From Hirudo medicinalis (taxonomy: Eukaryota > Annelida > Clitellata > Hirudinida > Hirudinidae): a stretch of 64,000 nucleotides of DNA. The notes below the pieces were generated by a model. That model did no database searches and was not told the DNA's origin. It saw nothing but the letters and a program-made list of their open reading frames with translations. This document shows, piece after piece, positions 1-64,000 of this stretch (its first letter is position 1; the number at the start of each line of letters is the position of its first letter). A program made the translations under genes and the position numbers. The DNA lies in contig MPNW01000802.1 of assembly GCA_011800805.1 (NCBI GenBank), positions 13,790 through 77,789 on the forward strand. Direction: 5' to 3'.

Positions 1-2197
1 AAAGTACAATTGGTATAATTGTCTTCGATAGTCACGTTCGAATTATGTCTTCTCATAGTCTGGTTGTTATTGTGGAAAAATGCCGGACATCCATCGACTA
101 ATAATAAGTAATTATTGCGATAATTTAAAACCATTCTGCACCAATTGTTTGTAAATATTTGCATTCAATGAATTTGTTGGAGTAACTACCAATTTCTTGC
201 CACACCATTTTATGAAAATTCATTTTTCAAGCTTAAAAGATGTATTTAGTGAAATTTAATTTGCTAATGTGGTCGCTTCAATTGGTCTGCAAAAATGCAT
301 TGCTGAAGTTTTAATTAATATTTTGTTATTAATGCAATATCTGATAATTACCTTGAACTCTCAGCAAAAACCTTGACAAACTGTCATTCACCCCTCTTTT
401 GAAGTTCAATGTAACATTGTTGCTCATCGACTTGAAGCTGAACATTCTTATATTGTGTTGAAGTCTATTGGATATCATAACCTTCTCAGATGCCAGAGGA
501 TCCACAATTTCCACTTCATGTGGAGTTCTTCCACTCAATACCTCTCTATATGGTGATAAGTCGTAGTGGATGATTTCTAACGTGAAGTTGGCCGGATTTA
601 CCACTTCCCAAGGATGAGATGGTGTTCCACAGAAACTCGTGTCATTCAGTGCATCTAAGAGAAGATACTTTACATCGTTTCCATCTACGACTAAACGGCA
701 CGTCTCGTCTTGTGCTTTGCTTACTGAAACATGAAACCTTATTAATACTAATAGTATCCTTTCTAGTGTAAAGATATTATTATGTATAATGTGATAAGCA
801 TGTATGTTTGTATGTAAGGTTGGAACAGATAACAATTGGATTCTCTTACAAGATAAGTAGTCACAAGTTAAACATCAAATTAGAAGTTACTTGGAAGTTA
901 ACAACTTAACATTAATTATTGTTCTAAATTTTTTGAATTGTCAAGATTGTCTAATTTTTAGCAACAGATATGCAAATCAATTGAATAAACTAACTCTTAC
1001 AAAAAAGGGGCCAAAAAGTACAAGCCATCACTCCAAATCATTTAATTTCTTAAACTTTTGAAAGCCACACTGGCGAATTAAGATAATACTTAGAATGAAA
1101 TTTGCTAACTTCTACTAACTTATCTTGGAAAACATGGAATAAATTAATATTGCAAATCAACATGATCTTTGTCATCACCGCTCAAAAACAGTCGTTTGAT
1201 GACAAATCCAATTGTATGTTACACTGATTACAAACAATCCATTGATCATCCTGAGAAACATTGTGCCACAGGGAAAATATAATATAGGCTTATATTATAA
1301 CCTTGCATAATTAGGTTCATAACTTGTTAAGTAATAATCCTTAAAGGTAGGGAGTATTGCAAAGATTGTAAAGTCTATTGATGTAATACAGCAAATTATG
1401 GTAACTTTTTTTACATTCGTGCTAACCGATATTGCATAATCCGAGTTTAGAAATATTTTCTTGGCAATCTGGTTATTCATCTGTTTAGGCAAAAAATATT
1501 TTGGCAGAATAAGTATTAAATAGTTATGGTATCAATGAGATTTGGCATTGCTAAGTTTTTATTTGTTTTAAATTATCTGGTCATCTGTATCAATGACAAG
1601 TCAGTAATAAAACTGCTCAAAGAGAAATGGAAGGCAAACCATCCAGGGTTGAGTTGATGTAGTCAATTTAAAAAAAAAACCAGAGCGATTATAAAAAACC
1701 TCCAGGCATCTATAAAGTCTGGATTGGTGATGCTATGAACATCACTGAGATGCATGACATGACCAAATAGTAAGGCTGTGGTGTGAGTGGTGATAGTGGT
1801 CATAAAACATTTTGATTCCAGCCATATCCCAAAGCTTCAGGTTGGAACATATAACAGATAATTACAAGATAATTCAGGTGAGGTTCACAGGTTCAACCAC
1901 GAACATCGTGAACAGAAGAATGGATCCCTGAGTTACTCCATATGTTAATGGGGAAGATTACGATGCTGATTAGCCAGAACCAGGAGGAAGAATGACCAGC
2001 CTTACTTTTTACTTATGATCTAATTACGGTTAAATAATGATGCAAAATGCAGAATAATTGAAAATAATTTACAAGTCCAACTCACTCGGAATAGAAAGAA
2101 CTTCAACAATGTCGTTACCTGATGATGGTTCGATGGAATATCCAATATTTGGATAACCACAGATCAGAAACAAAATAATGCTCGTCCTTTGAAGCAT
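1..2197 (-). CDS. Secreted CUB-like glycoprotein, 5' part (cut by left edge)
   Basis: Three exons in consistent phase: 2119-2197, 352-723 and <1-97 (minus strand, GT-AG). Exon 1 starts with MLQRTSIILFLICGYPNIGY, a typical signal peptide, so the product enters the secretory pathway. Exon 2 reads through FCGTPSHPW and ends with a strand pattern (SNNVTLNFK then RFLLRVQG) like the second half of a CUB domain. Several N-glycosylation sequons (NDT, NFT, NVT, NDS, NQT) support an extracellular protein. Exon 3 continues VDGCPAFF and is still open at base 1, so the C-terminus is outside the window and a membrane anchor cannot be judged. The CUB call rests on pattern only; it could be another beta-sandwich ectodomain. 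The 1.4 kb first intron holds nothing I recognise. Confidence 0.6.
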
Positions 2198-3749
2198 TGT
2201 GCTGCAACGAAAACACAATACGATCTTGTCATGTATCCCCTGGTGTGAAAAGGTAAACGGAATGCACCAGCAGTGTGAAAATACGATAAATAGAAAACTA
2301 AGTTAAATATCTCGTCATCGACATTAATACAAATTTTGAGTTAGAAATTGCAAATATATTGCTTTAATTATTTTTTTAAAATTAATTCGATCATTAGCGT
2401 TATGACTTTTTCTAAATTAATTAATTTTCTTTATCATAAATCTATGAACGTTTGCCCAAAAGTAATGAAAAAGGGTTTAATTCCGTTTAGTTTTAAAAAA
2501 CGATACCTCCAACACTAAATTTCTATAATCGTATATAAGTGGTATTTGAGTATGTCAACTACTAAGCAAGTAGCATCACTACATAGTTCAAATCATCTCA
2601 GTCACGCAGACTAAATAAAACTAGTGGCACAATGTCTTTCTGAAGCCTCCTTAACTTTTTTGAACCTTCTGGTACTTTCTAGAAGTAAATAATTATCTCT
2701 AGAACTTACTGGAACGATCACCGTTTTCGAGTACGTAAGCTTCCAAAATGAGCAACAGTAATTGCTTTTTTGAAGAATCTCCAAGAATCTCTAATTTTTA
2801 ATCGTAAGAAAAGTGCTTTAAAAAAAAGCGAAGTTTCAGAAAATAACTAAATTTAATAATGCAAAATGGAATTCCATTGCATTTGTTCTTCTGCCAGAGA
2901 GAGGGCTCGCTATTCGAAATTTGTAGATTTTTAATACTTGTCTTTTCAGTTTTTTTTTGTTTAAACATTGAAAAACGAATCGAAACTTTATCTAGGATTT
3001 AATATTTCTTCCTCAGAGTCGGTTTCGTTTTCAGTCATTATGTTATTTGTAGCAGTAGATAGAATAATAATATAATTTTAAATTTTAAATTCATTATACA
3101 TTTCTATAATGCTATTGAAAATTATGGAAGTAAACGAAGACAATAGTTAATAATTTAATAAACAACCGAATATAACTGTCAAATTTAAGCAATTAAGGAA
3201 TTTGACTGCAGTCTTTCTACAACAAAGTTCTATCGATAACTTCACCACGACAAGCTACTCGCTGCAACTTCTCACCAACTTCCGAGTGCCCAGAACCACA
3301 TGACATTGTTTTAGAACAATTAACAAAACTATTTCAACAAATGCATAACCATTCGGAGCATTTTATTTTAGTTAATTTCGTTTTGAAATTAATTTTAGTT
3401 TTTAATATCGTCTTCGTTTAATATTTCTCGTTTACGTTACGAAAATAAAACTGGATTTATCCCTTACAGATGTCTATTACAGCGTTCTATTGGTTTACTG
3501 ATAAAATCTACAATACTTGATGCTTATCAGAAGTTACGTAGCTGCTTGCAGGTTCACAAAAAAAAATATTAAACTGTGTGAATATGCTTTGAAATCAAGA
3601 ACCAACAAGACTCAAATTTAGGACATTGTAATGTGCGGTAGTTATGCAAATCAAAACAAATAATAAAGTTTGATAATAAACAAAAAAAACTTTTTTAGAC
3701 TGGGAATTTAGTTAAGACTTGATTCTTCAACAATCCCATTCCAAAAATG
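2198..3749. other. AT-rich intergenic spacer
   Basis: This is the spacer between the start of the CUB-like gene and the stop codon of the Ly6-type gene, both on the minus strand. I see poly-A/T runs and AT-rich sequence but no convincing exon, RNA gene or named repeat. It should contain the promoter of the CUB-like gene next to 2197, but no TATA or initiator element can be called with confidence. Confidence 0.4.
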
Positions 3750-6700
3750 TCAATTTATGACATAAGTTTTATTCTTTCTGAATATTTTCACGAACAACAT
3801 GACCAGACCAATCAGAATGAGGAGCAGACAAAGGGAACCAATGGCAATCCAAATGGTGAACATGAGACCCATTTCTTGCTCGCTGCTTAGTTGGTTATCT
3901 GGATATTTGGGCTGACCAATGTCTCCTTCCCCACTAAGTTCAGCAGCTACTTCCAAAGAGAATGAGATGGCTGATGTTGGTGCTTTGTGCGATGCATTTG
4001 CTAAGTAAGGTGTGCTGGAAGATGGTACGGAGATTCGTGTGTTTTCGTCTGGTCGAGGAGTTGGAATAATTGAAGATTCTGAGGTATTTCGACCGTTTCT
4101 TGTCCAACTTGTGGAACTCTCTGAGGAAGTGTAGAATTTTTAATTTCATTTAATTAGTGATCTCATAAATGAAACAAATTAAGTTGTTTGTAATGAATAA
4201 ATTTGCGTAAATAAATTTAAAATTGTGTTTAAATTCACTTTCATTCTTTCCTTCAATTGTTACTAGAGTTTCTGAAGTTTGAGCGACTGTCACAAGTTTG
4301 TGATGATTGCCGGTTCTAAGTCCTGATGTGTGTGATGTTCCCTCTGCAGAAGTAGGTTGGGCGGCTTGAGATGTTGAAACTTCTTTTTCTGAGGAAACTT
4401 TGATGGAATTGTCGTAGACTGTTGCAACTGTTGTAAATGTTTCTTTTGAGGTACTTTCAGTTTCATTGTCTGATTTCAAATAATTCAGAAATGTTTATTA
4501 CTATACCTATTGTTTAAATACTTGTTTATTTATTTGATAGCGAGTATCATGTTTACTGGCGATGGATCTTTGAGTTGTCTTTATTTTACGAAATGAACGA
4601 ATTTCTGCTTTTCTAAGAATGCATGATTATAGATGTTCACCTTCTGCTGGTGACGATCGTGATGGCCAAAATGGGAATTCCCTTGTGTCCATACCTGAAT
4701 TGTCCTCATCAGTTGATATAGACGGATTTGGTTGAGAGTTTGGAGAATCGGTGACTTCACCACTAGCATAAACCGAGGTATGTTCTGAATTTGATATCTC
4801 TCTTGTAGCCTGACAATAATTACAAATAGTTTATAAAAGTAATTATAAATATTGCATTGACTAAAAATGAGAAAATATTGCAATAATGATGCAGCTTTAT
4901 CATCGATCAGCAAATTCGCTCACTCCTTTATTAGACAGTTTAACAGAATTTGAAGTGATCTTATGGGTCGAATGGAATATTTTCCCAGTTGTTCCTGAAC
5001 TCCTTTCTGGAAATTCCAATCCGGACTTAGTTTTTGTTTCATTTAAATCGCGGAAATTAAGAAATTAAGAAATAATTAGTAAAGTTACAAATTATTCAAG
5101 ACCTTTTCTTGTAGTATGAACGTTTAGAAAGTCTTCTACTGTAAAACCGGAATCTGTAAAGAGATCAAAAAATAGATTGATAAACAAACATGTCTTTAGT
5201 TGATATGATATTTCTTGTTTATTACACTTTTTAATAACAAAGATAACAAAAATATTGATAATATGTTGTTAATATTATTTAGTCACGTTCATGTAATGCA
5301 TTTTTATATACCTTCATTTCAGTATCTTGTTATTACCAGAGGCAATAAGTTGAAAATTACAATAGGGTTACAAGTTACAATAAGGTACAAGCACAATATT
5401 ATTGATTCAGTTAATCAAATCATGATATGTTTCATGACATGTTCATAATTCAAAAGTCAATAAACTAAGAACAGTAACGAAATACGTTTGTAATAACTTT
5501 ACCCTCGTCTTCGACGACAGGATTGACTTCAAATGTTGTTCCACTGATTGACTTAATTTCACTGATTTTTTTAGAATGCTCTGTCGAATGTGCAACGTTT
5601 TTGTGTTCCGAAAGGGTTTCGAAAAAGACCCTTGTGGGCATTTCGTGCCTCTTACTGTCCAATCTTTCTGTTGGGCTCCTGTTGTACCTCTGTTTCGGTT
5701 AAAAACATTACACCATTACAATTATTTATTTTAATTAATTAATTATTTAAATTAATTATTTGTTTAAGCGCCATTTTACCGATATTGTCTTTATTTCATC
5801 GTTAAATATTTAGAATTTATTCAAAGCTTATTTGGATTTATTTGATAATTTGATATTGCCATTAAATAAGATTTAAGACATCACAAAATTACAAAATTAG
5901 CGTTGCTAAAAAGACCGTTTTTAATGAAATTTACTAACAATATGGGTGGTCAAACTCGACTTTTTGTTGTGGAGAGATGATGACATCTCTACTGATAATC
6001 TTGCTGTATTTCCTGTCATGAATAACTTTTTATTATATACTTTTACTTATCATTATTACCTCCATTTATTATTATTCATGCAATTTCATGTTAATTCATG
6101 TTATTTTACATTTTCCAAATGAGTCTCAACTAGTGTCTGAAGAACAAATATCATCGCTCCAAACAAGGTCAAAGATAAAGTTTGTGCAATACAGGTGTTT
6201 AACATTTTAAAAATTTTAATTTTTTTTTGTGACAATTAAGACATGTGGTAAAAGGAAATGAAGCTTAAAGTACAAACCCGTGTTCTTTGTACTGACTCCA
6301 TTCAATTCCTTATGAGTTTGTACTGATGTTACCAAAGAACCAGTTGTTTTTGTTACTTGGGGAGATTTGTAGTAGATCCTTTTGATAGCTGTGACATTTT
6401 GAGGAGAAACATTTAGTGAAATAAATACATGTTTGCAACCGGGTTGTTGACTTGGTTAATAAAAGTTGTTAACATTAATGTATTGATTTTTTAGTCCAAT
6501 AAGTTTTCACAATAATAATAATAAGTTTCATTTGTACATTCGCCTCTTAATCCATGTAATACCTACCCCTTTTAATACGTCCACCGCTTTTTGTGGGTTC
6601 GCGTTGTGAAACTACATTCGTTCTTTCCCCAAGAAGGGCCTGGACAATCCCTGAAGATGATCTTAAGTGGAAAGATGCATCCTCTGGCTCAAAAACAGTT

Positions 6701-7242
6701 TGATCTCCCTTAACCATGGGTTAGAGTCGATTCCATTGCAGAGGTCAGACGTACAAGTACAATTCTTGTTGTTCTGACATTTTACAGGTGCATGGTAGTC
6801 TGTACTGCATCGCTTTGTGAACGATCCGTCTGTTTTATTTTGTGAGGAGAATTCAAATATGATTTTAAATACAGCAATTGTTTGATAATACCTTTTTTTT
6901 TATGAATATATCAAATAAATTGAAAGCAAATATTTTTAATTGTCAAGTTTAAAGGTAAATAAATTTTAATTATTTATAATATCTTTCATACTCTTTCAAA
7001 TTTAATGTAGCGCAAATATTATATTATCTAGTAAAGTAAGCACATAATCTAAGACATAACAGGTGATAAGGCCTAAACCAACCTAGATTGGAGACGGATT
7101 GGCATGCATGGATGCATTCCTCCACATTTCCATCTTTCCAGCTGCACTGCTCACATACGTAACATTGCATGGCTCCAGAAATGTTCAAATTGTCAACAAA
7201 ACAAATACAAAACAACAAAATTAGTCTTTTATTGTTTGCCAT
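3750..7242 (-). CDS. Ly6/uPAR-type ectodomain with Ser/Thr-rich stalk and one membrane helix
   Basis: Exon 7083-7242 encodes a signal peptide (MANNKRLILLFCICFVDN) followed by MQCYVCEQC, the typical start of a Ly6/uPAR three-finger domain. Exon 6715-6829 supplies the rest, including CTCTSDLCNG, the classical C-terminal C-N corner; together there are ten cysteines. Downstream exons are low-complexity Ser/Thr/Glu-rich, a likely O-glycosylated stalk: about 6567-6700, 6278-6388, about 5500-5690, 5090-5153, about 4950-5056, 4695-4809, 4239-4469 and 3750-4120. Phases agree across most joins. The last exon contains a hydrophobic helix (IWIAIGSLCLLLILIGLVML) followed by a short basic cytoplasmic tail ending KTYVIN. 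The join between the Ly6 exon (donor near 6715) and the first stalk exon is unresolved: the only nearby GT donor gives the wrong phase. So this may be one gene with an unseen exon, two isoforms, or two genes. Ly6 proteins are usually GPI-anchored, so a long stalk plus helix is atypical. Confidence 0.6.
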
Positions 7243-9787
7243 TTTATTCCAAGTATATGCGAAAATCCAATATGTTTTGCTTGCATTAATTAATAAGCCT
7301 TCCCTGGTCTTTAAGATACTGAATTGCTTTTATACCAGAACCGTATCTGGTGACCCACTCAATTTCGGAAAATGATGATGATCATGATATGATTATTATT
7401 ATTTTTATGATGATTATTATTATTATTATTATTATTATAATTATTACGATGATGATGGCTTTCTGATAACTTATAATTGCCATTTCCTCGCTGAATTCAT
7501 CTGCGTACGTTCTACGAAATCAGAACCTATGATGATGATGATGATGATGATGATGACGATGTTGTTGTTGTTGATGGTGACGACAATATGAATGACAATG
7601 AAGAGATAAATATAGCCACGCTTAGCTAGTTACAGAGGAATACTATTCTAGTACTCTGACTCTTTCCTCTTGAGAAACAATTTGCGGTTACAGTTCAGAG
7701 ATGTCGTCAGAAAGGTTTTCCTAACGTCAATAATATGCAGTAATATAACAGTAATATGCCAGATTTATTCCAGAATGGGTTAATAAAAAAAGCGGACGTT
7801 CCCACGGCCTTTTCGCGTCATTTTCGATGGCCATGACACTCGCAAACATCCAAGAAATTCGTATCAATTCAGAAATTCCCACCCCATGCACACGGAACAA
7901 GTCATTAGAAAGGGTGGTTCAAATTCATTTGCAGGATTAATTGTTCGAGACCTGGGAGGTCCGCGTTTATTTCGAGCCAATTTGTTATTTACGCATGTAA
8001 TAATATTATTAATGAATGTCACAATTATTATTGTTGTTATTATTATTATTATTTTCCTTATTATTTATTATCAGCTTAATGAAGCGATTTTTAAATTAAA
8101 TTAAGATATTTTAATTAAATATTTTAATTGTCCGATTATTAAACAGTTTAAATTACATTGTAAAATAAAATCTATTTGATTCACATTCATCTTCTTGTAA
8201 ATTTACATCTGCTCAACCTGACATGACACACCTTTGCAGACATCCATAACAAACCTATGTTTGGCATTTAAGAACTGAGTTTAAAATTATTGTTGTTGTT
8301 GTCCATTTTATTGAAGAGGCGCATGCTTCTTGGAAAGCAATTGAAGTGTCTAACAAAGATCAATTTTTGATTTGTTACTGCATCAATATTGACAATTCCC
8401 AAAAGAATTTGTAATCCAACAAAAAATCACGAGCATTTGCATTGGTTTTTCTTCAGAAATAAAAAACATTTCAAAGTTCATTTATTGTCGTGTTGTTATC
8501 GTGATTAACATTGGAATAAAGATTATCTGCATTTTATCTTTTCCAACAGTTAACCTTTAAGAAATGCTATTATTATTATATTTATTTTTATTTATTTAAT
8601 CTAGACATTTTTTGAATTTGAATAATTTTAATGCAGATAGAATATGAAAGCCATCCTTCAATTTCATAAACAGTAAAGAGGTTATCGTTGGTTCAGCGAT
8701 AAGTCCTAATTACCAGTGTAATAAGAACATGTTTACCTCCAAGATAGCTTATCACCAGTTTCCTTGGGCCGCTGAATCATCCAATCACGATGGAATTTTT
8801 AAATGCCACGGTAATTAGGGCGTGGGAGTTGCCTAGCAACGCTTGTTTTGAGGAAACTGATGGTGAACTTAATGGTGAAGGACTTTGGCTTTAGGAGACA
8901 TTAGGTGATGCGCTTGCAGAAAACTGATGTCAATTCTTAGAGGAGCTGACTTCTCATTAGTTTAAGCAATTATACACCAGCTTACAACTGTTCCGTTTCA
9001 CTGAGGTATGAGGTATTATTCATGCGAAAAGATTTTCAGGATTTCAAGAACTGTGCGACCGGACAGAAGCCATGTTCCTTTTTGTTAGGGTTTTCGAAAA
9101 CTACAAAAATTAAAAAAAATATGTACATATTTTTCTGCTGATAAATATCAGGACCTTGAGACTCTGAAGTTTGTATTTTGCAATTTTTGGCTCGATGATT
9201 GATGCTTTCAACATCATAGTCAGTATCATCGTCAACACAACCTTCGTCACCATCATCATCATCATCATCGACTTTGCAATGTATAACCTCTATTAAGACC
9301 AATTTCGAATCTCAAGAAATTGCCTCCCCAGCAATTACTGCATTGAAAAACATTGATTTCCTTCTCTAGAAATGATTGGAAAGTTACGAACTACATCGAA
9401 TTTTAGCCTCAAAAGATCGTGGCATACCTTCTTTAGCTTCAACATTTCGCAAATATTTATTTAGGTACATTTTCGTTTAGTAAAATTGATTGTAATTTTA
9501 AAATAAAATTTGAGTCCACAAAATAATGCAATCAGTTCTTCTATTTACTAAATCCAGTCATCAAACATTCATAAGATACCTTCAGATAATGTTCAGTTCG
9601 TCGAACATCTCAAAAGTCTTCTACTTTTATGAATTCGTAAGTTTTAAATTTACTCGATCAAATTTGTGATTTACAGAAAAGACAATGTTAAAGCAGCGAT
9701 CATTAAAATAAAACTTCATCTAAAAGAGAAGTAACGACCAAAAAGGCGGCAGACGTAAAAGCTGACAGAGAAACAAACAAAAGGACA
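7243..9787. other. Intergenic spacer rich in trinucleotide repeats
   Basis: It holds (ATT)n near 7392-7440, (GAT)n with short GTT runs near 7528-7575, (TTA)-type runs near 8030-8060 and a (CAT)n run near 9250-9270. Short open frames here translate to low-complexity peptides created by these repeats. I found no splice-supported exon. It separates the Ly6-type gene's start from the 3' end of the first receptor phosphatase. Confidence 0.4.
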
Positions 9788-12700
9788 TCATTGATTGTAG
9801 TACACGTTCGTTAACATCTGTACTTGATTTTCAGTGAATTTATACAACTTTTTGTACTGATCCTGAAAAAACATGTTTAAACCTGTTTAAAATATTAATT
9901 TAAAAAAGAATATATCAAAAATCTGGTGCTGATTATTAGCCGAAGCCTATTAGTAGGTCACAATTTAATCTGATTCAACAAATTTTCAGAGCTTTTAATA
10001 TCTTCATATTTCTAAAAGCATTGTACCATACTATTAAGCAATTTCACTCGTATATTTATAAAGTCGATTGACAGCACTGTTAGATTGAAGGCACTTAGAA
10101 ATCATACCAGAGTGATGGAGTCAGTTACAGGCGTCCTTTTCAGTTCGAGTACAGTCCTGCAGACGTCGACGTACTTCCTGGAACTCAACTGCTCCGCCAG
10201 ATCACAGCAGGCAACGAAGTAACTTGCAAGAGGGGATTTATCTCTTTAAGCAAATTCATAATTATTAATATATGTTAATTTTATTGAACATTTAATATTT
10301 CTAATGAGGGCAAATCAAAGAATGTGAAGGAACTTAATGAGATATTACTGACGATAGCATTCATAGCATTCATGTTTTGTTCCAAATAAAAGAAAAACTA
10401 CTAACGGACTGAGAACAAATAGGTTATCAAACTGTCTGCTTTGATTCAACACATCAAGCTTTTGTTTCGCATGTTGAAATAATTCTTCACTAATGTGAGA
10501 TTCATGATCTGATCTGAGTTTCAAAACCTTTACAGGGATTTCTCTGCCCGCTGATGCCTGCCATTGTGATATTTTTTCTTTAAATATAAATTCAACATAT
10601 TCTTGAACACATTTAAATGACTTATTATCAAATTGATAAATACAAAATAAACAAATAGATATTACAAAATAAACAAATAGATAATTTAAAAAATTCAAAC
10701 AATGACGAAAAAATTTATTTCAAATTATTCATTGTAATCCAAATCTCTCTGGACAAATGCGAAAATCATGCCTATAGTGAAACACTTCAATTTTCAACTT
10801 AAAATTCTCAAATACTTTGTTTTCGTAGATATTCTCTTCTTCGACTTTCGATTTTATGCAAATTTCCAACAAAGTACCGAACTTGAGTACTTGTTGATCT
10901 CTGAGAAAGACACAGAAGTTGTCTGTGATGACTTGCTTGTCCGCTGTTGGAAGGAATTTTTGCTGCTCCCAAGTCTAAGTTTAGCAAATGTTTTGTTACT
11001 GAAGAGATAAACTATAGCAAGAATCTGTAAAAAATATTTATTTACTTATAAATCATTTATATAATAAATATAAAAATATTTAAATCTATTATTTAATAGA
11101 TTTAATAATTTGTCTAATTTGCTTTATTACTTTGAGATCTAGATTTACAATTTACAGTTCCTCTACTTCTGAATTTACGAAAATAAAATATTAATTTAAA
11201 TAACTTAATTCAATTAAAAATATTAATTTCTAAATTACAAAATTATTATATTAAATTAATAAATAATAAACGATAAATTATTTAATTATTAAACATCATA
11301 TAAAAACATTAATTTTAAAGACTTTAATTAATTTTCAAAGAATCTCTCTCCACATTGATGCCTGTCAATGTTTTGTAAAATATAAATCCAACCTCTCAAC
11401 ATTAAGCAATCAAGTTATTATATTTAGTGACAATTACCCTCAGATATTATACTTTTTAATTACCTTCAAGTTAGCAACAAGAACAACCAGGCATTTCGAA
11501 TGAAAGCAGAAGTTCCAAAAGTCAGCGACAGCATTTTCTTCCGGGTAGCAGCTGATGTGATGATGGTTCTTAGCCGTCATTCCCTGACATTCAACAATAC
11601 TTAATAATCACTCACTAATTTCTTCAACTTCTAGCAAACGCTGTTCTTCATTTTGTTTATTTTATGTTTTTTAATGAAATAGTATTAAATTCGAATGAAT
11701 AAATTCAATCAGACCATAAAAGAGGAGATCCACCATTGGTTGGATTTAAATTTCGTTTTGCCTGATAAAAATATTTGCAAATATTTATTTTGTAAAGGTT
11801 ACTAAGTTGAAGTTAATGTAGGAATAAACCTGATCATTTCGAAAGTCACGACTAATAATGTCAGTTAAACCGGAATAAAAAGATTTAAAGTTTAAAAAAA
11901 ATGCAATTTTTGTAAAGTACAAAATTATGAGTCAATTAAAGTACAAGATGCATTTTACAATATCAGTTTTTTGCATTTCCAATATCATATTTGTGGTAAT
12001 TCCTAAATCAAAGTTCAAATTTCAATTTACAGATGTTTGCAAATTTAAAGTATGAGAGTTTATCGTTAATTATATTAATACGTCTTTGTTTACCTCGCTT
12101 TTCCAAAAAACCGGCTTCTTCTTTGAGACACTGTTACAAAAAAAAGCTTCATTTCAAATCTCTGCTTGACGTGAAGAATTCAATTAATCTTTTGATTGAG
12201 TAATTAATCAAAAATAATTAATAATTAATCAATAATAATTATTAATTAATTTTCTCACGTGGAATTCGTCACTTATTTCGTTTCCTTCGTTCAGGACCAT
12301 AAAAGTTGAGTGGAACATGTCCATTGGAATGTCAGTATTTGATTTTGTGGTGGTGCATTTCAAGGCGTAATATATGAAGTCGTACTGAATCTGTCGAAAG
12401 GATATGTATGAATTTTTACTTAAGATCATATTTATTCAAATTGTTTTTTATCAAAAATAAAAATCCAGTACAAGTCAATAAAGCAATATTATATAAATAC
12501 ATTTTTTATTTAATCTTGAAATACAATCATTTTTGTTTTACAGGAAATCAATATATGTAAAATCGCAAAATAATTTCTTGTAATATAATATAACGCAATT
12601 TAAATACGACATCTTCAGATAGCCATTACTTAATAATATTGTATTAATAGTGCTGATATTGATAGTATTGATGTAGTATTAATAGTATTAATAATTGTAA

Positions 12701-15700
12701 ATAGTTGTCTTACAGCGGATTGAACCATGTTTGATCTTTGCTCTCTGAGCATGGAGACACAAGCAACAACGTCAATAGTTCCCTCACGTTTGGCTTCGTC
12801 CAACAAGAAGTCGATTGCTATGAAGCATCCTGTTCTCCCCACCCCAGCACTGCAATTAGTGGTGCAATTAGCTTCATTCTTTTTCTTATTTCATAATTTT
12901 ATTATGCCGAAGTCATTATATCGACAATGTGCTATTTAATCGGTCAATTACCATTTTACAACTGGACGAGTTGGTTTTTGTGTTGAACTCGTTATATTTT
13001 GTTCGAAATTATTGTAACACTGCATGGATTATATTTAAATAAAATAATTATTATAAAAACATTATTACGATATTACAAAAGTAACATTATAACAACAATA
13101 TTACAAAAAATAATATTACAAAAATATTATTACAAAAAATAATATTACAAAAATAACATTATAAAAATAATATTACAAAAATAATAAATAACTAGTATGC
13201 CTTCTGACCTGCAGTGAACAATCACAGCTTTATTCATGTCGGCATTTTTCATCGACACATTGTTGAACTTCATAAAGGAATCCACATTTGTTGGGACTCC
13301 GTGATCAGGCCAGCACATGTAATGCCATTGCATTACTGTTTTCGAATTTTTCTGATACTAAAAAAAAAATCAAGTTATTGTATTGTTATCAATTATTATG
13401 TCTTTGAAATTACAAATTATTAATTACTCCTGTGTCGGTTAAAGACACCCTTAATTCTCTCCTGATGTAATCTTCAAAATCAACTGATGATTCTAAAGTC
13501 ACAGTGTATTTTCCAAATTTTGCCTCGTATTCTTCAGGCCAGTATTGGAAGCATTTGTTCTGAATAAATTATTCGGTTGGCCTTTTCATCGTTTATGCCA
13601 AATAAACGTATTTAAGCAGAAATTGATGTGGTTAATTAAAGTTCAAAACATCGTAAATGTAACATTTTAAAATGGACCATTTTGTTTCTAAAAATAGAGC
13701 TTTTGAACACATGGATCCAATGATTTCATTTCCAAGAATGGCTTTATCATTAAGTTAGTAAATGCAGAAGTAACTATAATTGTAATCTTAAGTCCTGAAA
13801 GACCCTTACCTTACTTTTCTCCATTATCTGAGTCAGCATGACTATGTCACTGACATCTTGTTCAACAATCATCTGCCAAAACTGGCCAACTGTCTCATTA
13901 GTTGGGCCTAAAGTGGATGGTAATTAAATGAATTATTAATAATAAATAAGTTTTATTGAATTTTTTTTTTAATGACAATTTTTTTTTGTATCACGAATAA
14001 TAAGGTTCGATAATATTTTAATTCACCTTGGGCAGCTATGAATTTCTGTTTTCCAGTCTACAACACGACGATGCAATGAGATTGCAATAAATTATCCACT
14101 ACATGTTAATAGCAAATCATTATTTATTGTTATTCATTATCCATTACAGGCTAATTACTGATCATTACCGATTGTTTCCCATTAAAAATAAATTAAAGAT
14201 TTGAAAAAATTACGGAGCTATTTGTACGATAAACAAGGAATTGTTAAATCGTTCTTATATGATTTCAAACGATTTGGACTCCTCCGAATTAATCTCAATA
14301 AAAATAACCACAATCAAAACATAGCGCAATGACTAATAGGATGTCCTCACTTAGAACTAATACACAAAAATATATTGGATGAAAATACAAACATAAACAA
14401 GAAATAAGAGCAATCAAACAAAAACACCTCAATGTGACTGGCATTGATGTAATCGCTTTCTTTGTGGGACTCCTTCAAAACCACCCTGTTGTAGTCGTCT
14501 GCATTTGAGAAGTATGTCAACAGTTAGCTTTATTTATTTCTTAGTGAACAAATATATGTATGTCATAAATAATTAACAAATACATTAAATATTCGTTCAA
14601 ATGTGCCTTGACGTGGCCTCACATGGTATGATGTTGGTGAATCGGTTTTTTCCTTTTCCGGATGCCTTGCTTATGGACATGGAATAGGCTGCAATCTTTG
14701 GAATTTTCTGCAGAAAAACAATAAGAAATTGTCAAATTCGACCTATAAAGATTCTCTTTGTAATAAACACGTGCATTGGTTTATAGAATTATGTTTTTAT
14801 TTAAATGTCTGGAATAATCGTAAATTTGGATTTAATACCAGTGAAGGTTAGCTCCCAGGGAGCGCCCTCGGATAGGGGCACTATATAATTGGTTGGGCGA
14901 TTAAAAAGTGCCGCCACATCCTATTCGAATGCATGGTGCACTCAAAAATATCTGCTTTAAGCAATGCTTGAGGCATTTCTACAAAATGTTTAATCTATTG
15001 CTTCGCTAATAAATTAGTTTGGTAAGCTTATGAAAAATAAAGTTTTTACACATGCTTATTGGTAATTAATTAACAAATTCAAATAAACATTTGGATCTAA
15101 TTTAAATATTTACATCAAACTGTTCAGCAAATCCAGAGCTGTTTTTAGTCATCACATCCAGCATGTATGATGCAAGGTTCTCAATTTTTATCTTCGTGTC
15201 TTCTTTTCCTTCTTTGTTGCTTGCATTTTCTGACAAAACTTTGGCAGAATAACATAATAACAATAATAACATTACCCATAATAATAATTAATATTATTCA
15301 ATCATTGGTAAAATACCAAATAACATATTTTACATTTAAAATACAACGTCTCATATAAATTAACTTATTTCAATGTCAAGGTTGAGCCGTGAGAAATTCG
15401 AAAATTGTCTTATTGACTTTTGACAGCCTACCTATTTTCTCTGCGTCGACTGTTTTCTCTGCTTTTCTGTAAAAATAAAATATGAACCAATCTGATGTTG
15501 GAAAATAAAATTCACTCATAAAATAATCGTGCAAACCTTATTCGAGAAACATAGAAATACACGAGGAATCCGAACAATGCCAGAGCCAACAAAACCGCCA
15601 TTGTTACAAGAACAGCGACAACTGGATTGCTGGTTGCTGTAAGGTTGAGGTTAGGTTAGGGGTATGTTTAGTTTTATGTTAGTTGAGCTTGGATAAAGGT

Positions 15701-18700
15701 AAGGGTTAAGGTTACAGTAAGTGTTTAAAGATAGTAAATACTATCTTTTAGTACATTTTAGTACAGGGAATGTACTAAATTTCCTTGAAAATTATATTAA
15801 ATATATATTAACAATAAGCGATGTCTAATAATTAACAAGGTTGACATTTTTAATAATAAAAACATTGTCAAATGTTTAAAATAACTTCACAAAGTGTGGA
15901 AATAAATGAAAGCAAACATCTGTCTATATCATGCAATCGCATACACATACATGCAGTATCTTAAATACAAAACAGTGTCAAGCCCATCCAAGTTGAAACA
16001 ATTATATTTAGCCACAAATTATACTTATAAAAACTTATAGAAATGTTTTTAATTAGGTCTTTATGTTTGAATAGTTGAGGAAAGTATGCCAAAGTTTGAG
16101 CCATTATTAATCCATTTGATTTTTGACGCGCTGCGCGCACTTCCTCTTCCTTGTACATTTGTTTTGTCCGATGAACTGTTCATTATGAACATATCATTTC
16201 TAGCAAACATCTTTAAATCGATTGTTTGGTTTGTGGTGAAAAAAATGGATGATGTGTTTGGGTTTGTAAAGTGAAATTGATTTAAAAAGTAAGAGAGTAA
16301 ACGTATGCTAACCGATGAGAAGTTATTAATTATTGGTCATAAAAAGTTGTTTATTTATGCATTTCATTTTTGAGCATTTTTTAAATTAAATCTCAAAATT
16401 CAAGTGAATCACTTCGAAATCATGAAAATATAATTAAACGAACAATTGTTCAACTGTTGACAAGTGGAAATTTTCACATTTGTTGAATTTGATATTAAAT
16501 ATTTTAAATTGAAACATGCAAAGACAGTTAATATTCTTATTAATAAACTTGCCTACGCATCCCTGATTAGGATCGTCTTGGTAACCGTCCTTACAATGAC
16601 ATTTGAAACTTCCGAGTTCATTTACACAGTTCGTATTATTACCGCATTGATAATTTTCTGCGCTGCATTCGTCTAAGTCTGAAATTCATCTCTCTCGGTT
16701 TTATTGAATTGTCTTTTGCAAAACTTAAAACTTTTCGTTTTTAAACTAAATTGCCATTTACTTTAATATCCTTGATATAAATACATTGAAAACATGTTTC
16801 AACCAATGTTTCAATCAATACTTGCCTATGCATATCTGGTAAGGATCACCAGTGAAACCATCGTTACAATGACACTGGTAACTTCCAATGCTATTGGAGC
16901 AGTTGCTATTGCCAGCACAATTATTAGTACCATCGTTACATTCGTCTTTATCTGAAAAAGTTGTGGGTTTTCTAAAGTTATTTAAAGCTAGTTTTTCCAC
17001 AATTTCGACTTATTCATGTTTGCATGCCCAACATTTTGAATTGCAGTATGTTCATTGAAAATATTCAGTTTACAATCTTAATCTTGATTTAGCCATTTTA
17101 AAAAAGCTTGAAAAATATTATTATTAACGTGGGGATAATTAAGCAATTGTTTGTCATGAGAGATTTTTAGACCTTATAGGATGTTTATGATATCAGGCAG
17201 GAATCTAAAACAATCTTCCTTAATAGTAGCTTGGTTTAAACACCAGCTTATTTCGATTTAAAATATTAATAATAAAAATTATTTATTATCTCAAAACTTG
17301 CCTACACATCTCTGATTAGGATCGCCATAGAAACCTTCCTTACACAGACATTCATAACCTCCGTCCACATTCATGCAGTTCGTGTTAGTACCACAAGGAT
17401 AATCGCTTGTTCCGTTGCATTCATCCACATCTGAAATTCGTGGTTTTCGGTCACTTGCAAATTTATTTCAATTGTTTGAGTAGTATTATTGGTTTGTGCA
17501 CAGAATTTAGATTCTTTTTTTCTCATATCTTCTCAAAAAAAAATATTATGAAAACCCCAATAAAAATATTATTTGAGGTCGCATTACATCCTCGAAACTT
17601 GCCTAAACATCCGGTTCCAGAGTCATTTTGGTAACCACGATTACAACGGCATGCATAACTTCCGATCGTGTTTGTGCAGTTCTCATTATTACCGCACGAA
17701 TCATTTCTCTCTGAGCATTCATTAATGTCTGAAAATCATCGGATTAATTGTTTAGTTAGGTCGCTTTGAAGTTATACGAAAGAAAAAGTAATAAATAAAT
17801 TTAATTCGGCTGATAAGATCATTAAACTTGATGTATTAGTGTGGCTGAATGTGGCTCTCTTGAAACTCTTTAAATTCTTTTCAATCCCAATTTAGATGAA
17901 TTTTAAATGAGCACAATTAGAATAAGTGCCAGTTTTGCTATTGTGCTAAGACAATAATTGTGTTAAAAATAAAGTAATGTCAAATCTGGCACGTAATAAA
18001 AGAAGTTAAACTTAATGAAATAACACATTTGTGCCCAAATCCACATTTCCATTCTAATGTCCGGACTAATCGCAAGATTGCAGATGTGAATGTAAGAATT
18101 GTGTTAAATGTTGTTATATATAATTACTACAACAACATTAATCGCAAAACTTGCTTAGACATCCATCCACAGCATCATTTGCATAACCATCCATACAAAG
18201 ACATCCATAGCTTCCAACAGTATTAGTGCATTAGTCATTGTTACCGCAAGAATACCTATGTCTGAAAATCATCCGTGAGTTATTTAGAGATTTAGAGTTT
18301 TTCTGACTTTCCAGATTTTAAAATGAAACCTTAATTTGATGAAAAGAAGATTATTTGACTTTGCCTTTTCAAATTTTTTAAAACCTTTCGCATGCGAAAT
18401 TAAGTAACTTTTCAATTGCATTATTGAAATGAATGTCAGCTATTTTACCAACTAGTGTGAAAAGATTAAATCAACAAATATTGATCGATTGTCACATGCT
18501 AATAAATAAAGCATAATACATAATAAACAAAATGGTTAGAGAAGCTTCTGGAATAATGTGTCCATATCCATACACCGTTCTGATGCCCATTTCTAATAAG
18601 CTTACAAGTGCTTCATTGTTAAAATATCTTTCACAAAACTTGCCTACACATCCAACATCAGCTTCATTTCTGAAACCATCCCTACAATGACATTCATAAC

Positions 18701-21700
18701 TTCCAATTGTATTTGAACACTTTTCATTATTACTGCAAGGAAAATTTCCTTCTTCGCATTCAATTTTTATCTGAAAATCATTGAGACCTTCAGATTTCAG
18801 ATGCCAAGTAATTTATAATAAAAAAAACTTTGAACTCTGAACATTCTGCTCAGCAGAACAATTTCTTGCAATGTTGTGTTTGTACTTGTTGTTTATTGTT
18901 TATGAAAATTGGTGAGACTGTGGAATTCCAATTAAGAACCAAATTGTATTCGACTTGTTACTTAATTACTTAATTACTTGATTACTTAATCAAAGCATGT
19001 CAAAGGAAAGGAATCGAGAACCTGACGCTGTGCATAAGGCGCCATATAAATGAACTATTATTATTATTAACAACGTCACGATTACTCAATGAGGCATTAT
19101 CTTCAGTTTATCATGACAAGTGAAGTCGGATTGTACATTTGCTTTTTGCTTCGATTATTTAAATAAATGTAAAGTTTCGAATAAACACATGAACCAATAT
19201 TCAAGGCCAAAATACAGACAAATACATAATTAAATTCTACAAACTAATAATCTACTATAACATAATATACAATAAAGTAATAATCTCTACAAACTTGATA
19301 AATTAACCCGAATGAAAAATAACTTGCCTACACATCCTTTGCCGGGACTTTCTTTAATAAAGCCATTGTGACACGTGCACGCGTAACTTCCAATGTTGTT
19401 GGTGCAATTGGCATTATCACCACAAAGATCACTTGTTTCCCTGCATTCGTCAACATCTGAAGTTCGTTTTTATTTGGCGTTAAATGATTTATTTAATTAC
19501 GTGGATGTTGTTATGTGTCGAACATAAGAGCTTCAATCAGAATCGGAATTGTTTGAAGCTTAGGTAAGTAAATGTTGAATAAAATATATTTACCTGATCA
19601 TATTACTTCAAATTATTGTGCAACAAATGTAACAAAAAAAACAACTTTATAACTGACCTTGACATAGTCCATAATGATTGTCTTTAAAGCCATTGTGACA
19701 CCGGCATGAATAACTGCCAATGTTATTCGTGCAGTCCGAATTATTGCCACATGGATTTATTTTTCTTTTGCATTCATCAATATCTGAAAAGTCATTAATA
19801 TTTAACATCGAATTTATGAAATGAGTGATAATCATTACAAAACCTAACCTCGTCACAATGCACTATTTAATCAAATAAACCAATTTGACGAGACAAAACC
19901 CTTTTGAATAAATATGCAACACTAAATAATCATTCAAAGATGCGATTTTAAGAAATTAAAGGTTTAAAGAATTTATTAATCTAAAATTGCTTGAAATGTA
20001 ACGTCAATAATAGAAAGACCCAGAGCGGATTGGCCCATCGGGAAACCGGGAGTTTTCTTGTGGAACATGCGTAAAATAATACAAGTGTTCAAGTAACAAC
20101 CGAAAATTTTGACTTAATCTGTCAATCTTAACCAATGTTTGCCATCTTGAATAATAATTACTTATTTATTTCTTTGATTAAAGTCCTTTGCACATCTGAG
20201 TTGATTTGGACTAAATAGTAATTACGACGTTGTCGTCTTAATAACCTTCGGTAAAACCATTCGATATTACCGACAATTATGAAGGTGTCGGTAGCTGATT
20301 AAGGCTTTCGCTTCGGTGAGGCTCCGCTAGGAATTCAAATCCCAGCCGCTCGCAAGAGTATAACTAATATGAAGATAGGATCATTTTCATAATTAGTTTT
20401 TTTTTGTTTTTGTTTAACTAACACAGAAATAGAAGCCTTGAAAGTTTATTGTCTGGATCTTGGAACTAGAGTTAGAACTCTCACGTTTACATGAACTAGA
20501 AGAGAGGGGACACGTTATCAATTGTTCATTCACACGACACCAGTTTGCCTCTCATCTTACGTCTCAAAGGAAGCTGGAAGGATGGAAGTTGCCGCCCCTA
20601 GCTCTCTTAGGCTGTGACACTTTTAATCTAGAACACTTTGGGGAGTTTTGAGGACGGAGTGAAACACGACTGGATAAGTGTTGGTTATTCGAAGGGGGGT
20701 ATCTATTCCAGATGTGCGGGCCAACAACATCTATAGACCTGCCATCCAGTGCCGCACGTCGGGCATATGAATTGACGGGGGAGCCCCTGGTTGCTGATCC
20801 GAGCCAGTGCCTACCATTGATATGTGCTGCGCGAGTGAAAGGCAGTCATGACGATGCTTGACCTAGGAGAGACTTGAAAATGAGTGAACAAATTTGTTGA
20901 TATCTCATGAGAAAGACGATTTCAACAGACGACCTCGTTAAGAATCTCGCAAAATATGCCACTGTATATTATAAATTATTTGTATGCTAATGCTAAATGC
21001 TGGAAGCTTTTTTCACTATCTAAAGCTTAACAATTCATAAAACCCTTAAGAATATTCCATTACATGCTCAGGTCCACTCACATACTCATCCAAACCTAAG
21101 GAAGTAGCCTTTGGACATTATTTCATTTGCATTTCGGTTATGTTTGTGTCTTAGTTTTGTTTGCATGTTTTTGCTAAGCATAAAACAAATAAAATAATAT
21201 TACTGTAACACTAACATCATTCACTCTGAAGCATATTTTATGTCATTTTTGGTTTTATTCCGAGTACAATTATATTGTAAATCAAATTATATTTATATTG
21301 GTAGACTGTAGAATAACTGCTGGAAATATAATAAAATATGACTTCAATGTATGGGTATCGCCCTTCCCTGCATTTCCCGGTATAGATTTATCTGCCAGTC
21401 CGCCACAGGAAAGACCATTGGAAGAAATCACATTGTCACATATCAGCACAAAATATATTGTTTTAACAATGAAGATATTATCATCAAATAAATAAATATT
21501 ATTTATTAGTTTATCTATTTCTAGCTTTTTTAAACCGGCTTCGTCAGTGATTCATCCCAATATTACCTAAGTCCTTCAAATATAGCCAGTTACCTGCCCT
21601 CAGAGAACTGGGCGATTAGAATGGAGCTCCCGCAACGTGACTCGAACCCGTGCTGCCATCCTGAGAGGCGAGGTCTCATGAGACCATGCGGGAGCATGCG

Positions 21701-24117
21701 CTCCTTGATGTCAATAGCTCTCAAGTTTAAAGCTGGTATGCAATTTAGGAAAAGGTGAAAGTTGAAAAACTTGAAAGGTTGAAAACAGCTCAGTTGACCT
21801 AAGAATGGCACAGAATGACGTGTGCAAATTTCAAGTCGCTACGGTTCACCTTTTGGCAGGAATTCTTGGGACAGACAAACATACAAGCACTTTCTGTTTT
21901 ATATTATAGATTTGAGATCATTTAACAGACAACATAAATTGAAATTCAAAATAAAAAATCGATGATATTCAAAAGTCCTAAGAAAACTTGTTCCTTCTAG
22001 TTAGGCTACTTACAGAGAGAGTTGAGTAACAAAAATGATAAGCTTTTCTAGCCAGGACCATTTCTAACCATTACTAATTATAAATACCTGTTCACCAAGG
22101 AGTGAAAAACTTCTAGTGAAGTTGGTTGAAGTTGGAAAAGGTTTAGCCTTTTGGTTAAAATATCTTTTGGAGTTCGAAGTGGATTCAGTATTGCGATGCT
22201 AAGTTACAAACTTAATTACCAATCATCGATTTGTTATTAATCAATGATGTCAAAGTTGAGGTCGCCACTAAAAAAGTTTTAATTATTCAATTCAAGATGT
22301 TAAGATTGCAAACTCTTTCTGGCATACTTCAAAGTATGCAAGTAAAGTTTAAAGCATTTGAAATTATTTTCACTAAAAAAAGCAAAGCATAATCTGCTTA
22401 AATTAATAAGCTTTAAGGTTTAAATACAAATAATTCTCCTCACCTTGACATTCTGTTACCAAGTTTTGTCTTCTGAAGCCCTCCTTGCAAAAGCACCTAT
22501 AGTGAACAGTTCCATTGAAGGTGAAGTGTTGGCATTGTTCGTTGGTCTTGCAATTGTTGGTAACATTACAACCTGTAATTTATAATTATGTAAGCATAAC
22601 ATTACCTTTAAAGGTCAGTTTTTGTATTAATTGATTTTAATTACTTTCTGCAAAAACCTCGATTTCACAAATGGTTAGATGATTTTTGATTGGCAGAACC
22701 GCAAACAAATGTCTTCCTTTAATTGGCNCGTTCATCAAACATTAATTGTTAATTATAAAAGTAATTCTTTGAAAATACCAAGGCCTCCAGCTCTGTTGGT
22801 TATTACAACACCCCTTGTGGTCGATTGTCCGAGATCCACGTGGAACCATGGAATGTCATCTCTTCTTGTTTGACTGCAGTAAGCTTTGAATTTATCACTA
22901 AAACTGTTTTTGAAATTCCCATCAACTGCCAATTCAGGAGGATATGAGGTATTTTCACCACTGACATGAGTTGAACTTTGACTGACAGGACGTTTGTATG
23001 CAATGTTGACATCAGTTAACAATCTGCCTAATTGTAAAGCTTCAATGTGAAACTTAGATGAATAATTACTAAACTAAAATTATTTGCTTAACCTTGTTAT
23101 TAACGTGAGTTAATAAGAAATAATTTTAAACAATTAACTTTAAATTTAGATGTTCTTTAAATGAATTTCTTAACATTTAATTAAAACAATCTTATTTATC
23201 AAAAAACAGACTGAGTCTTTTACTTATATCACATCCGTGGTTGTTGTCATGGCAATCATACAAACATCGACCATCCTTTCTCGAGCAGAGAACGGAGGTG
23301 AAGCATCCATTGCAAGGTTTTCTGCATCCATCTCCATGGTAACCAATTTCACAGACTGTTCGGAAGGAAAAATTCAATCAAATATTTCGTTTCAATTGAT
23401 TTTAATTTTTTTAAATGTTGAATTATGAAAACAAACCGCAATAATATTAATAATTCTAATTTTTAGAAATTATATAATAAAGTAAATAAAATTGCTTATA
23501 AAACAACATTTAATTTCTTAATAATCTTGAAGAAAATGAAGTGATTAAAAATCGAAATCGATTCAAGAAACCTGAGAAAACACTGTAATCCAGTCCTCCG
23601 CCACAGTTTTGTAACTCTGAATGGGGACATTTCATTCGACAGTTGGACTCATCAGATGATCTCTCAAATTTCTCTCCACNCAAGAAACCTGAGAAAACAC
23701 TGTAATCCAGTCCTCCGCCACAGTTTTGTAACTCTGAATGGGGACATTTCATTCGACAGTTGGACTCATCAGATGATCTCTCAAATTTCTCTCCACAGTG
23801 ACAACTTTCTCCGTTCTGTAACCAAGTCGACGTTAATGTCATATTTACTTACAAGTGCGTTTATTCACCATATATTTTTAGTATTTCAATAAATTTGCCT
23901 TTAATCCGGCAAAAGTGGATTGCTCTTTGTCACAACATTCCAAACACGAACGAATATCGAGAGTTTCGGTGGAGCAGAGAGAACTTTTATCGAAGTTTCT
24001 GAAGCATCCGATGTAGTTACGAACGAGATTAATTTCGTTGAATTTTCTAGAAGTTGTCATTCCAACGAGAAGAATAAAACTGAAATGCAACAAAATCATC
24101 TTTCCCAAGGATTTCAT
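9788..24117 (-). CDS. Receptor-type protein tyrosine phosphatase 1: WSC, EGF, fucolectin-like, EGF-CA array, TM, PTP D1 and D2
   Basis: A single-pass receptor that should dephosphorylate phosphotyrosine inside the cell. Exon 1 (23899-24117) has a signal peptide and the start of a WSC domain (YIGCF). Exon 2 (23689-23815) completes WSC (CHCGEKF, NCGGG). 23224-23355 is a scavenger-receptor-type EGF; 22779-23027 is a fucolectin-like lectin half (ELAVDGN, PWFHVDLG, VVITNRAGG); its end lies at an N near 22728. A further EGF (22443-22574) is followed by EGF-CA exons near 19656-19785, 19325-19457, 17600-17731, 17301-17432, 16823-16953 and 16551-16681, plus two decayed ones. The membrane helix is near 15540-15637. 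D1 keeps KNRFTNIIP, DYINAS, WPDHGVP (13209-13351) and [10 protein letters not shown], split by the intron between 13209 and 12849, then QYDF (12259-12390). D2 exons include 11464-11583, about 10840-10970, 10410-10560, about 10127-10241 and 9788-9862. D2 has no Cys-x5-Arg loop, so it is a pseudophosphatase. The other receptor phosphatase in this window is the closest relative seen. Confidence 0.85.
14846..14905 (+). repeat. SINE-like fragment in a receptor-phosphatase intron
   Basis: A short GC-rich stretch in an AT-rich intron, reading GGTTAGCTCCCAGGGAGCG and ending near GGGCACTATATAATTGG. The ending resembles the GCGCTATATAAATGG tail shared by the clearer SINE copies elsewhere in the window. 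It is probably a truncated member of the same family. Confidence 0.35.
18137..18258 (-). pseudogene. Decayed EGF-CA exon inside the phosphatase gene
   Basis: The frame still reads SCGNND, stop, CTNTVGSYGC then LCMDGYANDA, clearly an EGF-CA repeat like its neighbours. About 26 bases that should encode the calcium-binding D-x-D-E-C start are missing next to the acceptor, an in-frame TAA sits just before the third cysteine, and the acceptor phase no longer matches. Because neighbouring EGF exons are all phase 1 to phase 1, skipping this exon keeps the receptor in frame. Its donor still looks like those of the intact exons. Confidence 0.8.
18646..18773 (-). pseudogene. EGF-CA exon with one-base frameshift at its 5' edge
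   Basis: All six cysteines and the GSYECHC core are present (CEEGNFPC, NNEKC, CRDGF). From the TTTTCAG acceptor to GAATGC there are nine bases where sibling exons have eight, so a phase-1 join runs into a TGA within three codons. Either the exon is skipped or an unusual acceptor is used. It lies next to the clearly decayed repeat at 18137-18258, suggesting local relaxation of constraint. Confidence 0.6.
20285..20365 (+). repeat. tRNA-like SINE head in intron
   Basis: GTAGCTGATTAAGGC resembles a pol III A box and GGAATTCAAATCCCAGC a B box at the usual spacing. The stretch cannot fold as a full tRNA by eye. The 500 bases that follow (to about 20880) are noticeably richer in GC than the surrounding intron and contain no recognised coding sequence; they may be the body of the same insertion or a different one. 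Confidence 0.4.
21626..21695 (-). repeat. tRNA-Glu-like pseudogene or SINE head
   Basis: The minus strand begins GCTCCCGCATGGTCTCATG and ends CGGGAGC, giving a perfect 7-bp acceptor stem over 70 nt, with a B box GGTTCGAGTC. The D arm and anticodon stem are imperfect (CTC sits where a Glu anticodon would be), so it is unlikely to be a working tRNA. A related, shorter copy is at 56571-56630. Confidence 0.5.
23564..23796. other. 116-bp duplication flanking a single N (likely assembly artefact)
   Basis: Bases 23564-23679 and 23681-23796 are identical and separated only by an N at 23680. The repeated block is most of the second WSC exon of the minus-strand receptor phosphatase. This is how a gap with overlapping contig ends appears when not collapsed. 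The exon should be counted once. Confidence 0.85.
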
Positions 24118-26883
24118 ATCTGACTAACTTCAGCATCAACAGAATGTGAACTGAAGATAAACTGAGATGCGGGTTTTAATAGTTAGACCTAACGCAGATG
24201 AATAAGGACATAATTGTGAGGGGAGTCTCTCAGATGATGTTAACTTCCTTGTCAGCTCGTGTTACTCACTCGATTCTGGTTTCTAGAGGTATCTGGCTGC
24301 TTAGCTTCTGAAAGTATTTTGGAGTAATGCTATTAAAAAAGTAAAATATTCTTCTTATATTAAAGTATTAATAAAATATCAATGTTCAACTTTAATTGAA
24401 AATATCAGCACAGCATGATCTCATCATTACAATGACATGAAGACTCAACCTTTCACGTCTCAACTTTCGCATCGATGATGGCCATGGATTCGTGTCTGAC
24501 ATTGAAAAATGTACTTCATTTATATAGCACCATATACATAGCGTCAGAGGCGCTTCTTGTCAACCATTTATATAGCGCTCCTTCCCAAGGGCGCTTGCGG
24601 CAGTACAGGCTGGGTTGCGAACACGACACACTACGACTGTTGCCATTACCGCCGCATGCAGGAACGTAACCCATTCGGCCAACCTGCACGCCGATCTGAA
24701 GTCCTTTGACCAAAAGCCATAGAAATAAGATAATTTAGTGAAATATATCTAACTAAATATATCCTAATAAATAACTAATAAATAATATTACTAAAACTGC
24801 TTCTTAATATTTCTAATAAAAATCACCATTAAATAAACATGGTTTTCTGAAAAGCAAATAATCTAATACTTATATTTATCTGCTTTCAATTTTCTTGGAA
24901 CCATTTTAAGCAATTACGAGATGATTTAACAAAGCCGTGTGAACTTTCAGACTGCAGATGCTCCAAGGGCTCCATATTTTAGTTTTTATTCTTCAGCTGT
25001 TTGTCACCTAAAAGAATAGAATGTTTGAAAATAAATTATATGTTAATTGCAGTCCCATCTCATCGGTCATTTTTGGCCAATGACGTCAGAGCACCAAAGC
25101 CAAATGGAAAATGTGTTCCCAGGACGAAGCGTTTCTTTCATTAATGAAATTAAGCTTACTCTTTGACTCATTACTGTTGCTATGCAGTTCTTCAAGTCCA
25201 TGTGACGACTTAAGTACAACGTAATTAACAATAACCAACATTGTCTTTTCCGTCTTTTGAAAGAACGGAACCCTCTTGTTCATAAGCATTAACATTAATA
25301 GGTTGTGCTAGTTTCACAATGACGTTCGTGTTATCCTGGATTGCCAAAGCTGTCAATCGCAATGGGAGGAATGGCTTTAGAATGAGGTAATTCGCTTTTT
25401 GATCAACTTTTGTCCTTGAGGAAACCCTGGGTGTTTCTCAGATAAAATGGTCAATAAAAAGATTTCACTTACAAGGCGAAACAATATGGTTGTGTAATTC
25501 GACTGTGTCTTTAACTTTTCCTAGTGTCTCAGCTTACAAAATATTGTTACAAAATATTGAAAGAATTCAAGGTTAATCCGCCATATCGGGAGAAGATGCA
25601 AAATGATAAGGCTGCAATCAATGATGTATTAACAGCATAACTTTTGAAGATAATTATGCAAATAAATATGCTTAATTATTCCGTTGTTATTTCTCTTTCA
25701 AATGGTTAAATTGATTAAGGCTTACTAGGACATTTAAGATAAATAAGCTTAATTGAGCATTTATTATCCCCTTGGTGCCTCAAGACTCTCTTTACTAGTT
25801 ATTTATTTAGAAGTTATTTATACAGAAGAAATGTTTAATGGTAATTCTTAAAGTAACAATGAATCAAAAACTAATATTTTAATAAATAATATAATGTTGA
25901 TATATTATATATGATGTATCACTGACGAATTACAGCAGGATGCAAACAGCGTTGATGCTGAAATGGTTTAATAAGAAACAAGTGAAAGTTAATTTCAGAG
26001 TAAAAAAATTTTTAAATCAACGAGGTGAAACTGTTACCTGTTACTGTGATGTGTTACCTGTTCAAATCTACATTCTCTAAAGATACATAAACGGGGTTAA
26101 GATTAAGGGTTAATACTAGGATTAGGATAAGGGTTAGAGTTTTGGACAAACGCCGTGTTCATAATATTAGTTAAAAAGCCAGTTTCTTTATAGTTCATCT
26201 TGTTTATAGGTAATAAATATAGGTTGGTTAGCTTTTTTATGCGTTTGAATAAGTTCCCACCTTATGAATAATTCGAATTTATAATTAATAATTAATTTAT
26301 AAATTATAATTAATAATTAATAATTAATTAATAATTTAAATGAGACAAGGGCTGCTTTCTTGAAGTTCATTAAAGAAATTTGGAATGTAAGCGTTACAAA
26401 GAATAAAAAAAGATTACGAAATTAAAAATGTCTAAACAGAATTTAAGAGTTCACACAGCTGAACTTTGTTACAGTATTAAATGAAAATCCAATGTTTAAT
26501 TTTGTCAATAAATATTAATTCACTGAGCGTCAAGACTCATTACAAAATCATTGTGTCGGCACATTACTTTGAAATGCTCATTGTTTCGGTCAAAATACAG
26601 ACTCACCTCCAAAGAGGCAGACACAGGTACAGACACACAAACTTAACATATAAAAACACACATTAAAAAAAAAAACATCTTTACGACTACATTGTAGCTA
26701 CCTCGCGTTGAAGCAGCCTTTATGAATTTAAAAATCAATAAGACTATTTATTGATCGACAACAATTTTGAGTTCAACTTAAAACTTCACACTTCGTCTCG
26801 GGATACACGTCTTTATTAAAACAACTTTTAAGTCGGTTACATTAGTAATTTTTTAGTACAATCACTTGATATAATTTTCCCAA
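24118..26883. other. Spacer between divergent receptor phosphatase and kinase genes
   Basis: It lies between the start codon of the minus-strand receptor phosphatase and that of the plus-strand ethanolamine kinase, so it carries the promoters of both. Apart from a SINE copy near 24530-24700 and AT-rich sequence I see no exon. A degenerate GGGTTA-like patch lies near 26090-26140. No promoter element is called. Confidence 0.4.
24530..24700 (-). mobile_element. tRNA-derived SINE copy
   Basis: On the minus strand a tRNA-like head (GGTTGGCCGAATGGGTTA as A box, GTGTTCGCAACCC as B box) is followed by CAGCCTGTACTGCCGC, AAGCGCCCTTGGGAAGG and the tail AGCGCTATATAAATGG. The same order of motifs occurs at 50448-50574, strand reversed, with roughly 100 similar bases. 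The tail motif is repeated once more just beyond (GTGCTATATAAATG). Confidence 0.75.
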
Positions 26884-28341
26884 ATGAGTGAACTCAATCT
26901 CCAAGTTCCGTTTGTCAAATTAAGTTTGGATGATGACGCTGATCTCGTCGAGGACGTCAAAAATATTTTGACGATCGCACGACCCAATTGGACACGTGCT
27001 GACATCAAATGCGAGGTTGTTTCGCTTTTCTTGCGCTGAAGTTATTAATCTAATAATCTAACAATTAAATTAATTAGAAATTGCTTTCGCTCTATTAATT
27101 TGTCTAATTATAAGTGCCTATGTAATCTAGTCCCCGCAAATGCTGCTAAGCTGATTAAGTTACCTTAATACCTACAACTTATATTAATAAACGTGAATTT
27201 ATATAATTACATTACAATTATGTTACATATTATATTATATAATTATAATTACGTTCTATCACGTTATAATTATATTCTATCAATGGATTTATATTCCCAT
27301 AGTTTTCCTTTTTCTGTCGTTGTCAAATACTCGCGGCGTGTTAGAAATGCTTAGACGATGATGATATTCAGAATGATTTTAAGAAGAAATTTCATCATGA
27401 CTCGCTTCAACAATATATCCTCAGATGGTCGTTAACGCAACTAATACAACTTCTGCATACCTTCAGAAACTTAACGATGGTTTCACAAACATCACCTTCG
27501 TTTGCGAAGATGGAGAGGAGACGATGGACGACGAAGTGAGATGCACTGACAAAGAAGTCCTCGTAGTTCGAATCTACGGTAACTGGACGCATATCCTGAT
27601 CAACAGAACCAGAGAGCTGGTGGCAATGTCTTGCCTGAGGAAGTTTGAATGCATTCCTCAGTTGCAGGCAGCTTTTGAGAACGGTTTCGTATATGAATTC
27701 GTCCCTGGAAGGAGTTTGGGTCAAGAAGAACTGAGAGATCTCGAAATACAGAAGTAATGAGATGATGTAGATGGTATCAATTAATTTGTTGATCCTAAAC
27801 AATGAGACTTGAATATTGCGAAATTAGATTTATCAAACATTTGAGTATAAGCAAATCTAAAGTACATGTTATATGTGAATATTAATCTAAGTATTTATAT
27901 TCTAAAAATGCTAAATTATGTTCATATTGATATTAAATCAGATTGGTGATCAAAGAGCTGGTAAAATTTCATTCGGTTGACATAATCCTGGCTCAGAAGG
28001 AATTCATCAGTAACAGTGTCTTTTCAAAAGAACCCGAGTTGTTTCAGAAGATGAAGAATTGGATGAATATGTTGCCGATCATTCCAAAGTGAACAATTGA
28101 GCAGTGCAATTATTGTGAATGCCTCTTCGTCATCTCATTCTCTAGATTATCCTTTACTGCAATTATTCAATTATCGTTATTGCTGTTTTTATTCAGTTAT
28201 CATTGTTGTTATTATTATTATCATCATCATCGTCGTCGTCGTCGTCATCATCATTGCTATTATTATATTCCGGTTTAACAGCCTTAACCTTTCATTAATT
28301 AATATTTACAGAACAGCAACAACAACAACAACAACAACAAC

Positions 28342-28397
<56 letters not shown>

Positions 28398-29682
28398 TAA
28401 TAATAAAAATAATCATTATCTTCTCTTCAAAACAATTGAAAGGCTGTTCCAGATGTGTCCCTCGTAAAAACTAATGGAATGCTTTCAGAAATTCCATTTG
28501 ACCTTTCTCTTCTTAAGTTGCTCCACACTGACCTTCTCAGGATCTCAGAAAGTCTTGGTCGACTTGTTGATAATGACATCATTTTTGTTAACACAGACTA
28601 AATTTTTCAAAAGAGAAGTTACTGGAAGAAATCGCTTCCTTGGAGAGGGATGCAAGGACATGGAATTCTCCAGTTGTGTTTTGTCACAATGACCTGCAGC
28701 CAAACAACATCATTTACAGACACGAACTCAGTGGGTTACTATGATTAGTGATTTGATTTTTATAAATAATTATTATTACAGCAAACGTTACCAAGTGATT
28801 AAAATTCTGACATTACACTTAACAAGTGCTTCAGTTAACAGGTGCAAAAAACACAACAAAAGTACAGCATTATTAGCCTCGTATTCTAGTTGAATTCCAT
28901 TCATCATTTGATTCTGGTTTAGTTAATTTGTGAAAGTGTTTTTCTATACAGGTAAGGTGTACCTGATCGATCTAGAGTATTGCCAACCAAACTATCAGGC
29001 TTTCGACATAGCGACATACTTTTGCGAGTTTGCAGGTGGTCTTTGGCTTAAGCTTACTTTTAACTTAATCGGTGTTCTATTTGTTGTCATATTTTTAAAA
29101 TTCAAATAGCATTTCGAAGATATATTATTATTTAGTGCGGATGTGAAGAATGTGAAGTTACTCTCACGGATGTTGGAACAATGTTGTTAAGCTCATTCTT
29201 TCAGTAATAAAGAGCGGGGAAAAAAACTGGTTAATAATGATGATAAACTCTTAATCATGAAAGGCATGAAAGAAATCAACTTCGACCTCTATCCTTCGAA
29301 AGACTACCAAATGAAATGGTTGAAGTTGTATGCAGAGAGTTATCACGATCTCAATGACTTAGGTCCAGTGTCGAACGACTACGTTGAAAGTCTGTACGTG
29401 CAAGTCAACAAGTTTGCTTTGGTTGGTATTGAGAAGAGAATGGTATCTGTAAGAGGACAATTACTACTAATTCATTTCAAATAATAATGACAAAATGTTT
29501 AATAATCTGAAATACAAATCACTCAACAGGTGTCACACCTGTACTGGGGAATTTGGGGCCTCATGCAGAACCTCTTGTCGACCATCGACTACGACTACTT
29601 GAACTTCAGCCGCCAGAGATTCAAAGAGTTTCAACGAATGAAAGAGGAATTTTTGAGCTTAAAGATGCCTGGCGAATTCTGA
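26884..29682 (+). CDS. ETNK: Ethanolamine kinase (choline/ethanolamine kinase family), complete
   Basis: It phosphorylates ethanolamine with ATP, the first step of the CDP-ethanolamine branch of phosphatidylethanolamine synthesis in the cytosol. Seven exons join in phase: 26884-27015, 27467-27753, 27942-28088, 28597-28730, 28952-29035, 29264-29421, 29530-29682, giving 364 residues, a normal length for the family. Visible motifs: LNDGFTN and LVVRIYGN (ATP-binding N-lobe), FVYEFVPG, VKFHSVD, the Brenner-type catalytic motif FCHNDLQPNNIIY, the metal-binding VYLIDLEYC, and the C-terminal VNKFAL/VSHLYWGIWGL spanning the last splice. The HND and DLEY residues are intact, so it should be active. FALVSHLYWG fits ethanolamine kinase better than choline kinase, but choline activity cannot be excluded. 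It sits between two inverted receptor phosphatase genes with no evident functional link. Confidence 0.93.
28341..28410. repeat. (CAA)n/(TAA)n microsatellite in kinase intron 3
   Basis: AAC repeats run into AAT repeats, preceded by ATT/CGT runs near 28200-28250. They account for the poly-Ile and poly-Thr open frames in this intron. Confidence 0.9.
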
Positions 29683-31036
29683 AAATAATTTCACGGATTT
29701 AAGTGAATTAATAAAAGTTAAGAAATCCTTTCTGAGTTGAAATTTAAATGCATTGGGATTGTTTTGAAACGAAGCCATAAGCTTAGCTTCATTTCATTCG
29801 AAAGCTGCCTGAAATAATCTTGAATTTTGTTGGAAATCTAAAAAAAATTTATATTTCTTTCATTTAGTTATTAATTGTTTTTTTTTTGCATTTGTGATGA
29901 GTTTAATGATTTTCTTATTCAACGATATTAAACATTGCATTTGACTAACCGGTGACTAACATCATAACGTACATTTATCCCAAATTATATTTTAGAAATT
30001 ATGTCGGCCAAAGAATTTGTTGTTCCAAGATCATGTTGGTCACGGAAGCAATTTTGTCCTTTGATCTTTTCATTTCAGTTTCCAATTCGGATCGAAATAA
30101 ATTATTCAGCTTTCAGTTGAGTGGGTTTCGATGGTCGGTTGTTTATGTTAATTTGGTGTTATTGACAGACTTCAGTAGCATGAGGTGATGAAGATGGATG
30201 AGGATTTTGAACATTTGGTGTATTTTAATGAGTTTGAAAATTTTAAATAAATTATTTTATGGGATTTGTTTGTCTTTTCACTTACAAATAACATTTAAGA
30301 CAACAAACACAAATTGAGTTTAAACCTTAATTAATTGGTTAATTAATTAGTTAAACATTTGTTTGTAATTTTTCTTACCCTGCTATGTGTTTGTAGACTT
30401 TCGAAAAGTCGTTTAAGTGTTTAACACTACTTTTGTAGATAATGGGTCCCCTTTGAAAAAATTTTTTTTCAGTCTAAGTATTTGTGAGTAAGCTGCTTCA
30501 TTACTTGAAATTGATCTCAACAATTCATAAATGCGATCTGATTGATCTGATTGAGAGGGATCCTCCCTTTTAGATGATAGTTTTTCTGTGGGTGGCTTCC
30601 TAGTCACATTAAGCACGAGTTTATAATGATTTGTTTGTTTTTATTGTTTTTTTTTTATATATTTTTATTACTGCTGCTTGCTTTCATTGCTGCTTTTGAT
30701 ATTTGTTGAATACCGAATCAGATTCGTCCACAAATTATCAATTCCAAATTATAATAATGTCAAAGGAAGACTCGCATAATTATGACTGACATAAACATAA
30801 AAAGGATAAAACAATTAAACGTTTAAAATTATTCTTAAGGGAAATCCGAAACATTCATGTTGTCCAAACTCATCAAGTCCTATTATGCCCATCATGTTAA
30901 TTATATCTTAGTAATTATATTTTGAGTAATTATTTGAAGCAGAGTATTTTCATCTTCCTTGTCATCAAGTACTTGATTGCAATACAAAACGTGGTTTCAA
31001 ATTCAATTTAACATTTTATGGAGGATGAATTGAACG
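29683..31036. other. Spacer between kinase stop and second receptor phosphatase
   Basis: AT-rich sequence that should hold the kinase 3' UTR and the promoter of the downstream receptor gene. A small open frame on the minus strand at 30413-30616 is listed separately. No RNA gene or repeat family was recognised. Confidence 0.4.
30413..30616 (-). CDS. Small hypothetical open frame
   Basis: 67 codons from an ATG, reading through a hydrophilic segment (KREDPSQSDQSDRIYELL) with mixed codon use rather than repeat-derived sequence, and ending LSTKVVLNT. It has no signal peptide, membrane helix or family motif. No splice partners were found. It may be a chance frame or an exon of an unrecognised gene. 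Confidence 0.2.
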   Translation of the reverse strand: MLNVTRKPPTEKLSSKREDPSQSDQSDRIYELLRSISSNEAAYSQILRLKKNFFKGDPLSTKVVLNT

Positions 31037-34000
31037 ATGGGGCTGACATTCCTGGTGATTTGGATTACCTATTTGAGCTGCTGTGAGTTATAATAATTGA
31101 TTTAGATGGATTAAATTAATCCTGTAATTATTCATTTACGTTGATTAAATTTGTTGAGTTCCAAATTATTTTTAAATAAATTCAAAGTCCATTCCATGGA
31201 TGAATCAGAAGTCGTAAGGAGGTACATGGGTTGCTATGAAAATTTCACATCGGTTGATATTTATTCTCTGGAAAACATGACCTTGTCCAAATGCATTGAC
31301 CTCTGCCCTAGAAATACTTTCGTGGCTTTTAAGGTGAAAAACTTTTTTTTATAAATCGTACAAGAACAAACACATCTGATAGTTGTTTTAAAATGTTTAT
31401 TTTGATTTAAAATTTAAAAAATGAATAATTGAAACCCCTAAAAAAGAATTCAAGTGAGTGCTCTTGCGGCGAACAGTTTTCCAGCTCTGACAACGAAGAC
31501 AACTGCAACTTTATGAGAACCAAAGAAAGTGGAGTCAGTTGGAGGAATTCCTTTAGTGTCTTTGCCGGTGAGGATTATCGCAGTTTGAAGCATGTAACCC
31601 GATGATCGTTTTCAGCTTTTAGTTTACCACTCAGTGCCTTCCAGCGTGTTATAGAAGCATGCGTTTTGTTTACGAGCGCGCGATATATGCGTACAAAAAT
31701 GTATTAGTTTTTTTTTTTTTGTCTCGTCATGGATATGTAAAACCGCCTTGCTATTGAACTGAGTTACTAATTCAAATAAAACCAATTACAAAACAAAAAG
31801 AGGCAAATTACTTATACACTGTTTCATTTGTTTTGGAAATAATGTCTTGGTTTCTCAATGACAGTTTGCCATGTCGGCTACTATGGTTCAGATTGCATTG
31901 ACGTGTGTCATTGCACGAGTTCAGTTCCATGCGAGAGAATTTCTGGTGAGTGTCTGTTTGAGTGCAGAATTTCCAAGTCCCACGAAGAAGGATGTGATCT
32001 TAGTGAGAATCATATCTAAATTTTAACATATTTACCGTTAATTTGGCTTATCCTGCTGATTGTATCCATGACATACTATTAAGAATGATTTATTTATTAA
32101 AATAAATTATTTATTAACAAATTATTGTAAAACAAATATTGTTATAATAAATAAAATAAAAATTGTTAAAATAAATTATTTATTAACAAATTATTGTAAT
32201 TATTCCAATAGCCACCAAGCTGAACGATGTCGATGTTGCCTTAAACCTTCCATTTCAAATGGATAACATGAATGATATTTTCAAATTGGAAAAGAACAAA
32301 TGCATTTATCTGGAGAAGGATAGATTGTATTTCGACTTCTCGAAGCAAGTCACGATCAAGCGTGGATCAGTAGTTTTTCAGAACATAAAAGAAGGTGTCT
32401 TGAGAATTCAGATTCTTCATAAATTAGAGAAATGTAATATAAATGTACCTCGCATTGAGAACTGGACGGCCTTAACTAATGTCCTTTCGTAAGAAGCGGA
32501 GTTGGGTAATTTTATTTCATAGGCAAAGTTAATTTTTCTGTCATTCCATTTATATTTTGTTGAACAATTGTTGTTGGCTAATAATAATTATCAATACTAG
32601 ATTAATTATTTGCACCCTCTAGGCAAACTTGCAATCCACATTCATAGCTCACTAGATAACTCTGAAGAAATCCAGAAAGTAGACATCTCAGTCAATGGAA
32701 GCTACACCACTTACAAGTTCAGCAACCATGACATTCATGTCGGAAAGTACCTAGCATTTTCTCTGCCCAAGAGATCGACTTACATTGAATCAATTTGCAA
32801 ATTGGAGGTTTACTTGCAAGGTGATTTCTAATCATTTGTCGAGTTGTTTTTATAATGAGAATGTTAAAATGTCAAAATGTTTGTGCCATTTACAATGAAG
32901 AATGGAATTGCAATATTTATAACAATTTAATAACAATATGTGAATACGTTTTACAATTTATAATTAATTAATTAATTAATTAATTAATTAATTAATTAAT
33001 AATAATAATTTCTTGAAACACCTGAAAGTGTTGTTGTGCTAATAATAATAATAAATATATATGTGATTAATGTAAGAATATTCTACAAATAAATAAACAA
33101 TTGTGTTTGTAAACCAAATATTCAGAATGTAAAAATTCGAATTCATGTCATCCCAACGAGAACTGTTTGAAGTTGTCACATGGAAGCACCTCGTTCAAAA
33201 GATGTGTTTGTCAAAAGGGTTTCAGTCGACCATCGTTGAATCAGCGATGCAAAGGTGAGTAATTTGAATTTGAAAAGTAATTTGAATTTGAAAAGTAATT
33301 TGAATTTTTCCAATTTATCTTAAGCAAGTGGCTGGTTGATAGGGCCTTTCAGAAGGGGGGGGTCACTTGGCCCCGGGCCTCTTCTTCAAAGTGGGCCTCG
33401 AATTGAATCATGCCCTTTTATTTGCTTTTCACAAAATAGACAAGGGGGCCTCCTAAAGGTTATAAATTGCTCCCAGCTCCAAGCTCCCTCAACGCTCTGA
33501 ATGTTTGGGATAATTCGGCAGAATATACTTACATAACATACTTGACTTACAGAATGCCATACTTACAGAACATTTGCGTAACTCTTTCCATCTAATTAAA
33601 ATAAATTACTGACTTCCAGAAGGCAGGGATAGGGTTAGGGAGAGTTGCACAGCTAGGCTGACACCTCTCGTAAATGTAATCACTTGTAAATGCAAAATGT
33701 ATTAATCACATTTAAACATCGCACAATTTTTCTGCATTGTTTTCCAGAAAAATTCGAAGACATGGATGAATGTGAGATGAAAATCGACAAATGTGACAAG
33801 AATTCATCATTTTGTGTCGATCAACCGATAGGATACACATGCAAATGCAAAGATGGGTTCGATAAAAGGAATTCCACCGGAAAATTCACATGCATCGGTT
33901 TGAATTGTGTTTTTGGTTTGAGTAATTGGATAATTCCTACTCGCTTGTAACCATTCACTGAACTGCCCCTAACTGTCCAACCTCTAACTGTATATAGCCG

Positions 34001-37000
34001 GCCGATATTTTGAGTGTCAAATGTATCCGAATTGGATATGGAGGTGACTTTAATCGTTCTAACATTTATATAGCGCCCATTCCCGAAAGCGCTCCCTGAA
34101 AGTGCAGGTTGGGCTGGTTGCCAACTCGTTCAGGAGCACGGCCCATTGAGCTAACCTGCCAATTACAATAGATGCCTTGAAAGTGTAGTTGTACTAGTAA
34201 CAATTCTTGCATTCAATTGAATAAAAAATTATCAATAAGTAGAAATTATCGGATACTTGCTGTACCGAGTAAGTTTCCCAGTAAATATTTTGTCCACTTT
34301 TTCACTAAAAAATTCAAAACATTCTTCCTGGGTTGAGCAAATAGTGGGAAGCAATTACATGATCTGAGATTGGAATCTTTCATGTTTCAAATCAGATTTC
34401 GTCCACAACAAACAACAAACAAACTTGGCAACTCATTAACAAGACAAGACCGCACGATTGACATCACTTCCCTTTGTAATGTAATAACAATAATTATTGT
34501 TGCTGTTGTTGTCGACGTCAATGTCATCGTCATCACCATCTTCATTATCACTGTCATTATTGTTGTTATTAAAGTATTTGATATGAATTCCTTCATTTGA
34601 TTACCAACGCTCATTTAACTAAGACAATTTATGGATTAGTAATCCGTTCGGCCAATTATAAACTCTCATTTAAAATTAGTGGACATTCTATTTTTATAAT
34701 TTCTTATTATTTGATTTGTTAGGCTCGTTAATGTTTATTATTATTGTTATTATTATATTATTATTATTATTGTTGTTGTTATTATATTATTACTGATAGC
34801 ACAAATGATACCTCATGCACTTTGTCACCTTTGAACTTCTTCAAAATCCTTTTCAGCTCNATTTGATGATTTTGAAATTATCTGCATGCAGCTGTCTACA
34901 ATCTCAAAAAATAATAATTATTATTATTATTATTATTATTAATTAAATTAATTATTATTATTATTATTTATTAATGATATTATTATTTTTATTATTATAA
35001 TTGTTAGAAATTCAGAAATTCTTCTCAATTTCCCGGCAGATATCAACGAATGTGCAGGAGTCAAGCATCACCACCTCTGCGACACAACGACAACCAACTG
35101 CATCAATTCACGAGGAGGTTACCAATGCATCTGTAAGGAAGGTTTCACGCCCAACAATGACCACATTTACTCCTGCCTCGGTAAGTAATCATATTAATTA
35201 TGAAAATTCAATAAATGTAATATTTAATTTTTTATTGCATCATTTTGTTTTGTGATTTTTTTAATTTTATAAAATAAATTTAAATGTGATTTTAAGCGCG
35301 GCATGTTTCTCAATGTTTGAATGTGCTTCATCAATGATTCAAACATTCTTAGCTGCACACATTTGACACAAAAAGAAATTGATAATCGAAAATCCAATTT
35401 TCTAAATTAAGGTTATTACCAATTGTCCCCGTGACATTAACTTACCTGACATGTAAGGATGCATCCTGGTGCATTGAAAATGTAACATGAAAATTATTTT
35501 GCGTTTTTAAAAGATGCAGACGAATGCAAGACGAACAAGGATGGAAATTCAAGCAGATGCGATGTTGAAAGCACAAAGTGTGAAAATACATTCGGAAGTT
35601 ACAAATGTGTTTGTAAAGTTGGATTTGAATTCGATGGAAGTTCGAATGTCTGCAGAGGTTTGAAATTATTTAGGAGAGGGAATTTTTGAATTGAATTTAT
35701 ATCGTGAAAATTAATAATTTCAGTTATTTTAATCGTTTATTATAATGTAATTAATTCTTTGAAATGCTGCTTTTTATCTTGTACACAGAGAAACTTTGGA
35801 ATAATTTCGATAACAATTAATAATAAAAACTAAATATTTCATTTAATTAATAAAAATTGTAAAATTTGATAAAACTCCTCTGTTCAAAATAATAATAAAA
35901 AAAATTATAACTTTTAATTGTCAGATATTAACGAATGTCGTCAGAACCGAAGCCAATGCGACCCGACAACGACAAGATGTTCCAACACTCTTGGTTCTTA
36001 CAAATGTTCCTGCAGGGTTGGCTTCGAACGACTGCCCTACAACATGTCTGCTTGTGGAGGTCATGGTTTGCAATTGATCATGTTAATTATTCTAGAATAA
36101 TATTATTTAGATTTCGTTATTAAATTAATTAGTAAATAGTGTTGAGACAAGGTGGTGATGTGTTGTTTTTGTATCAATGGATTCCAAATACTTTTCTATT
36201 GCATGAGATGAAGGATATAATCATGTGATCCTCGTGGATGATTCTTGGTACGCAGAATAAACTTGAAATTATGATTACCTGTTTGTATGTGTTATTTTTA
36301 GTTGGTTTAACAAATTAAATGATCACAAATAATGGTAATTAATAATTATTTCTGAATATTAAAGGGTAAAATAAATTAGAGAAAATAATTGATTTACTTT
36401 TATTTTTTATAATTTATTCGAAACTATAAATATTATTTTTATTAAAATAAATCATTTAAAAAAATTTATTTCTAAAATTCATAAATTTAATATTAATTAA
36501 TTAATTATAATGTTAAATAATTAATTGTAATACTAATTTAAAAGGTGATTGTAGTAACAATTAATTGATTAATTAATTATAAATAATTACAATATTAATT
36601 AATTAGATGATTATTTGAAATTACAAATTATAATCAATGAATTAACAACAAATTACAAATTATTAATTTCAACAACTGGAATTTGTAGATATCAACGAAT
36701 GCACAAACATGTCGTTCGACGTGGACACCTCTGACTGCATCAACTTATTTGGAGGTTTCCAACTCCAGTGCAAGGAAGGATTCTACAACCTCACCTACGA
36801 TGACGCATACACCTGCAGGCGTAATAACTTAATAATATTTCAATAATAACTTAATAATATTTCAATATTAATTTGATAATATTTCAATAATAATTTAATA
36901 ATATTTCAATAATATTTCAATATTATATTAATAATACATTATTGTATCGTATAATTTAGTTTATTTTAAGTGTTTAGTTATATTCTTTTCTTATTTTTAT

Positions 37001-38022
37001 TAATTAATCAGTAATCAAGTCGAAAACAATATTGTATTATTGTTAAATATAAAGACCATTTTATTTGCTTGTTTTTTTTTTGTGTGTAAAAGTTTTGTAA
37101 ATTAATTAAAAACATTAGATGAACATTTATTAAAATTTAAATTATTTAATTTTTAAAACGCACCAATCAATGTTTTCCAGAGATGTATTCAAAATATTCA
37201 AATTTCTTTGAAATGTGTTTTCCAGCAAAATCTGCCTCCATCGGCTTGTACATCGTCATAGCAGTCTTCGTGTTCCTGGTCTTCATTCTTACCATCTTGA
37301 TTTGGCGCCAAGTGAAAAGGTAAAACGATTCAAATGAACGAATCAGTAATTATTAATTAATTTATATAATTTAATTGTTTTAGATTTTAATCAACTGTGT
37401 TGCAATATTTTGTTTACAATTTATTAATCCGGAATATAATAATGGTGGTAATAATAACTGTTACATTCGAGTAAATTTATTGATCACGTTTGTAAACGAA
37501 AGAAAATTACTTAACTTTTTACATTACAATTAATATCGATTATAATATAATTCCTAATTATTTGTAATAGTTTACTATTATAATAATAAAATATAAATAA
37601 TAATTACTTATAAGAATATACAATGTTAAATATTTATTGGTGACATTTAATTATAATGAATTTATTTCATCGATAATTGTTGGTAATGTTCTTAACTTTC
37701 GTCAGCAAACACAAGCACAACACGAGGACATCGGAAGTTATCAGCGAAAAATCTCATTCCTTCTCTCGAAAGTTCTCAGAAGTCACTGAATTGAAAAGTG
37801 AATTTCTGCAAATTGTTTCATTAATTCATAAATATTTAAACAAAATTCTTTTATTATTATTATTATTATTATTATGTATTATTTTGAGAAATCGTTTACA
37901 TTCATCTAAACATTTGCTCATTCATTCAATTGTCAATAAATCATTTTATCAGTTTGTTTTCATTAAAATAAATTATTATAAATTTCATAAATGAGTTGTC
38001 ATGTACTATTNGTTGTCAATTA

Positions 38023-38076
<54 letters not shown>

Positions 38077-41000
38077 AATTTCATAAATTAGTTTTCATCT
38101 ACTACTACTACTATTATTATTATTATTATTATTTATTAAAAAACTTCTTCTAGTTATTAATAAATCACGTAATTGTTATTGAAATACGAGCAGACGGAAC
38201 GATCAAATTAATGCCAAAGGAATGTCCTGAAGAGATTCCAGCAACAAAAGTACCGATGGAAGACTTGGAACAACACATCGAGGAGGCCTACGTCATCGAA
38301 GCTGAAGGATTCAAAACTGAATTTGAAGTCTGCCTTGGAAATTTTCATTTTCAATTTTCATTTTCAATTTTAATTTTCAATTCTCAATTTTAATTTTAAT
38401 TTAAATTTTAAATTTTAAATTTTAATTTTAATTTAAATATTTTAAATCGAATTTCGTTACCAATTATCGTAATAATTACAATAATATTGTAATAATTATG
38501 CAAAGTAAATATCAAGTGCAATCAGTTGTTCCCCTGTAATGTGTTTTATGTTGACGTTATTATTTTATAGTTTTAGTCCATCATTACTGCATTATTACAT
38601 AATAATAATATTATTGTTTTTATTTTGTATTATTATTACTACATTATTACACATTTTTTTATTATTACATAATTATAGTTGTTACTATTTTTAATATTGT
38701 TGTTATTTCATTATTACAGTATTATTATTATTATTTTTCATTATTTGCATTTTCGAATAATTTTGCTTTAAGTAAAATATAAATGCAATAAATTGATTAA
38801 TAATTTTGTTGAAAATAAATAATATTTAAAATAATATTTCCTCATCCAGGCAATCCCGAGAATATTCGACAAATGCGCCACGTATTCGAAACGAGAAACT
38901 TTGAAACTGAAGAATCGTTACAGGAACATTTTTCCTTGTGAGTTAAACGTAATTTACTTGAATAAGTATTAATAATATTAATATTATAATAATAGGATTA
39001 TGATTATATATTTTTATTATTATATTATATATTATATTATATTACATTATTTTTATATTATAAAATAATAGAATAATTATATATTGTTAGTATTATATTA
39101 TATATATTATATATATTTTCTTATTATTATAATGTTAATATTATTACAATTCACTTATTATTATTTATTGTTCATTATTTGATTGTTAAACTAAATTATC
39201 AAACGACTCAAGATGACGACAACAGAGTTTGTCTCACGAAGTTTGATGACGATCCCAACTCCGATTACATCAACGCAAGCTTTGTAAAAGTAATTTATTT
39301 ATGATTACATACGTTATGACGTAATAATATTAACAATAATAACATGTAACCACTTTAATGTAATTGCTGTTGTTTTAGGTGCCTTACATTGAAAATAGTC
39401 CGCCAATTGTTACGCAAGGTTAATAAACGTGATTGTCGTCAATTTGATCAAAACATCAAAGCATGTTTGATTCTGCGATTTTTTTTCTTGACGTATTTAG
39501 ATGGCTAATAGGGACACTTTTTCAACTTTTTCCAGGGGGCGGGCAAACCCTAGCACAACTTGAGGGGATTAAGGCCCCCCCAACGTCGTCCCTGTAGTTA
39601 ATTTAAAAATGAATTAGATGAGATGCTAAATAGAGTCTATCTTAATATTTCATGCGTCATTAAAAGAATTTGTACATTTTCATTTGTAATTAATTACAAA
39701 TCACACAAATTAAAATCGAGGACCCTTGAAAGAAACAGTGGACGACTTCTGGAGGATGGTTGCAGAACAAAATGTTGAGGTGATTGTCATGTTGGCTCAA
39801 GTGGAAGAAGACGAAGCGGTAGATTGAATTCAAAACTTATTTAATTAATTATTATTGTTTTATTAACTATTATTGTTTGTTAATTGCTGTTGTTTTATTA
39901 ATTATTGTTGTTTTATTAATTATTGTTGTATTATTAATTATTACTGTTTTATTAATTATTATTGCTTTGTTAAATGTTTATTGTTTTATTACAACAACTT
40001 ATTACAATTTTAAAACAACATTCACTCGTTTATTTTTAAACAATTGTTGAATGGTAGGTGAAAAGGTTTTGATGTTTTGTAACATGAAATATTCTTAAGC
40101 CGGTTCAACATTCTCATTTCAAATTTATTTAAAAGTTTACAAAATGTAATGTTGCACAATAAATTAAATCGCAGGAAATATCAAAATAATTGTTATTTAT
40201 TTCTCTATTTTTAAAGATAAAATGCCACAAATATTGGCCCGATGAAGACAGTCGTTTATACGGAGAGTTTGTGGTGACCAAATTATCTGAAACCGTGTGG
40301 CTCAACTACAGCAAAAGAACATTTGCACTTTCGGGCAATTTGAAAAACGTAAAATAAATTTTAGACATTGCTTGAATTATAATCTTTCCAATGGGTTTGT
40401 TGAATGTAATATTTATTCATAAAACGGTTTTATTTGTAATACTGAAGTCAACACAACTTAAATATGCAACGTTGGCAATGAAATTGGTCTCACATTTGTC
40501 TTATTTGTGTTAAAAACATTTTAATGTAATATCCCAATAAATATTAGAAGTTTATTCGTCTATTCTCAGTCAAAGCCCCTTGATTCAAGGTGATAAATCT
40601 TCCCTGCAATAACTATAGCACATTCACGTTCCATGTTTTCAATTACTTTAAATATTCATTTTAAACTATGGCTACTTCAGAGAGGTCAAGCACTGAGTGA
40701 AATAACACAATGGCAGTACTTGAAATGGCCTGACCACGGAGTACCTCAGGATGAGGCCAATGTTTTGGAGTTCAGAGGCAAGATCAAGAAGTCCATGACT
40801 GGTAGTGGAAGAATGTTGATCCACTGCAGGTTTAGAAAAATTCATAAATATAATTTATTATTGATCAGTTGAATTGCAAGTCTAATTAATTTCCATAAAT
40901 TATAAATTAACACTTGCAACTGTAAATTACTCTAACACTAACTTGTTATATTACCTTACACAGTTATAGAATCTAAAATTATCATTTTTATCACATATTT

Positions 41001-44000
41001 TTTAAATTCCACAATAATTAACTACAAATATTATTATTACTATTATTATCATTTTTATTACAATTAACAAAACATTTTCACAACATAAAAGTGCCGGAGT
41101 CGGTAGGACAGGCTGCTACATCGCCATCGACAGTCTCCTGGAGGAAGCATCCAAGACTGGTTTTGTCGATGTTGTCAGTTGCATCCACAATTTGAGACAA
41201 CAGAGACCCTTCTTGGTCCAAACATTGGTTGGCAGTCTTGTAAATGTGTTTATCTAAGGTTATGATTATATAAGGCTAATTACTGTTAATCACTAATTGG
41301 TTAATTGATTAAATCTTGTGATTCTGATTATAAATTTTAAGTAAGACTTTATTTTACGATTAACCTAAATTACTTAAATGTAAATCTTTAGCTTGCAAGT
41401 TATTAACCGAAACAATTATTTTGTAATTCCGATCAATATGTTAATTGTTCGCCAATATAAATAAATAATTTGCAATTAACCAATAAGTTAATTTACACAG
41501 GAGCAGTACCAGTTCATCTACAAAGTCCTGAGGGCCTCCAAAACCTGGACTGACACTTGCATCAGCCTTCGAAACTTTCATGAAGAATTCTTAAGGAGAA
41601 CAATCAAAACGGATTCACAATCGCACACCCTGCTGCAAGATGAATTTTTGGTAATTAAGTAATTACCAAATAATTAACTAAATATCAAATGAATTTATGC
41701 TAATTAAGTACTCTTAAGAACTGTTGTAAATATTTGTATTTGAATTCAATTGAATTTATTTATATCAAAATTCATTTCGATGCTTTATTTAGAAATTATA
41801 TTGCTATTTCTTAAATTAATGGTTCGAAATAAATTTAAGTTTAGTTATTAATAAATACTATTATTTGATTATTGACATAATAAATGTCATTTATCAATTT
41901 TTATATTATTTTAAAAATTTATTTTATTCGTAATTGTTTCTGCAGAAACTCAGGAATCAACTTCCAGTCCGAGAAGAGGATATTTGTGAGAGAAGGATTT
42001 GCTTTTCACATTTGAAGCAAATAACAGCTTCCTGAATTTAGCAAAAAATATATTTTTACTGACGAGTATAAGTTGATTGATTATAATTATCAGTTAACCA
42101 AGTAAACTTGTTCATAATTAATTCTTGAACAATTGAATTTAGTAAATAATTTTAACAAACTTGATCATAAATACCTGTTTAGCACTCACTGAAATGTTGT
42201 TGAGACCAAGCAGAAGAGTCTTTAAAGCAGTCAAAATTCACGTAAATGTCTTCATTCGTCATCTTATTTCTCATCTGACTTGATTCCATTTTCAGCTTGA
42301 TTCTATTATTAATTATCACATTAATTAATAATAATTAACTTATCACATTTCTAATTATAATTAATAATAATTAATTTATTACATTTCATGACATCATCAT
42401 TCTAATCTTTAATTTGTCAGGGTTACAGTAACGAGAGTCAATTCGTAGTCGGTAATTACCCTGAAGATTGGGACATTGAAAGTTTTTGGGATTTGGTGGA
42501 TAAAGATAAATGCTTGGTTCTTTTGATCGATCACAATGGGGTAATTCAGTAATTTATAAAATGTGCCTCATTATTAGTAGTATAATGATCGGTGTAATCA
42601 CTGAAAGTAATGATTATAATTGTAAATTATTTATCCGATAATTTTAAGTTTAATTTGTTAAATGAATTATATTTTCATTCATTTTTTAATCGATATCTCA
42701 CTGATGTCTATGCATTCAGAATACTGCTCCAATCTCCACAATTTGCAACAATTTATAAACTAAACATAATTACATCCCAGTCAACTTATTTACTAATTAT
42801 ACCATTACCATTAATTTATAATAATTAATATAATTATTTATAATAATTAATATAATTTTTTATAATAATTAATATAATTTTTTATAATAATTAATATAAT
42901 TATTTATAATTATTTATAATAACTAATATAATTATTTATAATTATTATTTATAATTATTCAGGAAAGTCATCCACCCTTCCTCCCCAGCTCCTCAAAGCC
43001 ACTCCGCCTCAACAACTTTTACATCGAACTGGAAAGCATCGAGAGCTACAAGTTTGGACCAATTCTCCGGGTCAACTTGACCAACACCTGCTTTCTGGCC
43101 GACCACACCTACGAGAATGTTCAATTTTTTATGTTGCAAGTTGTTGTATATTAATATAGAATTAGTTGGCGACTAATGTTAGCAGTAGTTGCACTTATTA
43201 AATTGAAATTTTATTATGTAATTAATTTTATTACCCACTATTCCTGTCGGCTTTCTACTAAGTGAATCCTGAGCGCCTTGCATTGCCCTCAACAATTCAT
43301 TATTTTGCATTTTTCGCAAAACATGGCCCAACAAGGAGATATTTTTAAATCTCATGATAAAGTGATATTATTTCTAGATAAATAATATTAGTTTGTTTAA
43401 CGATTTATAACTTTTATTTACAAAATAATTAGAGATCAAATGCACCAGCAGACTAATCCAAATTCATGGATCAAATTTTAAAGCCAAACATTGAAATCAC
43501 AACAGGCAAAAATAAATTGCAAAAACTAATTATTAGGGATATCCATTAAATAACATAATAATAATAATAATAAGTTATCATTGTCAACTCCTTAGGCTGA
43601 AAGTCTGACAGTTCCAAAAGGTCGCAAGCGAAGGTACACAGTGATGCACGCTTCTTCCCCAACTGGCCTGTTCCTCACTTGGAACTTCTTCTGCGAAATC
43701 AAACAATTTGTCGAGATGTTGGCAACCGAGGATCAGATGCCAATTGTTTTCGTTGCTGGAAGGTTGGTGCTTGATGGTTAATTTTAAGTTAATTTTATGT
43801 TTTAACAGGTAAATTGTTTTAGGGTATTGTTTTTGCATTGTAATTAACAATTAACAACTTATTAATAACGTAGTTAATTGTATTTTAGTAATAATGTATA
43901 GCAATGAGACTAACGCTTTTTTTTGTATATTTCTAATAATTACCTTAGTAGTTCATAGTAATTGATTTTCGAAAGTTGAAAGGGTTGTCACAAATAACAT

Positions 44001-44349
44001 TTCATAACAAGGCATTTAAATTTTTGATTTTGGCCACATCTCCGATACAGGTAAAAAAGGAGTTTAAAGCTACTTTAAAATGCAGTCTTTCGAACAAATA
44101 TCAAAACAACTTCTAGTAATATTTTGTTGAAAATAAATAAATATTAATTTACAGAAAAATGACAAATTACAAATCAAATTCTTCATCAGACCAGGATGTC
44201 CTCTTCCCGCCTTTTACTTGGCTTGTTCAATTTTGTTTGAACAAATGAGTGAACATGATGAAGTCGATGTCTTCAAAATACTTCTGAAACTCGGAAAAGC
44301 TGGAATCGGAATGGAGTTCACATCTGTTAGTTTCCTAACTGTTTAACCG

Positions 44350-44382
<33 letters not shown>

Positions 44383-44673
44383 TACATATGCAGTGTAATA
44401 ACGCATATAATAATGTAATAATGTATTTTATGTTTCTTTTATAACTGTAGAAATGTAACAGAGCATTTTATTCATCATTTTAACAAAATTAGCAACGATG
44501 TTTTACTTCTTTTGACGTTCACCTCTCAAACATCCCCTCCTCACTTGTGCAATTCATTCCAGCATCAATACGAACAAATGTACAAGTTGATCGAAGCAGA
44601 AGTTTGTCAAAGGTTGAACATCAACAGGACATCAACTTTGGAGCAGAGATTTGCGACCGTTTCCCAGTGCTGA
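31037..44673 (+). CDS. Receptor-type protein tyrosine phosphatase 2: WSC, EGF, degenerate lectin, EGF-CA, TM, PTP D1 and D2
   Basis: Paralogue of the minus-strand receptor, with the same domain order and matching intron positions. Exon 1 (31037-31082) encodes a signal peptide ([15 protein letters not shown]). WSC is in 31189-31333 and near 31450-31570 ([15 protein letters not shown]). A scavenger-type EGF lies near 31864-32011. A lectin-like domain (32212-32481 and 32623-32821) lacks the hallmark motifs of its paralogue. EGFs: about 33127-33253, 33749-33897, 35040-35179, 35516-35659, 35926-36060, 36690-36822. The helix [20 protein letters not shown] is near 37227-37319. D1 keeps [24 protein letters not shown] (about 40676-40829), [10 protein letters not shown] (split by an intron ending near 41091) and QYQF (from about 41502), so it should be catalytically competent. 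D2 (about 42421 to the TGA at 44671) reads FVAGRKMTN where the Cys-x5-Arg loop belongs and HASSPTG near the WPD position, so it is inactive. The cytoplasmic juxtamembrane part is encoded near 37707 and 38197. Confidence 0.88.
32962..33001. repeat. (TTAA)n tandem repeat in intron
   Basis: About ten tandem copies of TTAA in the intron between the lectin-like and first EGF exons of the plus-strand receptor. Confidence 0.9.
34058..34162 (-). mobile_element. tRNA-derived SINE copy
   Basis: The minus strand reads GCAGGTTAGCTCAATGGGC (A-box-like), then CCAACCTGCACTTTCAGGG and GGGCGCTATATAAATG. The order matches the SINE copies at 24530-24700 and 50448-50574; the B box is degenerate. It sits in an intron of the plus-strand receptor phosphatase, in antisense orientation. 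Confidence 0.65.
36835..36935. repeat. Minisatellite, unit about 17 bp
   Basis: Imperfect tandem copies of TTAATAATATTTCAATAA directly downstream of the last EGF exon of the plus-strand receptor. Confidence 0.75.
38025..38075. repeat. (ATT)n microsatellite
   Basis: About 17 copies of ATT; a second, shorter run with ACT units lies near 38100-38135. An N at 38011 lies just before it, so the true length is probably uncertain. Confidence 0.9.
42816..42958. repeat. AT-only minisatellite, unit about 20 bp
   Basis: Tandem imperfect copies of TTTATAATAATTAATATAA between D2 exons of the plus-strand receptor phosphatase. Confidence 0.75.
43992..44049 (+). repeat. Dispersed repeat, copy 1
   Basis: It shares about 55 bases with 45251-45308 (AATAACATTT, then GGCATTTAAATTTTTGATT and TTGGCCACAT, then TCCGATACA), differing at only a few sites. 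The family is unknown. Confidence 0.7.
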
Positions 44674-45250
44674 TGTCAATTTATTTTTTATTTTCTGTTA
44701 ATGTTGTCAGAATATTTTAATTTCATAAAAAGCCTTCATAAAAATATGACTTTTATAGAATTAAGCAATAAATTAAGTAAAAATAATTTTATAATAATAG
44801 GGATTCATTTAAAAAAAAAAAAGATTTATTTCTGATGAGAATGTCGATTTGTTTCGTATCTATTTGAAATCGTAGAAAATGCTGCATGGAAACAATATTT
44901 TTAGTGTTTTTGTTCGAAAAATGATTAAGCATTTGCAAATTCCTCTTTTTACTCTGTGAACCCGCAACATGTTTTCTCTTGTTTAACACATCTTTTCAGT
45001 TTTAAACGCTTTCAATTTCTGCAGACTATTCTTCAATTATTTTCAAGTGGAACTTTATTGCGATATTTTGAAAATAGTATTTTATAATTAATTATATTGT
45101 CAAAATTGGAACTTTTTTAATTAATTATTCCCTGAAAACATTGTTCGCCAATTTTAATTCTCGTTTCAGAACATTGATCTGCCATTTTAATAGAATATCC
45201 CCCACTCACGGCAACAACAACAACCCTTTCAGCTTTCTCATATCGATCCT

Positions 45251-45308
45251 CAATAACATTTCTTTGCATGGCATTTAAATTTTTGATTTTGGCCACATTT
45301 CCGATACA
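45251..45308 (+). repeat. Dispersed repeat, copy 2
   Basis: Partner of the copy at 43992-44049, same orientation, 1.2 kb away, and ending only about 16 bases before the MITE at 45325. Confidence 0.7.
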
Positions 45309-45324
45309 TTTTTCGTCTTGTCCC

Positions 45325-45471
45325 CAGGGCCGCCGAGAGGGGGTACAAGTGCCCAGGGGTCCGGCAATTTTTTTGGTCCTGCCCGGGTTTTAAATCCTTT
45401 TTATTTTTGCTTTTCCATGACCAAATTAATTGACATTACATAGGGGCCAGAAATTTATGTCGGCGGCCCTG
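45325..45471. mobile_element. hAT-like MITE with terminal inverted repeats and 8-bp target duplication
   Basis: The element starts CAGGGCCGCCGA and ends TCGGCGGCCCTG, a perfect 12-bp inverted repeat. It is flanked by CTTGTCCC (45317-45324) and CTTGTCCT (45472-45479), a 7/8 match as expected for an 8-bp hAT target duplication. The 147-bp interior is non-coding, so it depends on a transposase from elsewhere. Confidence 0.85.
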
Positions 45472-46839
45472 CTTGTCCTTGACATGTAAATGTCAAAGTC
45501 CACCAACTTTTTTATTTTGCCCTCCTAAGAATTAGTAAGACGAGGAATTTTCCTGCGGTGAATTATCGGAATATCTAACGAGCTTCGTGTCTTACCATTA
45601 TGTTAATTACTCACAATTAAATCAGAACCATGCAGGGAAACGAACGACACGAATAATTTATTTATTAGCTAGGTAGATTCAAGAACAGAAGTATTGAAAA
45701 TCAATGAACCTGCAAGTCTGAAATGACGTCAACCACATAACATCGTCGTCGATATCCTTAAGGAAGCTTTCCATTGAAATAGCACTATAAAAAGTGTCCA
45801 ATATTCAGGAATATGAAAGGGTTGTTTAGAGCTCATAAAGGTTGTAGATTATTCCTAGCACGAGAATCCAAAGAAATTAGAACAAAATCATAAGCTAATG
45901 GTGTAAGCAACTATTTGTGTAACTGATATTTATGTAACTATTATTGCATAATTTACATAATTATTTGTGAAGACTTCCTACAAATGACAATTGTAGGAAT
46001 TGTAATCACTTATGCGATTACTTAATTATTATCCTTTTCAAGCAATTAAAATTAATTAAACAATATGGAATAATATCTATCAACAAAAGATGAAGAAACC
46101 GTTGAAAATGAAAGTTCGTTATATGCAGTGAAAATTCATATTTAAAAATTAGGCTGTAAATAACATTTTTAAATGCACATTTTTACAAAAAATAAATTTA
46201 TTTAAAATCATTAATTTGAAAATTAGACAAGATGATCATCATCATCATCGTCGTCGTCGTCACCATATCTGCAGAAGAATAAGCAAAAATCAGATTGATT
46301 TTCATTCCTTCAAACACAGGATCTTCCACTCATTGAACTTTCAGCTGAATTGATCGTAATTATTCGTTAATTATTCATTATTCGATTGACGATAATTCTT
46401 CTGAGGCGGTATTATTAACCACAATAAATTTACTAATTGGTCAATCAATTAATTACACTTTTGCCGATTTTCCACTGAGACTATTTAAGAAAGTGCTGTA
46501 AATATCGACGATGATATGTTTCTTTTTCTTGTTTTTTTTTCAAGTCTGCATTTAAAAGTCATTTTAAAATTATTAAATTTAAAATTTAATGTAATTGATG
46601 TAATACAATTTATCGTAAAAGTCCTAAGAAAAAGTCGAACGTCATGGTTGATTAAATGCATAGTTGCATTAAATTCTTAATTAATTAGGTGCATTGTTGA
46701 ATGCACCATTCAAATTTATGACAAATGCACTTCTTCATTCACAATTGCCAGGTTCTCCCAATAAACAGTTTGCACCAAAAAGATTCCATGGCTTAAATAT
46801 CGGTTTCCTATCATCGAATTACAATTGCCTTAATTATTG

Positions 46840-46840
<1 letters not shown>

Positions 46841-46898
<58 letters not shown>
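46841..46898. repeat. (TTA)n microsatellite
   Basis: About 19 ATT units followed by poly-T; an N at 46977 lies close by. It creates the poly-Tyr/poly-Leu frames here. Confidence 0.9.
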
Positions 46899-47187
46899 CA
46901 TTATTATTAATTTGTTTTTTTTTTGTTTTTTTTTTGTTCAGAATAAAAAATTTAAAAAAAAAAGAAAAACCAAAAANTTATTATTATTAATATCATTATT
47001 ATTAATGCTGTTTTTTTTTATTTTCTCGGCCACACCAACATTAACAATAAGAAAAACCAAATTCGAAAAACCACTCCGAAAGGTTTAGTGTCCTCGAAAC
47101 GGTCCGATATCTCCCTGGACATGTGGATTAAAAGGACAAGCCGTAACACAAAATGTCAATCGTACCTTACAACGTCAATCATTAATG

Positions 47188-47960
47188 TCAGCGAGAATTC
47201 GCCATCACATCCAGAGATGTGGTCCTCCTTCTTCGATGGCACCTGTGAGTCCTCCATATCTTGTAGCTCTGATTGAGAACAAAAGTTACGATCTTCATAA
47301 GGCCTGTCCTTGGAACACCGCAATCTTTCCAAAATCTAAACGATTTAAAAGATTTTTGGGACATCACTCCTCTCCAGTTGCTCATAAATGTGCCAACATT
47401 TGGCAGCAATCTCTGAGTTTCAACTGGAGCACTTTTCAGCATTCAAGCGTGAATATCTTGAGTGTCATATTTCGAAACTTTGTTGTCGTGCACCCGGTCT
47501 AGGTTGTAGTCATCTGAGGCAACGGCTAAATCACACACTATGTAGGTGTCACTCCTCCATGCACATAAATCTGGTATCTTAAGTCCCTGTTCCTCAGGGA
47601 TACGGGGTTCTTTTTTGTTTTGTAGTCATTTTTACAATTCGTTTTCCAATCTTTCATAACTGCATTATGCCACTCGTGCCTTGCGTCATCCGTTCTTGGG
47701 CATTTCTGGATCATGTGCCCAAGCGACTCAAAGGATCGACAACCCTCATCGCATTCCCTGAGAGCCTGCGGGTTCCAACTTGAATCTCTAAGCCTGCATT
47801 GCAGTGCAGCAGCTCGGATTTTCATGCATCTGATGTGTTGGCCGGATGGAATGGAATTCTCGGAACAGCAGCTGAAATCCACTCGCTCAAGCGTGAATAT
47901 CTTGAGTGTCATTCCAACTTCCTTGGTGAATGATCTCAATCCCTGGCCATCTACAGTTTT
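47188..47960 (-). mobile_element. Non-LTR retrotransposon 3' remnant (CCHC knuckle plus downstream part)
   Basis: The minus strand carries an open frame (47538-47939) with SGQHIRCMKIRAAALQCRL followed by CDEGCRSFESLGHMIQKC, a C-x3-C-x7-H-x4-C knuckle and then ARHEWHNAVM. This combination is typical of the region after the reverse transcriptase in R2/RLE-type LINEs. A second frame (47188-47442) with NWRGVMSQKS and IVTFVLNQSYKIW fits the following endonuclease-side segment, but is separated by a stop and frameshift. No reverse transcriptase core is visible upstream. It is a dead, truncated copy. Confidence 0.6.
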
Positions 47961-48691
47961 GTAGAGGCTCTCTGAAACTGCCGCTTTTTGATTCTTTTGA
48001 TCCTAATTTTGATTGTTTTGCCTCTGCTGTTCCAAACATTCGAAATTCACTCATAATCAGAGATTATGTTGTCTCTGAGAACATCAGTCATGAATTCATC
48101 CTTTCGACGACCTGTCACGGAGAAAATTTCCATCAATCCACGTTAGGGTTAGGGTCATTCGAAGACAAGGAACCCATTGTCAAAGTTGAAGAAAAAAAAA
48201 GTAACTTTTTCCTGACCGTTCGGCATGACACTGGACTGGATGGACACGACTCTCAGGAATTTTTGCTCCTCTAGATATTCCAAACGCTGCGCTACGATTA
48301 TTCGCACTTCTGTTGGTCAACAGGCCGTATCTCCGAAGAACCACAACAATCTCTCACCTTTGTGTGACAGCTGCCAAGGTGCGTGAAAGGGTCTGCATTG
48401 TTTACCTTCTGTTCTTTCCGACGAGTCCTCAAATTAATTAAATTCTCAGAATTCCCAGAAACATCAAAGAGCAGATGCTTTCGGAAACAAATGCATTTAA
48501 ATCACTTCTCTATCTCAAATTTATCTGAAGTTGTGACGACGAGACTAAACGTTAAAATCGAAATGTTTGTAACTCATCCTCAGTTTCTCCCCTTTAATAA
48601 TCTCACAGTCCTAAACGGAATGTAAGGGACACAAAATGGTCACAGAAATAGTGAGACTGACGCAAAAACCGCAAGCGATCGTAGCAGCAGC

Positions 48692-48875
<184 letters not shown>

Positions 48876-48972
48876 TCGGATTTCGTTTCATTTTTTTTTT
48901 ATTTAGATGAATAAATAATTTAAATAATTTCCTGACTAATACTTTTTCTGTTTTTATTTATTTAAATAATGT

Positions 48973-49086
48973 ATTTACTTTTAAAATAATTTATTTACTT
49001 TTAAAATAATTTATTTACTTTTAAAATAATTTATTTACTTTTAAAATAATTTATTTACTTTTAAAATAATTTATTTACTTTTAAAA
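48973..49086. repeat. 20-bp tandem repeat
   Basis: About six near-identical copies of TTTATTTACTTTTAAAATAA, ending about 150 bases upstream of the arrestin-type start codon. Confidence 0.9.
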
Positions 49087-49236
49087 AATACTGTTATTTT
49101 CCTTCGCACGCAAACTCCAAATCATTTCACTGGGAAGACCTTTGCATTCCAAGTGCATAAATGCAGGTGCAGCTCGATCACCTGGAATGGTTCAACCTGT
49201 GTTGATGCCGAGTCTGTTGGATTTGTTGTGAGAATC

Positions 49237-52200
49237 ATGTCCATCAGCTTCGACAGGTCGTCCAAGTGCTACAAAGCTGGTGAATTAATGAATGGACAAG
49301 TGGAAATGACAAGCGGTCTCTTCAAGAGTGGAGTTCAAGGTTGGAGTGATTACTTTTTGCATTCAAAATCTAATGTTTGATTATTTATGTCAATAATATT
49401 ATGCTAATATTATGTTAATTAGAAATAAATATTGTGTTAATATTGTGTTAATAACAATAATTATTATGTTAATGTTATGTGAATATTAAGTCAACAATGT
49501 CACTGTTCAACATTCGCTGATGTGATTAAACGATATTTTCAAGGTTAAATTGTAATGATTTTAAAGTGCACGCAAGACAAATCATTTAAAAAAATCTAAC
49601 TGAATTTGAAAATAATTATTTACATTTAAATGAATAAGAATTAGAAAATAAGTACTTCCTTGAAATGATACCAATTATCGAGGTTATTATAATCAATTAT
49701 TATTATATAACTATGTATTGTAATGTAACAATTGCATTAACAAATTATGTAATAGATTATTAGCCAATGATTCGCATTACCAAGGAACAAATACTCCACA
49801 GACTTGTACCTCAGGATCAGCGGAGTAGCGGAGGTCAAATTCTTCGACAACGAAACCAAACTCGAATTCATCAACAAAAGCGTCGTAGTCGACGAATCGA
49901 TTCTCATTTTCAGCCTCAATTCTCACAACAACGACCAGCCAAACAGTGGCCCAGCAGTACAGCACATTCAGTGCATCAACTGCCCTAGCATTATCTTTCA
50001 GTACAGACTCGGTGGGAATTTGCCAGCATCGTCTACGGGTTCTCAGGCTAGGGTATCCTACTACGCCCAGTTGACTGCCTCTTACAAGACCGAGGACAGG
50101 GATTCTGAACTTGGAAGCAGAGAGGTCTTCTGTGTTCTAGCTGAACTTGATCTTAATCTTTTGCCTGAGGTTTTCAAAGTGAGTGAACAGACTGAACAAA
50201 GGGTGTTTATGTATGTAAATAGTGAATCATTGTGAGGAGTTTTTTGTTTTGTTTTTAACAACCATGGTCTCTAAACAAATGTTTATTTAAGCAACTGTTG
50301 TTTTTCTGTATTACAAATGCATGCCGTAACTAATTATTATTGTTAACTATTAATATCAGTAACTGATATTATAATAAATATTAATAAATTACTAAAAACT
50401 GTTCATTTATACTGGTTATTTAAGATTATGTTCATTATTTCCAATTTACTTGGCGTGCAGGGATTCCTGCACACGTCGGCAATGGCAACAGTCGTGTCGT
50501 GTTCGAAACCCAGCCTGCACTGCCACAAGCACCCTTTGGAAGGAGCGCTATATAAATGGTTAATAAAAAGCGTCTCAGCATCCAAACCTGTTCGAACACA
50601 AACTCCTTCTCATCCAGAAAATCTTTTGAAATGAAAACAATTTAGAAATCGATGGATTATATTTCCTGGGTTGATTTTCAACTTCTATTGTTCCCTGACA
50701 AATTGTCCGCTGGTCGTAAAACTTAAATTCTTCGTATTTCTTTCAAGATTTTGCAAAAACATTTTTCTTCATTCTTTATGAGTGGATCTGAGAGGCTTGG
50801 AAGGTGTGAAAGTAGAAATGAAAGAAATTATTGAATGTTTTCATTGTTTTATGACGAACCAACTTTATATGAGTTGTAAAATTTTTGTTTTCTATTGATT
50901 TGAATATCGAACAAGTGATTTTGCAAAGGATATGTGGTGATTTTATTCATATCACAGAAAATATTTAAAATAAATCCATAAACATCCACAAACATCGCTT
51001 AAAAATTATAAAATTTGTTAAATAAAAACTATGTTTCGGAAAAGGAACACATTTTTAAAAGAACGTCACGGAATGCAACAGAAAATTAATTGAAAGAGAC
51101 AATTGTTTATTTTCAAAAATATTTTCTTAGTAAAAATATCTTACTAAAATTGATTTCACAATGTTTAACTTCTGTCAACATCATCATCAGCATCAATATC
51201 ATCATCATTAGCAGCAGCAGCATAACTTATCTACCAACATAGTAGATCCCCAAATTGTAAAAGGTTTTTTTTATTCAAACTTGACTTTCAAAGAAGCAAC
51301 AACATCCCCTGACTTTATGAAAGTGTCTGAAATCGATGATAGTAGTGTAATAGGGAATCCTTCCTCTAATGAAGCAGTTTGTCTAAACATTTGCATTCCA
51401 AACCATGGATTGCTGTTTATATCATTTAGCATAGATTCTTTAACAGATATGATAATTTTTAAGAAATAAAAATAACGTGGTGTGATTAAGTATTATTTAT
51501 TTAACTAAATGCTTCAAAATATCAAGAGTTGCCGAAGCCTTTTTGTGTACATCTGCCAAGTAAATGACCACAAGAAAGTACATTCAACAAACTAATTCAC
51601 AATATTAATTCAAAAGAGAGACAACATTTTTCCTGTTTTCCTGACATTGCAAAGTTAAAGTTTAGAGTAAAAGTGTTGGTTAATAAATGGTTGAAGTCTT
51701 CCCAAATGTTTAGGTTAAAATCGATCCACAATTGCAAGCTTCAATTCGAGAAAATCCTGCCATTCAATGCTTTTATTTTTCAATAAATTTTTTCAAAAAC
51801 CTTTTAGAAGCGCGTTCCCATTAAAAGCTGAACTGAGCCTATTATTTTGAAAACACAAAAAAATTCCTAGCCAATGCACAGGTGAAATGGCGTCTAAACG
51901 AACAGTTGAGAGCACTTTTAAGATGCAATTGAAGAACAGCCAACAAAATGGCTAATGATTTCCAACTGGAATGTATTTAAGAAATTAATTTGAAAAATAT
52001 TTAAAGTGCTATATTGCTGTAGCTAACTCATAGCTGAACCCTGAGGCTATGAGGATTTCAATCCTAGAATCGATAAGTTCAGAATAGATGAGCATCTCGA
52101 TTAGCGCAGTGGGTTGCATTCCGGCACGCGACGGTGAAAGCAAGAAGCCATTGTGGGGCATATAACCCAGGCTACACCGCCAAAAAGCACCCTCTTGAAG

Positions 52201-55200
52201 GTACTCTAAGAGAATGGCAGAGAGATTAGTAAATTCTTCGTATCTGATTCGCACACCTGAGGCATTCAAAGGATTGGCTAAAGAAAAATCATAAGACACC
52301 AGGACTGAATTTAATGAATTTAGCGGCCAAACTGGTTTTCAGAGGACATATTTTCCAATACTTTTGAAATAATTTCAAATATTTCATTGAATATCACACT
52401 AACGACATGATGTAATGTTACACCAGACTTGAATTTATATTATTATTATTATTATTATTACTACCATTATTTTATTTAAATTATTTGACCAAGTATTCAT
52501 GTTAATCATCAACAAAATGTGTAATAGTGAAAATATGATCAGTGGTATTTGTCAAAAAAGTTGAACCAAATCAATAACAATTGTCCATGTTTTTTTGCAT
52601 CCAACCCACCTACAATTGTAATTTGGAAAGAATTTATCCTTAAAAATTGTACTTTCTTTCTTCACTTTCAATTTTCAGTCACTAAAATTTGATGTAATAT
52701 TTTTTTGTAATGCTCAGTAAATTCTAAAATTTCATTACACGTAATTAAACAAACGTCAATTTTTTTTTAAATCAGAAAACGCAGTTGCCGATTAATTCGC
52801 AGCAATTTCAACTTGAATTAAACATTCTCAAATAAACAATTGTATAAGAATAATTTTCAAAAAAAAGAATTTTTAAATTTTCTAAATCTTCTTATTTTCC
52901 TCCCCAAACACAGGATCCATATCCGATCCTATTCAGATTCACAAACAAACGCAGAAATCCAGCTTTTCCACTGGCACTGTTGCTGGAGAGGAGATGTTTC
53001 ACACCTGGAGAAGTGATTAGAATACTGGAAGGAAGACTTGCCAAGGTCATCCTGAAATACGCCCAGGTCATCAAGGTAGGTCCAGCTTTCTTTAGTGAAT
53101 TAGGTTTATGAGTTTGTTTTAGATATTATTTGTTAGAAAAAATTAGCATATCATTTAACTGTTATGAATGTTGTGATTGCTCATTGTTAACACCGTACAT
53201 TTTATCACTGATCGTTATTGTGAATACTGTTGATAAGAATAATGGACTGGTTACAATGGATTTAATTAATTCCCACAAGCCAAAACTTAAAAAAAACCAT
53301 ATATATTAAATAAGATATTTTAAATTGATGCTTGACCATAAAAACTCAATGAAGCTCTTACATTTCCCTACAAAAGGAAGTCACGTGTTCAGGACACCAC
53401 AAGGGTACCTCAAAACAAATGACCCAAGAAGAACAAGTAATAAGAGAGGTTCACAACCTGGTTTCTTATTCAGGGCAAGCCCTCCTGACCCTACCCAAAG
53501 ATTTGACCCCAACATCGAAATGTCCTTGTTGCACTCTCGTTTACACAAGCTATCGTTTAGAAGTGAGATTTCTATAAGTTCTTCTGTGAATGTTTCGGAA
53601 TTTATCGGAGTTCAGAATCTGAATTTTTTGGACTGCTTAGAAACTCACAGCTAATTGTTGTTAAGATTAACTTTTACATTTGCATTGAATTAATTAATAA
53701 TTTAGTAATATAATTAACATAATACATTTGCATTAAATTAATTAATAATTTATTAATAACATTAAATCGCACATTAAAATATAAAACATTGAAATTAAAG
53801 TGAAAAAAATATTTTTGAACGTGTATTTTGAAAAGTCCGCACAGATACATCGCTGTCGTGAAATTCGTTTGTTGCAACGAAAAGGTTTGCAAATGCTTGG
53901 ATAAAAATCTTTTTACTTTCAAAAAATTTTCTGTCATTATTGTTGATCCTTTCGTGGCTGATATGTTTTGTTGGAATTCAAAAACCATGAAAGGAAACCA
54001 GCTTTTAAAATTCTGAAGACAGGTTTTTGTCTTAAATCCGAAAATTTAAATTTTTAGTTTTAAATGGACCAATCTGGAATTTTATTACATCAGTGTAGTA
54101 ATAGTGAACTTGTTGAACTGTGACATTAAATCACGTTATTTCGTTCGTTCAAAACGATGTCTTTACGGTAGCTTCAATGTCAAAAACAACCAGTCAAGAG
54201 AATCAATTCTACTTTAACTTTTCCCGCCTATTCCAGGTTGCCATAGAATGCGACAAATCGATCTACGAGACCAAACTCGGAATCGTCATCGGAACCTTAC
54301 AACTGAAGCAGGCGACATCAAGTGGCTGTTCTTCGTTGGTGCCATTTCTCGAAAAGGCCTCAAAGTTAGGCAGGAAATCATCAGACGTTTCAATAAATTC
54401 CATTCCCTCATTTCCAACCCATCTCTCCCCGATTGAGGAGATGGAGGACCGACCAGAGAGGAACGATTACTTCGTCTCGGACAAGGCAAACAGCATCGCC
54501 AGAATGGCAGATGATCATTCCAGAAGCACCTACCTGACGACTTCCTTTAAAACTCTCGTGTTGCTGGCAATTGCAGCCTCTTTCGTCATGCCTTTAACGG
54601 GAATACCTGCTATTTTACTAGCCAGTAAGTCTTTTGCCTTGAATTTCAACATTTTGTATCGTCAAGCGCGAAAAAAATTAATTCTTCAGAATAAGAGTCA
54701 TTAAAATCAACAAACACGTCAGAAACACGTTCGTTCCAAACAATCGCCAAACATAATTTTAACAAATTTCATTCCAACAGTTTTGCAATATTTATAATTA
54801 GATTTTTTTTTTATAAATTTGCAAGAATCTGGTTTCTCTCCTTCAAGCGTTAGAATTATTACAAGCCAACAAACGTTGTGCTTGTCTACTTATGTTCTCA
54901 ATCAGTAATAATGAGGATCAGTGAGCGTAATAATTAATCAATTTATTATAATAACTATGCAATTTCGAAAATTTATTTGATATCGAATACGAATTATCTT
55001 AAATAAAATTTATTTGGTGTTGGATTGGGCGGCCGAGAAAGCTGGCAGACAATTTACTGCGGCGCGGCAGATGACACCTTTCATTGGAATCTTTAACCCA
55101 TTGTTGCCAAGAACAAAAGGTTTTATATGCCCATTACAGAAGGGACAATACTACAGTCGATATTCTATGACGGCACATTACAAGGATATTAATTAAAACG

Positions 55201-56074
55201 TGTCTGACGGCAATAATAACAATAATAATAATTACTTGATGACGTAAATGTGTTGAAAAAAGAGAGAGAGAGATGAGGTTGAAATACAAAGATCTGCAGA
55301 TAGAAATTTCTAGAATGTGGAATGTCAAGACAAAAGTGATAGCAGTTGTAGTTGGAGCCTTAGGAACTATGAGTGACAATTTTAATAAGGAAATTGAGTT
55401 GATACCCGGAAAGCCGAGTGCTGAAGATTTTCAAAACATTGCATTGAATGGGACTGCACATGTTCTAAGGAAAGTACTTGGTTGATAGAAGAACTGACAT
55501 CGAAAGGACAAACGTTTTTGTTGGTGTTAATTAAATTTAATTTTTTAACTCTGTTTGTAATTAAGATATTTCATTCATTTCCATTTATTATTATTGTTTG
55601 TTTTTGATTTTTTTTTTATTGTCTGAGGTCTCTGGATGAGACTTGGCAATCATTTTATCCGGCTGCAATACATCCGTGTTTGAATTTGAATAAAATAATA
55701 ATAATAATATAACATATGTTATTTTGTTTACATTGCATTCTCTGTGATTTTGATTTCTGTTTCAGAAATTAATGAGATCAGTTGGCTTTCATACCGGTTA
55801 ATTGATTAATTTAAAACCAACTGACCTCGAATTAATGGATGAAACTTTGATAAATATTTAATCCAATGCAAAGTAATTCAAGCCATTTAAGCTTAATTTA
55901 TTGAAATAAGCTTTTGGTTTTCTAATTTTTGCAGTCTTGTCGAAGAAGTCCAAAAGCGGGAAAAGGGCCTATTACTTCCTGAGGATATCCTATGGTTTCG
56001 CTCTTTCTTCCTTTCTCGTCTTCTTCGTAGTGGCGGCAGCTCTGCCAGGCCTGCTCATCGGATTTTTTGGCTGA
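49237..56074 (+). CDS. Arrestin-domain protein with C-terminal two-helix membrane hairpin (CD225/dispanin-like)
   Basis: Six exons join in frame: 49237-49339, 49802-50178, 52914-53075, 53377-53562, 54237-54624, 55935-56074, giving 451 residues. Arrestin N-domain: MSISFDRSSKCYKAGELMNG, then LYLRISGVAEVKF and FQYRLGGNLPASS. Arrestin C-domain: LLLERRCFTPGEVIRI, TLPKDLTPTSKCPCC, and KLGIVIGTLQL, which corresponds to the LPLVIGTIPL strand of alpha-arrestins (ARRDC/TXNIP). The same exon continues through a Ser/Pro/acidic linker of about 80 residues into helix 1 (TLVLLAIAASFVMPLTGIPA, about residues 382-405). The last exon gives a basic loop (SKKSKSGKRAYYFLRIS) and helix 2 (about 427-450) ending IGFFG. 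PLTGIPAI plus the short basic loop resemble CD225/dispanin (IFITM/PRRT) hairpins; this is my inference. No PPxY motif, which ARRDCs use to recruit NEDD4 ligases, is visible. A membrane-tethered trafficking adaptor is the likely role. The ATG at 49237 is chosen because no ATG lies in frame upstream in the exon; a further 5' exon is possible. Confidence 0.8.
50448..50574 (+). mobile_element. tRNA-derived SINE copy in arrestin-type intron 2
   Basis: It reads GTGTTCGAAACCCAGCCTGC (B box), ACTGCCACAAGCACCC and GGAGCGCTATATAAATGG. Similar over about 100 bases to the minus-strand copy at 24530-24700; the A-box part is damaged. Intron 2 (50179-52913) otherwise contains short CAT/CAG runs near 51180-51225 and no exon that I can support. 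Confidence 0.75.
52083..52212 (+). mobile_element. Diverged tRNA-derived SINE copy
   Basis: The head reads CTCGATTAGCGCAGTGGGTT (A box), and the body reads ACCCAGGCTACACCGCC then AAAAGCACCCTCTTGAAGG, matching the order of the other copies. The B box and the CTATATAA tail are eroded, so it is an older insertion in the same intron. Confidence 0.6.
55261..55485 (+). mobile_element. LINE C-terminal fragment in arrestin-type intron 5
   Basis: The open frame starts within RLKYKDLQIEISRMW and reads VVVGALGTMSD, then NIALNGTAHVLRKVLG. The K-Y-x-D-L, V-V-x-G-A-L-G and G-T-A-x-x-L-R-K-V-L pattern is the conserved end of many animal LINE polyproteins. Only this tail remains; the reverse transcriptase is absent. 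An adjacent frame at 55014-55196 shows no motif I recognise. Confidence 0.7.
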
Positions 56075-56570
56075 TCTCAAGCTATCATCGAGGACATTTT
56101 CGAGTTTAATAATACCGGGTTTTTTTTGCTTCCCCAGGGGTCAGCAATGAATGGTGCTAGGCGCCTGGGGAGTGACAATGTGAAGTCGTACTTATTTGAA
56201 CTCAGCCATGCAGGTTTATTCGACGATTTAATCATTTCTGAGGGACACACAATGGTCGTTACACTTTATCATTACAAATTATAACAATCTTCGTATTTTT
56301 CAATGACGAGAGCGATATAGACAGTAACATGGAAACATCCATAACTGAATCACTAAAGTAACCATCGTTACAGACTTCTTTTCATTCCTGCACCTTTAGG
56401 GAACGTTATGCTTTATTCACTCCTCAGATCACCGAGAAGAGAAGAACGCATTATTTCCAAAATAACGCGACGCAAGACTCCAAAACCTGAAAATGGTTGG
56501 AATCGTAGCGTCTGATATCGTCCCTGATTGTTTATTAACGTCCGCTGCACAGCTAGATGATTAGGACGGT

Positions 56571-56630
56571 GCTCCCGAATATGGGAATCAGTGAGAGGCG
56601 GAAGTCTTAACCATTAGACCATGCGGGAGC
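56571..56630 (-). repeat. tRNA-Glu-like remnant
   Basis: The minus strand reads GCTCCCGCATGGTCTAATGG, then TTAAGACTTCCGCCTCTCAC and closes with CGGGAGC. Acceptor stem, A box and a CTC anticodon loop are present, but at 60 nt the T arm and B box are lost. It shares its first 15 bases with the copy at 21626-21695. Confidence 0.5.
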
Positions 56631-57134
56631 ACAGATACTGGCTCGGAACATCACAGAGCTTAACTCCAGCTTCCAAATTATTGATTGACTTGGAAGAACT
56701 GGTGGCATCCATAACATGAGAGGGCAATTTCTGAAATTTGGCTCCTCGTCAGGCACCTGCGACATCAGATCGCAAAAACAACTCTCAAACAATTTGCGGA
56801 TATACTTTAGTACGATCAGAAAATTTAAATGCCAAAAGTTCTGGAATGATGGAAACAAGAACAAGCAGTCATTAGCAATAAAATCTTCAACATAGAAACC
56901 ACTTAAATTTCACAAGATCAAACAACAGTAACAATTCGATTAGTGATCAACTACCTACAACTAACTGAACGTTAGAAGCTCTGCAACCAAAAGATAGTTG
57001 TTTAGATTACTGTTAAGTACATCGGCTCCAAAAGCAACCACTCACAACAAATTTCTATTGAACCAGGTTAATTCAACTTTTGCAGCACATCTCGAAGGCA
57101 GCGTGATGCACCAAAAAAATGATTTAAGTACAAA

Positions 57135-57378
57135 TCAGATTACTTTATTATTAATATCATTATTATTATTATCATAATTATTATTAAGCATAAAAACTTC
57201 ATTTAAGGAGAACAATTCATAAGGATCAGCAATGAATCCAATATGGAAATAGCATCGACGGCAATTCAAACATTTGACATCGGTGACATTCAACCCCAAA
57301 ACAAAGGCCACATCCTTGTCGTTCGAACATTTGCAGCACACCTCGAGGACAGCATGAGGCACAATAAATGATTTCTTA
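57135..57378 (-). CDS. Cys-rich candidate exon, function unknown
   Basis: After a CCTAAG acceptor the frame reads KSFIVPHAVLEVCCKC, then VTDVKCLNCRRCYFHIGFI and ADPYELFSLNEVF before running into repeat-derived Asn codons. Two CxxC-type pairs about 22 residues apart suggest a small zinc-binding module. Codon use is like real exons here. A second, damaged copy of its start (HHAAFEMCCKS, stop) lies near 57075-57118, and a similar CYGC segment near 56690-56770. No complete gene could be built. Confidence 0.35.
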
Positions 57379-57511
57379 GGAATTGGATTGATTCAATTCA
57401 GTCACAATCTTTAGTGAGGAATTAATGAACAAAATCACAAGAATAACAAAAGTAAACGTGAATCCATCAGATCCTTGGAATCATTTTTACTCCTGGAAAT
57501 CCCCGCCACTC

Positions 57512-59793
57512 TTACATCGGAGTGGCTTTTCCAAAGAAAACTCCGGACGGATTGATGTCGACGGTGAAAAGGTCCGCAGGTTTGAAGTTCCCGATCTTGC
57601 GGCCGCTGAAGACCTCCGAGATCTGGTATCCTTCCGGCTTCAAGAAGTTGAGGGCACTCAGTTTGACCGAGAACCTCTGGGGAGTTTCATCGCCAGAGTT
57701 GAGGAATGCAAATCCAAAGGCTCCTTCCGGCAACAAAGGACGCGTCCAGACTTGAATGTTGCCTTGCTGGTTTGATCATGATATTGATCGAGTTGACAAA
57801 AATAACAATCCATTGACTAATTAATATGTTAATCTTAACCGGTTATCAATAATAGTATAATAAATAATTTAACCCAAATAAAAAATTTACCTGCAATATC
57901 CTCTTCCCTGGTTGTCCCATCTTATCCTGATTGATAGCGATGGCTCCTTCGTTGAGCAGAATCTCCCTCGAGGAAGGCCTGATGGTGGTGAGGTTGACCG
58001 ACATCACAAGAGGGGAAGGCATGAGGCTCCAAATGGCCATCTGGGCTCTCTCCTGGTCGTGGCTGAGCCCGAAGTTCCCGATAATAAGCTGCGAACAATG
58101 AACGGGATAAGCTTCTAGGACTCGCAAACATCATCGCATTCATTACAAACGAACGTGCCAGACCGACCGACCATGTCCGCGTCGTAGAAGCTTCCCGGTC
58201 CGACGACTTTGGTGAAGTTGGTTCTGTCCTCTCCTTCGCAGTTGATGATGCTGATGAGACTCTCCCAGGAGTCGTCGATGTCGCGACAATTCCTGAACGT
58301 GTTGCAGTGCTTGGCGATCATCACATAGTCGGGCTGTCGAAAAATTGGTCAATTGAATTGAAGTGAAGAAATAATTGATTTACAATAAGCTAACATTCTT
58401 CTGGGCATATTCCTGATAGCAAGGCCAGTCGCAGTGGTAGACCATGGGTCGTCCGGTCTTGTTCAAATATCTACCCATTTCTGGGTAGGCTAAAATTAAT
58501 TTTGGCGTTTGGAAATGTATCTTTTAACAAATTCTAATTCTAATGTTAAATTGCAAACAGGATATTTTGATTTTTAAGTTATTTGGCCGTTTGATTTCTA
58601 ACGAAATTGTTACAAGTTAATTATGTTAATGACATAACATTATACATGTTAATATATGTTAAAACATGTCATATGTTAATGAAAAGGTTATAAATAAATT
58701 TAATACCTAATGTTGGCACTAAAACAAAACTTCAAAAATATAAACAATGTCATAAAAATTGACAGAATAATGAGAAATCTGAAAAATCAAAATATCATCT
58801 CCCAATAAAACCAGAAATTAACCAACAAAACACTGACTAATCTCCACACGTTAACTCACAATTCACAAACATTTTTTACTAAAATAAAATAATCCTTGGC
58901 ATAGGCCAATCAACCTCCTTCGGAGACAAGAAACAAACCCAGGTGGTATTTATCCATGTCGTAGTAGCACCCGTCCAACTTCAGAAAGTCCACCGTCCAC
59001 TCGGCAAAGGTTTTGGCGTCCTTCTCGAAATGGAACTCGGAACCAGGAAACCCTGCGCAAGACATGTGTCCGATGTCGGAATAAATGCCAAACTTCAGTC
59101 CTTTGCTGTGGATCTAGAGAATGTATCGATTACTGTATAATTTAGTGTCTGCAGAACTGCCCAAGTAATGAAGAATTTCTTTAAATTAAGAGTTATTATT
59201 ATGATTAATGTTTTGATATAGTTACAGGGTTTATTAATTACATCATAATCCTAAAAAATTTCTTGTTATTGGCAAAGTAACACAATTGCCTTTAGAATGT
59301 TATTACTAAATACTTCAATTTCATCAGAATCCCCTTACATCCTAATTAAAATTAAACTCAATAATCCACAAAATTTCAGCCAGCTTACATAATCAGCCAG
59401 CTTTTTAATTCCATTGGGAAATCTCTTTAGATCAGCTTGAAGTCTGTCGTTGGCATCTCTTGTTGGTGCTTGCCAGCAGTCATCGATCATCAGGTAATTG
59501 TAGCCAGCTGCCAAGTAGCCTCCCTTCACCATTTCGTCTGCTGTTCTCATGAACAGCCATTCACTGAAAGTTTAGAATATCATTTGCACTGCATTTTTCA
59601 AATTAATTGCAATTGAATTTTAGTTGCACTCATCTTCTCACCTTATGCAGTCGTCTGGGTAGTTATCGCAGTCCACTGTGCATCTGTATCGTTCCCAACT
59701 CAACCACCCCATCAAAGGAGTTCTACCCAAACCGTTGTCGAGGGCAGAAGCAAAACAAACAAGAAGCAAACCCACACATGTCACAGATAACAT
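57512..59793 (-). CDS. Lysosomal alpha-galactosidase / alpha-N-acetylgalactosaminidase family (GH27)
   Basis: A retaining glycosidase that removes terminal alpha-galactose or alpha-GalNAc from glycolipids and glycoproteins, normally in lysosomes. The first exon (59642-59793) has a signal peptide ([17 protein letters not shown]) and the family start [18 protein letters not shown]. Later exons carry YLMIDDCW (59400-59560), [16 protein letters not shown] and the nucleophile motif KLDGCYYD (58910-59117), CDWPCY (58400-58490), NCRDIDDSW and [10 protein letters not shown] (58157-58335), [19 protein letters not shown] (57891-58094), and the C-terminal beta domain ending [10 protein letters not shown] (57512-57775). 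Both catalytic Asp residues (in KLDGC and in YDADM) are present. The substrate-selecting loop is CDWPCY, matching neither CEWPLY of human GLA nor CSWPAY of NAGA, so specificity is open. An upstream in-frame ATG at 59838 would add 15 residues before the signal peptide and seems less likely. Confidence 0.92.
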
Positions 59794-62700
59794 CTCTAAC
59801 GCGAGTTTATTCACGAAATAACTGTTGAATAATCTCAATTTCGTACGGCAGCTCCAACGAATAGTACAACAAATCTCAACTTCGAGCGTCCTCTAATATT
59901 CCTTATCAGGTACAAACCTAACTAGTAACTAATTAAGTAGAGCTGAAAATCGCACCAAGTCTGCTTAGAAACCAGGACTAAACATGACTAAATATCATTT
60001 GACCCACAGCCGCAATTAGTATTTTTTTTTCAATGTGTTATTTGCTGGTGATATTCGAAATAAAGTTTCTACAAAAGTTATTTGCACTAAGAAATTTATC
60101 TTGTTAGATTATTAACATTAACAGTTAGAAATACTTATTTAACACTGGTTAACGATTTTCTTTGGAAAATGTTTATTTAAAAAAATTGTAAAATTAAACA
60201 AGATTATGCATTTAATTCTTAGAATTTATAGCTGCGGTTCATAATTGAGCTATTTTTTACCAACTGATTCACGATTTGGAGCAGATTCTAAGTGAAAGAA
60301 ATAAACATGGATCGTTGGCTGAATGAAATGTTTTTCCTTATAAAAATATCTTTCGCTCATTTAAAATATTGGCCTTTTAAGCATGAAATATCATACAATT
60401 AAATGTTACTTGAAATGAACTGAGGTTAAAACCAATTTCATTCGTATACAAAATGCCCTCAAGTATTTGCGAGGCTTGTCATTCAAGAATTTTTCAAAAT
60501 ATTCAAATTTTATTAAATCTCCTCTTCATTCAAAATTCCGACAAAATTTTAGTTAAATCCATCAAATACGAAGTCATGTTCTATGTAGTAATGAAATTGT
60601 AGATCATCCAATTTCATCAATTTCTTCAATTCCATCGTGAATAAGTTTGAATACGTTGTGATGAGGCAACGGACAAAAACTTTAAAACTGCTTTTCAATA
60701 TGGAAATAGAAAATTCTTCAATTTTTCCGGGAAATTGTACGGAATCTATAACAATGGAGGGAAGCCATATCAATAATAATTATCCGTTCACGTCTATAAA
60801 CTTTTAGCATGTTTGACAACTTTTTGTAACGTCCACGGACATAATAATAAACGCATAATAACATCGATAAGAATGGTATCAATAATTGATTTCTATTGGA
60901 AGACTCGAGACTAGTAAAACACTCACAAAACGACGATGTTCTTAAAAATAGAAATATCGTTTAAATCCTCTAAAGACAAAAGGAGCCATTTGAATACGAG
61001 AACTAGAATTTGAGATGAGTTGAAGTCAACATTTGTGAATTTCAAAAATCAGGAAAAGACGCTAAAACGGTCTGAAATTTGCTGAAAGCTCATGAATAAA
61101 GCAAAATATTTTCCATCTCGGAACAAACTGGACAATATTTTTTGGACGATCGGAATGTCTACAAAAACTGTCGAAATGAAATATCATAGACGATTACATC
61201 TAGCTAAAATGTTAATATCTAGAAGTAACGAACCAACCATATGCACACGTAACATTTACGAAAGACAAGTGAATTGTATGGTCGCCGGTTAGCACTCTGA
61301 AAAACTCTGCAGTTGAAGTTGCAAACGAAATGGAAAATTGAATTTCAACCCACTAGAATCATTTTAGAATTTTTTTTTTTTTTGAACAATCAAGATACGA
61401 AACGGACATTTGGCTTCCAGAAGTCCTCTAAAATTTTGCAAATGTGTTGATGATTTCATCTCCCACCAACTCCGACGAACGAGAAATTGTTATTGCCTCT
61501 GTGGGAGCAACATGCCTGCCTTAAAATACCTCATCAACTCACGCATAATCTTTTCAAATTCAGCATGACGAGATAGAAGGCTCCTTCTCACCTCTAATAA
61601 GATGACGTCCTTCTCTAATTCTTGACTCAATGATCCAGAATCAGAAAGATCTTCCAGTTTCGAGAGCGGCGAGTTGCAGACAGACGAGTATGAGAATATG
61701 ATGAGGAGACTTATAAAAATATCACATAGGGTAGAATGAAATGGAACGTCTAAAGTGACTAGTACCCATGAAACAAACAGTAGTTAATTATTCCAATATC
61801 TACAAACTTCCTTCTAAACATTGAGAAGATTCCGAGAAGGAGAAAATCTGCCAAGTATCTTGGTCAACGTGCCGCAAGCGCAAGTCTCAGAATGCAGAGC
61901 TTCTTAAGTCGTCATGACAGCGGTCATCCTTCGCATACGAATTTATGCTGTCTTTGCCAATCAGGTCCTTCAAGTCGTCCTTTTTCGCAATTAGTCCATT
62001 CGGCCCTCTCAGTTTCAATGCTTCTCAGAGAAGCCCTAGCATTTAAAAGTGAAAAGGAAGACAGAATCAAAGACGAAGATACCGAAGCAATGGCATGTTC
62101 TGCTTTTCTAAGTTTCTAAGCGTCGAGAAGATCAGTTTTTACTGGTTGAGAACATCAGGGTGGACAAACGACACCAGTCAATGGAATGCATGATGAATTA
62201 GGTCGTAGCGAAACAGCACGTCGCAATGATCCATGCTCGTCGTAAGTTATAATTGTAATTATAATTATTATTATTATTATTGTTAATATTATTATTAATA
62301 TATTATTGTTATTGTTATTATTATTATATTATTATTATTATTATTATTACGAGTAGTTTCATGAATTCAAAGTTAGTATTCATCTCATCTCGGTTTCAAA
62401 TCTCACGCATCGCGACTACAAATCTAAGACAAAACTAGATATTTGAGGAGCAAATTGTTGACCGCTTTACGGCAAAACCCTCTAAAAATAGAAACAAATG
62501 AAAAATAGTTCCAGCACTGCTAACATTTATCACCTTGAGACGGTTTGAAAAGTGACGAAAGCCAAGTATTTCGGCTGAGAACTCAAAGTTGATCTGGCCT
62601 CTCCTCGGTAGAATCAGTAGAAAGGCACATGCGCCCAAGCCTGCCACCAAGTTCTATTGTCGCGACAAGTCCGTGATGGGCGCCTCAATGTTTTGCCGGT

Positions 62701-63114
62701 TATTGGAAGTTTTCGATTGACAAATCGCCAGACATGGCAGTCGCGTGTTTCATAATGAAAGATTGATGGCGTAATCACCGCACCGAAGACAACATGCCGA
62801 TGTGAAACTTGCTGGCGGACGTCTTGATTTTTCAATCTAACTGGCATCGTGAACGTCGAAAATAACGGCAGAGAGAAAGAGGCTTTTTAGAAACGAAAGT
62901 TCAGAATGTTCTCTCGAATGCGGAAATGCACTGCTAAATTTTAAGTGCATTTGCCCTCGATTCTAACGAAAAACGTGAAAGCGGAACTCCAACGACGTAC
63001 TGAAAATGACGAATCTCTACTCGTTAATCAATCAACCACCACATAAACGTTGAATCCAGCGCCGACCGCAGCAGCGATTGACTGCTTTTGTAAGACGATA
63101 TAATTGAGAATCCG
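59794..63114. other. Unassigned region upstream of alpha-galactosidase
   Basis: Mostly AT-rich sequence with (ATT)n near 62262-62350. Two minus-strand frames (near 60549-60773 and 61515-61790) have exon-like composition; the second is listed. No promoter element, RNA gene or mobile element was recognised. The alpha-galactosidase promoter should lie at its left end. Confidence 0.35.
61515..61790 (-). CDS. Possible exon with hydrophobic segment and helical tail
   Basis: An open frame of about 90 codons without a good ATG: a hydrophobic stretch (STLCDIFISLLIIFSYSS) is followed by a charged, probably helical part (KLEDLSDSGSLSQELEKD, then ILLEVRRSLLSRHAEFEK). A GTGAGAAGG donor follows ILLE, so the exon may end near 61589. 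No family is recognised and neighbouring exons were not found. Confidence 0.3.
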
Positions 63115-63306
63115 TTACACACTAGAACCAACGGTGTCTGGGGCTGGTACCCCTTTGGCCACTTCCCCGTCCGGAGACTGCCCGGTGGATTGCTGGCTGG
63201 CCGCACGTTGAGCCATGGCTACCATTGAGGCGAATGAAGGTTTGCCTCGGTAAGGCTTTGGGACAACTGGAACTGTTGGTTCTTGGAAAACATTCGCCAC
63301 TCGGAT
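63115..63306 (-). CDS. Terminal coding exon of an unidentified gene
   Basis: A clean acceptor (TCCGCAG) leads into an open frame IRVANVFQEPTVPVVPKPYR, then GKPSFASMVAMAQRAASQ, ending VPAPDTVGSSV and TAA. It is Pro/Ala/Ser-rich, soluble and probably disordered, with no signal peptide, helix or known motif. GC content and codon use are above the surroundings. The gene should continue upstream, to the right; I found no matching exon before base 64000. Confidence 0.5.
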   Translation of the reverse strand: MRVANVFQEPTVPVVPKPYRGKPSFASMVAMAQRAASQQSTGQSPDGEVAKGVPAPDTVGSSV

Positions 63307-64000
63307 CTGCGGAGTTTGAAATTTTGATCGGGAGTTGAAAATATATCGGAGGTTGTGATTAAGAACTTAAGCTTTGGATTAAGATAAGTATGTTGTTTTG
63401 TATGTATGTATGTATGTTTCTCTCTAATTTCAAAATTGCACTTATTAATTATTTACATTTAAAATATTAAATTGCAATTATATTCTTATTTTTTATTTAT
63501 GTACTTCACTCTGTGGATATTAAAAGTTTTTGAAGGAAGAGTCACGAAGTTCGTTTAATAAAAATAAAAATAAAATTTGAATCCGCCGTCGGGGATGTGC
63601 ACAAATGAAATAAATCATTTACTAAAAACTACTCTGGTGAAATATCGAAATCGATATTTAATATCTTGAGTCGAATCAGGATTATAGTTAACCATGAAAT
63701 CAGTTACGTTTATTTACACTTTGTAAGATTATATTATATCATGTAAATTATTATATTATAAGATATAAAAAAAATTCTATAACCTTTCGCATCAACCTTT
63801 TGCCCTTGGAAGGTAAACCAAAACGCAGACATTTAGTTTTCCGGAGATTGTTTCAGTAATTTTTCACATTTAAAATTAAATTAAATTCATTTGCTTCTAA
63901 AAATGACTAGAGTTGGGGCTAGGGATGGGGCTACGGCTGGGCCTACCTCCGTGGTTATCCACACACCAAGTATCATTTGACATTAGATTAGTGACCCCAT
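63307..64000. other. Right-edge AT-rich sequence, probably intron
   Basis: Contains a short (TATG)n run near 63398-63416 and a GGGGCTAGGG/GGGGCTACGG degenerate repeat near 63910-63945. No exon was identified; it is probably intron of the gene whose last exon is at 63115-63306. Confidence 0.35.

Follow-up and report, generated by a model that had tools for sequence, protein, structure and literature searches.

Research on arrestins has mostly dealt with soluble forms, for which being recruited to the membrane is the step under regulation, and a gene of the leech Hirudo medicinalis raises the question of whether an arrestin may instead be a fixed part of the membrane. The gene lies at 49237-56074 on the forward strand of the window, by which we mean the whole stretch of 64,000 nucleotides analyzed here. 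Judging from the sequence, it probably encodes a protein of the ARRDC/alpha-arrestin type that is held on the membrane by its C-terminus. If true, such a tail-fixed arrestin would uncouple cargo recognition from recruitment, which is testable by ordinary cell biology.

Spliced together, six exons on the forward strand make up 451 codons and a stop codon, and GT...AG borders are present on all five introns in the splice-model translation; the phase-consistent frame of the initial annotation was found as described, with every coordinate in place. From the frame and the Pfam matches, the arrestin N domain starts in exon 1 (49237-49339; residues 1-34) and is completed by exon 2 (49802-50178; residues 35-160), and the arrestin C domain starts in exon 3 (52914-53075; residues 161-214), continuing in exon 4 (53377-53562; residues 215-276). 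Exon 5 (54237-54624; residues 277-405) encodes the last arrestin strands, a polar linker and a first hydrophobic segment, and exon 6 (55935-56074; residues 406-451 plus the stop) a basic loop, SKKSKSGKR, and a second hydrophobic segment. Two splice signals are poor: GTTGGA, at which intron 1 begins, and ACAAAAG, the acceptor for exon 4; an alternative junction between exons 3 and 4 (53079/53381) also yields 451 codons, with one residue altered. Enumeration of nearby splice sites showed that the earlier junctions allow a number of variants that keep the frame, and the last junction was 54624/55935 in every variant among those listed, a second enumeration having held that junction fixed. GC content is 0.446-0.493 across all six exons versus 0.229-0.311 in the introns, so that GC-rich exons alternate with AT-rich introns. 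Codon bias, scored after training on 1,074 codons only, provides weak support: in five exons (1, 2, 3, 5, and 6) the coding frame had the best score of the three forward frames, in exon 4 it had the lowest (0.052 versus 0.158 and 0.177), and at least one antisense frame outscored it in exons 1, 3, 4, and 6.

By profile similarity, residues 1-298 are a divergent two-domain arrestin with the N and C domains in order. The arrestin fold that had been claimed is supported by both Pfam domains scoring above their cut-offs: Arrestin_N reached 28.9 bits (cut-off 24.9) over two stretches, the best of which, residues 2-54, aligns to positions 2-53 only of the 148 in the profile, and Arrestin_C reached 32.8 bits (cut-off 27.7), with residues 184-297 aligned to positions 11-135 of 137. 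When the whole protein was searched, no other Pfam domain rose above its cut-off, LDB19 matching the arrestin part below the LDB19 cut-off, and NCBIfam returned no match. The core is considered divergent because a phmmer search of PDB sequences did not bring up any arrestin at E-values up to 10. PPxY, LPxY, and P(S/T)AP motifs are absent across the 451 residues, in line with the earlier statement that PPxY is missing. The accompanying view of PPxY as a rule for alpha-arrestins is true for many members, although human ARRDC5 and some fly alpha-arrestins are described without it in passages of PMC10945707. Since ARRDC5 lacks the motif as well, its absence is not in itself novel.

What sets the protein apart is its C-terminus. 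A polar linker of approximately 75 residues (about 299-375) separates the arrestin core from segment 1, approximately 26 residues at about 382-407 (TLVLLAIAASFVMPLTGIPAILLAIL), which is followed by the loop SKKSKSGKRAYYFL, containing five K/R and no D/E, and by segment 2 (about 422-451; RISYGFALSSFLVFFVVAAALPGLLIGFFG), which extends to the C-terminus. KD values averaged over 19 residues exceed 1.6 in two stretches, within residues 376-409 (peak 2.13) and 420-451 (peak 2.59), whereas the highest-scoring window in the arrestin core reaches 1.20 only. On the other scales, the GES peak and the octanol sum are 2.10 and -7.1 for segment 1, and 2.41 and -12.1 for segment 2. When residues 299-451 were shuffled 5000 times, 323 of the shuffles also had two KD segments, and for the whole protein the figure was 1489 of 5000, so two such segments by themselves are not rare at this composition; a peak as high as the observed one came up 29 and 70 times, respectively. 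Models for TcpE, DUF6044, and a pilin-like protein matched the hairpin, each below its own cut-off. Overall, the combination that had been proposed, an arrestin with a C-terminal two-segment hairpin and a basic loop, is supported by the Pfam matches, the hydropathy and the charge of the loop.

How such a tail would sit in the membrane is constrained by its charges, as the positive-inside rule predicts that a basic loop should remain cytosolic. Because the arrestin core must be cytosolic and the basic loop prefers the cytosol, we suggest that segment 1 most likely loops into the membrane and emerges on the face it came from, as a re-entrant segment, and that segment 2 would cross the membrane. 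Segment 2 may do so as a tail anchor inserted post-translationally; the tail-anchor class is defined by a single C-terminal segment with none earlier, and here segment 2 is C-terminal and segment 1 precedes it. The other topology, in which both segments are transmembrane helices and the loop lies outside the cytosol (an N-in, C-in hairpin), is possible, though we lean against it. It would also keep the arrestin in the cytosol, and both segments are strongly hydrophobic on the KD, GES, and octanol scales; however, the positive charge of the loop, which has five basic residues and not one acidic residue, opposes transfer according to the positive-inside rule, and the center of segment 1, where P395, G398, and P400 form a P-x-x-G-x-P pattern, fits a bend. 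The re-entrant arrangement that we prefer is that of IFITMs, described in passages of PMC9716219 as type II proteins in which one segment is intramembrane and the other transmembrane, and therefore the tail may act like an IFITM anchor without membership of that family.

Whether the hairpin truly belongs to the arrestin has different answers for its two halves. The last arrestin strand (GIVIGTLQL), the linker and segment 1 lie within one uninterrupted exon, 54237-54624, as had been noted. Searches of a 5.8-billion-protein set with the exon 5 open reading frame yielded one relative, P0001, among 165 candidates, identical at 171 of 175 residues (98%). P0001 differs at four positions, two of them within exon 5 and the other two in intron sequence that the frame reads through, and four changes do not suffice to test for selection. 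Its contigs reach 2.28 Mb, against 123 kb for the contig that carries the window, so P0001 probably comes from another assembly. Because P0001 has the same arrangement, the joining of the last strand to segment 1 is unlikely to be an error of assembly; exon 6 lies outside the reach of P0001. Presence in relatives, which the initial annotation had proposed to look for, is shown for exon 5 only, in this one near-identical sequence. With the full protein as query, 7991 candidates from the same set were scored and none had an E-value of 0.001 or below; with the 80-residue hairpin there were 13 candidates, none at an E-value of 10 or below. The argument that the fusion is not an artifact of joined neighboring genes therefore stands for segment 1, by virtue of the shared exon and its presence in P0001, while for segment 2 splicing to the predicted exon 6 is suggested by splice signals, phase and composition.

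These signals are favorable. The junction 54624/55935 joins a donor, CCA/GTAAGT, to an acceptor, TTTTTGCAG, both near consensus, in phase 1 and where segment 1 ends, and the GC content of exon 6 is 0.493 versus 0.311 in intron 5. Among 959 windows of 138 bases taken from the locus, approximately 22 (2.3%) had a GC content of at least 0.49, and of 857 stop-free 45-codon windows with a GC content of at least 0.47 outside the exons of this gene, one had a KD peak of at least 2.4; these figures are a rough guide, as the windows overlap and may extend to the margins of exons or into further genes. It is nevertheless conceivable, though unlikely, that the main form of the protein is soluble or single-anchored, exon 6 being rare or false and the protein ending after or before segment 1 through a retained intron or a different 3' exon. 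The reading frame, 54117-54701, stays open for approximately 25 codons beyond the exon 5 donor, and likewise in P0001, which would allow such a form; the near-consensus splice sites, the matching phases and the exon-like GC content of exon 6 speak against it. Without exon 6, the frame would end in ...ILLASKSFALNFNILYRQARKKLILQNKSH, and a protein ending after exon 5 would retain one hydrophobic segment, because segment 1 lies inside that exon.

An accidental open frame in a decaying arrestin copy would account for domain scores as low as 29 and 33 bits, for the failure of phmmer to find a solved arrestin up to an E-value of 10 and for the two weak splice signals, but we regard decay as very improbable given six in-phase open exons with GT-AG borders, two domains above curated cut-offs, an exon-intron GC contrast in every exon and an exon 5 that is also open in P0001.

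The most improbable of the readings is that the tail, which the initial annotation had likened to CD225/dispanin hairpins, is a true hairpin of this family fused to an arrestin and conferring IFITM-like membrane activity; this reading is set aside because the hairpin has no Pfam match, scores within the range of its shuffles and lacks three conserved motifs. The GIPA string, which resembles the way the first CD225 segment ends, counts in its favor. So do the two hydrophobic segments, the K/R-rich loop and the intron between the segments, all found in dispanins according to passages of PMC3282796; the loop and the intron are not specific to them. The most conserved dispanin motifs given there are G-D, A-X6-A in the loop and C-C in the first segment (PMC3282796), and vertebrate IFITM genes are described as having two exons in passages of PMC3499546. 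By contrast, the leech hairpin has no sequence match to dispanins and none of these three motifs: G-D, C-C, C-F-C, and A-X6-A are all absent, and no cysteine occurs beyond residue 307. Pfam returned no CD225 match up to an E-value of 10, in a search whose HMMER filters discard most weak matches. We also built a CD225 profile from 80 bacterial loci, of which 23 mycobacterial ones were dropped, using 56 distinct sequences. Against this profile, the hairpin scored 2.6 bits, less than 3 of its 200 shuffles (best 5.0), while left-out members scored 112.7-133.7 bits; these were 14 sequences (every fourth of the 56) whose near relatives stayed in the model, making the control an easy one. The full protein scored -0.3 bits against this profile, which is bacterial, such that a very distant eukaryotic dispanin could escape it. 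No CD225 match was obtained in the leech's own genome, but 14 control genomes were equally silent and introns split the domain, so this search is uninformative.

If the protein is instead a membrane-held arrestin with a tail of another kind, as we prefer, it appears to be a singular one in its genome. The full protein, searched against the 133 Mb assembly of 1557 contigs, found itself and nothing else up to an E-value of 10, and the hairpin found itself and one match on C1439 only. This match (31% identity, E-value 0.6) falls within a short, AT-rich reading frame and was taken as chance. Divergent paralogs may be missed, because six-frame Pfam searches overlooked even this gene. Those searches pointed to ten other arrestin loci, some of them below cut-off (C334, C260, C1027, C7, two on C18, C37, C1020, C1032, and C380, the last near a contig end). 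PPxY is present in the tail frame of four of the ten, C1027, C7, and both on C18, the tails read being those of these four, C334, and C260; judging from a motif in their frames, C37 and C1032 look like beta-arrestins. C334 has a polar tail without PPxY up to the end of its reading frame, which may not be the end of the gene, and in C260, a partial gene model, the frame following the last strand contains no strongly hydrophobic segment. As far as tails were surveyed, the hairpin is an exception among the arrestins of its own genome.

With the alpha-arrestins (ARRDC1-5, TXNIP, and the yeast ARTs), the leech protein shares the order of Arrestin_N, Arrestin_C and a non-arrestin tail, but PPxY is missing from its tail, which carries a pair of hydrophobic segments. 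Adaptors such as Ndfip1/2 and Bsd2, which serve NEDD4/Rsp5 and are embedded in the membrane, embody a similar idea of an adaptor fixed in place; they carry PPxY and have no arrestin fold. Passages of PMC2699828 and PMC10945707 describe alpha-arrestins with PPxY tails or with none and do not mention membrane segments. In amoebae, the Adc arrestins of Dictyostelium and Entamoeba have FYVE or C2 domains beside the core, according to passages of PMC2699828; they resemble the leech protein in pairing an arrestin core with its own membrane-targeting module, which in their case is a folded lipid-binding domain, whereas insertion into the membrane is proposed here. These FYVE and C2 proteins thus already provide examples of arrestins to which a membrane-targeting part has been added. 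A narrowly worded search of open-licence texts found no paper on an arrestin with a CD225/dispanin or C-terminal transmembrane part or on one fixed in the membrane, and as far as can be seen an arrestin with an integral membrane tail is new.

In such a protein, the core would bind the cytosolic tails of neighboring receptors or transporters. As PPxY is lacking, this cargo might be sorted or retained without direct recruitment of a NEDD4 ligase, or the protein might pair with the soluble PPxY arrestins of its own genome. We judge the chances evenly balanced that the leech lineage, perhaps the annelid lineage, evolved an obligatory integral-membrane arrestin whose hairpin arose independently; a soluble adaptor that has to be recruited would thereby have become a resident of the membrane, acting in cis and without PPxY-dependent ubiquitination.

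Several other features were observed around the gene and elsewhere in the genome. A long TAG/AGT trinucleotide repeat occupies 48690-48875, approximately 360 bases upstream of the start codon. Intron 5 contains an open frame at 55243-55482 (+) ending in ...GALGTMSDNFNKEIELIPGKPSAEDFQNIALNGTAHVLRKVLG, with no Pfam match at an E-value of 0.01; its end resembles the C-terminal part of reverse transcriptases from non-LTR retrotransposons. Downstream, exons of the alpha-galactosidase A family (Melibiase_2, 69.8 and 78.8 bits) lie at 57849-59571 (-), convergent with the arrestin gene. Protein-tyrosine phosphatase domains at 12633-12890 (-; 59.5 bits) and 41018-41254 (+; 44.7 bits), on opposite strands, and an EGF-like exon at 18495-18812 (-) possibly represent two receptor-type phosphatase genes. 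Genome-wide, two families known to mark leeches and annelids point to a leech: antistasin domains gave 90 matches at E-values up to 0.1, all 90 above cut-off and clustered (on C189, C620, C36, C1178, and others), as expected for leech anticoagulant gene families, and erythrocruorin linker domains gave seven matches on C142 and C550, six of them above cut-off.
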